From Ferrimonas sp. YFM (GTDB lineage Bacteria > Pseudomonadota > Gammaproteobacteria > Enterobacterales > Shewanellaceae), in the NCBI RefSeq assembly GCF_030296015.1, contig NZ_AP027368.1, positions 1,240,001 to 1,304,000 on the forward strand: 64,000 bases of DNA. Direction: 5' to 3'. Below, piece after piece: positions 1 to 64,000 of this stretch; position 1 is the stretch's first letter, and each line of letters starts with the position of its first letter. Both the position numbers and the translations under genes were made by a program. Below the pieces are notes generated by a model. The model was not told where the DNA came from. It saw nothing but the letters and a program-made list of their open reading frames with translations, and searched no databases.

Positions 1-677
1 CATACATAATCCAACGCGGGGAGACGCTTAGTGAGGTGGTAAAGCGTGCAGGAGGTTTTACGGACTACGCATACCTCTACGGTGCTGTTTTTACACGTGA
101 GTCAATGAAGAAGCAAGAAGCTTTGGAAATTAAACGGGTTACTAATTCACTACGAAAAGAGATAGCTAACCGAACATTATCGCAGCAGGGAACATTTGCT
201 TCAGTAGCTGACACTGATGCTATGTTAGCTCAGTTAGAGCAAGTACAGCCTGTAGGCCGTTTAGTCATTGATCTCGAATCATTAATGCAAACTTCTAAAG
301 CTGACGATTTTCGTGTGGAAGCTGGTGATCTTTTATATATTCCGCCTATGAGACAGGTTGTATCCGTTATGGGCGAAGTTCAACATGCGACTGCACATAG
401 ATATGATGGTTCGCTTTCACTCGATGATTATATGAGAATGTCTGGTAATACTACACAACGTGCAGACGATAGTCGTACTTATGTTGTTCGCGCTGATGGA
501 TCTGTGATGTTGCCTGAGGATTCTTACTGGTTTGGTAGTGCGCAACAGCTTAAACCCGGTGATACCGTAATTGTGCCTCTTGATACAAATTATAAAGATA
601 ATCTAACTCTTTGGAGCCAAGTGACAAATATTATATATAACTCAGCGGTTGCGTTGTCTGCATTGAATGTACTGTAG
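1..677 (+). CDS. SLBB-domain polysaccharide export protein (Wza family), C-terminal part
   Basis: The reading frame is already open at base 3, so the gene starts before the window and only about 224 C-terminal residues are present. The visible part carries beta-grasp SLBB-type segments: one around GETLSEVVKRAGGFTDY at the very start, another beginning near DLLYIPPMRQVVSVMGEV. It ends with LKPGDTVIVPLD and a hydrophobic tail. Proteins of this family form the outer-membrane export channel for capsule or O-antigen polysaccharide. It is followed 92 bp later by a Wzz-type co-polymerase, the usual pairing. Which polysaccharide it exports cannot be told from the fragment. Confidence 0.85.
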   Translation, partial: YIIQRGETLSEVVKRAGGFTDYAYLYGAVFTRESMKKQEALEIKRVTNSLRKEIANRTLSQQGTFASVADTDAMLAQLEQVQPVGRLVIDLESLMQTSKADDFRVEAGDLLYIPPMRQVVSVMGEVQHATAHRYDGSLSLDDYMRMSGNTTQRADDSRTYVVRADGSVMLPEDSYWFGSAQQLKPGDTVIVPLDTNYKDNLTLWSQVTNIIYNSAVALSALNVL

Positions 678-769
678 GTTTTCCATATATTTCACTCATT
701 AAACTCGTAGGGATTATGTTCAGAACGAGCCTCGACTTACATTATTGAAGAGCCTAGACCTAGAACCTT

Positions 770-1741
770 ATGAATCAAAATAACTCTTTAATTAGAAATA
801 GTAGCGCAGATAACGCCGATGCTAACTTTACTAATGACGAAATCGATCTCCGAGATCTAATATCCGTCCTATGGGCGGGAAAGTTGTTAATCATTGTTAT
901 TACTACACTATTTGCTATTACAGGCTTGGTATATGCGTTGACTCAGCCTAATACTTATGTTTCTGAAGCGACACTGGTACCTGCGGCGTCAGAAGGAAGA
1001 TCCGGCTTAGCTGGTATGGCTGCTCAATTTGGAGGGTTAGCTTCTTTAGCTGGCATTAATTTAGGTGCTAGTGGTGGTGATGATACGACGATCGCACTGG
1101 CAACATTAGAATCAAGACAATTTATCAATGCGTTTATTACGAAACATCAATTATTAGTACCCTTGATGGCAAGTAAAAAATGGGATCGATCCACGGGTGA
1201 ACTGATTGTGGATGATGAATTGTATGATGTTGAAACCGATCAATGGGTTCGTGATGTTGATCTACCTAAAAAGCCAAAGCCGTCTGATTGGGAGGCATAT
1301 GAACAATTTAAAGAGGAAGTACTTAATGTTTCCCAGGCGAAAGACTCTGGTTTAGTAACCATTGAAGTAACTCACAACTCACCAATTATTGCACAGCAGT
1401 GGGCTACTTTATTAGTTGAAGATTTGAATGCTTGGATGAAGCAAAAATCCTTAATGGAAACTAAGCGCAACATTGCATATTTGACACAACAACTTGAAAA
1501 AACGTCTATTACTGAGATGCGTTCAGTCTTTTTTCAATTGATTGAAGATCAAACAAAACAGCTGATGTTAGCAGAAGTAGAAACCGAATTTTCATTTAGA
1601 ACCATTGATCCTGCAGTAGTGGCCGAAGAAAAAGCTGGACCCAAACGCGCGTTGATTTGTGCATTATCAGTACTACTTGGATTCATGCTCTCGGTTTTGA
1701 TAGTACTAGTTCGGAATTTTATCTACAAGGATAGTAATTGA
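770..1741 (+). CDS. wzz: Wzz-type polysaccharide chain-length determinant protein
   Basis: This 323-residue inner-membrane protein has the Wzz layout: a cytoplasmic N-terminus containing EIDLRDLISVLW, a first membrane helix at about residues 38-57, a large periplasmic region rich in coiled-coil sequence, and a second helix near residues 292-313. A PKRA motif lies just before the last helix, typical of the family. It has no fused tyrosine kinase domain, so it is the O-antigen type rather than a BY-kinase. It sets the modal chain length made by the Wzy polymerase, which is encoded 11 kb downstream. The start ATG at 770 precedes the polar N-terminus. Confidence 0.9.
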   Translation: MNQNNSLIRNSSADNADANFTNDEIDLRDLISVLWAGKLLIIVITTLFAITGLVYALTQPNTYVSEATLVPAASEGRSGLAGMAAQFGGLASLAGINLGASGGDDTTIALATLESRQFINAFITKHQLLVPLMASKKWDRSTGELIVDDELYDVETDQWVRDVDLPKKPKPSDWEAYEQFKEEVLNVSQAKDSGLVTIEVTHNSPIIAQQWATLLVEDLNAWMKQKSLMETKRNIAYLTQQLEKTSITEMRSVFFQLIEDQTKQLMLAEVETEFSFRTIDPAVVAEEKAGPKRALICALSVLLGFMLSVLIVLVRNFIYKDSN

Positions 1742-1984
1742 TATTGCTTAGAGCTCCGAATCCTTGTTCTAATAATACGATTTATAATGATATACCTGTG
1801 CTTGATGTTAATGTTTTTATAAAATTCAAGTGCTATTTTCAAAAACCAATTAGAAGTTCTAAAAGATCAGCTTTGAGTATGTTAAAGCTAGAGATTTTAT
1901 TTTCTAATGCTTGTAAAGTGATGTGATTACAATTTGTGATTCATCACATGACCTTATAATTTAGATGTTTAGTTAGGAACAGTT
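1742..1984 (+). other. Gap between wzz and rfbF, no gene seen
   Basis: This AT-rich stretch of 243 bp contains a 62-codon open frame with no recognisable family features. It probably carries a promoter for the following sugar genes, but I see no convincing boxes and no JUMPstart-like element. Confidence 0.4.
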
Positions 1985-2758
1985 ATGAAAGCAGTTATTC
2001 TTGCTGGGGGCTTAGGTACACGGTTAAGTGAGGAAACATCAACACGACCTAAACCAATGGTAGAGATTGGTGGAAAGCCGATATTATGGCATATAATGAA
2101 ACAGTATTCAGCGCATGGTATAACTGACTTTATTATTTGCTGTGGCTATAAAGGATATGTTATTAAAGAGTATTTTGCCAACTACTTCCTACACATGTCA
2201 GATGTCACATTTGATATGAAAGAAAATAAGATGGAGGTTCACCAAAAGCGAGCTGAGCCATGGACTGTGACATTGGTTGATACTGGTGATAATTCAATGA
2301 CTGGCGGCCGTCTAGGTAGAGTCCGAAAGTATGTTGAAAATGAAGAAGCGTTTTGCTTTACCTATGGTGATGGTGTTGGTGATATCAACATTACAGAAAG
2401 TATTGCTTTTCACCGTGCGCATGGTAAACAAGCCACATTGACAGCGACGTTTCCTCCAGGACGATTTGGCGCTCTTGATATGAACTCTGGCAAAGTAAAC
2501 TCGTTTAAAGAGAAACCGCGCGGAGATGGAGCAATGATCAATGGTGGTTTTTTTGTTTTGTCCCCTAAAGTTCTAGAGCATATTAGTGATGACAGTACTG
2601 TATGGGAACAAGAGCCTCTCAAAAATCTTGCTGAAAGCAATGAATTGATGGCCTTCGAACATCATGGTTTTTGGCAACCAATGGATACTCTACGGGACAA
2701 AGTGTATCTAGAAGAACTATGGAATAAAAATATGGCACCTTGGAAGATTTGGGAGTAA
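1985..2758 (+). CDS. rfbF: Glucose-1-phosphate cytidylyltransferase
   Basis: The 257-residue protein makes CDP-D-glucose from CTP and glucose-1-phosphate, the first step of CDP-deoxyhexose synthesis. It opens with the nucleotidyltransferase signature [19 protein letters not shown] and has [15 protein letters not shown] after it. The [11 protein letters not shown] segment supplies the metal-binding aspartates. Length is normal for RfbF/DdhA. It is 4 bp from rfbG, and the two are almost always paired, which makes the cytidylyl rather than thymidylyl assignment secure. Confidence 0.95.
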
Positions 2759-2762
2759 TTTA

Positions 2763-3863
2763 ATGTTTAATAATATCTATAAGGATAAAAAGGTACTAGT
2801 CACCGGACACACTGGTTTTAAAGGTGCATGGTTAACTACTTGGCTCATTAAACTGGGTGCAAAAGTTGTTGGTGTATCAAAAGATATACCTACTACTCCC
2901 TCAATGTTTGAAGAACTTAAGCTTCAAAGTCAGATAGTACATTATAAAGAAGACATAAGAGATTTAGGCAAGATAACGCAAATTGTTGAAGGCGAGAAAC
3001 CTGATTTCTTGTTTCATCTTGCAGCGCAGCCGATAGTATCAACATCATACAGTGATCCTATTGAAACAATATCATCGAATGTTATGGGGACTGCCAACGT
3101 ATTAGAGGCGTTGAAAGTGTCAAACCATAAGTGCACCGCAGTTATTATTACAAGCGATAAAGCATATGATAACGTTGAGCAGGTTTGGGGATATAAAGAA
3201 GATGACATGATGGGAGGAAAAGACATTTATAGCGGAAGTAAAGGAGCTGCTGAACTTATAATTAAGTCTTACTTCCACTCATTTTTTAAAGCGGACCACT
3301 GTAAAGTTAAGCTCGCTATTGGCAGGGCTGGCAACGTTATTGGAGGCGGTGATTGGGCTAAAGATAGAATTGTCGTAGATTGTATGGAAGCTTGGAGTGA
3401 AAAGAGAAGCGTTGAGATCAGAAGCCCTGAAGCTACGCGTCCCTGGCAACATGTTCTGGAACCTCTGAGTGGATATTTGAATTTGGGACAAGCGTTGTAC
3501 TTCAATGATGAAATAAACGGAGAAGGATTTAACTTTGGCCCTAGAGCAGAACAAAATCATACAGTAAAACAGTTATTAGAAGATCTTAGCAAACATTGGA
3601 ATTTTGAGGACGTAAATCATGCGTTTACGGTCACTGATAACATTCCGTTTCATGAGGCGGGATTGTTAAAACTGAATTGTGATAAAGCTTTGTTTTATCT
3701 TCATTGGCAAGCAAACATGGCATATGAAGATACCATAAAGTTCACCAGTGAATGGTATTATGACTTTTATAACAGCGACAAGAATATATTAGACAAAACA
3801 ATTGAACAAATCTGTGATTATGAGCGTATGGCCTGCGAAAAAGGACTATCATGGACGGAGTAA
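2763..3863 (+). CDS. rfbG: CDP-glucose 4,6-dehydratase
   Basis: The 366-residue extended SDR enzyme turns CDP-glucose into CDP-4-keto-6-deoxyglucose. It has the NAD-binding motif TGHTGFKGAWL near residues 14-24, an HLAAQP segment, and an active site TSDKAYDN followed by YSGSKGAAE for the Tyr-x-x-x-Lys pair. ATRPWQHVLEPLSGYL is typical of RfbG. It lies between rfbF and an epimerase-like gene, and overlaps the latter by 13 bp, so the four genes are translationally linked. Confidence 0.95.
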   Translation: MFNNIYKDKKVLVTGHTGFKGAWLTTWLIKLGAKVVGVSKDIPTTPSMFEELKLQSQIVHYKEDIRDLGKITQIVEGEKPDFLFHLAAQPIVSTSYSDPIETISSNVMGTANVLEALKVSNHKCTAVIITSDKAYDNVEQVWGYKEDDMMGGKDIYSGSKGAAELIIKSYFHSFFKADHCKVKLAIGRAGNVIGGGDWAKDRIVVDCMEAWSEKRSVEIRSPEATRPWQHVLEPLSGYLNLGQALYFNDEINGEGFNFGPRAEQNHTVKQLLEDLSKHWNFEDVNHAFTVTDNIPFHEAGLLKLNCDKALFYLHWQANMAYEDTIKFTSEWYYDFYNSDKNILDKTIEQICDYERMACEKGLSWTE

Positions 3864-4258
3864 TATTAACGCCTCTTAGACGGATACATCACCCAAAAGG
3901 CGATATTTTACACGCAATGAAGCTCAGTGACTCTGGTTTTGATGGGTTCGGTGAAGCGTACTTTTCGTCTATTCATAAGTCGAATATAAAGGGCTGGAAA
4001 AAGCATACTCGAATGACTCTCAATTTAGTTGTGCCTCAAGGTGCGATTGAATTCGTAGTCTACAACGAGGAAAATCAACAGTTTTTCACGACCAAATTAT
4101 CAGAAGATAACTACCAGAGACTTACGGTTAAACCCAACCTTTGGTTAGCCTTTAAAGGAATCGAAGAAAATAATTTATTGCTAAATCTAGCTAGCATTGA
4201 GCATGACCCAACTGAGGCAGTAAGCTTGGATCTAGAGAGTATTAGATATGAGTGGTAG
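3851..4258 (+). CDS. Cupin sugar 3,5-epimerase-like protein (RfbC family)
   Basis: This 135-residue protein resembles short members of the dTDP-4-dehydrorhamnose 3,5-epimerase fold. Visible family-like stretches are LRRIHHPKGDILHAMK, GFGEAYFSSI, a GWKKH region with the expected histidine, and NLWLAFKGIEE. It is shorter than true RfbC (about 180 residues). It overlaps the end of rfbG by 13 bp and the next reductase by 11 bp. From context it probably epimerises CDP-4-keto-6-deoxyglucose. Epimerase plus reductase after rfbFG is the arrangement described for CDP-6-deoxy-L-altrose, so that sugar is a candidate product. The exact stereochemistry is an inference. Confidence 0.7.
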   Translation: MDGVILTPLRRIHHPKGDILHAMKLSDSGFDGFGEAYFSSIHKSNIKGWKKHTRMTLNLVVPQGAIEFVVYNEENQQFFTTKLSEDNYQRLTVKPNLWLAFKGIEENNLLLNLASIEHDPTEAVSLDLESIRYEW

Positions 4259-5117
4259 AAAAGTTTTAATTACTGGTTCTAATGGCATGCTAGGCAGTAG
4301 TCTGACAAAATTACTTCCTTACAAATTAATTGCTCTTAACTCTCAAGAGTTAGATATAACTGACTCAAATAAGTGTTTCGATGTTATTGAGAGAGAAAAG
4401 CCAAATATTATCATTCATACGGCTGCTTACACAGATGTAGAAGGCTGTGAATTGGATGCTGATAAAGCTTACAAGATAAACACAATTGGAACCCAAAATC
4501 TAGTAAACTGTTGTATTGATAAAGATATTCTTTTTATCTATATATCAAGCACAGGGATCTATGGAGAAAGTAAGGAAAAAGAACTTTATAATGAATTTGA
4601 TAAAGTTAATCCAACAACCATACATCATAAATCTAAATATGAAGCTGAGAAAATTGTTGAAAGACACTTAAGTAGATACCTGGTTCTTAGAACAGGATGG
4701 CTCTTTGGTGGCGACGTAGAGCATCGAAAGAACTTTGTTTATAAAAGATATCTAGAAGCAAAAAATACGAAAGAAATGTATAGCGATGAGTCTCAAATAG
4801 GCAATCCTACATATGTAAACGATTTGGTCGACCAAATTAAAGTATTAATAGAAGAAAACCAATATGGACTGTTTAACTGCGTAAACAAAGCCGAAGGAGT
4901 ATCTAGGTTTCATTATGTAAGCAAGATAATAGATAGCTTTAAACTGACTTGCGATGTGAAAAGAGCATCTAGCAAAGACTTTAAACGAGTTGCAAAAGTA
5001 TCTAAAAATGAGTCAGCTCAAAATTATAAGTTAGAGCTTTTGAAGCTTAATGTGATGAGTGATTGGGACAATTCTTTAGAAAAATACATTGCTGCATTGG
5101 AAAAGAAGATAGATTAG
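4248..5117 (+). CDS. NAD(P)-dependent 4-keto-sugar reductase (RfbD-like SDR)
   Basis: A 289-residue short-chain dehydrogenase with TGSNGMLGSSL at the nucleotide-binding loop, IIHTAAYTDVEGCE, an SSTGIYG segment and a YEAEK catalytic Tyr/Lys pair. RTGWLFGG and a QIGNPTYVNDL motif are also typical of RfbD-like reductases. Placed after rfbF, rfbG and the cupin epimerase, it most likely reduces the 4-keto group to finish a CDP-6-deoxyhexose. It overlaps the upstream gene by 11 bp. The identity of the final sugar is not decided by sequence. Confidence 0.8.
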   Translation: MSGRKVLITGSNGMLGSSLTKLLPYKLIALNSQELDITDSNKCFDVIEREKPNIIIHTAAYTDVEGCELDADKAYKINTIGTQNLVNCCIDKDILFIYISSTGIYGESKEKELYNEFDKVNPTTIHHKSKYEAEKIVERHLSRYLVLRTGWLFGGDVEHRKNFVYKRYLEAKNTKEMYSDESQIGNPTYVNDLVDQIKVLIEENQYGLFNCVNKAEGVSRFHYVSKIIDSFKLTCDVKRASSKDFKRVAKVSKNESAQNYKLELLKLNVMSDWDNSLEKYIAALEKKID

Positions 5118-5213
5118 TTCTAACACGTTATCCTGTAGGATGAAAATCTGAATATGTTCAGACCTAGATCTTTGTAAGTTGATGTTATATCAACCTCAAG
5201 GTTTGTTCCTGTT

Positions 5214-6602
5214 ATGAGCAATGGAGAGTCATTTTTTGTGCTAAAAAACATATCACTCTATGCTATATTTGGTGTTGTCGCAAAATCATTTTCATTGCTT
5301 ATAACCCCTATTATTGCACGTAGTCTATCTGTTGAGGACTTTGGTACTTATATCGTACTTGTTTCAGCTATAATGCTGATTCAGAGTGTTTTTCTATTTG
5401 GATTCGAAAGTTCATTAAATTACTTTTTTAATAAGTTTAAATCCGAAGTGAACAAAAAAACACTGGTCAGTACTCAGACCTTGTTTATATTGATAACTAC
5501 AGTAATTTCAGCATTGATTATAAGCTTAGTCTTATCCGATACTGTAGAAAATATCAATATAGTATTGACCTGGGGTGTGTTATCTGTAGTTGCTGTATAC
5601 TTTGCGACCTTGCTAAAGGTCGATATGAACGTTAGCGCGTACATAAAGAATCAGGTCCTTCAGTCCGTTTCACTATTATGCTTCATTTATTTACTCGTTG
5701 TTGCATTCTCGCAGTCATTGGAAGGTATAATATATGCAAATATAATAACCCTAATTCTATCGATTGTATTTACATACTTTTTTATTAAAAAGTACTTAGG
5801 TATGAGATTTAGTACAAAATTGCTTAAAAAAGTACTAATTTATGGTTTGCCTCTTATGCCATCCGGTGCTCTGCTATGGGCATCAATGCAGTTAGATAGG
5901 TATTTTATACTTTACTTCTTAGATGATCTTTCTCTTGGGATCTATTCATTTGCAATTGCAATTGTTATGATTCCGATGTTTTTAAAGACTGCAGTTAAAA
6001 GTGCCATCGATCCATTCATTATGAAAAGCTTTCATAAGGATGCTGTTAAAACAAAAAAAGTTATAAGTAACTATTTTTCACTAAACCTATTGGTGTTTAG
6101 CTTTTTATTTTTGCTCTTGTCACTATTTTCTCATGAAATAGTCCTACTAATGGGGGGGGTGAAGTATTTAGATTCAGTTCCATACATACCATGGCTGGTT
6201 TTAATTACATGTCTGACCACCTGCAATCAATACTTTATATATGGACTGAATTTTTCGAAACGGAATGCCTTCATTTTGAAAGGTCTTATATATATGTTAG
6301 TCATCAATGTCCTGCTAATGTTCTTTTTCATTAGAGGATTTGGTATTAATGGAGTCATAGCGGCAAGTTTCATAGCGAACGCGTTTTACACATTATATAT
6401 ATATAATAAGTCAAATAGTCTTTATCAAGTCAGTTATCAGACAAAGAAAAATACGTTAATTGTAGCTAGTGCATTACTTCTATTTTCTGTTAATCACTTC
6501 ATTTTTCCAGACGATTATTTTTTAAAATTTGTATCATTGTTCCTTTTTATTGCTGTGAATATTCGCAAACCTGTTATATCAAGAGATGCATTACATGATT
6601 GA
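5214..6602 (+). CDS. wzx: Polysaccharide flippase (Wzx family)
   Basis: The 462-residue protein is hydrophobic throughout, with about twelve to fourteen predicted membrane helices. It begins with ARSLSVEDFGTYIVL, the early loop typical of the MATE-like polysaccharide transporter family. It carries lipid-linked repeat units across the inner membrane. It stands alone after a 96-bp gap and overlaps the next gene. Low sequence conservation is normal for Wzx, so the call rests on topology, the N-terminal motif and the locus. Confidence 0.85.
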   Translation: MSNGESFFVLKNISLYAIFGVVAKSFSLLITPIIARSLSVEDFGTYIVLVSAIMLIQSVFLFGFESSLNYFFNKFKSEVNKKTLVSTQTLFILITTVISALIISLVLSDTVENINIVLTWGVLSVVAVYFATLLKVDMNVSAYIKNQVLQSVSLLCFIYLLVVAFSQSLEGIIYANIITLILSIVFTYFFIKKYLGMRFSTKLLKKVLIYGLPLMPSGALLWASMQLDRYFILYFLDDLSLGIYSFAIAIVMIPMFLKTAVKSAIDPFIMKSFHKDAVKTKKVISNYFSLNLLVFSFLFLLLSLFSHEIVLLMGGVKYLDSVPYIPWLVLITCLTTCNQYFIYGLNFSKRNAFILKGLIYMLVINVLLMFFFIRGFGINGVIAASFIANAFYTLYIYNKSNSLYQVSYQTKKNTLIVASALLLFSVNHFIFPDDYFLKFVSLFLFIAVNIRKPVISRDALHD

Positions 6603-7668
6603 AATTGAAGAAAAACTAAAGAGCGACATCGAAAAAATTAAAAAAATAACGTTATCCATGCTAAATAGAGACAACATAATTTCTATTTATTTATACGGAG
6701 GGTATGGAAGGGATGAGGGAAGCTGGGTATTGGAAAAAGAAGACGGCCAAACTCGTGTGAAGCCCTATAATGATTATGATATTGCTCTCATAGTAAAAAA
6801 TAAATTTTCACTTTCTGAATTGAGAAAGCTGGAAGATGAGTTGAAACAGCACTTAGAAGTGAAATGGATAGACCTATCACAGTATAAAACCATAAATTTA
6901 AAGTTATTCAAACCGACAATTAAAAATTATGACTTCAAATACGCATCAAAATGGATTTATGGTGATAAAGATGTATTAGGTAACATTCCGACCATAGATA
7001 GAAAATCTATTACGTTAAAAGATGTTGAGACTCTATATATTACAAGATTGTGGACATTGCTCGGCTCTTTCCCTGAAAAAGGGTTAGTCGAAATGTCAAA
7101 AGAAGAAGAGATGTTCTTCAGAAATCAAATGGCTAAGTCCATTCTTGCGATTGTCGATAATATCTTAGTTTTAAATAAAGATTATGATGCAAGTTATATA
7201 AAAAGAGTTAAAATCTTAGAAAATCACTCAAATGACAATGATCTATTAGATTTGTCTAAATGGGCATTAGAAGAAAAGCTCTTCCCCAAAAGCGAAGGAA
7301 TGAGTGCTGAACAAGTAAAGGAATTATACGAAAAAGTTAACACCTTATACTTTAAGTATTTCTACTCGACCTTAAGCTTGTATTATAAGAGAAAAATAGA
7401 ACGACCAGAGGATATAGATAAGTATATTATTTATAATCCTATGGACCTTATTAAGAGAAAAATTAAGAAGTTTGTACTCAATGATGAGCGACGTGAGTTG
7501 AATATGCATCTTTCAATCTTGCAGGGATATATAGGATATTACTATTTTAATATGACTAAAGAACATGCTGACAAAATTAAAATGGTAATGAAAAAAGAGT
7601 TTAATTTCTTTTCCGATGATATGGATGAAATCAGATTGAAGGTGGCAGATTTGAGGGCGGGACTTTGA
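6595..7668 (+). CDS. Nucleotidyltransferase-fold protein of unknown role
   Basis: About 357 residues. The first third carries a minimal polymerase-beta-type nucleotidyltransferase signature: YGGYGRDEGSW, then NDYDIALIV with the paired acidic residues, then a further aspartate in KWIDLS. The remainder is helical, charged and unlike anything I recognise. I prefer the ATG at 6595, because AAGAG lies 9 bp upstream, over the in-frame ATG at 6586. It overlaps the wzx end and is itself overlapped by the next gene (TTGA). The tight coupling to a phosphatase-superfamily gene suggests the two add and remove, or jointly process, a phosphorylated or nucleotidyl group on the polysaccharide. That role is inferred. 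Confidence 0.6.
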   Translation: MIEIEEKLKSDIEKIKKITLSMLNRDNIISIYLYGGYGRDEGSWVLEKEDGQTRVKPYNDYDIALIVKNKFSLSELRKLEDELKQHLEVKWIDLSQYKTINLKLFKPTIKNYDFKYASKWIYGDKDVLGNIPTIDRKSITLKDVETLYITRLWTLLGSFPEKGLVEMSKEEEMFFRNQMAKSILAIVDNILVLNKDYDASYIKRVKILENHSNDNDLLDLSKWALEEKLFPKSEGMSAEQVKELYEKVNTLYFKYFYSTLSLYYKRKIERPEDIDKYIIYNPMDLIKRKIKKFVLNDERRELNMHLSILQGYIGYYYFNMTKEHADKIKMVMKKEFNFFSDDMDEIRLKVADLRAGL

Positions 7669-8888
7669 GCGATAACAAAGTTATATTGGTACTGGTTGAT
7701 GCATTGAGAAGTGACTACATCACAGAAGAGGATTCTCCATTTTTATATGACTTCTCAAGAAAAAACAAATATTGTAAACATGTAACCCAAAGCCGTTCTT
7801 TTTGCGAGAGAGCAGAAATTTTTACTGGCTTATCTCCTCGAGAGTCTGGATATTTTACCGCTATAGGCTATTGTCCAGATGAATCTCCATTTAAAAATAT
7901 GAAAATACTAATGGTGTTTTCATTCTTCGAAAAACTTTTTGGTAGAAGCAGATATTCCAGGGCGGTAAAGAACAGAGTTTTGCGATTCTTAACTAGAAAA
8001 AAGCAAAATGGTATGCGCAGTTACTCTATTCCTACTGAGATATTAAAGTACTTCTCTCTTACTGAAGATAAGTTCGATTTTAGAGACGAACGTGCATTTG
8101 ATGGTAAAGACAATATTTTCAAAGATTGCAGAGATAGAGGGCTAAAAATTTACTATGATTCTTTTACTGCTTTAAACTTTACCAAGTCATCTTCTGATGA
8201 CTGCAGATTAGCAATGGTTGAGGATAACATAAACTCTGATTATAACTTATATCTAACGTATATAGGTGTGATGGATAGTTGTGCTCATACTTATGGGCCT
8301 CAGAGTGACGAAAGAAAGCAAGAACTAAAAAATCTTGATCGTAAGCTCAAAATCTTTTATGAGAATGTCATTTCGAAAAACAAGAATGCGAAATTTATTT
8401 TCCTCGGCGATCATGGAATGGCCGATGTTCATACGGAAATAGATATCGGAAAAGAGATCGAAAATATAGCCATCGAAAATCATTTTACTCTTGGCAAGGA
8501 TTATATTTATTTCCTAGATTCCACGATGCTCAGAATTTGGTACTTGAATAAGAGAGCTCTTGAGGTCATAGACGAAAAGATCAAGCAAAATAAGAGTCTA
8601 AAAAGTAATGGGATCTTTGTTAATGAAGAGACTGCAATAAAGGAAGAAATACCCTTTCCCGATGAGCGATATGGGCATACTCTTTGGATGGCTAATTTGG
8701 GAGTGTTGGTGTTTCCTGACTTTTTTCACAGTTCCAAAGCATATAAAGGAATGCATGGGTATAACATCGACGATATAAGTAGTAAGGGGACTTGCATAGT
8801 TTCGTCAGATAGCTATGAATACGTTAATAACATAAAACTAACGGATGTATATAGCATACTTAAAGAAGAGTTGGATATAAATTCATGA
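7665..8888 (+). CDS. Alkaline-phosphatase-superfamily (phosphodiesterase/sulfatase-like) protein
   Basis: The 407-residue protein shows the metal-dependent hydrolase pattern. VLVDALRSDYI near the N-terminus gives the first metal aspartate, AEIFTGLSPRESG a candidate Thr nucleophile, and MDSCAHTYGPQSDE and FLGDHGM the Asp/His ligands. GHTLW and a late GMHGYN follow. It has no signal peptide or membrane helix. The start is TTG, overlapping the upstream stop. Members cleave or transfer phosphate esters. In this locus it could process a phosphoryl decoration together with the upstream nucleotidyltransferase. Substrate unknown. Confidence 0.65.
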   Translation: MSDNKVILVLVDALRSDYITEEDSPFLYDFSRKNKYCKHVTQSRSFCERAEIFTGLSPRESGYFTAIGYCPDESPFKNMKILMVFSFFEKLFGRSRYSRAVKNRVLRFLTRKKQNGMRSYSIPTEILKYFSLTEDKFDFRDERAFDGKDNIFKDCRDRGLKIYYDSFTALNFTKSSSDDCRLAMVEDNINSDYNLYLTYIGVMDSCAHTYGPQSDERKQELKNLDRKLKIFYENVISKNKNAKFIFLGDHGMADVHTEIDIGKEIENIAIENHFTLGKDYIYFLDSTMLRIWYLNKRALEVIDEKIKQNKSLKSNGIFVNEETAIKEEIPFPDERYGHTLWMANLGVLVFPDFFHSSKAYKGMHGYNIDDISSKGTCIVSSDSYEYVNNIKLTDVYSILKEELDINS

Positions 8889-9910
8889 CCAAAAAATCAA
8901 TCTACACTGTTTCCGTATGCATTTCGGTTCATAATACTGAACGACTTTTAAGACGATGTCTTGACTCTGTAGTTTCCCAGACTTTAAAGAATATTGAGGT
9001 TATTCTAGTTAACAACGGCTCTACAGACTCTTCCTTGGATATAATGCTAGAATACAAAAAGAATTACCCCGATATCATAAAAGTTTACTCACAAGAAGAT
9101 ATGGGACTAGCTCAAGGAAGGCAAACAGGTATTAATAATGCAACCGGAGAATATATCACCTTTTTGGATGCTGATGATTACGTAAAAAATGATGCTTATG
9201 AAAAGATGTACACAAGTGCAGTTGAGCACAAAGTGGATATTGTTGAGTGCCGCACTTCCAGAGATGATGAAATAATCGAATCTAAATATTTTGGTGTGCA
9301 TGAAACACATGATTTATTAAAAGATTACTTCCTTTACAGTCGGATTCCTCCAATGATGTGGTTGAGGCTGTACCGAAGGAATTTATTCGAAAGCCCCGTG
9401 CTTCCGGATATGTATGTGAATAACGAAGATATATTTGCGTTTCCTTGTTTGTTATATAAAGCAAAAAATATTTTTTTCTTGAAAGAACAATTGCACTACT
9501 ATACAACAGATAATGAAAACTCTGTTATGAATGTTGTAAAAAACAAAATTATAAATGAAGAAAGAGTTATAAGTAACAGAGTTAAAACTCTGTCTGTGAT
9601 TGAACACATTAAAGATAAAATCGGCAATGAAAATATTGAAAAATACTTTTTGAGCGAATTTAAGACGTATACTGCTAGAGTGATACTAGATTTTTGCTTG
9701 AATAACTTTAAGTCGCTTAAGCCTCGTGATAGCGTCAATATTGCTTTTAAGAACACCGGTGCTAATTTGTCTGAGGTAAGACAGTGCTTTAAGGGTATTA
9801 GGTATAATAATAAACTGATTCAAAAGTCAATTAATACGCTTGGGCTTAGAAAAACTATAGCATTATATCGCTTTTCAATGAAAATTAGATCATCGCTTCA
9901 ATTTGGTTAA
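8885..9910 (+). CDS. Family 2 glycosyltransferase (GT-A fold)
   Basis: A 341-residue GT2 enzyme. The N-terminus has VSVCISVHNTERLLRRCLDS and VILVNNGSTDSS, followed by the metal-binding FLDADDYV region, the canonical GT-A pattern. The C-terminal 150 residues are basic and charged. It overlaps the preceding gene by 4 bp (ATGA), so it is co-translated with the nucleotidyltransferase/phosphatase pair. It adds one sugar to the lipid-linked unit. Donor and linkage cannot be read from sequence. Confidence 0.88.
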   Translation: MTKKSIYTVSVCISVHNTERLLRRCLDSVVSQTLKNIEVILVNNGSTDSSLDIMLEYKKNYPDIIKVYSQEDMGLAQGRQTGINNATGEYITFLDADDYVKNDAYEKMYTSAVEHKVDIVECRTSRDDEIIESKYFGVHETHDLLKDYFLYSRIPPMMWLRLYRRNLFESPVLPDMYVNNEDIFAFPCLLYKAKNIFFLKEQLHYYTTDNENSVMNVVKNKIINEERVISNRVKTLSVIEHIKDKIGNENIEKYFLSEFKTYTARVILDFCLNNFKSLKPRDSVNIAFKNTGANLSEVRQCFKGIRYNNKLIQKSINTLGLRKTIALYRFSMKIRSSLQFG

Positions 9911-10138
9911 GGACCAATAATGAGTCTTATAACCTATTTCAAAATTTCTAAATCTAACTCTATCTAGCTTAGGTGAAATCTATTATTCGACGATGGGTTT
10001 GTTGTAATCTAAACCGCTTGCGCTACATGCTGTGTTAAGCGATTGGAGTCGCAAGTCAAGGTCAAACAGTAACTAACACAAGACCTTGAAGTTGACCCGT
10101 TTTAGTGGACACCAAAATCGTTAGATTGAGGTGTCACA

Positions 10139-10474
10139 ATGCCTGCCTACAAGACAGGAAAACGAACCCAGCAGTACAGTGTAGAGTTCAAGGTAAAAGC
10201 GGTGACTTGGTCACACCTTCCTCATCGTTCAGTAAAGGAAGTAGCCCAAGCTCTGGACATTCATCCGTTCATGTTGTCTCGTTGGCGCAAAGAGTATCGA
10301 GACGGCAAATGGGGCATGACAAAAAAGACTAAAAAGCAGCCAGATCAGCTTTCCAAAAGTGATGAAATCAGCCAACTCAAGCGGCGTCTTGCTGAGTTAG
10401 AGCTGGAGAATGATCTGCTAAAAAAGTGGCAACGGTTTCAAGCCGAGGAACAGAGGAATCGTTCCGATTCGTAG
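10139..10474 (+). CDS. IS3-family transposase OrfA
   Basis: A 111-residue helix-turn-helix DNA-binding protein: YSVEFKVKAVTW, EVAQALDIHPFMLSRWRKEY, then a leucine-zipper-like C-terminus (LKRRLAELELENDLLKK). A slippery A AAA AAG at 10420-10426 lies near its end. A -1 shift there joins it in frame to OrfB, the usual way IS3 elements make the active OrfAB transposase. Confidence 0.9.
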   Translation: MPAYKTGKRTQQYSVEFKVKAVTWSHLPHRSVKEVAQALDIHPFMLSRWRKEYRDGKWGMTKKTKKQPDQLSKSDEISQLKRRLAELELENDLLKKWQRFQAEEQRNRSDS

Positions 10475-11313
10475 CGCGCTATCAGGGTAAAATCCGACTA
10501 TCGAGATTATGCCAGTTTGTCGGCGTTTCACGGTCAGGTTTCTATGCCTGGAAGAAGCGTCAGCCCAGCCAACGCGCCCAAACTGATAGTGTCCTGAGCA
10601 GAGAGATTCAGCGGCTTTTCCGTTTGTCCAAAGAGCGCTACGGCAGCCCTCGAATTCATGCCCAGTTGAAGCAGAAAGGCATTAGCGTGGCTCGAAAGCG
10701 AGTGGCTAGGCTAATGCGTGAACTTGGCCTTAGGGCGCGTTCTGTGAGGGTTTACCGTCAAATGAATAAGCGGCGGCAAACTTTGAAGGCAACAGAAAAC
10801 CTGAGGCTGACTAGTGACGCCCCAACTGCTGTCAATCAGCAATGGTCCGGCGACGTTACCTACTTAAAGCACGGACGGAAATGGTACTACCTGGCAGTGA
10901 TTATCGACCTGTACTCCAGAAAGGTTGTTGGTTGGTCATTCAGCGATAACCGGACGTCAAAATTGACCGAAGGTGCCTTGGTGAAAGCGCTACGTACGCG
11001 GCGCCCGAAAGAGGGCTTACTGTTCCATTCTGACCGAGGTATTGAGTACCTGAATGAAAACCTACAGGGTTACTACAAGCGTCATGGAATCAGACACAGC
11101 TTGAACCGAGCTGGTTGCTGTACTGACAACGCCGAGGTGGAGTCATTTTTCCATACATTGAAAGGCGAAATGTTCCAGGGAGCACGGTTCCGAGATCATT
11201 GGAAGTTGAGAGACGAACTGGCTAACTATATTGACCAGTTCTATAACCGTCGACGTTTACACTCGAGCTTGGGCTACCAAAGTCCACACCAGTTCGAGAG
11301 ACTCGCGGCATAA
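10426..11313 (+). CDS. IS3-family transposase OrfB (rve integrase core)
   Basis: A 295-residue DDE integrase. The HTH_21 region (SKERYGSPRIHAQL) is followed by the catalytic core: WSGDVTYL (first Asp), HSDRGIEYLN (second Asp) and NAEVESFFHTLK (Glu), ending with YNRRRLHSSLGYQSP. All three acidic residues are present, so it looks intact. It is probably expressed as an OrfAB fusion by -1 frameshifting rather than from its own GTG start. Confidence 0.9.
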   Translation: MATVSSRGTEESFRFVARYQGKIRLSRLCQFVGVSRSGFYAWKKRQPSQRAQTDSVLSREIQRLFRLSKERYGSPRIHAQLKQKGISVARKRVARLMRELGLRARSVRVYRQMNKRRQTLKATENLRLTSDAPTAVNQQWSGDVTYLKHGRKWYYLAVIIDLYSRKVVGWSFSDNRTSKLTEGALVKALRTRRPKEGLLFHSDRGIEYLNENLQGYYKRHGIRHSLNRAGCCTDNAEVESFFHTLKGEMFQGARFRDHWKLRDELANYIDQFYNRRRLHSSLGYQSPHQFERLAA

Positions 11314-11340
11314 CAAACCAGTGTCCACTTTATCGGGTCA

Positions 11341-11560
11341 GGATCACCTACATCTTCGAGTTCAGGCAGAAAGCACTCAATCTTATCGAAAAATTTGACC
11401 CTGCTATTGCCGTCAAGATTTCTGTCTTCTGAACTCGGAGGGTCAGAGGGACCAAGGAAAGCGAGCTAGCTATCTCAAACCATAATTCCTAAGTTGAGTG
11501 CGCCAAAATCCAGGGTTAACTCCATGAAATCTTATGATTTTTCTTCTTACACTTACTGCA
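11341..11560 (+). other. Spacer after the IS3 element with a short orphan reading frame
   Basis: From 11344 a frame reads ITYIFEFRQKALNLIEK and ends at a stop near 11430, directly against the IS end. It looks like the truncated tail of an older gene or transposase, but I do not recognise it. No promoter or terminator is convincing here. Confidence 0.3.
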
Positions 11561-11582
11561 TGTGAAAATGAGAACTTTGGCA

Positions 11583-12512
11583 ATGATATCAGTAGTAATT
11601 CCTTTATATAATAAAGCCTCAACTATACGTAGATGCTTAAAGTCTGTTTTCTCTCAAAGTGAACTGCCAAGTGAGTTGATCATCATAAATGATGGAAGCG
11701 TCGACAACAGTCTAGCTATTGTGAGAGAAACAGTAGATCTCAGTTCGGGAATGTCGATCAATATAGTAGATCAAGAAAACTCGGGAGTTTCCTATACTAG
11801 GAATAAAGGAGTAGCATTAGCTAAAAACGATTATGTTGCATTTCTGGACGCTGATGACGAATGGCATGAGGAATTTATCGCAAACGCGAAAAACTTGATC
11901 CATAGCTATCAGAATATATCTCTAATCACTTGCAAACATAGCATCAATGATATTAGTTTGGGATGCTACATTCCTAAACAGATTTTTGGTACCGATGAAA
12001 CCGGGATTATTGATAATTACCTTTCTCGAGCTAAGTCTTATCCTATCGTAAATAGCTCTAAAGTCGTCGTTAATAAGAAGTACTTCTTAGATGTTGGTGG
12101 ATTCCCCGAGGAAGCTAAAGTCTCAGAGGACTTATTCTTATGGATTAAACTCTCAGAATGTGCCCCAATTGCATATACCGACAAACTGCTAGTCACGGTT
12201 CATCAAGCGCCGGATAACAGCAGAAGTGCTCGAGTAGGCGAGGTTCCTTACCCAATCGTATATTTTTCATCAAAAAATGTAAATGTGACAACAAACAGCG
12301 ATCTGTATATGCTGTTGTGGTCGATTCACTTTAAGCATATATTGGGATCTTGTACGATTAATAAGAGAGAAGCATTTAATAGGGTTGTATTTGGTTTAAG
12401 GTTATTCAAGTATAAAGGTGCATTACTTTTCCCCTTATTGCTCATCCCCAAGTTTGTCTTTAACCACATAAGAATTAGAAGAAGAAGTAAGATGGTTCAA
12501 AACAATGTATAA
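11583..12512 (+). CDS. Family 2 glycosyltransferase
   Basis: About 309 residues from the ATG at 11583. An in-frame GTG at 11562 and ATG at 11568 are alternatives that only add MKMRTLA. MISVVIPLYNKASTIRRCL, LIIINDGSVDNS and FLDADDEW are the GT-A nucleotide-sugar and metal motifs, and VSEDLFLWIKLSE is the usual later acidic motif. The C-terminus is strongly basic and may contact the membrane. It overlaps the wzy gene by 8 bp. Sugar specificity is unknown. Confidence 0.85.
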   Translation: MISVVIPLYNKASTIRRCLKSVFSQSELPSELIIINDGSVDNSLAIVRETVDLSSGMSINIVDQENSGVSYTRNKGVALAKNDYVAFLDADDEWHEEFIANAKNLIHSYQNISLITCKHSINDISLGCYIPKQIFGTDETGIIDNYLSRAKSYPIVNSSKVVVNKKYFLDVGGFPEEAKVSEDLFLWIKLSECAPIAYTDKLLVTVHQAPDNSRSARVGEVPYPIVYFSSKNVNVTTNSDLYMLLWSIHFKHILGSCTINKREAFNRVVFGLRLFKYKGALLFPLLLIPKFVFNHIRIRRRSKMVQNNV

Positions 12513-13563
12513 AGTAAAGTCTTTCAGCGTATTTATCTTTTTAAGTATGTTGATCTCTATTTTTACTGGCATTAGATTACCTGACGTAGGTCGCGATACA
12601 GAGGCTTATATAGAATACTTTCATGATTCCTCAATAGATGATGGATTTTATGATCGGTTTGAGCCTGGATTTTCTCTTTTGATGCAACTGTTATCTAAGG
12701 CAGGATTAAGTGTAGAAGTGTTTTTTACTTGTGTTGCGTTTATAATAACAGTTACCTACTTATATATCTTTAAACGCACTTATAAGCATTGTTTTTTGGA
12801 TAAGAACCCTTCCACTAGTATCATAACTATATTCTTTTCGTTGTTGTTATTCTCAAGTTGGTATATTGCTTCCACTACAAACGGATTGCGACAGGGATTA
12901 GCGTTGGTTTTTTTATATCTGTCTCTGTTGGAGTTTTTTTATAACAGTCATAAGCTGAAATTTGTTTTTTTATTTGTTATAGCGACATTATTTCATTATA
13001 GTTCTATATTAATATTACCATTTTTAGCGCTTCACTATCTGCGCTTTAGGTTTGTTTTTATAATTTGGGTACTGGTGGGCTTAGGTTTTGCGTTGGGAGT
13101 AAATGAACTTGGCGTAAAGTTGATTTCAGAGACTTTTGGTTTGCCTATCTATGAGTATGTTAAGTACTACTCATTGGAAAAAGGATCTGAAGAATTAGGG
13201 GGAGGGATGTATGAGGGCTTTATTACGAGTTTCTTTATATATACCATATTATGGCCGCTGATTCTTCTTTTCGTCTTAAAAGTTAAGACTCCTATAAAAG
13301 AAAAAATGATAAATACCGAAAATGTCTATATTTTACTGAAAATATATTTTTCACTTTCACTAGTTTATTTTGTCATGGGGTTTGGGCCTTTTTCTAATCG
13401 ATATGCATTGTTTTCTTGGATGCTTGTACCGATAATGCAAATCGTTATATTTAGATTATCTATTCGTTTGCAGACAGAAAAAATAATACCCCTGTTTTTT
13501 CTGTTTTCGTCTTTGGTATTCTTTTTATACTTGAGGCTTGATTGGATCCGATTTATTAAATGA
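12505..13563 (+). CDS. wzy: O-antigen/capsule polymerase, EpsG-type Wzy
   Basis: A 352-residue protein with about ten membrane helices. The large loop after helix 1 contains GIRLPDVGRDTEAYIEYF, characteristic of EpsG-family polymerases. The segment TTNGLRQGLALVFLYLSL is the other conserved patch of that family. It joins lipid-linked repeat units in the periplasm, with Wzz controlling length. It is the only polymerase candidate in the locus. Confidence 0.8.
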   Translation: MYKVKSFSVFIFLSMLISIFTGIRLPDVGRDTEAYIEYFHDSSIDDGFYDRFEPGFSLLMQLLSKAGLSVEVFFTCVAFIITVTYLYIFKRTYKHCFLDKNPSTSIITIFFSLLLFSSWYIASTTNGLRQGLALVFLYLSLLEFFYNSHKLKFVFLFVIATLFHYSSILILPFLALHYLRFRFVFIIWVLVGLGFALGVNELGVKLISETFGLPIYEYVKYYSLEKGSEELGGGMYEGFITSFFIYTILWPLILLFVLKVKTPIKEKMINTENVYILLKIYFSLSLVYFVMGFGPFSNRYALFSWMLVPIMQIVIFRLSIRLQTEKIIPLFFLFSSLVFFLYLRLDWIRFIK

Positions 13564-13841
13564 TCAGTAAATGAAAGTAAGAGCATGAAAGTCAATTGAA
13601 CACTCAGCTTTATAAATAAAATTTTACTCTGTCTTTTATGTTAGACGAACGCAAAAAATCCAGTTGTAGAAGACTCTTAAAAAGTTACCTTTTTGAAAAT
13701 TGACTCGTAAATCTTCTCTATAAATGAATCTAGTAGACTTAGGCAGCCTATTTAAGTTTTAAAAAATATAAAACCAGAACATATTATTATGCTCTTGTTT
13801 TTTGATTGAATGTAATGAAGGAATATTAGGTTTAAATTGTA
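13564..13841 (+). other. AT-rich gap, no gene seen
   Basis: A 278-bp AT-rich stretch between wzy and the acyltransferase. I see no gene, repeat or clear terminator. It probably carries a promoter for the following genes. Confidence 0.35.
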
Positions 13842-14840
13842 ATGTTAATATCGGTACAATATCTACGTGCATTCGCGGCAGTCATGGTGGTTTTAACTCA
13901 CACTGCACATAAACTAAATGTAAACAGTGTAAATATACTCGATTGGTTCGAAATTGGTCACTATGGAGTAGATCTTTTCTTTATTATATCTGGCTTTATT
14001 ATGTGCCTGACTGTAGAAAAGAAAAGTATTTCCTTTCATAGTTTTATGAAGGCTAGGTTTATTCGGATTTTGCCCTTGTACTGGGTGTTGACTACTGTTG
14101 CTCTAATAATTTATTTAGTTGAACCTTCATTAGTAAATAGTTCAGGAGGAAACACGTCGATATTAACATCTTACTTCCTGATCCCTACCGAAAGTAAGTT
14201 TTTGATAAGAAATGGATGGACTTTAAGCTACGAGTTTTTGTTTTATCTGATTTTTGCAGCATTTATTTTTTCAAGCAGACAAAAGTTTTATTCTTCTCTT
14301 TGTTTAGTCTCTCTAGTGTTGTTAGGAACAATTTCACCAATCGATACAGTTATTTTTGATTTTATAACATCTCCGTTATTATTAGAGTTTTTCTTTGGGA
14401 TTTTGTCTTATAAGATAATAAAACAAGAAATTGTCTCTCCTTGGGTTGCTTTATTATTAATCATAATTAGTGTTTCACTGCTCATAACATTAAATGCTTT
14501 TGGTCCAATTAATAGTTTTTTAGATCGTTCATTATATGCTGGTCTACCGATGTTCATTTTCTTTGTAGGTTTTGTTTCTTTAGAAAAATACATGCCCAAG
14601 TTTAAATTTCTATATAATGTCGGCATGTCGTCATATTCATTATACTTATTACATCCGTTTGCTCTATCTGGAGTCACTGTCGTATTTAAGGTGTTTGGTT
14701 TGATTGAGATACCATATTTATATATGCTTTGCATGATAATAGGGTCTGTAGTTTCATCTTATCTATGTTATATTTGGGTTGAATTAAGATTGGACAAAGC
14801 CATAAAAAACAAAAGCTATGTGGCAACACTTGCAAGATGA
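13842..14840 (+). CDS. Acyltransferase family 3 (polysaccharide O-acetyltransferase)
   Basis: A 332-residue membrane protein with about ten helices. The opening QYLRAFAAVMVVLTHTAHK contains the R-x10-H signature of acyltransferase_3. GHYGVDLFFIISGFIM and RFIRILPLYW are the other family marks. Such proteins move acetyl groups from acetyl-CoA onto periplasmic polysaccharide. It stands alone between two gaps. The gene is of low GC like its neighbours. Confidence 0.88.
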   Translation: MLISVQYLRAFAAVMVVLTHTAHKLNVNSVNILDWFEIGHYGVDLFFIISGFIMCLTVEKKSISFHSFMKARFIRILPLYWVLTTVALIIYLVEPSLVNSSGGNTSILTSYFLIPTESKFLIRNGWTLSYEFLFYLIFAAFIFSSRQKFYSSLCLVSLVLLGTISPIDTVIFDFITSPLLLEFFFGILSYKIIKQEIVSPWVALLLIIISVSLLITLNAFGPINSFLDRSLYAGLPMFIFFVGFVSLEKYMPKFKFLYNVGMSSYSLYLLHPFALSGVTVVFKVFGLIEIPYLYMLCMIIGSVVSSYLCYIWVELRLDKAIKNKSYVATLAR

Positions 14841-14874
14841 TGATGTGACCTGATATCAAGAGTTTTATAATATA

Positions 14875-16011
14875 ATGAAAAAAATACTTTTTGTTGTTAA
14901 TGTGGATTGGTTTTTTATATCTCACAGACTTCCAATTGCATTAAAGGCTATAGAGAATGGTTATGATGTTCACCTTGCTTGCACTTTTAGCGATTGTAAA
15001 GCTAAGCTTGAAGCACTTGGCATAACTTGTCATGATATTACATTTTCACGGAGCGGCAATTCGTTAAAAAGGGAATTTAGTTCAATACTCTCAATTCGGA
15101 GATTGATAAAGACTCTCAAAGTAGACATTGTGCATGCAATAACGATAAAACCTGTGCTTTATACAGGAATTGCCTTGCAGACGATCAGCAGTCCGCCAGC
15201 TTTTGTAGCTGCAATTTCTGGTCTGGGCTATGTATTTACGGCAGAAACTGCTAGAGCAAGAATAACGAAGCTATTAGTTTCATTAATGTATAGGTTTGCG
15301 TTACGTACGCAACACAAAGTTGTTATTTTTCAAAACAACTCTGACCAAGCCATTTTGTCCGAAATCGTTAAGTTAACAGTGCATGATAGGACCTTGATAA
15401 AGGGATCCGGTGCTGATCTTTCTGTCTATCGTAATGAGCCAGAACCTTCAGGACATAGGATGGTAGTAAGCATGGCGTGTCGATTACTACGTGAAAAGGG
15501 CGTTTACGACTTTGTTGATGCTGCTAAGATTGTTCAGAGTAAATGGCCCAATGTCGACTTTTGGTTGATTGGCGATGTTGATCTAGAAAATCCTAATTCG
15601 GTAATGCAAGAAGAGGTAGACGACTGGGTAAAGCAGGGTATTATCACAGCTTTAGGTCATCGCGATGATATTCCTGAACTATTCGCTAAATCGAATATCG
15701 TCACAATGCCATCATTTTACGGGGAAGGTGTTCCTAAAGTTCTTATTGAGGCTGCTGCTTGCGGGCGACCCATTGTTACTACAGATAATCCAGGCTGCAG
15801 AGATGCAATTGTTGACGGAGAAACAGGCCTGCTTGTACCGATAAAAAACGCTGATGCGCTTGCCGAAGCTTTGATGATGTTGCTTTCAGATAAAGAAGAG
15901 AGGGTTAGAATGGGCGAGCGAGCAAGGATGTATGCTGTAAAAGAATTTGATGTGAGCAATGTCATATCTAGACATTTAGAGATCTATCAAACATTAATGG
16001 TGGGTAGATAA
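14875..16011 (+). CDS. Family 4 glycosyltransferase (GT-B fold)
   Basis: A 378-residue enzyme with two Rossmann-like halves. The C-terminal half has the GT4 features: SMACRLLREKGVYDFVDA, then SFYGEGVPKVLIEAAACGRPIVTTD, which contains the E-x7-E donor-binding motif. The N-terminal part (FFISHRLPIALKAIENGYDV) resembles enzymes that sit beside QuiNAc/FucNAc modules. It ends exactly where the next gene starts (1-bp overlap), linking it to the initiation module. Confidence 0.88.
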   Translation: MKKILFVVNVDWFFISHRLPIALKAIENGYDVHLACTFSDCKAKLEALGITCHDITFSRSGNSLKREFSSILSIRRLIKTLKVDIVHAITIKPVLYTGIALQTISSPPAFVAAISGLGYVFTAETARARITKLLVSLMYRFALRTQHKVVIFQNNSDQAILSEIVKLTVHDRTLIKGSGADLSVYRNEPEPSGHRMVVSMACRLLREKGVYDFVDAAKIVQSKWPNVDFWLIGDVDLENPNSVMQEEVDDWVKQGIITALGHRDDIPELFAKSNIVTMPSFYGEGVPKVLIEAAACGRPIVTTDNPGCRDAIVDGETGLLVPIKNADALAEALMMLLSDKEERVRMGERARMYAVKEFDVSNVISRHLEIYQTLMVGR

Positions 16012-16973
16012 TGACGGTACTAGTTACTGGAGCATCCGGATTTGTTGGCACTAAACTGTTAACTCGCCTCTCCCTTAAAGATGTTGTTGCCTTCGGCCGA
16101 AAAAGGCCTCAATCACTTGAGTCAAGCCAGTATTTTGAGGGCGAAATTGATGGGGAATCTGACTACTCCTCTGTTCTAGATGGTGTTAGTGTTATTGTCC
16201 ATTTAGCCGCTAGGGTTCACGTGATGGGAGACTCTGTTGAAAATCCTTTACAAGCCTATCGCAAAGTTAACACTGCCGGTACTATAAATTTAGCAAAGCA
16301 AGCTGCTGCTGCGGGTGTAAAGCGTTTTATATTCATCAGTTCAATTAAAGTAAATGGTGAAAGCACCACTGGTGGTAAGCCGTTTACTGAAAGAGATGCT
16401 CATGCATTTGAGGATCATTATGGGCAATCTAAATCTGAGGCCGAACTAGAGCTACAAAAGATATCAAATGAGACTGGGTTAGAAGTTGTTATTATTAGAC
16501 CTACCCTGGTTTATGGTCCAGGTGTAAAGGCCAACTTTGCTTCATTAATGAACTTGGTTTCGAAAGGTATTCCTTTACCATTTGGCGCTATCAACGCTAA
16601 TCAACGTAGCCTTGTTTCGGTCGATAATCTTGTAGATCTAATTGTCATCTGTATAACTCATCCAAAGGCTGCCAATCAAACCTTTTTGGTTTCAGATGAT
16701 CATGATGTTTCTACATCTTCGATGGTCAGAGAAATGGCAAAGGCTCTCGGCAAATCTGAATGGCAAGTGCCGATTCCAGTTTGGTGTTATATAGTTTTGG
16801 GTAAATTGCTCAAGAAATCGGATGTAGTAGATAGGTTAACTGGTTCTCTACAGGTCGATATCACACATACAAAGAAGACTTTGGGTTGGACACCTCCTCA
16901 AACATTACAAGCCGGCTTTAAGCAAACCGCTGATGCCTTTTTGAAATCCAAGGAATGTAGTAATAGATTATGA
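16011..16973 (+). CDS. UDP-sugar 4-keto reductase/epimerase (WbpV-like SDR)
   Basis: A 320-residue extended SDR. TGASGFVGTKL is the NAD(P)-binding loop, VHLAARVHVMGD is typical of the WbpV/WreQ group, and the catalytic Tyr/Lys is in YGQSKSEAE. In such clusters the enzyme reduces the 4-keto sugar made by a WbpM-type dehydratase, giving UDP-QuiNAc or UDP-FucNAc. The dehydratase is two genes downstream and the phosphoglycosyl transferase immediately follows with a 4-bp overlap, which supports this. QuiNAc versus FucNAc is not decided by sequence. Confidence 0.82.
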   Translation: MTVLVTGASGFVGTKLLTRLSLKDVVAFGRKRPQSLESSQYFEGEIDGESDYSSVLDGVSVIVHLAARVHVMGDSVENPLQAYRKVNTAGTINLAKQAAAAGVKRFIFISSIKVNGESTTGGKPFTERDAHAFEDHYGQSKSEAELELQKISNETGLEVVIIRPTLVYGPGVKANFASLMNLVSKGIPLPFGAINANQRSLVSVDNLVDLIVICITHPKAANQTFLVSDDHDVSTSSMVREMAKALGKSEWQVPIPVWCYIVLGKLLKKSDVVDRLTGSLQVDITHTKKTLGWTPPQTLQAGFKQTADAFLKSKECSNRL

Positions 16974-17524
16974 TTCGTATAGTTGATTTTTTTGCAGCTT
17001 TGATAGGCTTAGCGCTTTTATGGCCCGTGTTACTTATTGTCACTTTGGTTGGTTTCTTTGATACTGGTTCACCTATATTTATTCAAAAACGTGTTGGCCG
17101 AAACAAGAAATCGTTTAGTCTAGTCAAGTTTCGCACTATGGCGATTGAGACAGAGTCAGTAGCTAGTCATCTCGCCAGTAATAGATCTATAACTAAGTTT
17201 GGTAAGTTTTTGCGTAGGACAAAGATAGATGAACTTCCTCAATTGTTAAACGTCTTGCTTGGCCAGATGAGCCTCGTAGGTCCTAGGCCTAATCTATATA
17301 ACCAAAAGGAACTTATCGAAGAGAGAAGTAAGTTGAAGGTTTATGAAGTGTTACCTGGCATTACTGGGTTAGCACAAATAAACAATATAGATATGTCTAC
17401 ACCGGAGTTGTTGGCTAAAACCGATAAAGAAATGATCGACTCATTAAGCTTGAAAAACTACTTTACTTATGTGTTAAAGACCATTGCTGGTAGCGGGAAG
17501 GGTGATGCTGTTCTTAAGAAATAA
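16970..17524 (+). CDS. Undecaprenyl-phosphate phosphoglycosyl transferase (small monotopic type)
   Basis: A 184-residue PglC/WcaJ-C-terminal-type enzyme with a single N-terminal re-entrant hydrophobic helix (DFFAALIGLALLWPVLLIV). The catalytic core follows: GSPIFIQKRVGRN, KFRTM, then FLRRTKIDELPQLLNVL and MSLVGPRPN. It starts repeat-unit synthesis by moving a sugar-phosphate onto undecaprenyl phosphate. Its place between the reductase and the WbpM-like gene suggests UDP-QuiNAc or UDP-FucNAc as substrate. Confidence 0.9.
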   Translation: MIRIVDFFAALIGLALLWPVLLIVTLVGFFDTGSPIFIQKRVGRNKKSFSLVKFRTMAIETESVASHLASNRSITKFGKFLRRTKIDELPQLLNVLLGQMSLVGPRPNLYNQKELIEERSKLKVYEVLPGITGLAQINNIDMSTPELLAKTDKEMIDSLSLKNYFTYVLKTIAGSGKGDAVLKK

Positions 17525-17545
17525 TAGTCATAGGAGGCAATGAAT

Positions 17546-19522
17546 ATGGAAAGACTCAATTTCTTCTGGAGTTTGCCACGCTATCAGAAACGCATATTGA
17601 GCTTAGTGATCGATTTTGCTCTAATTTGTTTTTCTTTTTACTTGTCTTTGTTAATTAGATTGGGTGAGATTGATGTAGCCATTAGTACGGAAGCAACCTA
17701 TACCTTAGGTGCCACTATTCTAATGACTCTTATTGCATTTGCTAAGTTGGGTTTGTACAGAGCAGTATTACGATATTTAACGTTTCATGCTTTAACTGTG
17801 ATTCTAGTAGGGGCAGGATTTTCTTCGCTATGTCTCTTCTTATCCTCTTACTTATTTGATGCACAATTACCTAGAACGTTACCTGTTATATACTTTACAT
17901 TCTTATCAATTTTGTGTGGTGCAACTCGGTTGACCGCTAGGTCATTAATCGTATCTTCAAATAAGAAGGGGTGCGAGAGTGTGCTTATTTACGGTGCTGG
18001 CACAACCGGAAGGCAACTTGCAATTGCGCTAAGGAACTCGGAAAGTTATCAAGTTAGGGGTTTTATTGATGACGATCCATATAAGAAAAAGTCAATAATT
18101 CAAGGTGTTACTGTATACTCCGGTCGGAATATCGAGTCCCTTGTTAAAAAAATGGGCATCAAGAAGATATTGCTAGCTATTCCTCAGTCATCACGTACTC
18201 AGCGAAAGTCAATAATAGATAGTTTGATCCATTTACCTCTTGAAGTGCTTACTGTGCCGAATTTTAAGGATATTGTAGAAGGCAATGCAAAAGTCGATGA
18301 GTTAAAGGACGTTCCTATTGAGGACTTACTCGGAAGAGAACCTGTAGATCCGAATAAAAAACTTATGGCAGCAAACATTCAGAACCAAGTCGTTATGGTG
18401 ACTGGAGCCGGGGGTTCTATTGGTTCGGAACTTTGTCGACAGATCGTAAGACAAAAACCGAAAAAGCTAATATTGTTTGAAGTTTCGGAATATGCTCTAT
18501 ATCAGATAGACAAAGAACTTGGGAAGTTAATTGTAGATGGCTCGTTAGACGTTTCCGTAATTCCGTTGCTGGGCTCTGTCCAAAGGATAAATCGTCTAGT
18601 AGCAACTATGAAGTCTTTTAAGGTAGATACAGTATATCATGCAGCTGCATACAAACACGTTCCATTAGTTGAATACAATGTAGTAGAAGGTATTAGGAAT
18701 AACGTGTTTGGTACATATTATTGTGCAAGGGCTGCTATTGAAGCTAAAGTAAGTTCTTTTGTACTAATTTCTACTGATAAAGCCGTACGACCAACCAACA
18801 TAATGGGAACATCCAAAAGGATGGCTGAACTGGCCTTACAGTCATTAGCGGATGGTGCTGTTGGACAACAAACTTGCTTTAGCATGGTTCGATTCGGAAA
18901 TGTTTTAGGTTCCTCAGGATCTGTTATCCCGCTTTTTAAGAAGCAAATAGCAGAAGGCAATACTGTTACGGTTACTCATCCTGAGATAATTCGTTATTTT
19001 ATGACCATACCCGAAGCCGCTCAGCTAGTTATACAAGCGGGCGCGATGGCAAAGGGGGGCGATGTGTTCGTTCTTGATATGGGAGAACCTGTAAAGATTT
19101 TAGATTTAGCTAAAAAGCTTATAAGGCTGTCTGGACTAGAAGTGAAAAGTCCGAGTAATGAAAGTGGAGATATCTCCATTGAGTTTACCGGCTTGAGGCC
19201 AGGGGAAAAACTCTTTGAGGAACTGTTGATTGGCGACGATGTTAAGAGTACCAGCCATGATCGAATAATGACAGCTAACGAAAAATTTATGAAACGCGCC
19301 GACTTTGAATCACTGCTTGAAGAACTCGACGATGCCTGTCATAACTTTGAGCATGAGAAGATAAGAAACTTGTTGTTACAGGCACCTACAGGCTTTAATC
19401 CTACAGATGGAATTGGTGATTTAGTATGGAATGAGTCACATGGTTTAGAGGAAAATTTGAAGTTAGAAAGTTCATTTTCAAAGTACTCAAGAGCAACCAG
19501 ATTTAAAGAAGTTTCAATTTGA
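17546..19522 (+). CDS. WbpM-like UDP-GlcNAc 4,6-dehydratase (membrane-anchored)
   Basis: About 658 residues. The N-terminal 150 form four membrane helices. A CoA-binding-like Rossmann segment (IYGAGTTGRQLAIAL) follows, then the catalytic SDR domain with VTGAGGSIGSELCRQI, YHAAAYKHVPLVE and STDKAVRPTNIMG. Full length matches WbpM/FlaA1-long proteins. It makes UDP-4-keto-6-deoxy-GlcNAc for the upstream reductase. The AGGAGG at 17532-17537 favours ATG 17546 (spacing 8) over the ATG at 17540. Confidence 0.92.
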   Translation: MERLNFFWSLPRYQKRILSLVIDFALICFSFYLSLLIRLGEIDVAISTEATYTLGATILMTLIAFAKLGLYRAVLRYLTFHALTVILVGAGFSSLCLFLSSYLFDAQLPRTLPVIYFTFLSILCGATRLTARSLIVSSNKKGCESVLIYGAGTTGRQLAIALRNSESYQVRGFIDDDPYKKKSIIQGVTVYSGRNIESLVKKMGIKKILLAIPQSSRTQRKSIIDSLIHLPLEVLTVPNFKDIVEGNAKVDELKDVPIEDLLGREPVDPNKKLMAANIQNQVVMVTGAGGSIGSELCRQIVRQKPKKLILFEVSEYALYQIDKELGKLIVDGSLDVSVIPLLGSVQRINRLVATMKSFKVDTVYHAAAYKHVPLVEYNVVEGIRNNVFGTYYCARAAIEAKVSSFVLISTDKAVRPTNIMGTSKRMAELALQSLADGAVGQQTCFSMVRFGNVLGSSGSVIPLFKKQIAEGNTVTVTHPEIIRYFMTIPEAAQLVIQAGAMAKGGDVFVLDMGEPVKILDLAKKLIRLSGLEVKSPSNESGDISIEFTGLRPGEKLFEELLIGDDVKSTSHDRIMTANEKFMKRADFESLLEELDDACHNFEHEKIRNLLLQAPTGFNPTDGIGDLVWNESHGLEENLKLESSFSKYSRATRFKEVSI

Positions 19523-19560
19523 AGAAGTTGTTTGTAAGACAGAAATTAAGGTTATCTTAG

Positions 19561-20559
19561 ATGCGAATATTAGTTACCGGCGCCGCCGGTTTCATCGGCT
19601 TCTACACCAGCAAACGTCTGCTGGCCATGGGCCACCAGGTGGTGGGGCTGGACAACCTCAACGACTACTACGACGTGGCCCTCAAGCGTGCCCGTCTGGA
19701 GCAGTTGCTGCCGGAGGAGAATTTCAGCTTCGTTGAGCTGGACCTGGCAGATCGGGAGGGGATGGCCCAGCTGTTTGCCAGCGACCAATTTGACCGGGTG
19801 GTGCACCTGGCCGCCCAGGCCGGGGTGCGCTACTCCATCGACAACCCCATGGCCTACCTGGATTCCAACCTGGCGGGGATGATGACCATTCTCGAGGGCT
19901 GTCGTCAGCAGAAGGTGCCGCACCTGGTGTATGCCTCCTCCTCCTCGGTGTACGGCATGAACAAGAAGGTGCCCTTCAGCGAGAGCGACGCGGTGGATCA
20001 TCCGGTGAGCCTGTACGCCGCCACCAAGAAATCCAATGAGCTGATGGCCCACACCTACAGCCACCTGTATGACCTGCCCACCACCGGGCTGAGGTTCTTC
20101 ACCGTTTACGGCCCCATGGGCCGTCCGGACATGGCCTACTTCAGCTTCACCCGCAAGATCCTCGCCGGTGAGCCCATCGACGTGTTCAACCACGGCAAGC
20201 TGTCCCGGGACTTCACCTACATCGACGACATCGTCGAGGGCGTGGTGCGGGTGATGGAGGCGATCCCCCAGCGGGACGACAACAACGACTGCGCCACTCC
20301 GGACCAGTCCAGCGCCCCCTACCAGCTGTTCAACATCGGCAACCATCAGCCGGTGGAGCTGCTCACCTTCATCCAGACCCTGGAGCAGGCTCTGGGGGTC
20401 AAGGCCAAGTTGAATATGAAGCCGATGCAACCCGGTGACGTCTACACCACCTTCGCCGACACCGACAACCTGCAGCAGGCGGTAGGCTTCAGCCCGGATA
20501 CCTCTCTGGCAGAGGGTCTGCAGCGGTTCGCTGATTGGTATAAGGTATTCTATTCTTAG
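19561..20559 (+). CDS. UDP-glucuronate 4-epimerase-like NAD-dependent epimerase
   Basis: A 332-residue SDR epimerase. VTGAAGFIGFYTSKRLL binds NAD, YDVALKRARLEQL is typical of the UDP-GlcA epimerases, SSSSVYG and YAATKKSNEL hold the catalytic residues, and GRPDMAYFSF is a strong marker of the group. It interconverts UDP-GlcA and UDP-GalA, with UDP-GlcA supplied by ugd 1.4 kb away. Its codon use is far richer in G/C at third positions than the upstream locus, so the boundary of the AT-rich cluster lies exactly before it. Confidence 0.88.
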   Translation: MRILVTGAAGFIGFYTSKRLLAMGHQVVGLDNLNDYYDVALKRARLEQLLPEENFSFVELDLADREGMAQLFASDQFDRVVHLAAQAGVRYSIDNPMAYLDSNLAGMMTILEGCRQQKVPHLVYASSSSVYGMNKKVPFSESDAVDHPVSLYAATKKSNELMAHTYSHLYDLPTTGLRFFTVYGPMGRPDMAYFSFTRKILAGEPIDVFNHGKLSRDFTYIDDIVEGVVRVMEAIPQRDDNNDCATPDQSSAPYQLFNIGNHQPVELLTFIQTLEQALGVKAKLNMKPMQPGDVYTTFADTDNLQQAVGFSPDTSLAEGLQRFADWYKVFYS

Positions 20560-20848
20560 GTTAACCTACTGGTATGAAATGGAATATGTTGTGGGGCTAT
20601 AGGCTTTTGGGGGATAGCTAAAAGCATGAAGCGTCCTAGATATAGGTGGCTAGTCATAAAAGTAAGTTATTCCTTTCGATTCTTCTAAAGCTAGCCGAGG
20701 TTTACGTTTGCCAAGCTGGGTGAACGAAGTTGTTAGCTTAAGGCGCGCAGAGTTGTCATCTATCTAAGCTAGCTTCAATTTCTAGTCCAACATAGACTGC
20801 AGCAATTGAACTATAGTGATTGATAGTAAAGGCAAAAGAGGCGTACTC
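20560..20848 (+). other. Spacer upstream of galE, no gene seen
   Basis: About 290 bp between two sugar-nucleotide genes with intermediate GC. I see no repeat element and no open frame of interest. It presumably holds the galE promoter. Confidence 0.35.
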
Positions 20849-21880
20849 ATGGAATCAGACTCTTCGATCGTTTTAGTTACCGGTGGATGTGGTTACATAG
20901 GTAGCCACACTCTGGTTGAGTTGCTTAACGCTGGCCATCAAGTCGTAGTGGTAGACAATTTGTCCAATGGCTCTGATGAGTCTCTGAGACGTGTTCAGCA
21001 GATCACTGGAAAATCGGTTGCCTTCTATAAGGCAGACTTGACTGAGCAGGGCGTTCTTGAGGCCATTTTTTCCTGCTACCCCATAGATGCTGTTATCCAC
21101 TTTGCCGGGTTAAAGGCGGTTGGAGAGTCGGTGAGCCAGCCACTGCGTTACTATCAGAACAATCTGGTTAGTACGATTGCGCTTTGCGAAGTTATGGCCA
21201 AGGCTAACGTGTTCAATTTGGTCTTTTCGTCATCTGCAACGGTGTATGGCGATCCAAAGAATCTGCCTATTCGGGAGGACTTCTCTGTAGGCGAGACCAC
21301 CAATCCGTATGGTACTAGCAAGCACATGATTGAGAGGATGCTGCAGGATCTTCATAAGTCGGACTCTCGCTGGAACATAGCAATGCTGCGGTACTTCAAC
21401 CCAGTCGGTGCCCATGAAAGTGGGCTTATCGGAGAAGACCCTACCGACATTCCTAACAACCTGATGCCCTACATTAGCCAGGTTGCTGTGGGTAAAAGGG
21501 AGGTGTTGTCAGTCTTCGGTAGCGACTACGATACGGTTGATGGTACCGGAGTACGTGACTACATTCACGTCGTTGATCTCGCTTTAGGGCACCTGCTTTC
21601 TCTAAATAGACTAAGAAGCAATCCTGGGTTAGAGGTGTATAATCTCGGTACAGGGGAAGGGCACTCAGTTCTGCAGGTAGTTAGAGCGTTTGAAGACGCA
21701 AGTCAGCAACGAATTCCATACCAGTTGGTTGAAAGAAGACCCGGTGACATAGCTGCGTGTTACGCCGACCCCTCGAAAGCTGAGCGCGAGTTGGGTTGGA
21801 AGGCAACCCGCGATATTCGCCAGATGGCCCAGGATACGTGGCGTTGGCAAAGACTCAACCCCGAGGGCTACCCCAAGTAA
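20849..21880 (+). CDS. galE: UDP-glucose 4-epimerase
   Basis: About 343 residues from ATG 20849. A GTG at 20816 would add 11 residues of unlikely leader. [17 protein letters not shown] is the NAD loop, [10 protein letters not shown] and [11 protein letters not shown] the catalytic Ser/Tyr/Lys, and [12 protein letters not shown] and [14 protein letters not shown] are GalE hallmarks. It interconverts UDP-Glc and UDP-Gal. It stands in a galE-ugd-galU series of separately terminated genes supplying precursors for the polysaccharide. Confidence 0.95.
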
Positions 21881-21916
21881 AAGCAGCCGAAAGTTGAACT
21901 TTATCCCATTTTTTTG

Positions 21917-21950
21917 AGCCGGTCAGATCTACCATGACCGGCTTATTATT
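21917..21950 (+). terminator. Terminator after galE
   Basis: A perfect 9-bp stem AGCCGGTCA/TGACCGGCT with a 9-base loop (21917-21943), T-rich on both sides, so it may work in both directions. Confidence 0.65.
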
Positions 21951-22001
21951 TGATTCGATAACGTTTTTATATTTTAGATTTATCGTACTGGAAGAACGTA
22001 G

Positions 22002-23168
22002 ATGAAGATTGCCATTGCCGGAACCGGCTATGTTGGTTTGTCCAACGCAGTGCTGTTAGCTCAGCACAACGAAGTGGTTGCACTGGACATCGTGCCGGAG
22101 AAGGTTGCTCTGCTGAATGAGCGCCAGTCGCCCATTGTGGATGCTGAAATTGAAGACTACCTGGCTCATCGGGAACTCAATTTTCGGGCTACGCTCGATA
22201 AAGAGGACGCATACCGTGAAGCGAAATTCGTAGTGATTGCCACGCCGACGGACTATGACCCTCAAACAAACTACTTCAATACTAAGTCCGTAGAAGCAGT
22301 CATCCAGGATGTAATAGCCATCAACCCTAAAGCGGTCATGGTGATTAAGTCCACAGTACCAGTCGGGTACACCCAAAGTGTAAAGGAGAAGTTCGGCTGC
22401 GAGAACATCATCTTCTCACCTGAATTCCTACGTGAGGGTAAGGCGCTTTTTGACAACCTTCACCCATCTCGTGTCATTGTTGGTGAGCGCACAGAGCGAG
22501 CAAAAGTGTTTGCAGACCTTTTGGTTGAGGGTGCAGAGAAGCAGGATATCCCAGTTCTGTTCACCGACTCGACCGAGGCAGAAGCGGTAAAGTTGTTCTC
22601 CAACACCTACTTAGCGCTTCGAGTTGCTTACTTCAATGAATTGGACAGCTATGCAGAAACACATGGCTTGAATACTCGCCAGATCATTGAGGGAGTAGGC
22701 CTCGATCCTCGCATCGGTAGCCACTACAACAACCCTAGCTTCGGTTACGGCGGCTACTGCTTGCCCAAAGACACCAAGCAACTGCGTGCTAACTATGAAG
22801 AGGTGCCCAATAACATCATCTCTGCGATCGTTGACGCAAACCGCACCCGTAAGGATTTTGTGGCAGACGCCATCATTGCCAAGCAGCCTAAGGTGGTTGG
22901 TGTCCATCGTCTGATCATGAAGGCAGGCTCAGATAACTTCCGAGCGTCTTCCATTCAAGGCGTCATGAAGCGAATTAAGGCCAAAGGCATTGAAGTGGTA
23001 GTCTATGAACCTGTACTCAAAGAGGAGCACTTCTTTCACTCCCGCGTGATCGCCGATCTGGAAGAGTTCAAGAAGGTCTCTGACGTGATTGTGGCCAACC
23101 GCTTGACCGATGACATCAGGGATGTTGCTGATAAGGTCTACACTCGCGACTTGTTCGGTAGCGATTAG
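22002..23168 (+). CDS. ugd: UDP-glucose 6-dehydrogenase
   Basis: A 388-residue enzyme that oxidises UDP-glucose to UDP-glucuronate. [19 protein letters not shown] binds [11 protein letters not shown] and [12 protein letters not shown] are conserved, and the catalytic cysteine is in [15 protein letters not shown]. Length matches the short bacterial form. UDP-GlcA is the substrate of the epimerase at 19561. It has its own flanking terminators and looks monocistronic. Confidence 0.96.
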
Positions 23169-23189
23169 TAGAAACTGCTGAATCTTTTC

Positions 23190-23222
23190 TAAGCCGGTTC
23201 AAGGATGGACCGGTTTGTTGCT
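23190..23222 (+). terminator. Probable terminator after ugd
   Basis: An imperfect inverted repeat AAGCCGGT...ACCGGTTT (about 23191-23215) ending in TTTGTTG. Confidence 0.45.
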
Positions 23223-23359
23223 GTCTAGCTTCTTTGTCTTGAGCTTGCAAAACATTTCTTTCACGCTGAGTTCGTCAGACTGCCTAAGTCAAATATGAAT
23301 GCCTGGTCGAGTCAGTAGTACTCCTTTATGGTTTAACAAATCCACTTCGAGTGAACCAG

Positions 23360-24247
23360 ATGATTTCTAAAGTAGTGATTCCTGTCGCGGGGTTGGGAAC
23401 CCGCATGTTGCCTGCCACAAAGGCCATCCCTAAAGAGATGCTCCCTTTGGTGGATAAGCCATTGATTCAGTACATCGTCAATGAATGTGCAGCTGCAGGC
23501 TTTAAAGAGATTGTGTTGGTGACTCATGCATCCAAAAATGCCATCGAGAACCATTTTGATACCTCTTTTGAGCTTGAGGCAACCTTAGAAAAGCGGGTAA
23601 AGCGCCAGCTTCTGGACGAGGTGCAGTCTATTTGTCCGAAAGGCGTCACCATCATGCATGTGCGTCAGGGCGAGGCTAAGGGGCTGGGGCATGCCATTCA
23701 GTGTGCTCAGCCGTTGGTTGGCGACAACCCCTTCGCCGTGGTGCTGCCAGACGTGATTCTGGATGAGTACACAGCTGACCAGAAATCTGAAAACCTGGCT
23801 GCGATGAAGCAACGTTTCATTGAGACTCGCAGCAGCCAGATTATGGTTGAAGCCGTACCTCGAGAAGATGTCTCTAAGTATGGTATTGCAGATTGCGATG
23901 CTTCTGGCCTTCGTCCAGGTGAAAGCGTTGAGATGAAGGGGGTCGTTGAGAAGCCTGATGCTGAAGAGGCACCATCCAACATGGCAGTAGTAGGCCGTTA
24001 TGTGCTTTCCGGTGCTATCTGGCCTCTGTTGGAGAAGACTCCCCCTGGAGCCGGTGGTGAGATTCAACTGACCGATGCCATCGCTATGCTGATGGAATCG
24101 GAAACCGTTGAAGCGTTCCAGATGTCCGGTGAGTCCCATGACTGTGGTGACAAGTTGGGTTATATGAAAGCCAATATTGATTATGCTCTGCGACATTCCG
24201 GTCTTGGTGATGAGTTTAGAGAGTATCTGAAGTCTTTGGACTTGTGA
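23360..24247 (+). CDS. galU: UTP-glucose-1-phosphate uridylyltransferase
   Basis: About 295 residues. [38 protein letters not shown] is split across the signature start region, followed by [26 protein letters not shown] and [13 protein letters not shown]. It makes UDP-glucose, the common precursor for galE and ugd beside it. I choose ATG 23360. A GTG at 23351 is possible and adds only three residues. A strong terminator follows. Confidence 0.96.
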
Positions 24248-24265
24248 TTCTGTTTCGCTGAGTTG

Positions 24266-24294
24266 AAAAAGCGCTGCTTTGCAGCGCTTTTTTT
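24266..24294 (+). terminator. Strong terminator after galU
   Basis: A 7-bp GC stem GCGCTGC/GCAGCGC, extended by A/T pairs, with a TTT loop and a T7 tail. Confidence 0.9.
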
Positions 24295-24375
24295 GGTTTT
24301 GGGGTTTGATACTTGTTGGTGCATCTAAAGAGCCTTGAAACTAACTGGAGTCTGGTCGACTGTCCTTGATGTGGG

Positions 24376-24526
24376 AAAGCCACTGGATCCCGGCCTGCGC
24401 CGGGAAGACGATTGTGCGGGTGGGAGGAAGGAGCCTCGTTGCCGGCCTCTGTACGGTCAGTCAGTGTCGAGTTCAAAGCCGCTAGGTTCTTGCCTGTATC
24501 GGGAAGGCGATCTTGCGCGGAGTTTG
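24376..24526 (+). repeat. Palindromic dispersed repeat, one full 99-bp unit plus a degenerate unit
   Basis: AAAGCCACTGGATCCCGG starts at 24376 and the next AAAGCC starts 99 bp later at 24475, followed by a decayed second head. This is the first copy in the window of the family described for the arrays at 26743, 28316, 30254 and 36240. Confidence 0.75.
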
Positions 24527-24579
24527 AATATAGCACTGCGCATAGGACGGTAAGACAGTAAGGTTGAAGATGTGTTTTG

Positions 24580-24613
24580 AGGGCCAGGTACTAGATAGTT
24601 CCTGGCCCTTTTT
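24580..24613 (+). terminator. Plus-strand terminator facing wzi
   Basis: A 9-bp perfect stem AGGGCCAGG/CCTGGCCCT followed by TTTTT on the + strand. It ends just before the wzi stop and would block + strand reading into antisense wzi. Confidence 0.7.
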
Positions 24614-24616
24614 GCG

Positions 24617-26086
24617 TTAGAAGCGGTAGCGCCAGTCGGCCCAAACACTGCCGTCAGTTTTTGAGTCGATATCGTCTTCGAAGCTGGAGTGGTGGATCTC
24701 TGCGCCAACTTCTAGGCGGCCCTTAAACAACGGCATGATGTAGCTGAAGTCTATCTGCTTCATTACTTCTGCACGCTCAGCTGCAGTATTGCCACCTGGG
24801 TAGGCCCTATTACTATTGTCGTGGTTCAAGTCCAAGTAACGAATGTTGGCTTTCCACTGATGGCCATTGGATGCAAAGCCTATATTGCCTAGAGCATAAG
24901 TATAGGCGTCGTTGTCGTAGGTACTCCCGATACTACGTTGGTTATAGCGGTATCCAGAACGATAAATGTGATGTTCGTAAGTGCAATTGAATTGTCCATT
25001 ACACCAGGCTGCAGTGTCAGAATACTCTAGAAAGGTGCGAACCTGTTGTTCTCCAACTTGATAGCTTATGTCTGCGCCGTAGACATAGCTTTTGGCTTGG
25101 AAAGGGGGAAACTTATCTAGGCCGAAGGAGTCCTCGCCCATGGTTTCCCAATAGACGCCATATGGAATGTCATTGATAGAGCCGCCCCATCGAATGTCGA
25201 TAGAAGCTACTTGGTTGCCGGGTTGCTGCTCTGGGCCACCGGTATTGTCGTCCCCGAGAAGCATATCTTTCCATGTACTGAGGTTGCACGGTCTTCCTTC
25301 GCCACAGAGCTGTGCCGCACGAGACACGCCAATTTCCAATTGGGGAAGCGGCTTGGCGGTTGCACGAAAGGTCCACAGCAGGGCATCTTCCACATGGCGC
25401 TCATCATCCATCAGGCTAATGCCGGTGGTTAACGTCCAAGGGCCAATCCAGGAGAGCCATTTGGTCTCAAATGCATCGGCGCGGTTGCGGCTGAGTGAAA
25501 TAGTGGGCATGGGGCGGGCATTGCTGCTCATCAGCAGGGCGGAGTCCCAGCCGGGGCCCCACCATTTCTCCTGCATATCGGCGCTGAATACCCAGTTACC
25601 TAGCACCATGGCCATGTAGGAGCCATCAAAACGTGCCTTGTCGCCGTCTATAGGGTCATGGGCATAGGTGGCAGACAACTGGCCGGCAAAACGGCTGCCT
25701 TGGTAGGCAACAGTAACGTTGGCTTCACCTTGCTCACGCAGTGGTGAACCAAAGTGCTGGAAGCGCGCTTCTTCTGAAGCGCCGCCGATGCCAAGTTCGA
25801 CAGAGGCACCGGTTTTGGTGTCCATGTAGGCGCGGTGCTGTACCCGGGTAAAGGCGGGACGGGCCGACGGTGAAAGATCTCGCAGTGAAGTATTTTCCAG
25901 GTCGGTCAGAATGCTTGCCCACATTAGTGGGAAGGTGTTGACCGGAACCTTGATAACGCCCTCATCTGCCAAGCGTTGTATGTCTGCTCTAAGGTGCAGA
26001 TCATTGGGGGATACCCAGGGGGCACTCATGGCTTGAGAGGAGCCAAGGGCGAGTAGCAGGGGAAGAAGGCGTAGCGGTCTGGTCAT
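24617..26086 (-). CDS. wzi: Outer-membrane capsule assembly protein Wzi
   Basis: About 489 residues from the start at 26086, which puts a clean signal peptide (MTRPLRLLPLLLALGSSQAMSA) at the N-terminus. The upstream in-frame start would add nine polar residues. The mature part is a beta-barrel-like sequence: alternating aromatic strands, GNWVFSADMQEKWWGPGWDSALLMS and a terminal WADWRYRF ending in Phe. Wzi proteins anchor capsule at the cell surface. It is convergent with galU and near the polysaccharide cluster, supporting an export role for that polymer. Confidence 0.92.
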   Translation of the reverse strand: MTRPLRLLPLLLALGSSQAMSAPWVSPNDLHLRADIQRLADEGVIKVPVNTFPLMWASILTDLENTSLRDLSPSARPAFTRVQHRAYMDTKTGASVELGIGGASEEARFQHFGSPLREQGEANVTVAYQGSRFAGQLSATYAHDPIDGDKARFDGSYMAMVLGNWVFSADMQEKWWGPGWDSALLMSSNARPMPTISLSRNRADAFETKWLSWIGPWTLTTGISLMDDERHVEDALLWTFRATAKPLPQLEIGVSRAAQLCGEGRPCNLSTWKDMLLGDDNTGGPEQQPGNQVASIDIRWGGSINDIPYGVYWETMGEDSFGLDKFPPFQAKSYVYGADISYQVGEQQVRTFLEYSDTAAWCNGQFNCTYEHHIYRSGYRYNQRSIGSTYDNDAYTYALGNIGFASNGHQWKANIRYLDLNHDNSNRAYPGGNTAAERAEVMKQIDFSYIMPLFKGRLEVGAEIHHSSFEDDIDSKTDGSVWADWRYRF

Positions 26087-26372
26087 CTGTCGAACTCTGG
26101 TACAACAACTCAAAGGGGCGATTATATACAGTGGTGGCCGATTATCCTACGGAAATTGCTGTGAACTTTGTGTAACCGTTTGAAAGCAAAGGGGCGGGAC
26201 AGCATGGGCAATATTGGTTCATCGGCGTGGGATGAGCCATTGGTTTCCGTTGTGGTGATGACAGTTGGGCTCTGCGTGTAAATATCAAGTGAATCAATCT
26301 GTTTGCGCATTGAACTAACAGTAACCATTTGTTAACTTGAAAGCCCCGCTTATGAGTCAAGGATGGCGAAGA

Positions 26373-26618
26373 ATGAGGTACAAGGCACTGATTCCGGTTG
26401 TTCTGGCATTGTTGGTGCTGGGCTGGATTCAGGTTCAGCAACCCAGTGAGAGCAAAGCGGTGCAGACCAACAGTTATGAAGGCAGCCGTTTAAGTGCCGC
26501 AGAGCATGACAAGGCCCTCAAGGCGTTTCCCTTTCGTGCGGAAGTGACTGCGACTGAAGCATCGGCTGAAGAGAGCGGTCCTGCCCCAGAGGGCGAGAGC
26601 GCTCCAACCAAATTATAA
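26373..26618 (+). CDS. Small membrane-anchored protein of unknown function
   Basis: An 81-residue protein. A basic start (MRYK) precedes one hydrophobic helix (ALIPVVLALLVLGWI), then a polar, Glu/Ala/Pro-rich tail that probably lies in the periplasm. AAGGA about 9 bases upstream favours ATG 26373. Upstream in-frame starts at 26337 and 26352 exist. A terminator follows directly, which supports a real single-gene transcript. It is divergent from wzi with 286 bp between them. I do not recognise the family. Confidence 0.6.
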   Translation: MRYKALIPVVLALLVLGWIQVQQPSESKAVQTNSYEGSRLSAAEHDKALKAFPFRAEVTATEASAEESGPAPEGESAPTKL

Positions 26619-26651
26619 AGTACTGCTTTCCAATGAGTGGATGCAGTAAAG

Positions 26652-26676
26652 AGCCCCGGCATAGCCCGGGGCTTTT
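26652..26676 (+). terminator. Terminator after the small membrane protein
   Basis: An 8-bp stem AGCCCCGG/CCGGGGCT followed by TTTT. Confidence 0.8.
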
Positions 26677-26742
26677 GCGTTTTTGGGGTTTGTTCGAGAG
26701 GTGCATGTTCTGTTTCGTTGCAAGTCCTAATCGGCTCTTTCA

Positions 26743-26946
26743 AAAGACACTGGATCCCGGCGTTCGCCGGGATGACATTGTGCGTGTGGTGAGTGAGTCT
26801 CTTCGTTGTTGGCGTCGGTGCAGTTGGTGAGTGTCGTTTCAAAGACACTGGGCCCTGACGTGCGTCAGGGGGACGATTGTGCGTGTGGGTAGGGGCGTAC
26901 TTCGTTGCTGACCCCTGTGCGGTTGGTCTGTGTCGAATTCAAAGAC
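26743..26946 (+). repeat. Tandem 98-100 bp palindromic repeat array, left part
   Basis: Unit heads AAAGACACTGG begin at 26743, 26841 and 26941 (periods 98 and 100). The first head has the CCCGGCG-TT-CGCCGGG palindrome, the second the CCCTGACG-TG-CGTCAGGG variant. The third unit is cut by an IS1111-type insertion and resumes at 28316. Confidence 0.85.
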
Positions 26947-27194
26947 GTATATGGACGCCCCTGCAGTTGCAAGACATTGATGAGATCGGTTTGCGGACGT
27001 ATATCCGGCGTCTGTATTACCTTCGAGAGGTAGCGCCACAATGTGGTCCGAACCTGACCACCTTCACGCTGGAACGACATTCTCTGTCGGTCTTATGTCA
27101 GGCTCTTGCCAGGCCGGATAACCGTTTTTCATCAAGTTATGCAAACTCAGGTTGCTTGGTACCCTCTATTCCCCTCTTAAAGTGGAGGAAGTGG
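26947..27194 (-). ncRNA. Predicted seekRNA/bridge RNA of element A, copy 1
   Basis: This is the non-coding segment between the transposase stop and the right end, where IS1111-group elements encode their guide RNA. It mirrors 44726-44973. The donor-matching ATATACG lies at 26998-27004 on the complementary strand. See the finding on element A for guide assignments. Confidence 0.55.
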
Positions 27195-28232
27195 TTATTT
27201 GGAAGCTGTGAAAGCGTGATTCAACTCGAACTGGCTGCCGCTGACCGTCATGCTCCAGGCAATCCGGGCCAGTTTATTGGCCAGGGCCACGATTGCCTTG
27301 CGCTTGCCCCGGCGCACTATCAGATTGCTCAGCCATCTTCCCAGCCTGTCATTTCGTTTGGCCACATGAGCGAAGACCGCTCTTGCCCCGTGAATTAACA
27401 GCACCCGCAGTTGCTTGTTTCCTGCCTTGGTAATGCTGCCCAGCCGGGTTTTGCCTCCGGTGCTGTGCTGCTTTGGAACCAAGCCACACCAAGCCGCCAG
27501 TTGACGACCGTTGGAAAACTGTCGGCCGTCACCCACTTCACTGACGAAAGCTGCCGCGACAATGGGACCGAACCCCGGAATGCTCTGCAAAAGTTGATAG
27601 CGGGGTTGCTGTTTGCACAGCTGATGAATCTCCTGCTCTATGGCTTTGATCTCCTCATCCAGAGCCTTGAGCTCCCGCTCCATCCGCAGCAACAGCCCCC
27701 GCATGACAAAGCTCAACCCGTTATCGCCATCTTCAACGGATTCGGGTAACTGATTTCTCAACAGCTTTATCCCGGTACTGAAGTTAACGCCATATTCTCC
27801 TGCCAAGCCACGTATCTGACAGGCCAGTGCCGTTCTGTAGTCGACCATTCTCTGCCGGACGCAGCGCAGAGCCTTAATGTCTTGCTGCTCAATGGTCTTT
27901 ATGGGAACTGGATGCAACTTAGGGCGGAAAGCCGCTTCGCAAATGGCCAGCGCATCATTGGCATCGTTCTTTTGCGCAGACACCATGGGTTTTACATGTT
28001 GTGCGGGGATGAGCTTCACCTGGTAACCGGCTTGCTGGAGCCGCCTTCCCCAATAGTGAGAACGAGCACAAGACTCCATGGCCACCAGTGTATCCGTTGG
28101 GAATTCAAGGAGTGTGTGCAGCAGCTTTTCTCTTTTGACCTTGCGGTTCCAAAGGATGGAGCCATCCTCCAGCAGAACGCAAACCTGAAAAACACTCTTG
28201 GCTAAATCAATTCCAATGGCTTTAATAGACAT
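27195..28232 (-). CDS. IS110-family transposase, element A copy 1
   Basis: 345 residues from the ATG at 28232, which has GAGAGGAG upstream. A longer in-frame start at 28313 would run into the IS terminus. The N-terminal RuvC-like DEDD domain has GIDLAKSVFQV, AMESCARSHYWGRRL and KNDANDALAICEA. The C-terminal Transposase_20 domain has LQSIPGFGPIVAAAFVSEVG and the serine region PKQHSTGGKTRLGSITKAGN. It appears intact and its protein is identical to that of the copy at 43688. Confidence 0.95.
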   Translation of the reverse strand: MSIKAIGIDLAKSVFQVCVLLEDGSILWNRKVKREKLLHTLLEFPTDTLVAMESCARSHYWGRRLQQAGYQVKLIPAQHVKPMVSAQKNDANDALAICEAAFRPKLHPVPIKTIEQQDIKALRCVRQRMVDYRTALACQIRGLAGEYGVNFSTGIKLLRNQLPESVEDGDNGLSFVMRGLLLRMERELKALDEEIKAIEQEIHQLCKQQPRYQLLQSIPGFGPIVAAAFVSEVGDGRQFSNGRQLAAWCGLVPKQHSTGGKTRLGSITKAGNKQLRVLLIHGARAVFAHVAKRNDRLGRWLSNLIVRRGKRKAIVALANKLARIAWSMTVSGSQFELNHAFTASK

Positions 28233-28315
28233 GATGGACGCTCCTCTCTGAATTATGTGTCGCAACTTAATTCTGGCGCATTTGACGCCGTATCGTAGGG
28301 GGGCGTCCATCACAT

Positions 28316-28707
28316 CACTGGGCCCTGACGTGCGTCAGGGGGACGATTGTGCGTGCGGTGAGAGAGGCGCTTTGTTGCTGACCCCTGTGTGGTTGGTCAG
28401 TGTCGAATTCAAAGACACTGGGCCCTGACGTGCGTCAGGAAGACGATTGTGCGTGTGGTGAGAGAGGCGCTTTGTTGCTGGCCTCTGTGCGGTTGGTCAG
28501 TGTCGTTTCAAAGACACTGGGCCCTGACGTTCGTCAGGGTGGCGATTGTGCGTGTGGTGAGAGAGGCGCTTTGTTGCTGGCCTCTGTGCGGTTGGTCAGT
28601 GTCGTTTCAAAGACACTGGGCCCTGACGTTCGTCAGGGTGGCGATTGTGCGCGCGGTGAGAGAGGCGCTTTGTTGATGGACTCGGTGCGGTCGGTCAGTG
28701 TCTTCTT
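28316..28707 (+). repeat. Tandem 99-bp palindromic repeat array, right part
   Basis: Heads (ACTGGG) recur at exactly 99-bp steps: 28318, 28417, 28516 and 28615. All carry the CCCTGACG...CGTCAGG palindrome, then GATTGTGCG, GAGAGAGGCGCTTTGTTG and a GGTCAGTGTC tail. Neighbouring units are nearly identical, pointing to recent tandem duplication. Because 99 is divisible by three, spurious repeated reading frames run across it. Confidence 0.9.
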
Positions 28708-28743
28708 TAGAGCAGTTGTGATTTGCTCAGTCTCTTTTGTCGA

Positions 28744-30141
28744 CTAAGCCGGCGCGTTGTGCCGCTTGCTGTGTCGTATCAGTGAGGCCAGCTCCACTTT
28801 GACACCTGGCATGTTGCGCTTTAGGCAGTTTGCCAGCCCCTTTTGAGCCACAGGCGAACCGTGGACCAGCCTGATGCAGGCTGGGGGCAGCGCCATGCCG
28901 GAGACAAACCTCAACAGGTCTGGTTGGTCGGCATGGGCAGAGAAGCCACTCAGGCTGTGAATCTTGGCATTCACCTGAACTAGTTCATCGTCGAAGGCCA
29001 CTTTTCCCGGGCCGGCAAGCTGTTGCAGCTTGTGTCCCGGAGTACCAGGCGCCTGATACCCCACAAATAGGATGTCGGTGCGCTCATCGCCCGCCAGGGC
29101 CTTGAGGTAGTTGACGATGCGTCCGCCGCTGCACATGCCGCTGGCGGCCAGCACTATGGCGGGCTCTCCGCTGTGACTCAGCCGGTTGACCAGCGCCTGG
29201 TGCTGTTGATGCTCCTCGATGGTAATCAACTGGTCGAAGTCCAGCGGATGACGGCCTCGGCTGACGCGACCTTTGGCTTCGCTGTCCCACAAGTTCTGCA
29301 GGTGTCGGTAACTTTGGGTGATGCGTGCGGCCAGGGGTGAGTCAACCACGATGGGCACCTTGGCCAGTGCGCTTTCGCCGAGCATCTGGAACAGCAACTC
29401 CTCCAGCTCATAGAGGAGTTCTTGGGTCCGGCCAATGCTGAAGGCGGGGATCAGGGTGGTGCCGCCGTTCTCCAGTGTGGATTCCAATATGGCGCGCAGT
29501 TTGTTGCTGCGCTCCGCCCGGTGCTCATGGCGACGGTTGCCATAGGTGGTTTCCAGCACCAGCAGGTCGGCCATCTCCGGTGGGTCGGGATCGGGCAGCA
29601 GAGGGGTATTGTAACAGCCCAGATCGCCACTGAAGGCCACCCGGCGATGGCTGTCCATGGCAATCTCGACCACGGCTGAGCCAAGAATGTGGCCGGCGGG
29701 GCGCAGCCTCACCATGCCCGGTGCTTTACCCGGTATCGCATGCCACTGGTGGTAGGGCAGTGGTTTGAGCCGGCGTTGAATCAGGTCGAGGAAACGCTCT
29801 ATCAGATCGCGGTTGCGGGTAAAGCCCAGCTTGATGGCGTCTTCCAGTATCAGGGGCATAAGGTGAGCGCTGGCTTCACTGCAGAAGATGGGGCCATCGA
29901 ACCCGGCGGCCATCAGGTAGGGGATGCGGCCAATGTGGTCGATGTGACAGTGGGTGACGATCAGCGCCTCCACCCCGTCGAGGCTGAACTCTATCTCCAG
30001 GCCGGAAGGGTGACGGCGCTGCAGGTCTTCCCCCTGGAATAGGCCGCAGTCCACCAATACCGAGTGGTCTGAGTCGAGCCAGAGCTGATGACAGGAGCCG
30101 GTGACGCCAGCGGCGGCGCCGTGATGCAGCAGTTTGATCAT
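28744..30141 (-). CDS. MBL-fold RNA-type metallo-hydrolase with beta-CASP domain
   Basis: A 465-residue protein. The metallo-beta-lactamase core has ALIVTHCHIDHIGRIP (HxHxDH-type metal motif), PAGHILGSAVVEI and AFSGDLGCYNTPLL. The beta-CASP insertion follows (PAFSIGRTQELLYEL), and the C-terminal part contains ASGMCSGGRIVNYL and SGFSAHADQPDLL. This architecture is shared with CPSF73-like and archaeal/bacterial RNA-processing nucleases, so RNA cleavage is the likely role. The substrate is unknown. It is flanked on both sides by the palindromic repeats. Confidence 0.85.
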   Translation of the reverse strand: MIKLLHHGAAAGVTGSCHQLWLDSDHSVLVDCGLFQGEDLQRRHPSGLEIEFSLDGVEALIVTHCHIDHIGRIPYLMAAGFDGPIFCSEASAHLMPLILEDAIKLGFTRNRDLIERFLDLIQRRLKPLPYHQWHAIPGKAPGMVRLRPAGHILGSAVVEIAMDSHRRVAFSGDLGCYNTPLLPDPDPPEMADLLVLETTYGNRRHEHRAERSNKLRAILESTLENGGTTLIPAFSIGRTQELLYELEELLFQMLGESALAKVPIVVDSPLAARITQSYRHLQNLWDSEAKGRVSRGRHPLDFDQLITIEEHQQHQALVNRLSHSGEPAIVLAASGMCSGGRIVNYLKALAGDERTDILFVGYQAPGTPGHKLQQLAGPGKVAFDDELVQVNAKIHSLSGFSAHADQPDLLRFVSGMALPPACIRLVHGSPVAQKGLANCLKRNMPGVKVELASLIRHSKRHNAPA

Positions 30142-30253
30142 TGGATAAATCCTTTTATCCCCTACCTATTTTAACCCTAGCAGCCTTTAGGCTGTTGGGT
30201 GGGGAAATTCAGGGAGATATCCCGGTTCATAGGTGGTTGTGGGGTGAAGGGCT

Positions 30254-30780
30254 TAAAGACACTGGATCCCGGCGTTCGCCGGGATGACATTGTGCGTGTG
30301 GGTTTGGGAGCACTTTGTTGCTGGCATCCGTGCAGTCGGTGAGAGTCGTTTCAAAGACACTGGGCCCTGACGTGCGTCAGGGAGACGATTGTGCGTATGG
30401 GCCGGGGAGTGCTTCGTTGCTGGTGGTGGTGCTCGCTGAAAGTAACTTCTATGGGTTTGTTGATTTGGCTAGCAGGTTCGTACTTCGTCAATTCAATCCA
30501 CTACAGCTCCCTCTAGCACAGTCACTCCGGCGAACGCCGGAGCCCAGCGTCTTAGCTTGCACAATGATTGGACTTACGAAAGACACTGGATCCCGGCGTG
30601 CGCCGGGATGACGATTGTGCAATGAATGAAGCAAATTGCTTCGTAGTGGTCGATGCATGTTGCTGCAGGTTCGAACACAGGTGATTCATAGCACTGTGCT
30701 CCCCCCCAGCACGGTCACTCCGGCGAAGGCCGGAGCCCAGCGTCTTAGCTTGCACTTACGACAGACACTGGACCCTGAAC
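30254..30780 (+). repeat. Cluster of palindromic repeats, tandem pair plus two inverted-arm modules
   Basis: Heads at 30254 and 30353 are 99 bp apart. From 30353 a module runs about 200 bp to an inverted arm ending CCCAGCGTCTT near 30552. A second module, 30579-30746 (168 bp), begins with the forward arm and ends with the inverted arm. Its interior (GATGAATGAAGC, GTTGCTGCAGG) recurs at 34272-34440 and 36437-36604. A decayed head follows at about 30769. Confidence 0.8.
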
Positions 30781-30865
30781 CCTCCTCGGAAAACCAAACA
30801 GGAAATCCCACGTAAAAAGGAGGATAATGTGCGCGCGGTCAACAGTTTGGGTATAGGAAGAGTTA

Positions 30866-32653
30866 ATGCGGCGATACGGTTCGGTAGTCCACTATAAAAG
30901 CGTCAACTTTGGCGTGCTCAAGTCGCTGTTTCCCTACCTGCTGGAGTTCCGCACCATTTTAGGCCTCTCCCTGGCCTGTCTGATAGCCGCCAAGGTCGCC
31001 AGCGTCGGCCTGCCCTTCATCCTGAAACACATCGTCGACAACCTAGATGGTGTTGGCGAGATGGCCAATGTGACTGCCATCCCTCTGGCATTGCTGCTGG
31101 CCTATGGCCTGGTGCGCTTCTCCAATGTGCTGTTCGGCGAACTGCGTGACACCCTGTTTGGTCGCATTACCGAGCGGGCCATGCGCCGGGTGGGCCTGAA
31201 GGTGTTCCGCCACTTGCATAGCCTCGACTTGGCTTTCCACCTGGAGCGCCGAACCGGCGGTGTGTCCCGTGACATAGAACGGGGCACCAATGGCATCAGC
31301 TTCCTGATGCGTTTCATGGTGTTCAACATTGTTCCCACCCTGCTGGAGATCGCCTTGGTGGTTGGCTTGCTGTGGTGGAACTACCATGTGGGCTATGCCC
31401 TGATCGTGCTGCTGGCGGTGGTGGCTTACATCGGCTTCTCAGTGGTGGCCACCGAGTGGCGCACCGACTTTGTCCGCCAGGTGAACGAGGCGGAATCCCA
31501 GAGCAGTACCCGGGCGGTGGATAGCTTGCTGAACTTCGAGACGGTGAAGTACTTCACCAACGAGGAGCATGAAAGCCATCACTACGACAAGGAGCTGGAA
31601 CAGTGGGAAAGCGCCCGGCGTCGCAATCGTCTCTCTCTGTTTGCCCTAAACGGGGGTCAGGCGCTGATCATTGCCCTGGCGATGACTGCGGCCATGGTGC
31701 TGGCGGCCTCGGACGTGGTTGACGGTGACATGACCCTGGGTGACTTTGTGCTGATCAACAGCTTTATGATGCAGATCTTCATGCCGCTCAACTTCCTCGG
31801 GTTTGTCTATCGGGAGATGAAGGGGTCATTGGCGAACATCGAGAAGATGTTTGATCTGCTGGGCCGCAAGCCCTTGGTGGAGGATAAGCGTGATGCCGGC
31901 CAGCTGGCGGTCACCGACGGTGTCATCGAGTTTGATGATGTCCATTTCCACTATCACCCTGAGCGCCCCATCCTCAAGGGGGTCAGCTTCCGGGTGGAGC
32001 CCAGGCAGAAGGTGGCCATTGTGGGCAGCAGCGGCGCCGGTAAGTCTACCCTGTTCAAGTTGCTGTTCCGTTTTTACGAGGTCAGCGGTGGGGCGATTCG
32101 AGTGGATGGTCAGGCCATCGATTCGGTGACTCAAACCTCGTTACGCCGGGCCATCGGCGTGGTGCCCCAGGATACGGTGCTGTTTAACACCTCCATCTTT
32201 GAGAACATTCGCTACGGCAAGGTGGATGCCACCGATGAGCAGGTGTGGGATGCCATCAAACTTGCTCACCTGGACCAGTTCATTGCCCGCCTGCCGGATG
32301 GGGAGCAGACCCTGGTGGGTGAGCGCGGCCTGAAACTCTCCGGCGGCGAGAAGCAGCGGGTGGCCATCGCCCGGGCGATTCTGAAGCACCCGCCCATCAT
32401 GGTGTTCGACGAGGCGACTTCCTCTTTGGATAGTCACTCCGAGCAGCACATCCTTACCGCCCTGTCTGAGATTGCCCGCGAGCAGACGACCCTGGTGATT
32501 GCCCACCGCCTCTCCACCGTGGTGGACGCGGATAAGATCCTGGTACTGGATCAGGGCGAGATTGTGGAGCAGGGCAGCCATCAGGAGCTTCTGACCAAAG
32601 AGGGCCACTACGCCGCCCTATGGCGAGTGCAACAGCAGGAGCGGTCGGCATAA
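30866..32653 (+). CDS. Atm1/HMT1-type ABC exporter (fused permease and ATPase)
   Basis: A 595-residue half transporter. Six membrane helices lie in residues 25-320, with the Atm1-like stretch RTGGVSRDIERGTNGISFLMRF. The ATPase has Walker A VGSSGAGKST, the signature LSGGEKQRVAIARAI, Walker B MVFDEATSSLD and the switch VIAHRLSTV. The family exports glutathione-linked metal or sulfur species. An earlier in-frame extension is unlikely because the repeat cluster lies just upstream. A new repeat head begins 14 bp after the stop and is interrupted by element B. Confidence 0.9.
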   Translation: MRRYGSVVHYKSVNFGVLKSLFPYLLEFRTILGLSLACLIAAKVASVGLPFILKHIVDNLDGVGEMANVTAIPLALLLAYGLVRFSNVLFGELRDTLFGRITERAMRRVGLKVFRHLHSLDLAFHLERRTGGVSRDIERGTNGISFLMRFMVFNIVPTLLEIALVVGLLWWNYHVGYALIVLLAVVAYIGFSVVATEWRTDFVRQVNEAESQSSTRAVDSLLNFETVKYFTNEEHESHHYDKELEQWESARRRNRLSLFALNGGQALIIALAMTAAMVLAASDVVDGDMTLGDFVLINSFMMQIFMPLNFLGFVYREMKGSLANIEKMFDLLGRKPLVEDKRDAGQLAVTDGVIEFDDVHFHYHPERPILKGVSFRVEPRQKVAIVGSSGAGKSTLFKLLFRFYEVSGGAIRVDGQAIDSVTQTSLRRAIGVVPQDTVLFNTSIFENIRYGKVDATDEQVWDAIKLAHLDQFIARLPDGEQTLVGERGLKLSGGEKQRVAIARAILKHPPIMVFDEATSSLDSHSEQHILTALSEIAREQTTLVIAHRLSTVVDADKILVLDQGEIVEQGSHQELLTKEGHYAALWRVQQQERSA

Positions 32654-32666
32654 GCCTCGGCTTTCT

Positions 32667-32691
32667 AAAGACACTGGATCCCGGCGTTCGC
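32667..32691 (+). repeat. Repeat head interrupted by element B copy 1
   Basis: AAAGACACTGGATCCCGG then CGTTCGC, cut exactly at the palindrome centre. The unit resumes at 34041 with GGGAAGACGATTGTGCG. Confidence 0.85.
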
Positions 32692-32769
32692 GATGTATGG
32701 ACTCCTCCCTCCCCTAAGGGGCTAGAGTTAAGTCACCACAACCGCTCTAACAGCGAAAGGAGCCCATAC

Positions 32770-33807
32770 ATGCTTAACCTTAATATCATCGGCATCGACC
32801 TGGCAAAATCTTCTTTCCAAGTGGCAACGCTCAGTCCGGAACATCAAGTGTTGAATAACCGCAGTATGTCACGCGCACGACTTGAGCAATGGCTGGCCAA
32901 GCAGAAACCCTCCATTGTTGCCATGGAGGCCTGTGGCTCCGCCCACTACTGGGGCCGCTTCGCTGAATCTTTTGGCCACACCGTCATGATCATCGCCCCC
33001 AAAACAGTCACCCCATATCGGCAGGGCCATAAAACCGATAGCAACGATGCACTGGCCATCGCGATAGCAGCCCGTCAGCCAAGCACTCGCTCTGCAGCAG
33101 TCAAATCGGTTGAACAACAAGCTTTGCAAAGCATTGAGCGGATGCGTCAGCACTGGCTGGATCATAACCGCTCAACCAGCAACATGATGCGTAGCTTGCT
33201 CTATGAGTTTGGTATCACCATCGCAAAAGGGAATACAGCACTTATACGGATCATGCCAGAGCTTCTAGACGGCTCGTCTGAGCTTCTTCCTCAGGCCTTC
33301 AAAGCTCAGCTTTCAAAGGTGTACCAGCAATGGCAACGGGGGAGAGATGAGCTCAAACAAATAGAGAAGCAGCTATCAGAATTGATAAAGCAGCAGTCGC
33401 CCTGCAAGAGGCTCATGAAGCTTGAAGGCGTTGGCGAGGTTAATGCCTTGGCCTTGTATCTCATCTTAGGTGAGCGTGGTGAAGGGTTTAAGAATGGCCG
33501 GGAAGCCGCGGCCTGCATTGGAGTGACGCCTAAGCAATTCAGTACCGGGGGCGTCACTTCTTTAGGTGGTATTGGCAAGCGGATAGGCCATAAGCGGCTG
33601 CGCGCCAACCTGATTCAGGGGGCATTAGCTGTGGCCATGCAATTAGGCCGTAGGCCACCTAAGACACTCAAAGAAAGATGGCTGTTGGCAATTATTGAGC
33701 GACGCGGGCTTCGACGCGCGGCAGTGGCGCTAGTTAACAAAACCATTCGCACTGCCTGGGCCATGTTGCACCGAGATCAGGATTATCAACAATCTCAAGC
33801 TATCTAA
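32770..33807 (+). CDS. IS110-family transposase, element B copy 1
   Basis: 345 residues from ATG 32770, preceded by GAAAGGAG. Longer frames start outside the element. The DEDD domain shows IIGIDLAKSSFQVATL, VAMEACGSAHYWGRF and KTDSNDALAIAIA. The C-terminal domain has LEGVGEVNALALYLILGE and the catalytic-serine region PKQFSTGGVTSLGGIGKR. It is intact and duplicated exactly at 34897. Confidence 0.95.
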   Translation: MLNLNIIGIDLAKSSFQVATLSPEHQVLNNRSMSRARLEQWLAKQKPSIVAMEACGSAHYWGRFAESFGHTVMIIAPKTVTPYRQGHKTDSNDALAIAIAARQPSTRSAAVKSVEQQALQSIERMRQHWLDHNRSTSNMMRSLLYEFGITIAKGNTALIRIMPELLDGSSELLPQAFKAQLSKVYQQWQRGRDELKQIEKQLSELIKQQSPCKRLMKLEGVGEVNALALYLILGERGEGFKNGREAAACIGVTPKQFSTGGVTSLGGIGKRIGHKRLRANLIQGALAVAMQLGRRPPKTLKERWLLAIIERRGLRRAAVALVNKTIRTAWAMLHRDQDYQQSQAI

Positions 33808-34040
33808 CCATCGATTCAAGAGTTAAGAGTGACAACCAAGAGCGCATAACAAACAGGTGAGACCGACCACCAAGAGCCTGATCTTGCCGGCGAGAATTCA
33901 ATTCCGCGTTCGCGTAGAGGCATGGTGGTGCGAAAACATCAGTGGCCAGGGATCGCAACCCATCAAGAGCCCGAATATACGCCTGCATCTTACTTTTTCT
34001 GTTTGCGCTGGAGGTTGAAACTCGGGAGGAGTCCATATAC
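33808..34040 (+). ncRNA. Predicted seekRNA/bridge RNA of element B, copy 1
   Basis: The 3' non-coding part of the element. It contains GCGTTCGC (33906-33913), matching the target half left of the insertion point. TCTTGCCG (33882-33889) is nearly complementary to the right half. ATATACG (33975-33981) matches the element's right end. GCATC (33985-33989) is complementary to the left end. These are the four guide types expected. RNA production is inferred. Confidence 0.6.
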
Positions 34041-34440
34041 GGGAAGACGATTGTGCGTGTGGATCGGTGAGTGCTTTGTAGTTGGCGGTGGTGCTCACTG
34101 AAAGCCGCTTCTAAGAGTTCGTTGGTCCGGCTAGCAGGTTCGTACTTCGTCAATTCCATCCACAACAGCTCCCTCTAGCACAGTCACTCCGGCGCACGCC
34201 GGAGCCCAGCGTCTTAGTTCGCAGGTTATTTGAATGCTCCTTTGAGCCGTATCTATTCGAAACAGCTTTTGAAAGACACTGGATCCCGGCATGCGCCGGG
34301 AAGACGATTGTGCGATGAATGAAGCAAAGCGCTTCGTAGTGACTGATGTATGTTGCTGCAGGGTCGCACGCAGATGATTCAGAGCACTGTGCTCTCCCTC
34401 TAGCACAGTCACTCCGGCGCACGCCGGAGCCTAGAGTCTT
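34041..34440 (+). repeat. Palindromic repeat modules between the two element B copies
   Basis: 34041-34220 is the remainder of a ~205-bp module ending in an inverted arm (CTCCGGCGCACGCCGGAG, CCCAGCGTCTT). 34272-34440 is a 169-bp module with forward and inverted arms, sharing its interior with 30579-30746. Confidence 0.8.
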
Positions 34441-34736
34441 CAATTTCCGCAAATGTCTTCCCACAGGTCCCGCCAGTAGGGGTTGGTTTGTTCAATCAAT
34501 TCTATCTTCCATTGCCTTTGCCAGTTCTTGAGTTGCTTCTCTCGGGTGATGGCTTGGTACATGGAGCTGTGCATTTCGAAATAGACCAGCTTGGTCAGGT
34601 GGTGCTGTTTGGTAAACCCTTCCACAACGTGGTTACGATGCTCCCACACTCTTTTGTGCAGGTTGGAGGTTACGCCGATATACAAAATGCCGTTTCTGGC
34701 GTTTGTCATCAGGTAGACGCAGGGGAGTTTGTCCAT
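34440..34736 (-). CDS. GIY-YIG domain protein
   Basis: A 98-residue single-domain GIY-YIG protein. YLMTNARNGILYIGVTSNLHKRVWEHRN contains the GIY-YIG-like N-x-ILYIGVT core and the arginine/histidine that follow, and the later glutamate lies in TREKQLKNWQR. This small family (UPF0213-like) is common in bacteria; nuclease activity has been proposed but its role is unclear. Its end abuts a palindromic repeat, and the gene lies between two direct copies of element B. Confidence 0.88.
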   Translation of the reverse strand: MDKLPCVYLMTNARNGILYIGVTSNLHKRVWEHRNHVVEGFTKQHHLTKLVYFEMHSSMYQAITREKQLKNWQRQWKIELIEQTNPYWRDLWEDICGN

Positions 34737-34793
34737 TTTTTCTCTCCTTCCTTGGAGTGAGGGTTTAAAGGTAGTCGGTGGATTTAAAGATCT

Positions 34794-34818
34794 AAAGACA
34801 CTGGATCCCGGCGTTCGC
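34794..34818 (+). repeat. Repeat head interrupted by element B copy 2
   Basis: AAAGACACTGGATCCCGG plus CGTTCGC, cut at the palindrome centre. It resumes at 36168. Confidence 0.85.
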
Positions 34819-34896
34819 GATGTATGGACTCCTCCCTCCCCTAAGGGGCTAGAGTTAAGTCACCACAACCGCTCTAACAGCGAAAGGAGCCCATAC

Positions 34897-35934
34897 ATGC
34901 TTAACCTTAATATCATCGGCATCGACCTGGCAAAATCTTCTTTCCAAGTGGCAACGCTCAGTCCGGAACATCAAGTGTTGAATAACCGCAGTATGTCACG
35001 CGCACGACTTGAGCAATGGCTGGCCAAGCAGAAACCCTCCATTGTTGCCATGGAGGCCTGTGGCTCCGCCCACTACTGGGGCCGCTTCGCTGAATCTTTT
35101 GGCCACACCGTCATGATCATCGCCCCCAAAACAGTCACCCCATATCGGCAGGGCCATAAAACCGATAGCAACGATGCACTGGCCATCGCGATAGCAGCCC
35201 GTCAGCCAAGCACTCGCTCTGCAGCAGTCAAATCGGTTGAACAACAAGCTTTGCAAAGCATTGAGCGGATGCGTCAGCACTGGCTGGATCATAACCGCTC
35301 AACCAGCAACATGATGCGTAGCTTGCTCTATGAGTTTGGTATCACCATCGCAAAAGGGAATACAGCACTTATACGGATCATGCCAGAGCTTCTAGACGGC
35401 TCGTCTGAGCTTCTTCCTCAGGCCTTCAAAGCTCAGCTTTCAAAGGTGTACCAGCAATGGCAACGGGGGAGAGATGAGCTCAAACAAATAGAGAAGCAGC
35501 TATCAGAATTGATAAAGCAGCAGTCGCCCTGCAAGAGGCTCATGAAGCTTGAAGGCGTTGGCGAGGTTAATGCCTTGGCCTTGTATCTCATCTTAGGTGA
35601 GCGTGGTGAAGGGTTTAAGAATGGCCGGGAAGCCGCGGCCTGCATTGGAGTGACGCCTAAGCAATTCAGTACCGGGGGCGTCACTTCTTTAGGTGGTATT
35701 GGCAAGCGGATAGGCCATAAGCGGCTGCGCGCCAACCTGATTCAGGGGGCATTAGCTGTGGCCATGCAATTAGGCCGTAGGCCACCTAAGACACTCAAAG
35801 AAAGATGGCTGTTGGCAATTATTGAGCGACGCGGGCTTCGACGCGCGGCAGTGGCGCTAGTTAACAAAACCATTCGCACTGCCTGGGCCATGTTGCACCG
35901 AGATCAGGATTATCAACAATCTCAAGCTATCTAA
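34897..35934 (+). CDS. IS110-family transposase, element B copy 2
   Basis: 345 residues, identical to the protein encoded at 32770-33807, with the same DEDD and serine motifs. The ATG at 34897 has GAAAGGAG upstream. Confidence 0.95.
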   Translation: MLNLNIIGIDLAKSSFQVATLSPEHQVLNNRSMSRARLEQWLAKQKPSIVAMEACGSAHYWGRFAESFGHTVMIIAPKTVTPYRQGHKTDSNDALAIAIAARQPSTRSAAVKSVEQQALQSIERMRQHWLDHNRSTSNMMRSLLYEFGITIAKGNTALIRIMPELLDGSSELLPQAFKAQLSKVYQQWQRGRDELKQIEKQLSELIKQQSPCKRLMKLEGVGEVNALALYLILGERGEGFKNGREAAACIGVTPKQFSTGGVTSLGGIGKRIGHKRLRANLIQGALAVAMQLGRRPPKTLKERWLLAIIERRGLRRAAVALVNKTIRTAWAMLHRDQDYQQSQAI

Positions 35935-36167
35935 CCATCGATTCAAGAGTTAAGAGTGACAACCAAGAGCGCATAACAAACAGGTGAGACCGACCACCAA
36001 GAGCCTGATCTTGCCGGCGAGAATTCAATTCCGCGTTCGCGTAGAGGCATGGTGGTGCGAAAACATCAGTGGCCAGGGATCGCAACCCATCAAGAGCCCG
36101 AATATACGCCTGCATCTTACTTTTTCTGTTTGCGCTGGAGGTTGAAACTCGGGAGGAGTCCATATAC
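35935..36167 (+). ncRNA. Predicted seekRNA/bridge RNA of element B, copy 2
   Basis: Same sequence as 33808-34040. The guide-like stretches lie 2127 bp further on: GCGTTCGC at 36033-36040 and ATATACG at 36102-36108. Confidence 0.6.
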
Positions 36168-36604
36168 GGGAAGACATTGTGCGTGTGGGTCAGGGAGTGC
36201 TTTGTTGCTGGCGGTAATGGGGCCTACTGTACCGAGTTGAAAGACGCTGGATCCCGGCGTCCGCCGGGAAGACATTGTGCGTGTGGGTCAGGGAGCGCTT
36301 CGTCGCTGACGGTATTGGGGCCGATTGTACTGAGCTGAAAGACACTGGATCCCGGCGTGCGCCGGGAAGACGATTGTGCGTATGGGCCAGGGAGCGCTTT
36401 GTTGCTGGCGGTAATGGGGCCGACTGTACCGAGTTGAAAGACACTGGATCGCGCCTTCGCCAGGAAGACGATTGTGCGATGAATTAAGCAAAGAGCTTCG
36501 TAGCGGAAGGTGTATGTTGCTGCAGGTTCGCACGTCGATGATGCAAAGCACTGTGCTCTCCCCCAGCACAGTCACTCCGGCGCACGCCGGAGCCCAGCGT
36601 CTTT
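36168..36604 (+). repeat. Tandem 98-99 bp repeat array ending in an inverted-arm module
   Basis: Heads at 36240, 36338 and 36437 (periods 98 and 99), all of the GGATCCCGG type except the last, which has decayed to GGATCGCGCC. The final unit 36437-36604 is a 168-bp module ending in the inverted arm, sharing its interior with 30579-30746 and 34272-34440. Confidence 0.85.
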
Positions 36605-36777
36605 GGTCGCACAGTGCCCAGCAAGTCTTCGAATGATTTATCGGAAGCCTGGGGTTGGCTATTTCGAATTGTCTTGATTGAGGGTTGGGAGCCGAAACCT
36701 GGCCGTGCAGGTAAGCGCTCGCTTCTTTGTTGGGGCTGGTTGAGCCAATGACTCCGAGGCAGGGCTTGGCCATGGGC

Positions 36778-36810
36778 CAAAACAAAACGGGGCCGTCTGG
36801 GCCCCGTTGT
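36778..36810 (-). terminator. Terminator of the DUF2750 gene
   Basis: On the - strand an ACGGGGCCC / GGGCCCCGT-type stem is followed by TTTTGTTTTGG. Confidence 0.8.
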
Positions 36811-36814
36811 TGTG

Positions 36815-37186
36815 TTACTCGGCGGTGAGTTCGCCGGCCAGTTCTTCCGGGGACATCACTTCCCCTTCGCCGGCGCGGGTGGGCACCAGGGCCACGTCGA
36901 AGCCGTCCTGTGCCATGCCGGGTACCCACTTGGCCAGGAAGTCGTCCAGAGGAATGCCCATGGCGCGACAGCCCTGGTACTCCTCGGTGGCCCAGCTTTC
37001 CGCCAGGTCCTCGTCGTGCCACAGCAGCAGGCACTGCTCTTCACCGGTGTCCACCAGTACGCAGCCCTGATCATTGGCCAGGGTCCACACCACCTTCTTC
37101 TCCTGCACCTGGGCCACAAACTGGCCAAAGCGCTCTTTGCTGGTCAGGCGGTAGAAGTCGTTAATCTGTTCTTCGGTCAGGGACAT
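36815..37186 (-). CDS. DUF2750 family protein
   Basis: A 123-residue soluble acidic protein. The stretch ERFGQFVAQVQEKKVVWTL, then LLLWHDEDLAESWA and MGIPLDDFLAKWVPGMAQDG, matches the DUF2750 pattern of small cytosolic proteins with no known role. It stands alone with its own terminator, divergent from the nitronate monooxygenase gene. Confidence 0.8.
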   Translation of the reverse strand: MSLTEEQINDFYRLTSKERFGQFVAQVQEKKVVWTLANDQGCVLVDTGEEQCLLLWHDEDLAESWATEEYQGCRAMGIPLDDFLAKWVPGMAQDGFDVALVPTRAGEGEVMSPEELAGELTAE

Positions 37187-37340
37187 GGGCTGGGTCTCGA
37201 TAATGGAATAGGGCGCGGATTATAACAGTTGCCGGGTTCCATAACCAAAGAGAACCCTTCGATAAGCTTGAAGGTCTTCTAATTTGCCCGGTTAGCCGAG
37301 CTTGGTAACAATATGGGCGAGTGTTTTTGGAGAACGCACT

Positions 37341-38324
37341 ATGTCACTGCCAAGTCTGCTGCAGAAGACCCTGCAGCTTCCGGCCGTTGCCGCCCCAATG
37401 TTTCTGGCGTCCGGCCCGGATTTGGTGATCGAAACCTGTAAAAGTGGGGTTGTAGGCAGTTTCCCCGCCCTGAACCAGCGCACCAGCGAGGGTTTTGAGC
37501 AGTGGTTGATCACCATTAATGAAGCCCTGGTCAAGCATGGCTATGGGGCGGGAGCCAGGGTGGCTCCCTATGCGGTTAATTTGATTGTCCATCCGTCCAA
37601 CCCCAGGTTGGAGGCGGACCTGGAGCTGTGCATCAAGCACAAGGTGCCCATCATCATCACCTCCCTCGGGGCGGTGCCTGAGCTGGTGGAGCGGGTGCAT
37701 GAGTATGGCGGCCTGGTGTTCCACGATGTCACCACGGTACGGCACGCCCGTAAGGCGGCCGCAGCCGGGGTGGACGGGTTGATCCTGGTGGCCGCCGGTG
37801 CCGGTGGTCATGCGGGCACCATGAGTCCCTTTGCCCTGCTGGCGGAGGTGCGCCAGCTGTTCCAGGGCACCCTCTTGCTGGCGGGCAGCCTCTCCAGCGG
37901 ACGGGATATTGCCACCGCCCTGCAGATGGGCGCCGACCTGGCCTACATGGGCACCCGCTTTATCAATACCCAGGAGTCCACGGCCGACCCGGGCCATAAG
38001 AAGATGATCCAGTGCGCCAGCGCCGCGGACATCCTCTACACCCCGAACATCTCCGGGGTGGCGGCCAACTTCCTCAAGGAGAGTATCGCCAATGCCGGGC
38101 TGGACCCGGATGCCCTGGCGCCCAAGACCGACATCGATTTTGGTCAGGAGCTGACCCCGGGGGAGAAGCAGGGCGGGGCCTGGTCGAAGATCTGGTCTGC
38201 CGGTCAGGGAGTGGGTGCCATCAAGGACATTCCCACGGTGGCCAACCTGGTGCAGCAGCTGAAGGTGGAGTACAAGGAGGCGGTGTTGGACCACCATGAG
38301 ATGGCCAAGCTCTACCTGAAGTAG
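37341..38324 (+). CDS. Nitronate monooxygenase (2-nitropropane dioxygenase family)
   Basis: 327 residues from ATG 37341, with TTGGAG upstream. A GTG-initiated extension to 37302 is unlikely. The TIM-barrel FMN enzyme has AAPMFLASGPDLVIE, GARVAPYAVNLIVH, HDVTTVRHARKAAAAGVDGL, the phosphate-binding LVAAGAGGHAG with the catalytic His, and LAGSLSSGRDIATALQMGAD with GTRF. It oxidises alkyl nitronates such as propionate-3-nitronate. It is monocistronic. Confidence 0.92.
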   Translation: MSLPSLLQKTLQLPAVAAPMFLASGPDLVIETCKSGVVGSFPALNQRTSEGFEQWLITINEALVKHGYGAGARVAPYAVNLIVHPSNPRLEADLELCIKHKVPIIITSLGAVPELVERVHEYGGLVFHDVTTVRHARKAAAAGVDGLILVAAGAGGHAGTMSPFALLAEVRQLFQGTLLLAGSLSSGRDIATALQMGADLAYMGTRFINTQESTADPGHKKMIQCASAADILYTPNISGVAANFLKESIANAGLDPDALAPKTDIDFGQELTPGEKQGGAWSKIWSAGQGVGAIKDIPTVANLVQQLKVEYKEAVLDHHEMAKLYLK

Positions 38325-38368
38325 CGTTCAGCCGGCGAGTGTTGGCGCTTGCTGAAATGGCGAATAGA

Positions 38369-38392
38369 AAAGGGCTCCCTCGGGAGCCCTTG
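38369..38392. terminator. Bidirectional terminator between convergent genes
   Basis: A perfect AGGGCTCCC/GGGAGCCCT stem (38371-38390) with a 2-base loop, A-rich before and TTGTTG after. Confidence 0.75.
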
Positions 38393-38396
38393 TTGA

Positions 38397-39836
38397 TCAT
38401 GGCGTGTCGGTGGAGGGGGTGGCTTCGATGGCGGGCCACAGCTTTTTGCGGGTACGCCACAGCAGCCAGAAGGCGCTGGCGGCCATCCCCAGGTTCAGCG
38501 CCAGGGCGGCGCCGTTCTGAGTCCAGCCCGGGTGTTTAAGGCCGTAGCTGAGCAGCAGGGCCAGAATCCCCAGGGCCAGCAGTCGTTGCAGGCGTCTGTG
38601 AGGCACTCTCTGCTGCACCGAGGCCCACAGCAGGGTCAGCCCCAGGGTGAACAGCAGCACCCCCAGTGGCGGAGTGCCCAGGCCATGCTCCATGGCCGCG
38701 GCCACCACCAGGGCCAGGGGCGTCCCCCACACCCAACCGGCCCACAGGCTCTGCAGGCGCACACTGCGGGGCGTCTTTCTCAGCCACAGGTTGATGCCGG
38801 AGACACAGACCACGGTCAGCGACAGTCCCATCACCAGGTAGAGCAGCTTGATGGGCAGGCCGCCGAAATGGCCAAAGTGGAGCCGGTAGACCGAGTAGAT
38901 CAGCTGGCGGCCCCAGGGGCCGTCAGACATCCCCTGTTTGCCCAGGTAGTTGCCAGAGGTGTCGAAGAAGTAGTTCTCCGAGTAGATCAGCCGTCCCGGC
39001 AGGCTGGCGGCCACCTCGATGTACTGGCTGCGCTGGTTAGGATCTTGCCAGATCAGGTAGATGGGGCTGGCTTGCGGCGCTTCGGTGGCCAAGGTGTTCA
39101 GGATGCGGTCCAGGTTGACCGGGGCGGGCTCCTGGTCCAGTACCGGGTCGGAACCATACACCTGGTCGATAAGCGCCTGCTGGTTACCCTGGTATTTCAG
39201 CGGTACCGCCAGGGCCAGCAGCAGCAGTACTACGCCGAAGAAGGCGCCGGTCAGGGCGATCATCAGGTGGAAGGGCAGGCCCCAGACCGACAGCCGGTTG
39301 TGCAGGTCGACCTGCCCCTGGGGGCCGCGGCTGCCAAAGCGGGCCCGAAAGGCGTCCTTGAACAGGCGGCGATAGCTCAGCAGCCCTGAGAGGGTCAGGC
39401 CCAGCATCAGCACCCCGAGGATCCCCACCAGGGTAATCCCCAGTTGGCCGGGTACCAGCAGATGGGTGTGCAGCTCTGCCAGGGTGTGAACCGCGCCTTC
39501 ATTGACGTCGGGGCCCCGGGCACCGTTTGGTTCCAGCCAGTATTCGGTGTCTCCGGCGGTGAGGTGGCCCCTGGGCTGCTCCTCTCGGGGAAACACCAGC
39601 CATACCCGTTCGGGCACCTCTTCGGTGGCCTCCATGAAGTCATCCAGGGCCCGTTGGCCTGAGGCCGCAGGCAACTGTGAGTACTCACTCACTTCGGGTT
39701 GTTGCCAGCGCTCCCACTCCGCCTGAGTCACCAGCAGGGTGCCGGAGAGGCAGAGGATGTAGAGCAGCGCCGCGATCAGCAGGCCGACTCGGGTGTGGGA
39801 CAGGGCCAGTTGTTTTTGAAAGTCTCGGACACTCAT
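38397..39836 (-). CDS. PepSY-associated transmembrane protein of an iron uptake operon
   Basis: 479 residues from ATG 39836, which overlaps the upstream stop as TAATG. It has an N-terminal helix (VGLLIAALLYILCLSGTLLV), a periplasmic PepSY-like region, then LHTHLLVPGQLGITLVGILGVLMLGLTLSG split into helix 2 and further helices, with VYRLHFGHFGG and GINLWLRK marks of the PepSY_TM family. Such proteins accompany siderophore receptors and may reduce or release iron at the inner membrane. It is the last gene of the Fur-controlled operon. Confidence 0.88.
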   Translation of the reverse strand: MSVRDFQKQLALSHTRVGLLIAALLYILCLSGTLLVTQAEWERWQQPEVSEYSQLPAASGQRALDDFMEATEEVPERVWLVFPREEQPRGHLTAGDTEYWLEPNGARGPDVNEGAVHTLAELHTHLLVPGQLGITLVGILGVLMLGLTLSGLLSYRRLFKDAFRARFGSRGPQGQVDLHNRLSVWGLPFHLMIALTGAFFGVVLLLLALAVPLKYQGNQQALIDQVYGSDPVLDQEPAPVNLDRILNTLATEAPQASPIYLIWQDPNQRSQYIEVAASLPGRLIYSENYFFDTSGNYLGKQGMSDGPWGRQLIYSVYRLHFGHFGGLPIKLLYLVMGLSLTVVCVSGINLWLRKTPRSVRLQSLWAGWVWGTPLALVVAAAMEHGLGTPPLGVLLFTLGLTLLWASVQQRVPHRRLQRLLALGILALLLSYGLKHPGWTQNGAALALNLGMAASAFWLLWRTRKKLWPAIEATPSTDTP

Positions 39837-40402
39837 TACATGACTCCCCAATAGAGGCCCAGGCTCACCAGCGCCAGGGCACCGAGTGACAGGGATTTCT
39901 TCAGGTGGCTGTCTCCCATGGTGACCCAGACGGTCACCACAGCCCAGAGCAGGGGAAACAGCAGTGAGGCCACCACCATGCGATTGACCTGGTCCATGGG
40001 CATCAGGCTGCACAGGGCCAGGGTGATCAGCGCCGCGGCGGGTGCCCCCAGCAGGATGGCGTTGGCACTGGCGGCGGCCAGACGTTTTTTCGAGGCGCCA
40101 ACCGGTTGGGGCGGGCGAGGCTGTGGGACCTTGGCAGAGAGCTTCTGTCTGCCCAGCATTGCCAGGCTCCAGGTGCACAGAGACAGGGTGGTGAGCTGAT
40201 AGATGACGCCAAACTCCGGACCGGCGTGCATGACCCAAAGCGGGGTGGCCAGGGCAATGGCGCCCCAACCACCCCACAACAGTGCGCTGTGTTTGCTGAT
40301 CTGGCACCAGTGGCGCCAGATCAGCAAGCTGCCCAGGATCATCAGCCCAAGGGCCGGCAGTGCCGGCCCGGGCAGGGGCATCATCAAGGGGTTAGAAGAC
40401 AT
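39836..40402 (-). CDS. Small polytopic membrane protein of the siderophore operon (DUF3325/DUF3649-like)
   Basis: About 188 residues from ATG 40402, which overlaps the receptor stop by 11 bp. Three helices lie in the first 100 residues, then a basic linker, then three more. The C-terminal half (ASANAILLGAPAAALITLALCS) resembles the DUF3649 iron-uptake protein and the N-terminal half resembles DUF3325, so it may be a fusion of two genes usually separate. That domain assignment is by eye and tentative. Placement between receptor and PepSY protein supports an iron uptake role. Confidence 0.65.
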   Translation of the reverse strand: MSSNPLMMPLPGPALPALGLMILGSLLIWRHWCQISKHSALLWGGWGAIALATPLWVMHAGPEFGVIYQLTTLSLCTWSLAMLGRQKLSAKVPQPRPPQPVGASKKRLAAASANAILLGAPAAALITLALCSLMPMDQVNRMVVASLLFPLLWAVVTVWVTMGDSHLKKSLSLGALALVSLGLYWGVM

Positions 40403-42524
40403 ACTTGATGCGACCGTTGATGGTGCGCTCATCTCCGGGGAAGCAGTCGCCACGGTAGAGACAGGTGGCGTAGTACTCCTTGTCGGTGAGGTTGCGCACG
40501 TTGAGGGTGAAATCCCACTGCTCCAACTCATAACCGACCATCAGGTCCATCAGGGTGTAGGAGGGGGTCTTGTACAGATCGGCGCCGTCGTAGCTGCTGC
40601 CCATGTAGCGCACACCAAGGCCGGACTTGAAGCCGTCCAGGGCCGCCGGGCGATAGCCAACCCAGGTGGAGGCCTGGTACTCGGGCACACTGGCCAGGCG
40701 GAAGCCGTTGGGATCTTCGGTGTCCAGCTTGCTGGCATTCAGCTCGACGGTGAACTCACCCAGCTCCACGAAGCTTTCCAGCTCCAGCCCGGTGATCTTG
40801 GCCACCCCTTTCTGCTGCTGGTACTCGCCAATCTGAGACAGAGGGTCGGACAGGTTGCTCTGTTCGATGTCGAACCAGGCCAGGGTTACCAGGGCTGGGA
40901 AGTTGTTGGGCTGATACTTCAGGCCCACTTCAAGCTGTTCGCCCTCCTGGGGTTTGAGCGGATTGCCCCGACCGTCGTCACCAATCACAGGGTCGAAGGA
41001 CTCGGCGTAGCTGACGTAGGGGGCAAAGCCGTTATCGAAGTTGTAGATCAGGCCGGCACTGAAGCTGTAGGCGTCGTCGCTTTGCTTGGCGTTGGTCGCC
41101 TCGGTTTCGGTGTCGTCGTAGCGCAGCCCCAGGGTCAGGCTCCAGTTTTCCAGGGAGATCTGGTCGCTGATGTAGATCCCCAGATCGGTGCTGTTGGTGC
41201 TGGGCTGGTACTGATATTTGCTCATCAGCAGCTCCATGGGAGGCAGGTTGCTGCCGTACACCGGATTGAAGGGGTTCTGCCAGTAGGTGTCACCATACTG
41301 TTGGAATTCCGTGCCTGGGGCACCCAGGCCTCGAATTCGGGAAAAGTCGTTATCTGTTGTGACGTCCTGGTACTGGATGCCCATCAGCAGTTCATGTTCC
41401 AGGGCGCCGGTCTCGAAGCTGCCGAACAGGCGGATATCACCGGCGGTCTGGCGGGAGCTGGCGTCACTGATGTAGAAGGTGCGCGGGGTCAGGCCATCTT
41501 TGTAGAGGCTGCCATCGGGCAGGGTAATGAACCGGTCTGCGCCCATCACCAGTGGGTTGCTGGTGGGCAGGAAGGTGGTCCAGGCCTGGTTGTAATCGGC
41601 CTCGGCGTCGGTGTAGCGGCCGGTGAAGCCCAGACGCCAGTAGTCGTTCAGATCCAGGCTGGCCAGGATGGTGGTGGACAGGGTTTCGGCGTCGTAGTTG
41701 TTGAAGTCCGGATCGCCCACATTGGTGCTGGCGTCGATCTTCTTGCCGTTGGGGGAGGGCAGCAGGGTGCCAACCATGGGCAGAAACTGAGCGGCAGGAT
41801 CGCTGTCGGTCTTGGTGTAGTTCACCAGCAGGGTGATCTCGCTGGCGTCGGTGGGGCGCCAGGTGAGGGAGGGGGCGAACACCTTGGTGTTGTCCTCCAC
41901 ATGGTCAATCTGGGAGTCGGAGTCACGCCACAGGCCCACTACCCGGTAGAGCAGGTCGGCGTCGTCGGTGATGGCGCCGGTGGAGTCGAAGGCAAACTGT
42001 TTGCGGTCGTGGGTGCCGTACTCAAACACCACCTCGTGACTGGCCACATCCTTGGGCAGCTTGCTGACCACGTTCACCAGACCGCCTGGAGAGCCTTTAC
42101 CATAGAGTACCGAGGCCGGGCCCTTGAGGATCTCCACCTGCTCCAGGGTGTAGACCTCGGCGCGGGTGTTGTTGTAGTTGCCAAACAGCGACTGCAGGCT
42201 GTCCTGGTACTGGGGCACATCCAGGCCGCGGACCTTAATCCAGTCACCCCGGGTGGCGAACCCGTAGGTCTGACCGGTCACACCGGCGCTGTAGTTAAAG
42301 GAGTGGTCCAGGGAGAGCACCCCTTTGTCCAGCAGCTGTTGCTGGGTTTCGATGGTGATGGAGCGGGCGGTTTCGATGATGGGGGTATCGGTCTTGGTGG
42401 CCGAGTAGCGGTTCAGCTGACCCACCACCTCAATGCGCTCAATGTCCTGCATCTCATCGGCCATTGCGGCGACTGGGGCGGTCAGCAACACACCGCAGGC
42501 AGCCCAGCGATAGGAAGGTTTCAC
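40392..42524 (-). CDS. TonB-dependent siderophore receptor (FhuE/FpvA-like)
   Basis: About 710 residues. The GTG at 42524 has AAGGAG six bases upstream and is preferred over the TTG at 42530. A signal peptide of about 22 residues ends at VAAMA. The plug domain has IEVVGQ, VRGLDVPQYQDSL, VEILKGPASVLYGKGSPGGLVNVVSK, and the barrel ends in INGRIKYVF. This is the ferric-hydroxamate-type receptor pattern. A near-perfect Fur box lies 35 bp upstream, so expression is iron-repressed. It heads a three-gene overlapping operon. Confidence 0.93.
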   Translation of the reverse strand: MKPSYRWAACGVLLTAPVAAMADEMQDIERIEVVGQLNRYSATKTDTPIIETARSITIETQQQLLDKGVLSLDHSFNYSAGVTGQTYGFATRGDWIKVRGLDVPQYQDSLQSLFGNYNNTRAEVYTLEQVEILKGPASVLYGKGSPGGLVNVVSKLPKDVASHEVVFEYGTHDRKQFAFDSTGAITDDADLLYRVVGLWRDSDSQIDHVEDNTKVFAPSLTWRPTDASEITLLVNYTKTDSDPAAQFLPMVGTLLPSPNGKKIDASTNVGDPDFNNYDAETLSTTILASLDLNDYWRLGFTGRYTDAEADYNQAWTTFLPTSNPLVMGADRFITLPDGSLYKDGLTPRTFYISDASSRQTAGDIRLFGSFETGALEHELLMGIQYQDVTTDNDFSRIRGLGAPGTEFQQYGDTYWQNPFNPVYGSNLPPMELLMSKYQYQPSTNSTDLGIYISDQISLENWSLTLGLRYDDTETEATNAKQSDDAYSFSAGLIYNFDNGFAPYVSYAESFDPVIGDDGRGNPLKPQEGEQLEVGLKYQPNNFPALVTLAWFDIEQSNLSDPLSQIGEYQQQKGVAKITGLELESFVELGEFTVELNASKLDTEDPNGFRLASVPEYQASTWVGYRPAALDGFKSGLGVRYMGSSYDGADLYKTPSYTLMDLMVGYELEQWDFTLNVRNLTDKEYYATCLYRGDCFPGDERTINGRIKYVF

Positions 42525-42558
42525 AATCAACTCCTTGTAGAAATATTGTAATAATGCT

Positions 42559-42583
42559 GATAATGAGAGGTATTCTCATTATC
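42559..42583 (-). promoter_or_regulatory. Fur box of the siderophore receptor operon
   Basis: A perfect 10-bp inverted repeat GATAATGAGA/TCTCATTATC around five central bases, very close to the GATAATGATAATCATTATC consensus and just upstream of the receptor start. Confidence 0.9.
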
Positions 42584-42589
42584 ACAGAG

Positions 42590-42861
42590 TCATATGTCAA
42601 TGGATTTCTGAGTTGGATTCGCAAGGGGGTATGAGTTTTGAGGGGTGACGCAAAATTGAGCGCATCGGAGGCCAGCGAAAGGACAAGGAGGCTGTTTTTA
42701 CGATGTGATCTAATTTGGGGTTTTCGTGATTTTTGGCCTGGTTATCTCGGCGAGTTGTCGACTTTTTGCTTCACTTTTGATCGCGGGCAAGCGAGAAAAG
42801 GTAGTGACCGCTTGGGTTCTGGGGCCCTAGTTTTCCGGCGAGAATAAGCCTTGGCAAGGTG
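42590..42861 (+). other. Gap with no supported gene
   Basis: About 270 bp. A 69-codon frame is open (42638-42847) but has no family features or clear ribosome-binding site. No repeat arm is present. Confidence 0.35.
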
Positions 42862-43224
42862 TCAGGCAGACTGATTGCTGGGGCTTAACTGATGGCACTG
42901 GGCCAGCAGTTGTTCCACCTGATTGCGCAGAGTTTTCACTTCCTGCAACCAGTTGTGGGTGGTGGCCAGGGGCAGCAGGTTGTGTTCATGGGCCTGTTCA
43001 ATGTGTACTTGAAGCTCTCCCAAGGCGCCATTGGCGGCGTTGAGACTGGACTCGCACAGAGGTTTGGTTTCGTAGCAGTTGGCCAGGTGACTGGAAACGG
43101 CGATCACCGATTTGGACAGCCGCTGCCCCAGATCGGTGTGGAGCTGATTGACCAGGTCGTTGTGCAGGCTGATCACCAGCTGGCAGCTGCGCTCCCATAC
43201 CCCTAACAGTTGCAGTCGTTGCAT
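42862..43224 (-). CDS. Four-helix bundle protein
   Basis: A 120-residue, mostly helical, soluble protein. The opening WERSCQLVISLHNDLVNQLHTDLGQRLSKSVIAVSSHLANCYE (helices 1 and 2) and then SLNAANGALGELQVHIEQAHEHNLL match the layout of the four-helix bundle (S23-related) family, which is short, often sits beside rRNA or repeats, and has no settled function. The call is by pattern only. It is monocistronic. Confidence 0.6.
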   Translation of the reverse strand: MQRLQLLGVWERSCQLVISLHNDLVNQLHTDLGQRLSKSVIAVSSHLANCYETKPLCESSLNAANGALGELQVHIEQAHEHNLLPLATTHNWLQEVKTLRNQVEQLLAQCHQLSPSNQSA

Positions 43225-43369
43225 TGTTTTTCCCCATTTCCTGCGCCTTCAGAGATCAGTGTAGACAAGGAACCGGTCGCACCGGGGAAACTTAGGGCAC
43301 ATGCAAGTCAGGCTGAATCTTGTGACTGAAAGCGCTTATGGGTGGCCTTTGCTGGTGAGTGACCGTTCA

Positions 43370-43604
43370 CAGACACTGGATCCCGGCGTGCGCCGGGAAG
43401 ACGATTGTGCGTGTGGGTTGGGGATCGCGTTGTCGCCGGCGGCAGTGGGTGCTGAGAGGTTGTTGATTCGGGTGGGGCTCGGTTCGGTGAGCAGAAAAGT
43501 TCCTAGGTGGCCCGGGCTTTGAATCTGGCAGATTCGCACATAGCCAAAACAATCCAGCGGCGCTCCCCTAGCACAGTCACTCCGGCGAACGCCGGAGCCC
43601 AGTG
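43370..43604 (+). repeat. 235-bp inverted-arm repeat module, cut at its right end by element A
   Basis: The forward arm CAGACACTGGATCCCGG at 43370 and the inverted arm (CACTCCGGCGAACGCCGGAG, CCCAG) at 43577-43604 enclose a GC-rich interior shared with the modules at 45108, 45345 and 50805. The final GTCTTTG of the arm is found after the IS, at 44974. Confidence 0.8.
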
Positions 43605-43687
43605 ATGTGATGGACGCCCCCCTACGATACGGCGTCAAATGCGCCAGAATTAAGTTGCGACACATAATTCAGAGAGGAGCGTCCATC

Positions 43688-44725
43688 ATGTCTATTAAAG
43701 CCATTGGAATTGATTTAGCCAAGAGTGTTTTTCAGGTTTGCGTTCTGCTGGAGGATGGCTCCATCCTTTGGAACCGCAAGGTCAAAAGAGAAAAGCTGCT
43801 GCACACACTCCTTGAATTCCCAACGGATACACTGGTGGCCATGGAGTCTTGTGCTCGTTCTCACTATTGGGGAAGGCGGCTCCAGCAAGCCGGTTACCAG
43901 GTGAAGCTCATCCCCGCACAACATGTAAAACCCATGGTGTCTGCGCAAAAGAACGATGCCAATGATGCGCTGGCCATTTGCGAAGCGGCTTTCCGCCCTA
44001 AGTTGCATCCAGTTCCCATAAAGACCATTGAGCAGCAAGACATTAAGGCTCTGCGCTGCGTCCGGCAGAGAATGGTCGACTACAGAACGGCACTGGCCTG
44101 TCAGATACGTGGCTTGGCAGGAGAATATGGCGTTAACTTCAGTACCGGGATAAAGCTGTTGAGAAATCAGTTACCCGAATCCGTTGAAGATGGCGATAAC
44201 GGGTTGAGCTTTGTCATGCGGGGGCTGTTGCTGCGGATGGAGCGGGAGCTCAAGGCTCTGGATGAGGAGATCAAAGCCATAGAGCAGGAGATTCATCAGC
44301 TGTGCAAACAGCAACCCCGCTATCAACTTTTGCAGAGCATTCCGGGGTTCGGTCCCATTGTCGCGGCAGCTTTCGTCAGTGAAGTGGGTGACGGCCGACA
44401 GTTTTCCAACGGTCGTCAACTGGCGGCTTGGTGTGGCTTGGTTCCAAAGCAGCACAGCACCGGAGGCAAAACCCGGCTGGGCAGCATTACCAAGGCAGGA
44501 AACAAGCAACTGCGGGTGCTGTTAATTCACGGGGCAAGAGCGGTCTTCGCTCATGTGGCCAAACGAAATGACAGGCTGGGAAGATGGCTGAGCAATCTGA
44601 TAGTGCGCCGGGGCAAGCGCAAGGCAATCGTGGCCCTGGCCAATAAACTGGCCCGGATTGCCTGGAGCATGACGGTCAGCGGCAGCCAGTTCGAGTTGAA
44701 TCACGCTTTCACAGCTTCCAAATAA
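43688..44725 (+). CDS. IS110-family transposase, element A copy 2
   Basis: 345 residues, identical to the protein encoded at 27195-28232, with intact DEDD and serine motifs. ATG 43688 follows GAGAGGAG. Confidence 0.95.
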   Translation: MSIKAIGIDLAKSVFQVCVLLEDGSILWNRKVKREKLLHTLLEFPTDTLVAMESCARSHYWGRRLQQAGYQVKLIPAQHVKPMVSAQKNDANDALAICEAAFRPKLHPVPIKTIEQQDIKALRCVRQRMVDYRTALACQIRGLAGEYGVNFSTGIKLLRNQLPESVEDGDNGLSFVMRGLLLRMERELKALDEEIKAIEQEIHQLCKQQPRYQLLQSIPGFGPIVAAAFVSEVGDGRQFSNGRQLAAWCGLVPKQHSTGGKTRLGSITKAGNKQLRVLLIHGARAVFAHVAKRNDRLGRWLSNLIVRRGKRKAIVALANKLARIAWSMTVSGSQFELNHAFTASK

Positions 44726-44973
44726 CCACTTCCTCCACTTTAAGAGGGGAATAGAGGGTACCAAGCAACCTGAGTTTGCATAACTTGATGAAAAACGGTT
44801 ATCCGGCCTGGCAAGAGCCTGACATAAGACCGACAGAGAATGTCGTTCCAGCGTGAAGGTGGTCAGGTTCGGACCACATTGTGGCGCTACCTCTCGAAGG
44901 TAATACAGACGCCGGATATACGTCCGCAAACCGATCTCATCAATGTCTTGCAACTGCAGGGGCGTCCATATAC
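44726..44973 (+). ncRNA. Predicted seekRNA/bridge RNA of element A, copy 2
   Basis: 248-bp non-coding tail. CCAGCGT (44848-44854) matches the target left of the insertion. AAGAC (44826-44830) is complementary to the right half GTCTT. ATATACG (44916-44922) matches the right end of the element. CATCA (44938-44942) is complementary to TGATG at the left junction. The order is the same as in element B. Confidence 0.55.
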
Positions 44974-45700
44974 GTCTTTGTTCGCGGATGCTTGGGATGG
45001 CAAGCTAGCACAGGCCCAATGTAATCCAGCGGTGCTCCCCTTAGCACGGTCACTCAGGCGCACACGGTCGCCCGGCGTCTTTGCTCGTGAGGACTTTGCG
45101 GAAATTGAAAGCCACTGGATCCCGGCGTGCGCCGGGAAGACGATTGTGCGTGTGGGTTCGGGAGCGCGCTGTTGCTCGCGGCAGTGCGTTCTGGGAGATT
45201 GCTCGATGAAGCAAGGGTACGTGTTTAGCTGAGCTTGCAGGCTCGCACAGGGCTGATGCATTTTTGCGGCGTTCCCCCTCGCACAGTCACTCCGGCGCAC
45301 ACGGTCGCCCAGTGTCTTTGCTCTTGAGGATTCTGCGGAGTTCTAAGGCCACTGGATCCCGGCGTGTGCCGGGAAGACGATTGTGCGTGTGAGTTGGGGA
45401 GCGCGTTGTCGCTGGCGGTAGTGGGTGCTGGGAGGTTGGCATTGGAATGCATGAGTTGGCCACCGATTGGTAAAGCTTGCTGAGGCAAGGAGTGTTGTAT
45501 CTGCCAGGCACGCACGGAGCCGATGCAATTTTGCGGCGCTCCCCCTCGCACAGTCACTCCGGCGCACACGGTCGCCCAGCGTCTTTGTTCGCAGGAACTG
45601 GGAGTGTTGTATCCGGCAGGCTCACACTGAGCCAACACAATCCAGCGGCGCTCCCCTTAGCACGGTCACTCCGGCGAACGCCGGAGCCCAGCGTCTTTGT
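44974..45700 (+). repeat. Cluster of inverted-arm palindromic repeat modules
   Basis: Inverted arms end near 45080, 45319, 45586 and 45700, and forward arms start at 45108 and 45345, giving modules 45108-45319 (212 bp) and 45345-45586 (about 242 bp). Several arms have a decayed palindrome reading GGCGCACACGGTCGCC. The interiors share GTGCGTGTG, GGGAGCGCG and CAGGCTCGCAC-like stretches. No gene is seen across this 800-bp interval. Confidence 0.8.
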
Positions 45701-45744
45701 TCAGGTAACTTTGAATGGTGTAACAGGCGGTTCGCTGAACCCCC

Positions 45745-45774
45745 AGAAAAACAAAAGGGCCCCGCAGGGCCCTT
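45745..45774 (-). terminator. Terminator of the dicarboxylate symporter gene
   Basis: On the - strand an AGGGCCC/GGGCCCT stem is followed by TTTGTTTTT. Confidence 0.85.
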
Positions 45775-45792
45775 GGTCACGTTAACTGGCGA

Positions 45793-47100
45793 TTAGGCGT
45801 TGTCAGCCTTGCGGTCGCCCATCAGGTGAGCACCGGCCAGGGGATCGTGGTAGACGTCGGCTTCAAACTCACCTTCGGACTTGGCCACAATCACGGTAAC
45901 GGCGGCATCACCGGTGACGTTCACCGCGGTGCGCACCATATCCAGCAGACGGTCCACACCCAGGATCAGGGCGATACCCTCAACAGGCAGGCCTACCTGG
46001 TTCAGTACCATGGCCAGCATCACCAGGCCGACGCCGGGTACACCGGCGGTGCCGATGGAGGCCAGGGTGGCGGTGATGATCACCATGATGTAGTCACCAA
46101 TGGTCAGATCGATGCCAAACACCTGGGCGATAAACACCGTGGCCACACCCTGCATGATGGCGGTACCGTCCATGTTGATGGTGGCACCCAGGGGCAGGGA
46201 GAAGGAGCTGATGTTGTTGTGCACACCCAGACGGTAGTTGGCGTTCTCAATGGTAACCGGCAGGGTCGCGTTGGAGCTGGCGGTGGAGAACGCGAACAGC
46301 TGAACACTGCGCATCTTCTTCAGGAAGGTGATGGGGTTCAGGCCGGTGGTTACCTTCAGCAGAGTGGGGTAGGTCACCAGGCCGTGGATGAACAGCACCG
46401 CCAGTACCAGGAAGAAGTACTTGATGACGCTTCCGAAGGTTTCCAGACCCAGGGTCAGCGCCAGCTTGGCCATCAGGGCGAATACGCCGTAGGGGGCCAG
46501 CTGCATCAGGATGGTGACCAGCTTCATCACCACTTCGTTGATGTCTTCGAAGAAGTTACGTACCCGGGCACCACGCTCGCCGCTCTGGCTGATGGCCACA
46601 CCGAAGATGATGGCGAAGACGATGATCTGCAGCATGGAGCCTTTGGCCATGGCATCGATGGGGTTGCTGGGGACAATGTTCACCAGCACCTGGCTCAGCG
46701 GTGGCGCCGCTTTGGCATCAAAGGCCAGGCCTTCTGCCGCCAGGGAGGCGTTGCCAGGCTGCACGATGATGGCTGCGGTGATCGCCAGGGTGATGGCGAT
46801 GGCGGTGGTGGTCAGGTAGAACGCCAGGGTTTTGCCACCGAGGCGGCCCAGCTTGCCTGGATCAGACAGGGAGGCGGTACCACACACCAGGGATACGAAT
46901 ACCAGGGGGACCACCAGCATCTTCAGCGAGGAAACGAAGATGTTTCCGATAACGCTGAACAGGCCGTCCACCAGATAGGTTTCTACCAGCTCACTGCCTG
47001 GGAAAAGGACCCGCAACAATCCGCCGATGGCAATACCGGCGAACATGCCAATCAAAATCTTGGCAGTCAGACCCATTTTCTTTTGCATTTTTTCAGACAT
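45793..47100 (-). CDS. Dicarboxylate/amino acid:cation symporter (GltP/DctA family)
   Basis: A 435-residue transporter with eight helices and two re-entrant hairpins. Family marks are LKMLVVPLVFVSLVCG, AFSTASSNATLPVTIENA (serine-rich hairpin 1), NMDGTAIMQGVATVFIAQ and GVDRLLDMVRTAVNVTGDA (substrate-binding Asp, Arg and Asn). It imports glutamate, aspartate or C4-dicarboxylates with Na+ or H+. The exact substrate is not decidable. It is monocistronic and divergent from the Ig-like lipoprotein gene. Confidence 0.93.
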   Translation of the reverse strand: MSEKMQKKMGLTAKILIGMFAGIAIGGLLRVLFPGSELVETYLVDGLFSVIGNIFVSSLKMLVVPLVFVSLVCGTASLSDPGKLGRLGGKTLAFYLTTTAIAITLAITAAIIVQPGNASLAAEGLAFDAKAAPPLSQVLVNIVPSNPIDAMAKGSMLQIIVFAIIFGVAISQSGERGARVRNFFEDINEVVMKLVTILMQLAPYGVFALMAKLALTLGLETFGSVIKYFFLVLAVLFIHGLVTYPTLLKVTTGLNPITFLKKMRSVQLFAFSTASSNATLPVTIENANYRLGVHNNISSFSLPLGATINMDGTAIMQGVATVFIAQVFGIDLTIGDYIMVIITATLASIGTAGVPGVGLVMLAMVLNQVGLPVEGIALILGVDRLLDMVRTAVNVTGDAAVTVIVAKSEGEFEADVYHDPLAGAHLMGDRKADNA

Positions 47101-47316
47101 GCAACTTCCTTCATTCGGTTCTCTTTTTTATTTGCGGCCTAAGCCTAGCAGGAACTTTGCAGCGGAAAAAAGGGGGTAAATGTAGAAATCTGCAATCTCA
47201 ATGGGTTGATATTGCTTTGATGATGGTTCGGGGTGGCAAACTCGTTGTGAGTGATTAGTCTTAAGGTTGTCGGGATGCTAAGGAGTGGTGTCCCCGGTGT
47301 GACAGGGAGTCCCACA

Positions 47317-50300
47317 ATGGATTTTGTCATTCGTCAGATTTTTGTCTCTTTTTTTCTGATTTTGTTGGTGAGTTGCGGAGGTGGGGATGGCCTCGAGGAG
47401 GGCAGTGCAGAGGAATCCCCTGCCACGTATGCCCTGAGTTTGCAACTGCTTAATGGGTCAGGACAGCAGGTTGAGCAGTTTTTTTCCAGTGAAGAGTTGC
47501 AGCTGGTTGCTCGCCTGAGCTCTGTCAGAGGAAGCGTTGCTTCCAGAGATCTCAGCATTGAGATCAGCGGCTCCAAGATGGAGACTGCGCTCTCTTACCA
47601 GCTTTCCACCAATGGCGCCGGGGAGGCCAGGGTCACCCTGGCTGCGGGCAGCCTCAAAGGGCAGGGGGAGGTCCGGGGCAGCTATGGCACCCAGGCCCAA
47701 GTGAGCACCCCCTTTGATGCCCAAACCCTGAATCTCGAGCTGACCCTTACCGATACTCAGGGCCAGCCTCTGCAGACCCTCTCTTCCACCCAGCCCGGTC
47801 AGCTTCGGGCGCACCTGACCGATGATGGCCAGCCTCTGGCCGACACCCTGGTGAGCTTTACCCTGGGCGAGGTGGGGGCGATGACCCCCTCCATGGGCAC
47901 CGCCCTGACCGACGCTGAAGGCATCGCCAGTGTCACCCTGCTGGCGGGCAGCGACGCCGGTGCGGGCCTGGTGCACGGCGCGGTCAGCATAGAGGGTACG
48001 GTGCTAAGCCGATCCCTGGCCTTTGCCACCTTAGGAGAGGAGAGTGCCGGCGAGACCGCAGGCGGGGAGCAGTTGCAGCTGTCGCTGGTAAGCAGCCAGA
48101 GTGGCGCGGCCACCAGTCAGATCTCCGCCTCGGACCCCGGATTGATTCAGGTGCAGTTGCTCGATGCTTCTCAGCAGCCTGTAATGGGACGGGTGGTGAG
48201 CTTCAGCACCACCCTGGGCCAGTTTCTGCCTGCCAGCGCCACCGCCCTGACCGACAGCAACGGCCGCGCCAGCATCTTGCTCAAGGCGGGTAGCGTGCAG
48301 GGGGCTGCGGAGGTGGAGGCCAGCTTCGATTCGGTGACCAGCCGCCTGGGCTTTGTCACCCTGGGGGATGAGATTGACCCCAGCTCGGTGGTGCCGGAAA
48401 TTGCCCTGGCCCTGTATGACTGCAGCGCAGCTTCGGGCTGGGATCGCAGCGCCCGCAATTTCGAGGTGTGCCAGGCCACCTCCAACATCACCAATACCCA
48501 GCCCGGGATCATCGCCATTACTCTGACCCAAAGCGGCAGCGACCAGCCCCTGGCCCAGCGGCTGGTGACCGCGTCCACTACCTTGGGGGCCATCAGCCCG
48601 GCGGCAGGCACCGCCATCACCGATGCCCAGGGGCGGGCCCTGCTGGATCTCTATGCCAATGGCGACCTCGGCGCCGGCGAGCTGACCGTGGGCATCGCCA
48701 ACCAGTCCCAGCAACTGGCGTTTGAGGTGGGCAGGGTGAGCGTCAGCCTGTCGGTCAGCAATTCCCTGGATAGCCAGACCTTGCCCGCCGGCGGCAGCGC
48801 CATCATCCGGGTGGAAACCCTGAATCCGGATGGCTCCCTGGCGGTGGACCAGCCGCTTGAGCTGGAGCTCAGCTCCCAGTGCGCCGCGGCCGGGCTGGCG
48901 GTCATCGACTCCCCGGTGACCACGGTGGCCGGAGTGGGGCTGGCCACCTACCTGGCACAGGGATGTCAGGGCGAGGACAGGATCAGCGTCAGTGCCCAGA
49001 CCGGTGGCAGCACCGTGGTGGGCCAGACCCTGGTACAGGTGGCGGACGCGGCCATCGGCTCGCTGCAGTTTGTCTCGGCCGAGCCCGGCTTGCTGGCGCT
49101 CAAAGGCAGTGGCGGCATCCAGGGGGCCGGGGTGCGCTCCGAAACCGCCCTGGTCAGTTTCCGGCTGCTGGACCAGTCCGGTGCGGCGGCGACCCAGGAG
49201 AAGGTGTGCTTCGAGCTCTCCACCGAGGTGGGTGGTTTGACCCTAAGCCCCGAGCCTCTGCCGCAGGATCTGGCGGATTGTCCCAATGTGCCTGAAGGCA
49301 CCTCGGATCTCAGCCGCTTCGCCGTGGGTTACTCCAACGGTGAGGGGGTGGTGTCGGTGACCGTGGGCGCCGGGGATGTGCCGACTCAGGTGAAGGTGTT
49401 TGCGGTGTGGGCCGGCAGCGACAGTGGCGGTCACCCTGCGGTGGTGTCGAACCTCTCCGATGCCCTGGTGGTGACCACGGGGCTGGCGGACGACAACAGC
49501 CTCTCCCTGAGCGCCAGCGTGCTCAATCCCGAGGCCTGGGAGTTCGACGGTGAACAGGTGCTGCTGACCATGATGGCGGCGGATCACTTCAATAACCCGG
49601 TCCCGGACGGCACCATGGTGGTGTTTACCACCGAGGGGGGCGCCATCGATGCCAGTTGTGAAACCGGCCCCAAGGATGACCGCCCCAACCCCGAGGGGGC
49701 CTGTCAGGTGGCCTGGCGCAGCCAGAGCCCAAGGCCCTTTGCCTCAACCCCCGTCAGCTGTCCCGATGCTTCCCTGCCTCCCTGTCTGGGGGCCACCATG
49801 GCCGATCACGTCAGTGGCCAGGACTCCATCATCGCCGAGCCCAGGCCCGGGCGCGCCTCGGTGATGGTGCGGCTCATTGGCGAAGAGAGCTTCGTGGATC
49901 TTAATGGCAACGGGGTGTTTGATGGCGCGCCGGAGACCTTTGTCGACCGCACCGAGGCGTTCCGGGATGACAATGAGGATGAGCACTATCGTAACTACAG
50001 CACCGATGGCTTGAGCGTGAGTGGGGCGGTGCCCGCCGGGGCCGTGGAGGAGGAGTTCTTCGACTATGACAATGATGGTCAGTTTGATGGCGTGGATGGC
50101 CTCTATACCGGCCTGCTTTGCCACGGGGATGCGGCGGCTCAGTGCGTGGATACCGGGTTGGATCCTCAGCACGCCCAATTGATGCTGTGGCGTAACCTGA
50201 CTCTGGTGATGTCCGGCAGTGTACCCTTTGGCAAACTGCGTCAGGTGGGCAGCGGCGGCGCGCTCGAGAACGTCAGTCAGTTGGATCTGGTGAGCAACGC

Positions 50301-50574
50301 CAGTCAGTCAGTGCTGCTGTTCCTCTCTGATGAGAACAACAACCCGCTGCCCTACGGCACCACCATCACCGCATCCGCCTCCAACGGTGAGCTGGTGGGG
50401 GTGACCGAATACAGCGTGGGCAGCACCAACAGCCTGATTCCCATGGCCTTTGGCTTTACCGTCGAGCAGGAGACCAGCCCCAATGAGCGCACCCTGGGCA
50501 GCCTGTTTATTACGGTGACCACCCCCAAGGGCAGTCCGGCCTCCTTCTCGGTGTCGGTGCTGGACGGCGGGTAG
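47317..50574 (+). CDS. Large surface lipoprotein with tandem bacterial Ig-like domains
   Basis: 1085 residues from ATG 47317, with GGGAG upstream. The signal peptide ends in a lipobox (ILLVSCGGG), so it is lipid-anchored. The body is a series of about 100-residue Big1/invasin-like domains. Each has GTALTDAEGIASVTLLAGS or a variant (GTAITDAQGRALLDLYA, SATALTDSNGRASILLKAGS), showing at least four related units between residues 130 and 480. The C-terminal half has Asp/Asn-rich acidic loops (DLNGNGVFDG, DYDNDGQFDG) likely to bind calcium. A role in surface adhesion or envelope structure is inferred from the fold. Confidence 0.85.
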   Translation: MDFVIRQIFVSFFLILLVSCGGGDGLEEGSAEESPATYALSLQLLNGSGQQVEQFFSSEELQLVARLSSVRGSVASRDLSIEISGSKMETALSYQLSTNGAGEARVTLAAGSLKGQGEVRGSYGTQAQVSTPFDAQTLNLELTLTDTQGQPLQTLSSTQPGQLRAHLTDDGQPLADTLVSFTLGEVGAMTPSMGTALTDAEGIASVTLLAGSDAGAGLVHGAVSIEGTVLSRSLAFATLGEESAGETAGGEQLQLSLVSSQSGAATSQISASDPGLIQVQLLDASQQPVMGRVVSFSTTLGQFLPASATALTDSNGRASILLKAGSVQGAAEVEASFDSVTSRLGFVTLGDEIDPSSVVPEIALALYDCSAASGWDRSARNFEVCQATSNITNTQPGIIAITLTQSGSDQPLAQRLVTASTTLGAISPAAGTAITDAQGRALLDLYANGDLGAGELTVGIANQSQQLAFEVGRVSVSLSVSNSLDSQTLPAGGSAIIRVETLNPDGSLAVDQPLELELSSQCAAAGLAVIDSPVTTVAGVGLATYLAQGCQGEDRISVSAQTGGSTVVGQTLVQVADAAIGSLQFVSAEPGLLALKGSGGIQGAGVRSETALVSFRLLDQSGAAATQEKVCFELSTEVGGLTLSPEPLPQDLADCPNVPEGTSDLSRFAVGYSNGEGVVSVTVGAGDVPTQVKVFAVWAGSDSGGHPAVVSNLSDALVVTTGLADDNSLSLSASVLNPEAWEFDGEQVLLTMMAADHFNNPVPDGTMVVFTTEGGAIDASCETGPKDDRPNPEGACQVAWRSQSPRPFASTPVSCPDASLPPCLGATMADHVSGQDSIIAEPRPGRASVMVRLIGEESFVDLNGNGVFDGAPETFVDRTEAFRDDNEDEHYRNYSTDGLSVSGAVPAGAVEEEFFDYDNDGQFDGVDGLYTGLLCHGDAAAQCVDTGLDPQHAQLMLWRNLTLVMSGSVPFGKLRQVGSGGALENVSQLDLVSNASQSVLLFLSDENNNPLPYGTTITASASNGELVGVTEYSVGSTNSLIPMAFGFTVEQETSPNERTLGSLFITVTTPKGSPASFSVSVLDGG

Positions 50575-51204
50575 AAGCCTCTCGAAAGTGGTTGGCTATA
50601 TATAGTGGGATCAGGGGCAAAAACTGCCCACGAAGTTTGAGCTGCATCGGGAGGGCCACCTCCCGGTGTGGGCTCGGGCTTACGGACTTGGGGCAGACAG
50701 GTTCGTAATCAGTCGATTCAATCCTGCGGCGCTCCCTCTAGCACAGTCACTCCGGCGAACGCCGGAGCCCAGTGTCTTTGATTTTTAGGACTTTGCGGTG
50801 GTTGAAAGACACTGGATCCCGGCGTGCGCCGGGAAGACGATTGTGCGTGTTGGCAGGGGAGCGCGTTGTCGCTGGCGAATGTGGGTGCTGAGAGAGTGTT
50901 GAATCAAAGCGATTTATTTAGCTGAATTTGCAGACTCGCATGATGCTGACGCAATTCTGCGGCGTTCCCCCTCGCACAGTCGCTCCGGTGTGCGCGGTCA
51001 CCCAGCGTCTTTGCTCACAGGAACTGGGAATGTTGTATCTAGCCGATTCGCACAGAGCTGGCTTAACCCTGCGGCGCTCCCCCTAGCACAGTCACTCCGG
51101 CGAACGCCGGAGCCCAGTGTCTTTAGGTCGCGGAGTCTGGGTATGCTCCGGAAACAGTTCCTGTCCGACTCAAAGGCACCCCCTCAGTTTTCTAAATCCC
51201 CCAA
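50575..51204 (+). repeat. Intergenic repeat cluster with four arms
   Basis: Inverted arms end near 50781, 51015 and 51124, and a forward arm starts at 50805. The module 50805-51015 is about 211 bp. It is the same family as the cluster at 44974. No gene is seen in this 630-bp gap. Confidence 0.8.
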
Positions 51205-51233
51205 CAAAAAAGGAGAGCCGCGGCTCTCCTTTT
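51205..51233 (-). terminator. Terminator of dusC
   Basis: A perfect AAGGAGAGCC/GGCTCTCCTT stem with almost no loop. It has T runs on both strands, so it may act in both directions. Confidence 0.85.
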
Positions 51234-51239
51234 CTCTCT

Positions 51240-52226
51240 TTATATAGAGGGGAACACCGGCTCGCCCTTCTGCTCCAGTTCGAACGCTCTATCCTGCTCC
51301 CGCTTGAGCAACTCGACGATGGCGTCGACGCAGCGCAGAACTCGCAGCTCCACGAAGAAGGGCTCCGCCTCTGGGTATTGCATCAGGATATAGCGCAGCC
51401 ACTGCTTAACGCGGTTGGGGAAGTAGATGGACTTCTCTCCGCTGATCTCCCGCTCTGCGTAATCGGCCATCAGCGCCGCCACCTGCGACCAGGAGTAGGC
51501 GGACTCGGTGCCGCGCACCACGTTGGCCAGGTTGGGCACCGCCAGGGCGCCGCGGCCCAGCATGATGTCTTCACAGCCACTCAGTTGCTGACAGGCCAGG
51601 GCATCGGCCCGGTTCCAGATTTCCCCGTTGGCGATCACCGGAATGGACAGCGCTTTGGCGATGGGGGCGATGGCGGTCCACTTTATTCGTTCGGCCCGGT
51701 AGCCATCCTCTTTGGTGCGGGCGTGAACTACCAGCTCTGCGGCACCGCCGCTGGCGGCGGCATCGGCGATCTCCATGGCTCTGTCGCCGCTGTCCCAGCC
51801 CAAGCGAACCTTGGCGGTGACCGGCAGATGAGCGGGCACGGCGGCGCGTACCTGGCGGACCACCTGGTGGATCTGTTCCGGGGTTTTCAGCATTACCGCG
51901 CCACCATTGGAGCGGTTGACCGATTTGGCGGGACAGCCGAAGTTCAGATCGATGCCTGGCGAGCCTAACTCCGCGGCCACCGCGGCGTTTTCGGCCATCC
52001 ACTGTGGGTGCTGTCCCAGCAATTGAACTCGCACCGGGGTGCCGGCCAGGGTTTTCCCCCCCTGATCCAACTCGGGACAGAGACGGCGAAATACCTTTGC
52101 CGGCAGCAGCTGTTCCACCACCCGAACGAATTCGGTGACGCACAAATCGTAACTGTTTATCTCTGTGAACACTTGCCGCATCAGGGGATCCATCACCCCT
52201 TCCATCGGCGCCAGAATCACTCTCAT
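51240..52226 (-). CDS. dusC: tRNA-dihydrouridine(16) synthase
   Basis: A 328-residue FMN TIM-barrel enzyme that reduces U16 of tRNA. MRVILAPMEGVMDPLMRQ is the start signature, DLNFGCPAKSVNRSNGGAVML holds the catalytic cysteine (about residue 98), VTAKVRLGW and VVHARTKEDGY the flavin and tRNA contacts, and ANGEIWNRADA and MLGRGAL the C-terminal FMN loop. EFVRVVEQLLP near residue 33 is typical of DusC rather than DusA or DusB. It is divergent from the copper-peptide precursor gene, with 225 bp between. Confidence 0.93.
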   Translation of the reverse strand: MRVILAPMEGVMDPLMRQVFTEINSYDLCVTEFVRVVEQLLPAKVFRRLCPELDQGGKTLAGTPVRVQLLGQHPQWMAENAAVAAELGSPGIDLNFGCPAKSVNRSNGGAVMLKTPEQIHQVVRQVRAAVPAHLPVTAKVRLGWDSGDRAMEIADAAASGGAAELVVHARTKEDGYRAERIKWTAIAPIAKALSIPVIANGEIWNRADALACQQLSGCEDIMLGRGALAVPNLANVVRGTESAYSWSQVAALMADYAEREISGEKSIYFPNRVKQWLRYILMQYPEAEPFFVELRVLRCVDAIVELLKREQDRAFELEQKGEPVFPSI

Positions 52227-52300
52227 AGCCCGCCAAACCCACTTCTATCAAGGCGCGACAGTGTACCAGCACCTTGAGGTTGCATCATCCCTAACAGGAT

Positions 52301-52451
52301 AAAACCGGCTTGAAAACCGGCAAGATCAAAAAAAGTTGTTATATTGTGAAATAGATCCTGAGGTCGCTGGGTCTATTCTCGTAAGCCAGCGAACTACGGC
52401 GCTGGGTTAACAATGGTTTAAAAATCGAAGATATAGAGAAGGAAGCTTAAG
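52301..52451 (+). promoter_or_regulatory. Upstream region of the copper-peptide operon
   Basis: It holds a direct repeat AAAACCGGCTTG / AAAACCGGCAAG (52301-52312, 52313-52324), a 7-bp inverted repeat TCGCTGG...CCAGCGA (52364-52370, 52386-52392) and a second GCTGGGT at 52401. These could be regulator sites. No convincing sigma-70 boxes. The ribosome-binding site GAAGGAAG at 52439-52446 precedes the ATG at 52452. Confidence 0.4.
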
Positions 52452-52880
52452 ATGAATACTATGAAGAAAACCACTGTTGCTGCAGCTTTGGGTCTGTGTG
52501 TAGCTGGCGTATCCATGGGCGCTGCGGCGGCCGATACCAACCCCTTTGCCGCTCAGGAACTGACCGCGGGTTACCAGCTGGACGGTGACAAGCACAAAGA
52601 AGGTAAGTGTGGCGAAGGTAAGTGCGGCGGCGAGTCCAAGGGTAAAGAGGGCAAGTGCGGCGAAGGTAAGTGCGGCGGCGAGTCCAAAGGTAAAGAGGGC
52701 AAGTGCGGCGAAGGTAAGTGCGGCGGCGAGTCCAAGGGTAAAGAGGGCAAGTGCGGCGAAGGTAAGTGCGGCGGCGAGTCCAAGGCCAAAGAGGGCAAGT
52801 GCGGCGAAGGTAAGTGCGGCGGCGAGTCCAAGTCCAAAGAGGGCAAGTGTGGCGAAGGTAAGTGCGGTGGCGCTGCCTAA
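52452..52880 (+). CDS. hvfA: EGKCG-repeat RiPP precursor, HvfA/bufferin-like copper-binding peptide
   Basis: 142 residues. Residues 1-27 form a Sec signal peptide (MKKTTVAAALGLCVAGVSMG, then AAAA), so the mature peptide is exported. Residues 28-49 are a short spacer. From residue 50 to the end, the motif EGKCG occurs twelve times as six doublets, each EGKCGEGKCG followed by GESKGK (or KAK, KSK), with a strict 16-residue period and one Cys per motif. EGKCG is the motif whose cysteine is turned by MNIO enzymes into a thiooxazole or oxazolone-thioamide that binds copper. The MNIO and partner genes follow. Whether all twelve sites are modified is unknown. Start choice is supported by GAAGGAAG upstream. 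ATG 52461 is an alternative. Confidence 0.88.
   Translation: MNTMKKTTVAAALGLCVAGVSMGAAAADTNPFAAQELTAGYQLDGDKHKEGKCGEGKCGGESKGKEGKCGEGKCGGESKGKEGKCGEGKCGGESKGKEGKCGEGKCGGESKAKEGKCGEGKCGGESKSKEGKCGEGKCGGAA
52599..52877 (+). repeat. 48-bp coding tandem repeat in the RiPP precursor
   Basis: Six units of 48 bp (the last truncated) encode the EGKCG doublets. Units 2 to 5 differ by only a few silent changes, indicating recent unit duplication. Copy number is likely to vary between strains. Confidence 0.9.
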
Positions 52881-52903
52881 GGTCCCAGCCTGACCTAACC
52901 TCA

Positions 52904-52932
52904 GAGAAAGGCTGGCGTTTGCCAGCCTTCTC
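52904..52932 (+). terminator. Hairpin after the precursor gene (attenuator or processing site)
   Basis: A long stem GAGAAGGCTGGC-like / GCCAGCCTTCTC with a short TTT loop. It has no T run after it, so partial termination or RNA stabilisation is more likely than full stop. It would keep precursor output above that of the enzymes. Confidence 0.6.
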
Positions 52933-52936
52933 ATTA

Positions 52937-53177
52937 GGGTCTGTAGACCTTCGCTGATTGCTTTTGCGCCAGAAGCACTTTGATGTGTTGATGACTATCG
53001 AGTTTCGCGAAGGCATCTTGATGATATAAGCGATACTGGCGCCCTGCGGGGCTGGACTGACGACGACCACTCTGTGTCGCTCGATTTTGACGTAGGACCA
53101 CTATGCCTGCAATCGAGCTCCGTGATTGCTCGCCGTCATCCTCAGCCAAAAATTTACCACCGAAGATCAACAGACCC
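52937..53177 (+). mobile_element. MITE-like element inserted inside the RiPP operon
   Basis: 241 bp with terminal inverted repeats GGGTCTGT[A/T]GA[C/T]CTTCG (15 of 17 matching), flanked by TA on both sides as a target duplication. It has no complete gene. An open frame on the - strand (KFLAEDDGEQSRSSIAG and on) may be a remnant. It is related by its end to the sequence starting at 63851. Family (IS630- or IS5-like) is not settled. Confidence 0.7.
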
Positions 53178-53200
53178 TAGGCGATGGAAACCAGATTCAT

Positions 53201-53232
53201 ATGGATTAATGTTGCAGTCAGCCTTAATCCAT
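53201..53232 (+). promoter_or_regulatory. 9-bp inverted repeat before the MNIO gene
   Basis: ATGGATTAA and TTAATCCAT, a perfect pair with a 14-base gap, just upstream of the ribosome-binding site AGAAGGAG. It could be an operator or translation-controlling hairpin. Confidence 0.45.
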
Positions 53233-53252
53233 AGGATCAGAAGGAGAGCAGT

Positions 53253-54083
53253 ATGATTTCAGGGGCCGGACTCGGTTTAAAGCGTGAAATGGTGGATGAG
53301 TTTATCCAGGATGGTGTACCGCCTTCGGTGAACTTCCTGGAGGTGGCGCCGGAAAACTGGATGAAGGTGCCGCCTAAGCTGGCGCGCAAGTTCAAGGCCC
53401 TGACGGAGCAGTACCCCTTCGTCTGCCACGGCCTGTCCCTCTCCATCGGCGCCCCGGCGCCTCTGGATGTGGGGTTTGTGAAGCAGGTTAAGGTGTTTCT
53501 CGACACCTATGGCATCGACCTCTACTCCGAGCACCTGAGCTACTGCTCCGGCAATGCCCATATGTACGACCTGATGCCCATCCCCTTCACCGAGGAAGCG
53601 GTCACCCATGTGGCTGAGCGCATCCGCACCGTGCAGGAGATCATTGAGCGCCCTCTGATCATCGAAAACGTCTCCTACTACGCCGAACCCGGCGCCACCA
53701 TGGATGAGGTCAGCTTCATCAATGCGGTGCTGGCGGAGAGCGACTGTAAGCTGCTGCTGGATGTGAACAACATCTATGTGAACAGCATCAACCACAAATA
53801 CGATGCCGACGCCTTCCTCGAAGGGATCGATGGCAGCCGCACCGCTTACTATCATGTGGCCGGTCACTACCGTCAGGCCGATGATTTCGTGGTGGACACC
53901 CATGGCGCGCCGGTGATCGACCCTGTGTGGCGATTGCTGCAGCGGGCCTACGAGCTGCATGGCATCCACCCCACCTTGCTGGAGCGGGACTTTAACCTGC
54001 CCCAGACTCGCGAACTGGTCGCCGAAATCGACCGCATTCACCAGATTGCCGACCAGGTTAAAGGGGTCAAGGAGAGCGCATGA
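53253..54083 (+). CDS. hvfB: MNIO (DUF692) iron-dependent RiPP-modifying oxidase, HvfB-like
   Basis: A 276-residue TIM-barrel protein of the DUF692/MbnB family, now called multinuclear non-heme iron-dependent oxidases. Likely iron ligands are E30 (NFLEVAPENW), H59 (CHGLSLSIG), H94 (SEHLSYC), E138/N139 (IIENVSYY), D170 and N173 (LLLDVNNIYVN), H201 and H205 (YHVAGH), D216 and H218 (VDTHG) and E244 (LLERDFNLP). All the usual positions seem filled, so it should be active. It converts precursor cysteines to heterocycles using O2. It overlaps the DUF2063 gene by 4 bp and follows the EGKCG precursor. Confidence 0.92.
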   Translation: MISGAGLGLKREMVDEFIQDGVPPSVNFLEVAPENWMKVPPKLARKFKALTEQYPFVCHGLSLSIGAPAPLDVGFVKQVKVFLDTYGIDLYSEHLSYCSGNAHMYDLMPIPFTEEAVTHVAERIRTVQEIIERPLIIENVSYYAEPGATMDEVSFINAVLAESDCKLLLDVNNIYVNSINHKYDADAFLEGIDGSRTAYYHVAGHYRQADDFVVDTHGAPVIDPVWRLLQRAYELHGIHPTLLERDFNLPQTRELVAEIDRIHQIADQVKGVKESA

Positions 54084-54823
54084 TCGATTTCAAATCCCGC
54101 CAACAAGCCTTTATGGCCCACATTCGCGATCCCAACAACCCGGCGCCCGAGGGGATTCCTGCCGAGCGGATGGCGGTCTACCGAGAGCTGATGCTCAACA
54201 ACATCGGCAACTTTGTCGACAGTGGCTTTCCTGTACTCAAGTCTCTGTATCAGGAGGCGGACTGGGCCGAGCTGAGGGAGGCGTTTTTCGCCGCCCACGA
54301 CAGTCACTCCCCGCTGTTTGTGGACATCGCCGCCGAGTTCCTGTTGTTCCTGCAGGGCTGGCAGCATCGCCACTGCGATCCTCACTACCTGGAAGCCCTG
54401 GCGGCCTATGAGTACCTGGAGCTGAAGCTGGATGTGATGCCCGAAGCCCTGCACCAGCAAGCGTTGTCGGTGAACGACGATCTCTATCAGGTGCCGCTGC
54501 TGCTCAATCAGGTGGTTGAGATTGGCGAATATGACTATCCGGTCCATCAGGTGTCTGAACACAACCGGGATGTGGATCCAGCGCACACCCTGCTGCTGGT
54601 GTACCGCAACCTGGATCTGGATATCGCCTTTATGGCGATCAACCCCATGACTCAGGCCCTTCTGGCCAAGCTGGATGCCACTCAGCCCATCTCCACGGAA
54701 GCGCTGATCCTGTCGATGCAGGGGCAGTTCCCTCAGTTTGAGCCGCAAGTGATCGAGCAGGGCGTGATCCAGATCCTGGGTCAGATGGCCCGCGCCGGGG
54801 TGGTGGTCAAACCTTGTTCATGA
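54080..54823 (+). CDS. hvfC: DUF2063 RiPP-recognition partner, HvfC-like
   Basis: A 247-residue protein. The N-terminal helical DUF2063 domain (RQQAFMAHIRDP, ERMAVYRELMLNNIGNFVDSGFPVLKSL) is followed by a wHTH/RRE-like C-terminal half (LLNQVVEIGEYDYPVHQVS, LLLVYRNLDLDIAFM). In known systems this partner binds the precursor leader and presents it to the MNIO enzyme. The ATGA overlap with the MNIO gene shows co-translation. No DoxX-like HvfD follows, so membrane redox functions, if needed, are encoded elsewhere. Confidence 0.88.
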   Translation: MIDFKSRQQAFMAHIRDPNNPAPEGIPAERMAVYRELMLNNIGNFVDSGFPVLKSLYQEADWAELREAFFAAHDSHSPLFVDIAAEFLLFLQGWQHRHCDPHYLEALAAYEYLELKLDVMPEALHQQALSVNDDLYQVPLLLNQVVEIGEYDYPVHQVSEHNRDVDPAHTLLLVYRNLDLDIAFMAINPMTQALLAKLDATQPISTEALILSMQGQFPQFEPQVIEQGVIQILGQMARAGVVVKPCS

Positions 54824-54982
54824 TTTGAGAGTCCACGCGAGCTTGTTGTGAATTTGGCGGGAAACTGTTTCAAACATATTCCAATTTCGCCGAATCTGCT
54901 TCTTTGGTTGTGATCTTAAGCACACCATCCTGGGTGCGGGTTACGTAGACTGCGCTCAGGATTAAAGAGTCGGGTGTGGATT

Positions 54983-55378
54983 ATGACCAAACACATTTTA
55001 GTGGTGGACGATAACCCCGGCAGCCGGGCGAGGATCCAGGAGGTCCTGACGGCGGCAGGGATGTCAGTGGTGACAGCAGACAACGGCATGCAGGCGTTGC
55101 TTGCGGCCAAGAGTACCAAGTTCGACGGTGTGGTGACCGATCAGGTGATGCCCATGATGGATGGGTGCCACCTGTGCCGGATGCTTCGCGAGATCCCTGC
55201 GTTTAAGCAGGTGCCCATCATCCTGTTAACTACCGAGGCCGGGCCGGCCTTTCAGGAGGAGATGGAGGAGTGCGGAGTACCGGTGTGGATGGAAAAACCA
55301 CTTACGGAACAAAAGCTCGCGTTAATTGCGGCGGAAATGTTACATCCGTCTGTTGCAACCAAAACTAAAGCTGCTTAA
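54983..55378 (+). CDS. CheY-like single-domain response regulator
   Basis: 131 residues from ATG 54983. A GTG nine bases upstream is possible. The receiver domain is complete: acidic pair in HILVVDDNPGS, phospho-acceptor D53 in VVTDQVMPMMDG, Thr in ILLTTEAG and Lys105 in MEKPL. There is no output domain, so it signals by protein contact. It is 160 bp from the RiPP genes with its own terminator, and I see no partner kinase in the window. Confidence 0.88.
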   Translation: MTKHILVVDDNPGSRARIQEVLTAAGMSVVTADNGMQALLAAKSTKFDGVVTDQVMPMMDGCHLCRMLREIPAFKQVPIILLTTEAGPAFQEEMEECGVPVWMEKPLTEQKLALIAAEMLHPSVATKTKAA

Positions 55379-55407
55379 GCTATAGCCGAAAAAGGTAGTA
55401 GTCATAA

Positions 55408-55452
55408 AAGGCCCATCTGCTGAACCTTATTTCAGCGCAGTGGGCTTTTTTG
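55408..55452 (+). terminator. Terminator after the response regulator
   Basis: GCCCA-TCTGCTGAA pairs with TTCAGCGCAG-TGGGC, followed by T6. Confidence 0.85.
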
Positions 55453-55500
55453 TTGTTTTTTTGCCGTCGCATCTGCGGCGAAATGGTAAGCCCTTTAACC

Positions 55501-56046
55501 ATGAACCAAGATAAACTGACGCTGATCAAAAACAGCATCAAAACCGTTCCAGATTACCCCAAGCCAGGCATCATGTTCCGTGATGTGACCTCCCTGATGG
55601 AGGATGCCGAGGCCTACAACGCGTCTATCGACCTGTTCGTCGAGAAGTTCCGCGATTGTGGCATCACCAAGATCGTGGGCACCGAAGCTCGCGGCTTCCT
55701 GTTTGGTGCGCCTCTGGCCATCGCTCTGGGTGTGGGTTTTGTTCCTGTACGTAAGCCGGGCAAACTGCCCCGCAAGACCATCGGCCAGTCCTATGAACTG
55801 GAATATGGTCAGGACACCCTGGAACTGCACGTTGATGCCATTGAAGCCGGTGACAAGGTCCTGGTAGTGGACGACCTGCTGGCCACCGGTGGCACCATCG
55901 AAGCCACCGTGAAGCTGATCCGCTCCCTGGGCGGTGAAGTGGAACACTCCGCTTTTGTTATCTCCCTGCCTGACCTGGGCGGTGAGCAGAAGCTGGAAGC
56001 GCTGGGTCTGACCATCACCAAACTCTGCGAGTTTGACGGAGATTGA
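55501..56046 (+). CDS. apt: Adenine phosphoribosyltransferase
   Basis: 181 residues from ATG 55501. The frame is open upstream to 55450 but runs back into the terminator. It makes AMP from adenine and [22 protein letters not shown] is the family start, [12 protein letters not shown] the flexible-loop region, [11 protein letters not shown] follows, and [13 protein letters not shown] is the PRPP-binding motif. It sits upstream of dnaX, as in many gammaproteobacteria. Confidence 0.96.
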
Positions 56047-56060
56047 TGGTCGACTAGCTA

Positions 56061-56087
56061 AGCCGGGCATTGAGCCCGGCTTTTTTG
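56061..56087 (+). terminator. Terminator after apt
   Basis: AGCCGGGC/GCCCGGCT stem, five-base loop, then a T run. Confidence 0.9.
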
Positions 56088-56158
56088 TACCTGGGTTCCC
56101 GTGATAGCATCAACCTCTTAACGAAGCATCGCCTTCGAAGGATTTTACGGGACATACC

Positions 56159-58576
56159 ATGGCTTATCAGGTTCTGGCGCGTAAGTGGCGCCCGGCCAGT
56201 TTTAAAGAGGTGGTTGGTCAGCAGCATGTGCTTAAGGCACTGACCAACGCCCTGGAGCAGGACCGCCTGCACCACGCATACCTTTTCACCGGCACCCGCG
56301 GGGTGGGCAAAACCAGTATCGCCCGTCTGTTCGCTAAAGGGCTGAATTGCGAACAGGGGGTAACCGCCAACCCTTGCGGTCAGTGTGCCGCCTGCCAGGA
56401 GATCGCCCAGGGTCGTTTTGTCGACCTCATGGAGATCGACGCCGCGTCTCGCACCAAGGTGGATGACACCCGCGAGATCCTGGACAACGTCCAGTACCAG
56501 CCGGTGCGTGGCCGCTTCAAGGTGTACCTCATCGATGAGGTGCACATGCTGTCCCGACACAGTTTCAATGCGCTGCTCAAGACCCTTGAGGAGCCGCCTC
56601 CGCACGTCAAATTCCTGTTGGCCACCACGGATCCGCAGAAGCTGCCGGTCACCGTGCTCTCCCGCTGCCTGCAGTTCAACCTCAAGAGCCTGCCCGCCGA
56701 GCGCATCGCCGAGCATCTGAGCCGGGTGTTGCAGGCGGAGTCTGTGCCCTTTGTCCCCGAGGCGATCAACCTGCTGGCCAAGGCCGCCGAGGGCAGTGTC
56801 CGCGATGCCATGAGCCTGACTGATCAGGCCATTGCCCACGGCAATGGCGATCTGGCTTTGGCCGAGGTTCAATCGATGCTGGGCACCCTGGACGCCAGCT
56901 ACAGCCTGCGGTTGCTGCAGGCCCTGGTGGCCGGAGACCTGGCCGCCATGATGGCGACCCTGGAGGAGATCGACCAGTTTGCCCCGGATTATGACGACCT
57001 GCTGAAACAGCTGCTGGAGTTACTTCATGCCCTGGCGATGACCCAGTTCTCCGTCAATGCGGCCCGGCTTCAGGAGCAGGGAGCGGCGCTGTTGCCCCTG
57101 GCCAGCCGCCTGAGTCGAGAGCAGGTGCAGCTGTGGTACCAGATGCTGGCAGAGGGGCGCCGGGACTTGACCCTGGCACCGGATCCGCGCAGTGGCCTGG
57201 AGATGACCCTGCTGCGTACCCTGGCCTTCTCTCCGGTGACTGAGGTTCCGCCTCTGTCACCGACTTTGACCGAGCAGCCGGCGGCCATTGCGCCCCAGGC
57301 GCCCATGGCTCAGGTTGCGCCTGCGCCCCAGCCTCAGCCCGCCCAGGTGGGCAGCAGCGATCCGGATGTCCTGGCTGCGGAGCAGCAGATGCTGCTGGAC
57401 CAGGCGGAGCAGCTTCGGGGTGCACCGACGGCAGAGGTTGAGCCCCAAGCTCCCGCTCAGGCCACAGTGCCTGAGACAACCGAGCAGCCCGAGTCTCAGA
57501 TGGAAGCGCCCCAGCCCAGTGAGTCGCAGGCCGAGGCCCCTGTGGTGGACGCCCCTCAGCCAGTGTCTGAGCCAGCGCCCGAGCCGCAGGATGTTCAGCC
57601 GCCACAGAGCGGTGCCCCTGAGGTCGCGCCGACCCAGGAGCCCGCGGCGACCGGTGGACCCATGAGCCTGGTGGAGCGAGCCCTGGCCAACCGGGAACGC
57701 CTCAGCCAGATGGGTCAGGCCGAGGAGCAGGAATCAAAAAAGCCGACGCCCCTGGTGAGCGCGGCTCCCAGGGGAGGCAAGGCCGCTAGCCCCAAGCCCG
57801 AGCAGGCAGAGCCTGCCGCAGATCACAAGGCAGAGGCTGTCATTCAAAGTGGGGACAGCCCAGAGCCAGAGAAGCCTGTGGCCGAAGTTGCCCAAGCTGA
57901 GCCTGCCCAGGAGGCCTATGCCCCGGAGTCCATCCCCCTGGAGGCCTATGGCGACTATGGCAGCCAATCTCAGCCACAGGAGAGGGCGCCTCACCACGAA
58001 GCGGTGATGACCCAACCCAAGGCTGAAGAGGTGACCACTCAGCCCAAGGCTGAGGTGGTGGCCCCGCCGCAGCCTCAGGCCCCTGAGGCAACCGTGCAGC
58101 CGCCATCAGCGCAAGCCGAGACGCCAGCACGCCAAGCTGCGGCACCGGTGTCACCGGCGCAGCAGGCCAGTGACGGCCCGGCGCCATCGGGCAATCCGGA
58201 GGATCTGGCTTGGTATCAGGCAATTTTTGACCTGGGCGTGGCCGCCCGGGCCAGGCAGCTGGCGATCAACTCGCTGATGCAGAAGCAGGAAAACCGGGTC
58301 ACCCTGTTGCTCAAGCCCGAGCAGCGCCACCTGATGCACAAGAGCGTGATGGGGCAGATCCAGGAGAAGATGGTGGCCCTGTGGCAGCAGCCCATCGAGC
58401 TGGAGGTGGAGATCGGTGAGCTGCCCGGGCGGGAGACGCCACTGGATATTCGCCGTCGCCTGCACCGTGAGCGCCTGGCCCAGGCCAAGGTCACTCTGCT
58501 GGAAGACCCCAGTGTCAGCTGGCTGATGGAAGAATTTGACGCACAACTCATCGATGAATCGATCAGTTATAAATAA
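56159..58576 (+). CDS. dnaX: DNA polymerase III subunits tau and gamma
   Basis: 805 residues (tau). AAA+ clamp-loader ATPase: Walker A GTRGVGKT at residues 45-52, zinc cysteines C64, C73, C76 and C79, Walker B YLIDEVHMLS, sensor 1 LATTDPQ and SRC motif. A Pro/Glu/Ala-rich linker of about 280 residues (roughly 355-680) follows, longer than in E. coli, then domain V for alpha-subunit binding. A frameshift signal at 57736 gives a 543-residue gamma form. It is upstream of ybaB-recR as usual. Confidence 0.97.
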   Translation: MAYQVLARKWRPASFKEVVGQQHVLKALTNALEQDRLHHAYLFTGTRGVGKTSIARLFAKGLNCEQGVTANPCGQCAACQEIAQGRFVDLMEIDAASRTKVDDTREILDNVQYQPVRGRFKVYLIDEVHMLSRHSFNALLKTLEEPPPHVKFLLATTDPQKLPVTVLSRCLQFNLKSLPAERIAEHLSRVLQAESVPFVPEAINLLAKAAEGSVRDAMSLTDQAIAHGNGDLALAEVQSMLGTLDASYSLRLLQALVAGDLAAMMATLEEIDQFAPDYDDLLKQLLELLHALAMTQFSVNAARLQEQGAALLPLASRLSREQVQLWYQMLAEGRRDLTLAPDPRSGLEMTLLRTLAFSPVTEVPPLSPTLTEQPAAIAPQAPMAQVAPAPQPQPAQVGSSDPDVLAAEQQMLLDQAEQLRGAPTAEVEPQAPAQATVPETTEQPESQMEAPQPSESQAEAPVVDAPQPVSEPAPEPQDVQPPQSGAPEVAPTQEPAATGGPMSLVERALANRERLSQMGQAEEQESKKPTPLVSAAPRGGKAASPKPEQAEPAADHKAEAVIQSGDSPEPEKPVAEVAQAEPAQEAYAPESIPLEAYGDYGSQSQPQERAPHHEAVMTQPKAEEVTTQPKAEVVAPPQPQAPEATVQPPSAQAETPARQAAAPVSPAQQASDGPAPSGNPEDLAWYQAIFDLGVAARARQLAINSLMQKQENRVTLLLKPEQRHLMHKSVMGQIQEKMVALWQQPIELEVEIGELPGRETPLDIRRRLHRERLAQAKVTLLEDPSVSWLMEEFDAQLIDESISYK
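57736..57774 (+). promoter_or_regulatory. Programmed -1 frameshift signal in dnaX
   Basis: Slippery A AAA AAG at 57736-57742 in the right frame (codon 528 ends at 57742), a 6-base spacer, then an 11-bp stem (CCCCTGG-T-GAGC / GCTC-CCAGGGG) at 57749-57774. The -1 frame stops at TAG 57785-57787 after 15 codons. Confidence 0.85.
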
Positions 58577-58810
58577 ACTTAGCTAACGGGAACGAATCCG
58601 TTAACATACGGCCCTTAATACCAGCGTCATTAAGTAAGTGGTCAACCTAGGGCGCCGGAGAAATTGTTCCAATCAAGGCGTGGGGCGCAACTGCTGGTTG
58701 TTCTAACAGTAAGCCCCGCAACGTAGAGTGGAGCAATTTAAGCAAGCCATAGTGATCAATTACTTAGTGAAGTTGGTATCAAGCTTCAACCAGTAAAGAG
58801 AGAACCGAAT
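58577..58810 (+). other. Structured intergenic element between dnaX and ybaB
   Basis: A 26-base imperfect inverted repeat (21 of 26 pairs) at 58619-58644 and 58753-58778 encloses an inner GTGGGGC...GCCCCGC stem. It could be a leader RNA, a small RNA or a MITE. No gene is seen. Confidence 0.45.
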
Positions 58811-59140
58811 ATGTTTGGTAAAGGTGGTATGGGCAACCTGATGAAGCAGGCCCAGCAGATGCAAGAGAAGATGCAAGCGGCTCAGGCTGAGATCGCGGCC
58901 ATGGAAGTGACCGGTGAAGCGGGCGCGGGCATGGTCAAGGTCACCATGACTGGTAGCCACAGCGTTCGTCGCGTTGAGATCGACCCCTCCCTGATGGAGG
59001 ATGAGGTTGAGATGCTGGAAGATCTGATCGCCGCAGCCTGCAACGACGCAGCCCGTCGTGTGGAGGAGACCTCCAAAGAGAAGATGGCTGCCCTGACCGG
59101 CGGCATGGGTCTGCCCCCAGGCTTTAAGATGCCCTTCTAA
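58811..59140 (+). CDS. ybaB: YbaB/EbfC family nucleoid-associated protein
   Basis: 109 residues. A helical N-terminus ([26 protein letters not shown]), a central [21 protein letters not shown] strand region and a helical end ([18 protein letters not shown]) define the family. It binds DNA as a dimer. It shares one base with recR (TAATG), the conserved pair. Confidence 0.95.
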
Positions 59141-59739
59141 TGAAGTTCAGTCCCCTGGTCGATGACCTGATCAAAAGCCTGCAGTGCCTGCCTGGTGTGG
59201 GTCCACGTTCGGCGCAGAGGATGACATTCCAGTTGCTGGAGCGGGACAGGGCGGCCGGCCATAAGCTGGGCGAGGCTCTGTCCAAGGCGATGGCGGACGT
59301 GGGCCACTGTGGCCGCTGCCGCACCTTCACCGAGGAGCCTCTGTGCCCCGTGTGCGCCAACCCCAAACGGGGCGAGTCCGGTCAGGTCTGTGTGGTGGAG
59401 TCACCGGCAGACGTACTGGCCATCGAGACCAGCGGTCAGTATGACGGTCGCTACTTTGTGCTGATGGGGCACCTGTCGCCCCTGGATGGCCTGGGTCCCG
59501 ATGAGATTGGCCTGGACAAGCTTGAAGCGCTGATCCGCGAGGAGACGCCCAAGGAGCTGATCCTGGCCACCAACCCCACGGTTGAGGGGGAGGCCACCGC
59601 CCAGTACATCGCTGACATGTGCAAAGGCAGCGGCATCCGCGTCAGTCGCATCGCCCACGGCGTGCCCGTAGGTGGTGAGCTGGAGTATGTGGATGGCACC
59701 ACACTGGCCCTCTCCTTGAGTGGCCGCCGCGAACTCTAG
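59140..59739 (+). CDS. recR: Recombination mediator protein RecR
   Basis: 199 residues, normal length. HhH motif [12 protein letters not shown], zinc finger cysteines C57, C60, C69 and C72, then the Toprim domain ([26 protein letters not shown]) and the C-terminal [20 protein letters not shown]. It works with RecF and RecO in RecA loading. Confidence 0.97.
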
Positions 59740-59784
59740 AGATGGCTGACAGAAGTTTCAGCCTTGTCTGACAGCAGCTGTATA

Positions 59785-59815
59785 AAAAATCCCGCCCGTT
59801 GTGGCGGGATTTTTA
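59785..59815 (+). terminator. Terminator after recR
   Basis: AAAAATCCCGCC/GGCGGGATTTTT stem with a six-base loop, ending in T5. Confidence 0.92.
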
Positions 59816-59915
59816 TTGGGGAACTACACTCAAGCCCATACAGAGATACATCTATTAAAACTCTATAACTATGGGTTGCTTAGGCACCCGCCCATGCTGG
59901 ATTCATGGGAATAAT

Positions 59916-60761
59916 ATGGATTTTCGGGTAATGGACGACGACGTACTTTTCGACCTGATCGAGCAGGCCTACGACAGTGCCATCGATGGTCAGTGGAATG
60001 GCCTGCTGGATCGCATCTCTCCCGCCTTTGGCGGTTCCAAAGTGTTTCTTTCTGCCACCCGCGAGCCCGGACAGGGGCAGCATATGATCTGCACCACCCA
60101 TGGTCTTGAGGATCTGCTTCAGGGCTACATGAGGCAGATCCATCTCGACCCCTGCTTTCAGGTGGTGATGCAACGCCCCGATGAGGCGCTGTGCATGAGC
60201 GACAGGATCAAGCCCCGCCTCGAAGCCAGTCCCGTATACCGCTGGTACCGGGAGATGGAGGCGGATCATGCCATTGGCCGGGTCTACCCGGTCAAGGAGT
60301 TGTCCGCCCTGTTTGCCATTAATCGGACTGCGCGCCAGCGTCAGTACAATGCCGGCGAGCAGGCGGGGTTCAGAGTGCTGTCATCCCATGTGGGCGGGGC
60401 GGTGCGCACTGCCCGGGCTCTGGCGGATCAGGTGCATCAGAGGCTGTGTCAGTGGGACGCGGACAAGGTCAATAATGATGCCGCCCTGGCCATAGTGCGC
60501 GCCGATGGCAGCCCGGTGTTCATGAGCCGGGCCATGGAGCAGTTGCTGGAGAGCGATGGGCCGCTGCGCTGGTTTCGGGGCTGCCTGAAACTCAAGGACC
60601 CCTGGCACGATCTGATTCTGGCCCGGGCCCACCTGCTGGCGGTGAACACCAAAGTAACCCGTCGCTTTGGCAGTTCCATTCCCGTGGGCGAGCGCCGGAT
60701 GCAGGTGATCCCCCTGTCCGCCTCCGTCTATGAAAACGCCAGCCTGTGGCTGATCTCCTAG
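59916..60761 (+). CDS. LuxR-like sensory protein lacking an HTH domain
   Basis: 281 residues from ATG 59916. ATG 59871 is possible. The sequence resembles the N-terminal sensory half of a LuxR-type regulator family: LLDRISPAFGGSKVFLS, LDPCFQVVMQRPDEA, SPVYRWYREMEADHAIGRVYPV, then a PAS-like ALAIVRADGSPVFMSRAMEQLL. The frame stops after NASLWLIS without the usual C-terminal LuxR helix-turn-helix, and I find none in the 200 bases after. It may be a truncated or HTH-less regulator. Confidence 0.55.
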   Translation: MDFRVMDDDVLFDLIEQAYDSAIDGQWNGLLDRISPAFGGSKVFLSATREPGQGQHMICTTHGLEDLLQGYMRQIHLDPCFQVVMQRPDEALCMSDRIKPRLEASPVYRWYREMEADHAIGRVYPVKELSALFAINRTARQRQYNAGEQAGFRVLSSHVGGAVRTARALADQVHQRLCQWDADKVNNDAALAIVRADGSPVFMSRAMEQLLESDGPLRWFRGCLKLKDPWHDLILARAHLLAVNTKVTRRFGSSIPVGERRMQVIPLSASVYENASLWLIS

Positions 60762-60817
60762 CGGTGACCGTCCGGCTCTGGACGACGATGCCAGGGCCGC
60801 CGCTCGCTGATGTACAA

Positions 60818-60838
60818 CGGCCCTCCCGCTGAGGGCCG
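60818..60838 (+). terminator. Possible terminator hairpin
   Basis: CGGCCCTC/GAGGGCCG stem with a five-base loop and no T run. Confidence 0.35.
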
Positions 60839-60917
60839 GGATCCCATCGCTTTTCATCAGGATTGGTGTAAAAACCACCATCAAAGTGAAACACACCCTA
60901 AAATTCTTCTGTGAGTG

Positions 60918-60945
60918 GTTGAAATCATTGAGGGCGACCCCATCT
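60918..60945 (+). promoter_or_regulatory. Sigma-32 heat-shock promoter of htpG
   Basis: GTTGAAA (-35, six of seven to CTTGAAA) at 60918-60924, a 13-base spacer, then CCCCATCT (-10, a perfect CCCCATNT) at 60938-60945, 46 bp before the htpG ATG. Confidence 0.85.
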
Positions 60946-60990
60946 GAGAAAGAGAACAGATTCAACTTAGACTGCCAGGAGAAATAGAGC

Positions 60991-62898
60991 ATGTCCGTGC
61001 AACAGGAAACCCATGGTTTTCAGACCGAAGTGTCCCAGCTTCTGAAGCTGATGACCCACTCTCTGTATTCCAACAAGGAAATCTTCTTGCGCGAGCTGGT
61101 GTCCAACGCCGCCGACGCCGCCGATAAACTGCGCTACCGCGCCCTGTCCGACGCCGACCTGTATCAGGGCGACGGCGAACTGCGGGTTCGCCTGAGCGTC
61201 GACACCGATGCCGGTACCCTGACCATCAGCGACAACGGCATCGGCATGACCCGCGACGAGGTGATTGAGCACCTGGGCACCATCGCCAAATCCGGCACCG
61301 CCGACTTCTTCTCCCAGCTCTCCGGAGACGCCGCCAAAGACTCCCAGTTGATTGGCCAGTTCGGCGTGGGTTTCTACTCCGCCTTTATCGTGGCCGACAG
61401 GGTGACCGTTCGCTCCCGCGCCGCGGGCTTCGATGCCGACGCCGGTGTCCAGTGGGAGTCCGCCGGTGAGGGTGACTTCACCGTGGCCAACATCGAGAAG
61501 GCCCAGCGCGGTACTGACATCATCCTGCACCTGCGGGATGAGGAGAAGGAGTTCCTGGATGAGTGGCGCCTGAAGTCCATCATCGGTAAATACTCTGATC
61601 ACATCTCCATCCCGGTGGAGATGTGGCAGGAGGGCGAGCCTGAGCGTGAGCAGGATGGCGAGACCATCCCCGCCACCGAGGGCCAGTGGAGCGGGGTGAA
61701 CAAGGCCACCGCCCTGTGGACCCGCAACAAGTCCGATATTTCCGAGGAGGAGTATCAGGAGTTCTACAAGCACGTCGCCCACGACTTTGAGGATCCCCTG
61801 GCCTGGGTACACAACAAGGTTGAGGGTAAGCAGGAGTACACCTCTCTGCTGTACATCCCTGGCCGTGCCCCCTTTGACCTGTGGAACCGTGAGCGTCAGC
61901 AGGGACTGAAGCTCTACGTGCAGCGGGTGTTCATCATGGACGACGCCGAGCAGTTTATGCCTCAGTACCTGCGTTTCGTCAAAGGCCTGCTCGATTCCAA
62001 TGACCTGCCGCTGAACGTCTCCCGTGAGATTCTGCAGGACAACAAGGTAACCCAGAGCCTGCGCAGCGCCCTGACCAAGCGGGTGCTGACCATGCTGGAG
62101 CGTATGGCCTCCAACGATGCCGAGAAGTACCAGAAGTTCTGGGGCGAGTTCGGTAACGTGCTGAAAGAGGGCCCGGCCGAGGACCAGGGCAACAAGGAGA
62201 AGATCGCCAAGTTGCTGCGCTTTGCCTCGACTCACAACGACACCAGCGCCGAGACCGTCTCCCTGGAGGAGTACCTGAGCCGCGCCATCGAAGGCCAGGA
62301 GAAGGTCTACTACATCGTTGCCGACAGCTACCAGGCGGCCAAGAACAGCCCCCACCTGGAGCTGCTGCGTAAGAAGGGCATCGAAGTGCTGCTGATGTCC
62401 GAGCGCATCGATGAGTGGCTGATGAGCCACCTGACCGAGTTTGACGGCAAGCAGTTCGTCTCCGTCACCCAGGGTGACCTGCAGCTGCCTGAGTCCGACG
62501 AGGAGAAGGCCGAGGCCGAGAAGCAGGCCCAGGAGCACCAAGCGCTGCTGACCCGTTTCCAGGAGTCTCTGGGTGACAAGGTGAAGGAGGTGAAAGTCTC
62601 CCAGCGCCTGACCGATTCCCCCTCCTGCATCGTGACCTCTGATCAGGATATGTCCAGTCAGATGGTGAAGATGATGAAGGCGATGGGCCAGGAGGTACCG
62701 GAGGTGAAGCCGGTGTTCGAACTGAACCTGGAGCACCCCCTGGTGGCCAAGCTGGAGCAGGAGCAGGATGAGGAGCGTTTTGGCAAGTGGGCCGAACTGC
62801 TGCTGTCCCAGGCGATGCTGGCGGAGCGCGGCAGCCTGGAGGATCCCTCCCAGTTCGTGGCCCAGATGAACAGCCTGTGGCTGGAACTGTCCAAGTAA
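60991..62898 (+). CDS. htpG: Chaperone HtpG (Hsp90)
   Basis: 635 residues. The ATP-binding N-domain shows [41 protein letters not shown] and [14 protein letters not shown]. The middle domain has [11 protein letters not shown] and LNVSREILQ, and the C-terminal dimer domain is present. Length is usual. It has its own sigma-32 promoter and is followed by the thioredoxin-like chaperone gene after 47 bp. Confidence 0.97.
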
Positions 62899-62945
62899 TA
62901 CCCTAACCCGGGCCGGAGCCAGCCTCCGGCCCCACAGGACCCTAT

Positions 62946-63800
62946 ATGCAACAGCAAGCACAGATCCTCGAAGCGAACGCCCAGAACATTCAGCAGTTGG
63001 TGGACCAGTCCATGGACCGCCCTGTGGTGCTGAACTTCTTCTCTGAACAGGCGCCAGAGTGCCAGCCGGTGACCGCCCTGCTGACCCGTCTGGCCACCGA
63101 GCGCGCCGGCCAGTTCATCCTGGCCAACGTCAACTGTGATACTCAGATGGAGCTGGCGGGCTATTTCCGCATTCAGGCGCTGCCCACGGTGCTGGTGCTC
63201 AGCAAGGGCCAGAGCGTCGACGGCTTCGCCGGCCCCCAGCCGGACGCCATGGTGGAGCAGATGCTGGAGAAGCACCTGCCCAAGTTGTGGCAGCTGAAAC
63301 TGGAGCAGGCCAAGGCTCTGGCAGAGCAAAAACTGTGGGATGAGGCTTTGCCTCTGCTGCGCGATGCCCTGGCTCTGGAGGAGAACAGCGAGGTCAAGCT
63401 GGCCCTGGCGGAAGCCTATCTGCAGTTGGGGCGTCCCGGCGAAGCGGAAGTGCTGCTCGAGACCATTCCCATGGCGGATCAGGACAGCCAGTACCGGGTG
63501 CTGATGGCTCAACTGGAGCTGGCTCAGCAGGCGGCGGACACCCCGGAGATCCGGGCATTGCAGTCCAAGCTCGAAGCCAACCCGGATCAGCCAGAGGTGG
63601 TGGTGGAGCTGGCGGTGGCCCTGAATCAGGCGGGCCGTCAGGAGGAGTCTCTGGAGGCGCTGTTTGCCCTGCTCAAGGGCAACATGACCGCCGCCGACGG
63701 CGAAGCCCGGCGAGTTTTCATGGACATAGTCAACGCATTGGGGCAGGGCGACCCTGTGGCCAATCAATACCGCAGAAAATTGTACAGCCTGTTGTATTAG
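62946..63800 (+). CDS. cnoX: Thioredoxin-like chaperedoxin CnoX (YbbN)
   Basis: 284 residues: an N-terminal thioredoxin fold (VVLNFFSEQAPECQPV, with the first active cysteine of CxxC missing, as in YbbN), then tetratricopeptide-like helices (LWDEALPLLRDALALEENSEVKLALAEAYLQLGRPGEA is spread over two repeats). CnoX protects proteins from oxidative aggregation and hands them to GroEL or DnaK. The htpG neighbour fits a heat-stress role. Confidence 0.9.
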   Translation: MQQQAQILEANAQNIQQLVDQSMDRPVVLNFFSEQAPECQPVTALLTRLATERAGQFILANVNCDTQMELAGYFRIQALPTVLVLSKGQSVDGFAGPQPDAMVEQMLEKHLPKLWQLKLEQAKALAEQKLWDEALPLLRDALALEENSEVKLALAEAYLQLGRPGEAEVLLETIPMADQDSQYRVLMAQLELAQQAADTPEIRALQSKLEANPDQPEVVVELAVALNQAGRQEESLEALFALLKGNMTAADGEARRVFMDIVNALGQGDPVANQYRRKLYSLLY

Positions 63801-63824
63801 TGCTGCAAAACCGTCAAAATCGTG

Positions 63825-63848
63825 AAGCCGAGCCTATGCTCGGCTTAT
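63825..63848 (+). terminator. Terminator after cnoX
   Basis: AAGCCGAGC/GCTCGGCTT stem with a four-base loop, then ATTA, where an element begins. Confidence 0.8.
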
Positions 63849-63850
63849 TA

Positions 63851-64000
63851 GGGTCTGTTGTTCTTTGGTGAGGCGTAAAATTGCCCAGTAAAGAGAAACA
63901 GTCCCTGAGATTTGCCCCTAATAATAACCCTACCACTGATTGCCAGTGCGGTTATGGCATGAAAGTTAATGAATTTTGAGCATCAGTGAACTAGATCGCG
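63851..64000 (+). mobile_element. End of an IS or MITE related to the element in the RiPP operon
   Basis: GGGTCTGTTG and the bases after match the right end of the 52937-53177 element (18 of 21), again preceded by TA. A weaker inverted copy of the end (GTCCC at 63901-63905) suggests either a minimal 55-bp derivative or internal structure. The window ends before the other terminus can be judged. Confidence 0.5.

Follow-up and report, generated by a model that had tools for sequence, protein, structure and literature searches.

The window analysed here is the whole stretch G000:C1:1240001-1304000, 64,000 nucleotides of a genome that comprises 4,662,746 bases in one contig. It holds three genes in a row, namely a precursor gene with EGKCG motifs (hvfA), a gene for a MNIO peptide maturase (hvfB) and a DUF2063 gene for its partner protein (hvfC), and they lie where the initial annotation of this DNA had placed them (Table 1). 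That annotation had read the trio as a HvfABC-type copper-peptide RiPP cluster and had proposed profile searches for DUF692 and DUF2063; our searches placed both enzymes in the corresponding families, the NCBIfam models for HvfB, HvfC and the motif doublet were matched above their cut-offs, and the assignment is supported. The MNIO protein is 98% identical to a Ferrimonas futtsuensis protein and 66-92% identical to those of five other named Ferrimonas; judged by this similarity, the host is a Ferrimonas close to F. futtsuensis. Among 32 loci read, the order hvfA-hvfB-hvfC on one strand was found in all 28 that bear a precursor, taken as at least three KCG in one frame (L009, L010, L012 and L013 have none), and of 60 related genomes, own genome counted, 40 contain a match to the precursor model. 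An apt gene, recognised by eye, lies among the ORFs downstream of hvfC in 18 of 23 host-family loci. The cluster is of an already described type; what is new here is that HvfX is encoded in trans, and that the promoter-like element of hvfA is common to msrP and, where present, a DUF417 gene.

Table 1 Features of the hvfABC locus and its distant partners (window positions unless prefixed with G000, the own genome)
Feature	Position	Strand	Basis and remarks
TGAAAT (52347-52352) - N17 - GGTCT (52370-52374)	52347..52374	+	Proposed ECF-type -35/-10 of hvfA
Small hairpin TAAGCCAGCG/CGCTGGGTTA	52382..52409	+	Near predicted hvfA mRNA 5' end; suggestive only
hvfA-type precursor, 142 aa	52452..52880	+	NF050137, 109.4 bits, cut-off 19.5
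48-bp tandem array coding EGKCG doublets	52596..52872	+	Tandem Repeats Finder: 5.8 copies, 95% matches
GC-rich hairpin AAGGCTGGC-GTTT-GCCAGCCTT	52908..52929	+	Seen in RNA fold; no T-run
Dispersed repeat element, inverted tips TAGGGTCTGT/ACAGACCCTA (by eye)	52935..53179	.	Between hvfA and hvfB; ~245 bp
hvfB, MNIO peptide maturase	53253..54083	+	PF05114, 1e-100; NCBIfam HvfB NF003818, 420.8 bits, cut-off 360
hvfC, DUF2063/PME1 partner protein	54080..54823	+	PF09836, PF22106; NCBIfam HvfC NF050145, 249 bits, cut-off 142
HvfX	G000:2048857-2049447		NCBIfam NF050144, 246 bits, cut-off 80
ECF sigma factor paired with DUF3379 protein (L099)	G000:3583177-3583773		Best candidate regulator

The precursor has a signal-like N-terminus (read by eye) and a conserved segment, NPFxxxEL..GYQL, followed by twelve EGKCG motifs that fall, as had been described, into six EGKCGEGKCG doublets with a 16-residue period. 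Because this repetition takes the form of a 48-bp tandem array at the DNA level, it is not a matter of chance. NF050137, which the precursor matches above cut-off, is KCGExKCG_twice, the NCBIfam domain model of the doublet; the HvfA equivalog model NF050188 reached 70 bits where its cut-off is 95, and the precursor matched no Pfam family. The doublet spacing and the high motif number had both been flagged as odd, and neither proved to be so. The spacing has the model just named, is in print (PMC12452194) and occurs in 47 of 47 precursor rows, and twelve is a common number (10 of the 47 rows, the window included); PMC12452194 describes about 2,000 Buf_EGKCG/oxazolin precursors, with repeats of two EGKCG each and up to 58 Cys, and a beta-helix model for such precursors. 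Motifs were counted with the pattern [EDA][GA]KCG in 47 rows, five of which (L201-L205) are duplicate retrievals from two loci; in this comparison across relatives, which the initial annotation had proposed, the number ranged from 3, in a contig-end fragment, to 16. The F. futtsuensis precursor has 16 motifs as opposed to the 12 found here, and since the aligned proteins are 96% identical, the EGKCG array must grow and shrink. Our AlphaFold prediction of the precursor from six sequences reached a mean pLDDT of 36.4, and the result was set aside.

Both enzymes have solved relatives, 3bww for HvfB (2.5e-71; the alignment falls into two parts, residues 3-207 and 198-267) and 3dee for HvfC (2.5e-12). 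The MNIO enzyme had been credited with the expected metal ligands; counted by hand along the 3bww alignment, HvfB residues N175, D242 and H244, which could not be replaced without loss of activity (PMC13419390), correspond to N172, D215 and H217 here, which bears the claim out, and the reported overlap of the hvfB stop with the hvfC start is indeed ATGA. The proposed modification chemistry fared less evenly: thiooxazole stands, whereas the oxazolone-type group does not, as the oxazolone-thioamide has since been revised to 5-thiooxazole (PMC12668002, PMC13419390). By analogy with these characterised relatives, HvfB, with HvfC as its partner, would convert the Cys of EGKCG to 5-thiooxazoles before export, and we infer that the exported peptide would bind Cu(I) in the envelope.

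The precursor and MNIO genes are separated by a 372-bp gap, absent from the initial annotation, which holds a GC-rich hairpin and a repeat element. The hairpin beside hvfA is a possible attenuator or RNA 3' end. In 26 of 29 loci, all but L073, L011 and L014, at most 5 of 100 shuffles equalled a stem in this gap, and although the stem sequences vary between lineages, the pairing is kept. In the window a different gap stem, at about 53200-53233, scores best. L068 and L069 resemble the window in that their top stem is not the GC-rich one beside hvfA, which is nonetheless present in all three. The gap stem-loop may be a partial terminator that holds precursor output above enzyme output, or a terminator combined with a second promoter for hvfBC. 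The repeat element is dispersed: a query of 52934-53185 hit the own genome 18 times, one of the hits being the query itself, and most hits span only about positions 105-248 of the query.

A DoxX-like gene had been reported as missing beside the cluster, and this too had been listed as odd. None adjoins the cluster, so the observation stands; the oddity does not, given that an HvfX orthologue is encoded elsewhere in the genome. The own genome has two DoxX genes, and the one that encodes HvfX lies 0.76 Mb from hvfA. Across the 60 genomes, HvfX (E 1e-25 or better) was found in 40, the same 40 that have hvfA. In the host family both occur in 34 of 36 genomes and G015 and G019 have neither, and outside it HvfX is present in 6 of 6 genomes with hvfA and in 0 of 18 without. 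In all 40 genomes hvfA and HvfX lie on separate contigs or at least 47 kb apart, though in draft genomes separate contigs are not proof of distance; at two more distant loci, L010 and L014, an HvfX gene directly follows hvfC. As HvfX accompanies hvfA in 40 of 40 genomes despite being unlinked to it, a needed step of the pathway is indicated. HvfX, described as uncharacterised in PMC13419390, would on this reading be a fourth component, a DoxX-family protein that acts in trans from a distant locus. DoxX genes in various gene-set combinations are already in print for EGKCG clusters and, because the same is true of the doublets, of up to 58 Cys, of 5-thiooxazole and of copper binding, the features once singled out as odd are ordinary ones.

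Alignment of the regions upstream of hvfA revealed two conserved blocks, TGAAAT and GGTC[TA]. In a scan of 38 loci, in which spacings of 14-20 were tried and ties assigned to 17, the blocks lay exactly 17 bp apart in every one of the 34 loci with a second block, and TGAAAT is perfect in 24 of these; GGTC[TA] is absent in L011, L014, L016 and L024. Since this spacing is fixed, the conservation of the hvfA leader pointed to a promoter rather than a riboswitch. A riboswitch-like reading of the leader was rejected separately, as its folding was no better than that of shuffles (z -0.93 and -0.78), and an Rfam search of the window returned no family at the gathering score. The small hairpin near the predicted 5' end was reached by 0 of 100 shuffles in L044, the own-genome copy, and only 10 of 34 loci pass the 5/100 level.

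The element also stands before other genes. At N17 and a match of at least 10/11, it was found upstream of hvfA in 33 of 38 loci, of hvfX in 21 of 30 (30 of 30 at 9/11; these are the loci returned for the best of the 40 genomes), of msrP in 17 of 29 and of the DUF417 gene in 5 of 5, counts that come from related genomes, are not independent and are inflated by relatedness. Only 5 of 36 genomes yielded relatives of the DUF417 protein. The control gene apt had the element at 10/11 or better in 1 of 23 loci (26 were given, 23 had a match), 100 permuted motifs gave means of 0.02-0.17 loci per set with a maximum of 4, and other spacings between 12 and 22 gave 0-2 loci per set at 10/11, with spacing 12 reaching 15 of 38 hvfA loci at 9/11. 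The msrP loci that lack a 10/11 element are L118, L120, L123, L124, L127, L129, L131, L134, L136, L138, L139 and L141; L138 has an 11/11 match at N16, G040 carries an N16 copy before msrP and an N17 copy before hvfA, and the copy before msrP in G046 overlaps with the extrapolated start. The own hvfX copy, TGAAAG/GGTCA, matches at 9/11, a score reached by 10 of 200 shuffles, and the DUF2282 locus of the own genome is without the element (best 8/11).

In the own genome, TGAAA followed after 17 or 18 bases by GGTCT occurs 30 times, as against 8 times for the reversed pattern. Loci were retrieved for 20 of these 30 matches; some lie within coding sequence, and others precede a gene by 20-35 bp. 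The genes so preceded encode MsrP (with an msrQ-like gene), DUF417, rhomboid, thioredoxin-like and small Gly-rich proteins. hvfA itself stands 77 bp from its element. A single kind of ECF-type promoter probably serves hvfA and hvfX as well as msrPQ and the DUF417 membrane protein gene. No description of a TGAAAT-N17-GGTCT regulon was found in the literature searched, with most subscription journals outside its scope, and a search of the same scope found no paper on DUF3379.

The own genome encodes ECF sigma factors partnered with RseA (L095), a ChrR-like cupin (L096) and a DUF3379 protein (L099), and two further candidates (L097 and L098). The ECF-DUF3379 protein occurs in 43 of 60 genomes. 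Outside the host family, the distribution of the element matches that of the ECF-DUF3379 sigma factor in 12 of 12 genomes whose hvfA or msrP upstream region was read, a set of related genomes that left out G050, G055 and G059, all of which have the sigma factor: both are present in G040, G043, G045, G046, G049 and G054, and both absent in G036, G038, G041, G044, G048 and G051. For G040, G049 and G051 the state of the hvfA element was predicted before the upstream region was read, and 3 of 3 predictions were right. We consider the ECF-DUF3379 factor the most likely regulator of the element, an assignment that we infer with moderate confidence because its own gene has no upstream element (0 of 30 at 10/11) and relatedness is uncontrolled. 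A 9/11 match within the 5' coding part of that gene was not counted, as it lies in conserved coding sequence.

The element may instead be real but read by another sigma factor, or be an activator site and no ECF-DUF3379 promoter, an alternative we regard as somewhat improbable. It would account for the missing element before the sigma gene, and it draws on the co-occurrence comparison having covered only part of the ECF factors of the genome (ECF-DUF3379 and L097, with RpoE, RpoE2-ChrR and L098 left out) and on the agreement beyond the host family coming from 12 related genomes. That agreement is complete, however; the motifs printed for Shewanella RpoE and RpoE2-ChrR differ from TGAAAT-N17-GGTCT (PMC4336711), and the L097 factor, present in 20 of 60 genomes, was rejected as it does not follow the element, being absent from the element-bearing G040, G045, G046, G049 and G054.

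One explanation for our observed results, and one that we think quite likely as a whole, is that this is an HvfA-type (Buf_EGKCG/oxazolin, 'captophorin') cluster with HvfX in trans and a shared ECF-type promoter, whose product is a copper/oxidative-stress peptide. The ECF-DUF3379 sigma factor would read the element before hvfA, hvfX, msrPQ and DUF417, and with a promoter common to these genes the peptide would belong to a periplasmic oxidative/copper stress response. A broader form of this proposal is only slightly favoured: a scattered regulon (hvfABC, the unlinked hvfX, msrPQ and some DUF417 genes) would be run through TGAAAT-N17-GGTCT, in the clade of Ferrimonas/Shewanella type, by an ECF sigma factor that is uncharacterised and has a DUF3379 protein as its partner, the peptide being an arm of periplasmic defence beside methionine-sulfoxide repair and HvfX its obligate partner in trans.

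One may postulate that the peptide is mainly an oxidant sink and not a copper buffer, its thiols or thiooxazoles being spent on hypochlorite or similar oxidants beside MsrPQ and the DUF417 protein. The element before msrP and DUF417 is consistent with this, as are the HOCl induction of a H. influenzae operon of the same type under RpoE2 (PMC7907618) and the weak similarity of the DUF417 protein to the reactive-chlorine protein RclC (its 64.7 bits fall short of the cut-off, 275). We nevertheless consider it unlikely, given that copper was bound by fontiphorin (up to four Cu) and by gonophorin (1-2 Cu; PMC12668002) and that the family models label the precursor a metallophore; the two roles are, moreover, not mutually exclusive. 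Another reading, in which the precursor is secreted unmodified as a Cys-rich protein of the metallothionein kind and the enzymes have some other substrate, is highly improbable, for although the hairpin and repeat element part precursor from enzymes in this strain, hvfB and hvfC follow hvfA wherever a precursor was read (28 of 28 loci) and EGKCG is the motif of the characterised substrates (PMC12668002, PMC13419390).

By its gene content, the cluster is one addition to the roughly 2,000 already described (PMC12452194). Its control anatomy makes the purpose of such peptides testable in harmless marine bacteria, where copper-peptide synthesis and periplasmic methionine repair would be expected to come on jointly under a single sigma factor.

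Among known systems, the hvfABC(X) genes of H. influenzae, which make oxazolin, are similar in having an HvfA with EGKCG doublets, HvfB, HvfC and a DoxX-like HvfX (PMC13419390), and an operon of the same type there is under the ECF sigma factor RpoE2, together with msrAB (PMC7907618). That system differs in its six Cys, compared with twelve here, in a DoxX gene inside the operon, in having a small anti-sigma peptide beside its sigma factor, RpoE2, and in MsrAB where MsrPQ is found here. Fontiphorin (fon) and other EGKCG captophorins likewise combine EGKCG repeats, a MNIO enzyme and a DUF2063 partner and yield copper-binding products with 5-thiooxazoles, seven of them in fontiphorin (PMC12668002). 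The Microbulbifer mmrABC genes, also from marine bacteria, form a three-gene set with an EGKCG precursor, though one of five to eight Cys (PMC12538549). In the Caulobacter sigma-F regulon (bufferins), one ECF sigma factor governs MNIO/DUF2063 operons, a DoxX gene and a YedY gene; its precursors, however, are DUF2282 proteins, its motif is GTAACC-N16-CGAA and its negative regulator, CC3252, has DUF1109 (PMC3511200). H. influenzae RpoE2 and Caulobacter sigma-F are thus precedents for the regulon described here, which uses a different element and probably a different sigma factor.

The gap between the precursor gene hvfA and the MNIO gene hvfB measures 372 bp both here and at the F. futtsuensis hvf locus (L003), and 75–225 bp at L004–L008. 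The repeat element within it has 18 matches across the Ferrimonas sp. YFM genome, most of them partial. Beyond hvfC, the receiver protein is present in L003–L006 too, with a diverged version in L074. Elsewhere in the window, a 1107-aa ORF (47251–50574) appeared by eye to contain segments that resemble one another.

Features of the hvf region and of other loci in the same genome
Feature	Position	Description
Dispersed repeat element, inverted tips	52935–53179	Inserted between hvfA and hvfB
Response-regulator receiver protein	54974–55378	Between hvfC and apt
Genes behind promoter pattern	L078, L092, L093	94-aa Gly-rich secreted-looking protein; rhomboid gene; thioredoxin-like gene
Second MNIO cluster	L002, G000:3419878–3423657	DUF2282 bufferin-type precursor, BufB-like MNIO, partner protein

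As the doublet precursor model (NF050137) matches at two separate places in each of the related genomes G020, G025 and G027, these probably carry two precursor loci each.

The hvfA-type promoter pattern also lies 32–35 bp upstream of a gene at three other loci (see table), an observation from this one genome. The element TGAAAT-N17-GGTCT was looked for at the second MNIO cluster and was absent there. The precursor of that cluster matches PF10048 (1.3e-22), and its MNIO resembles BufB, scoring 290.7 bits, slightly below the cut-off of 310.
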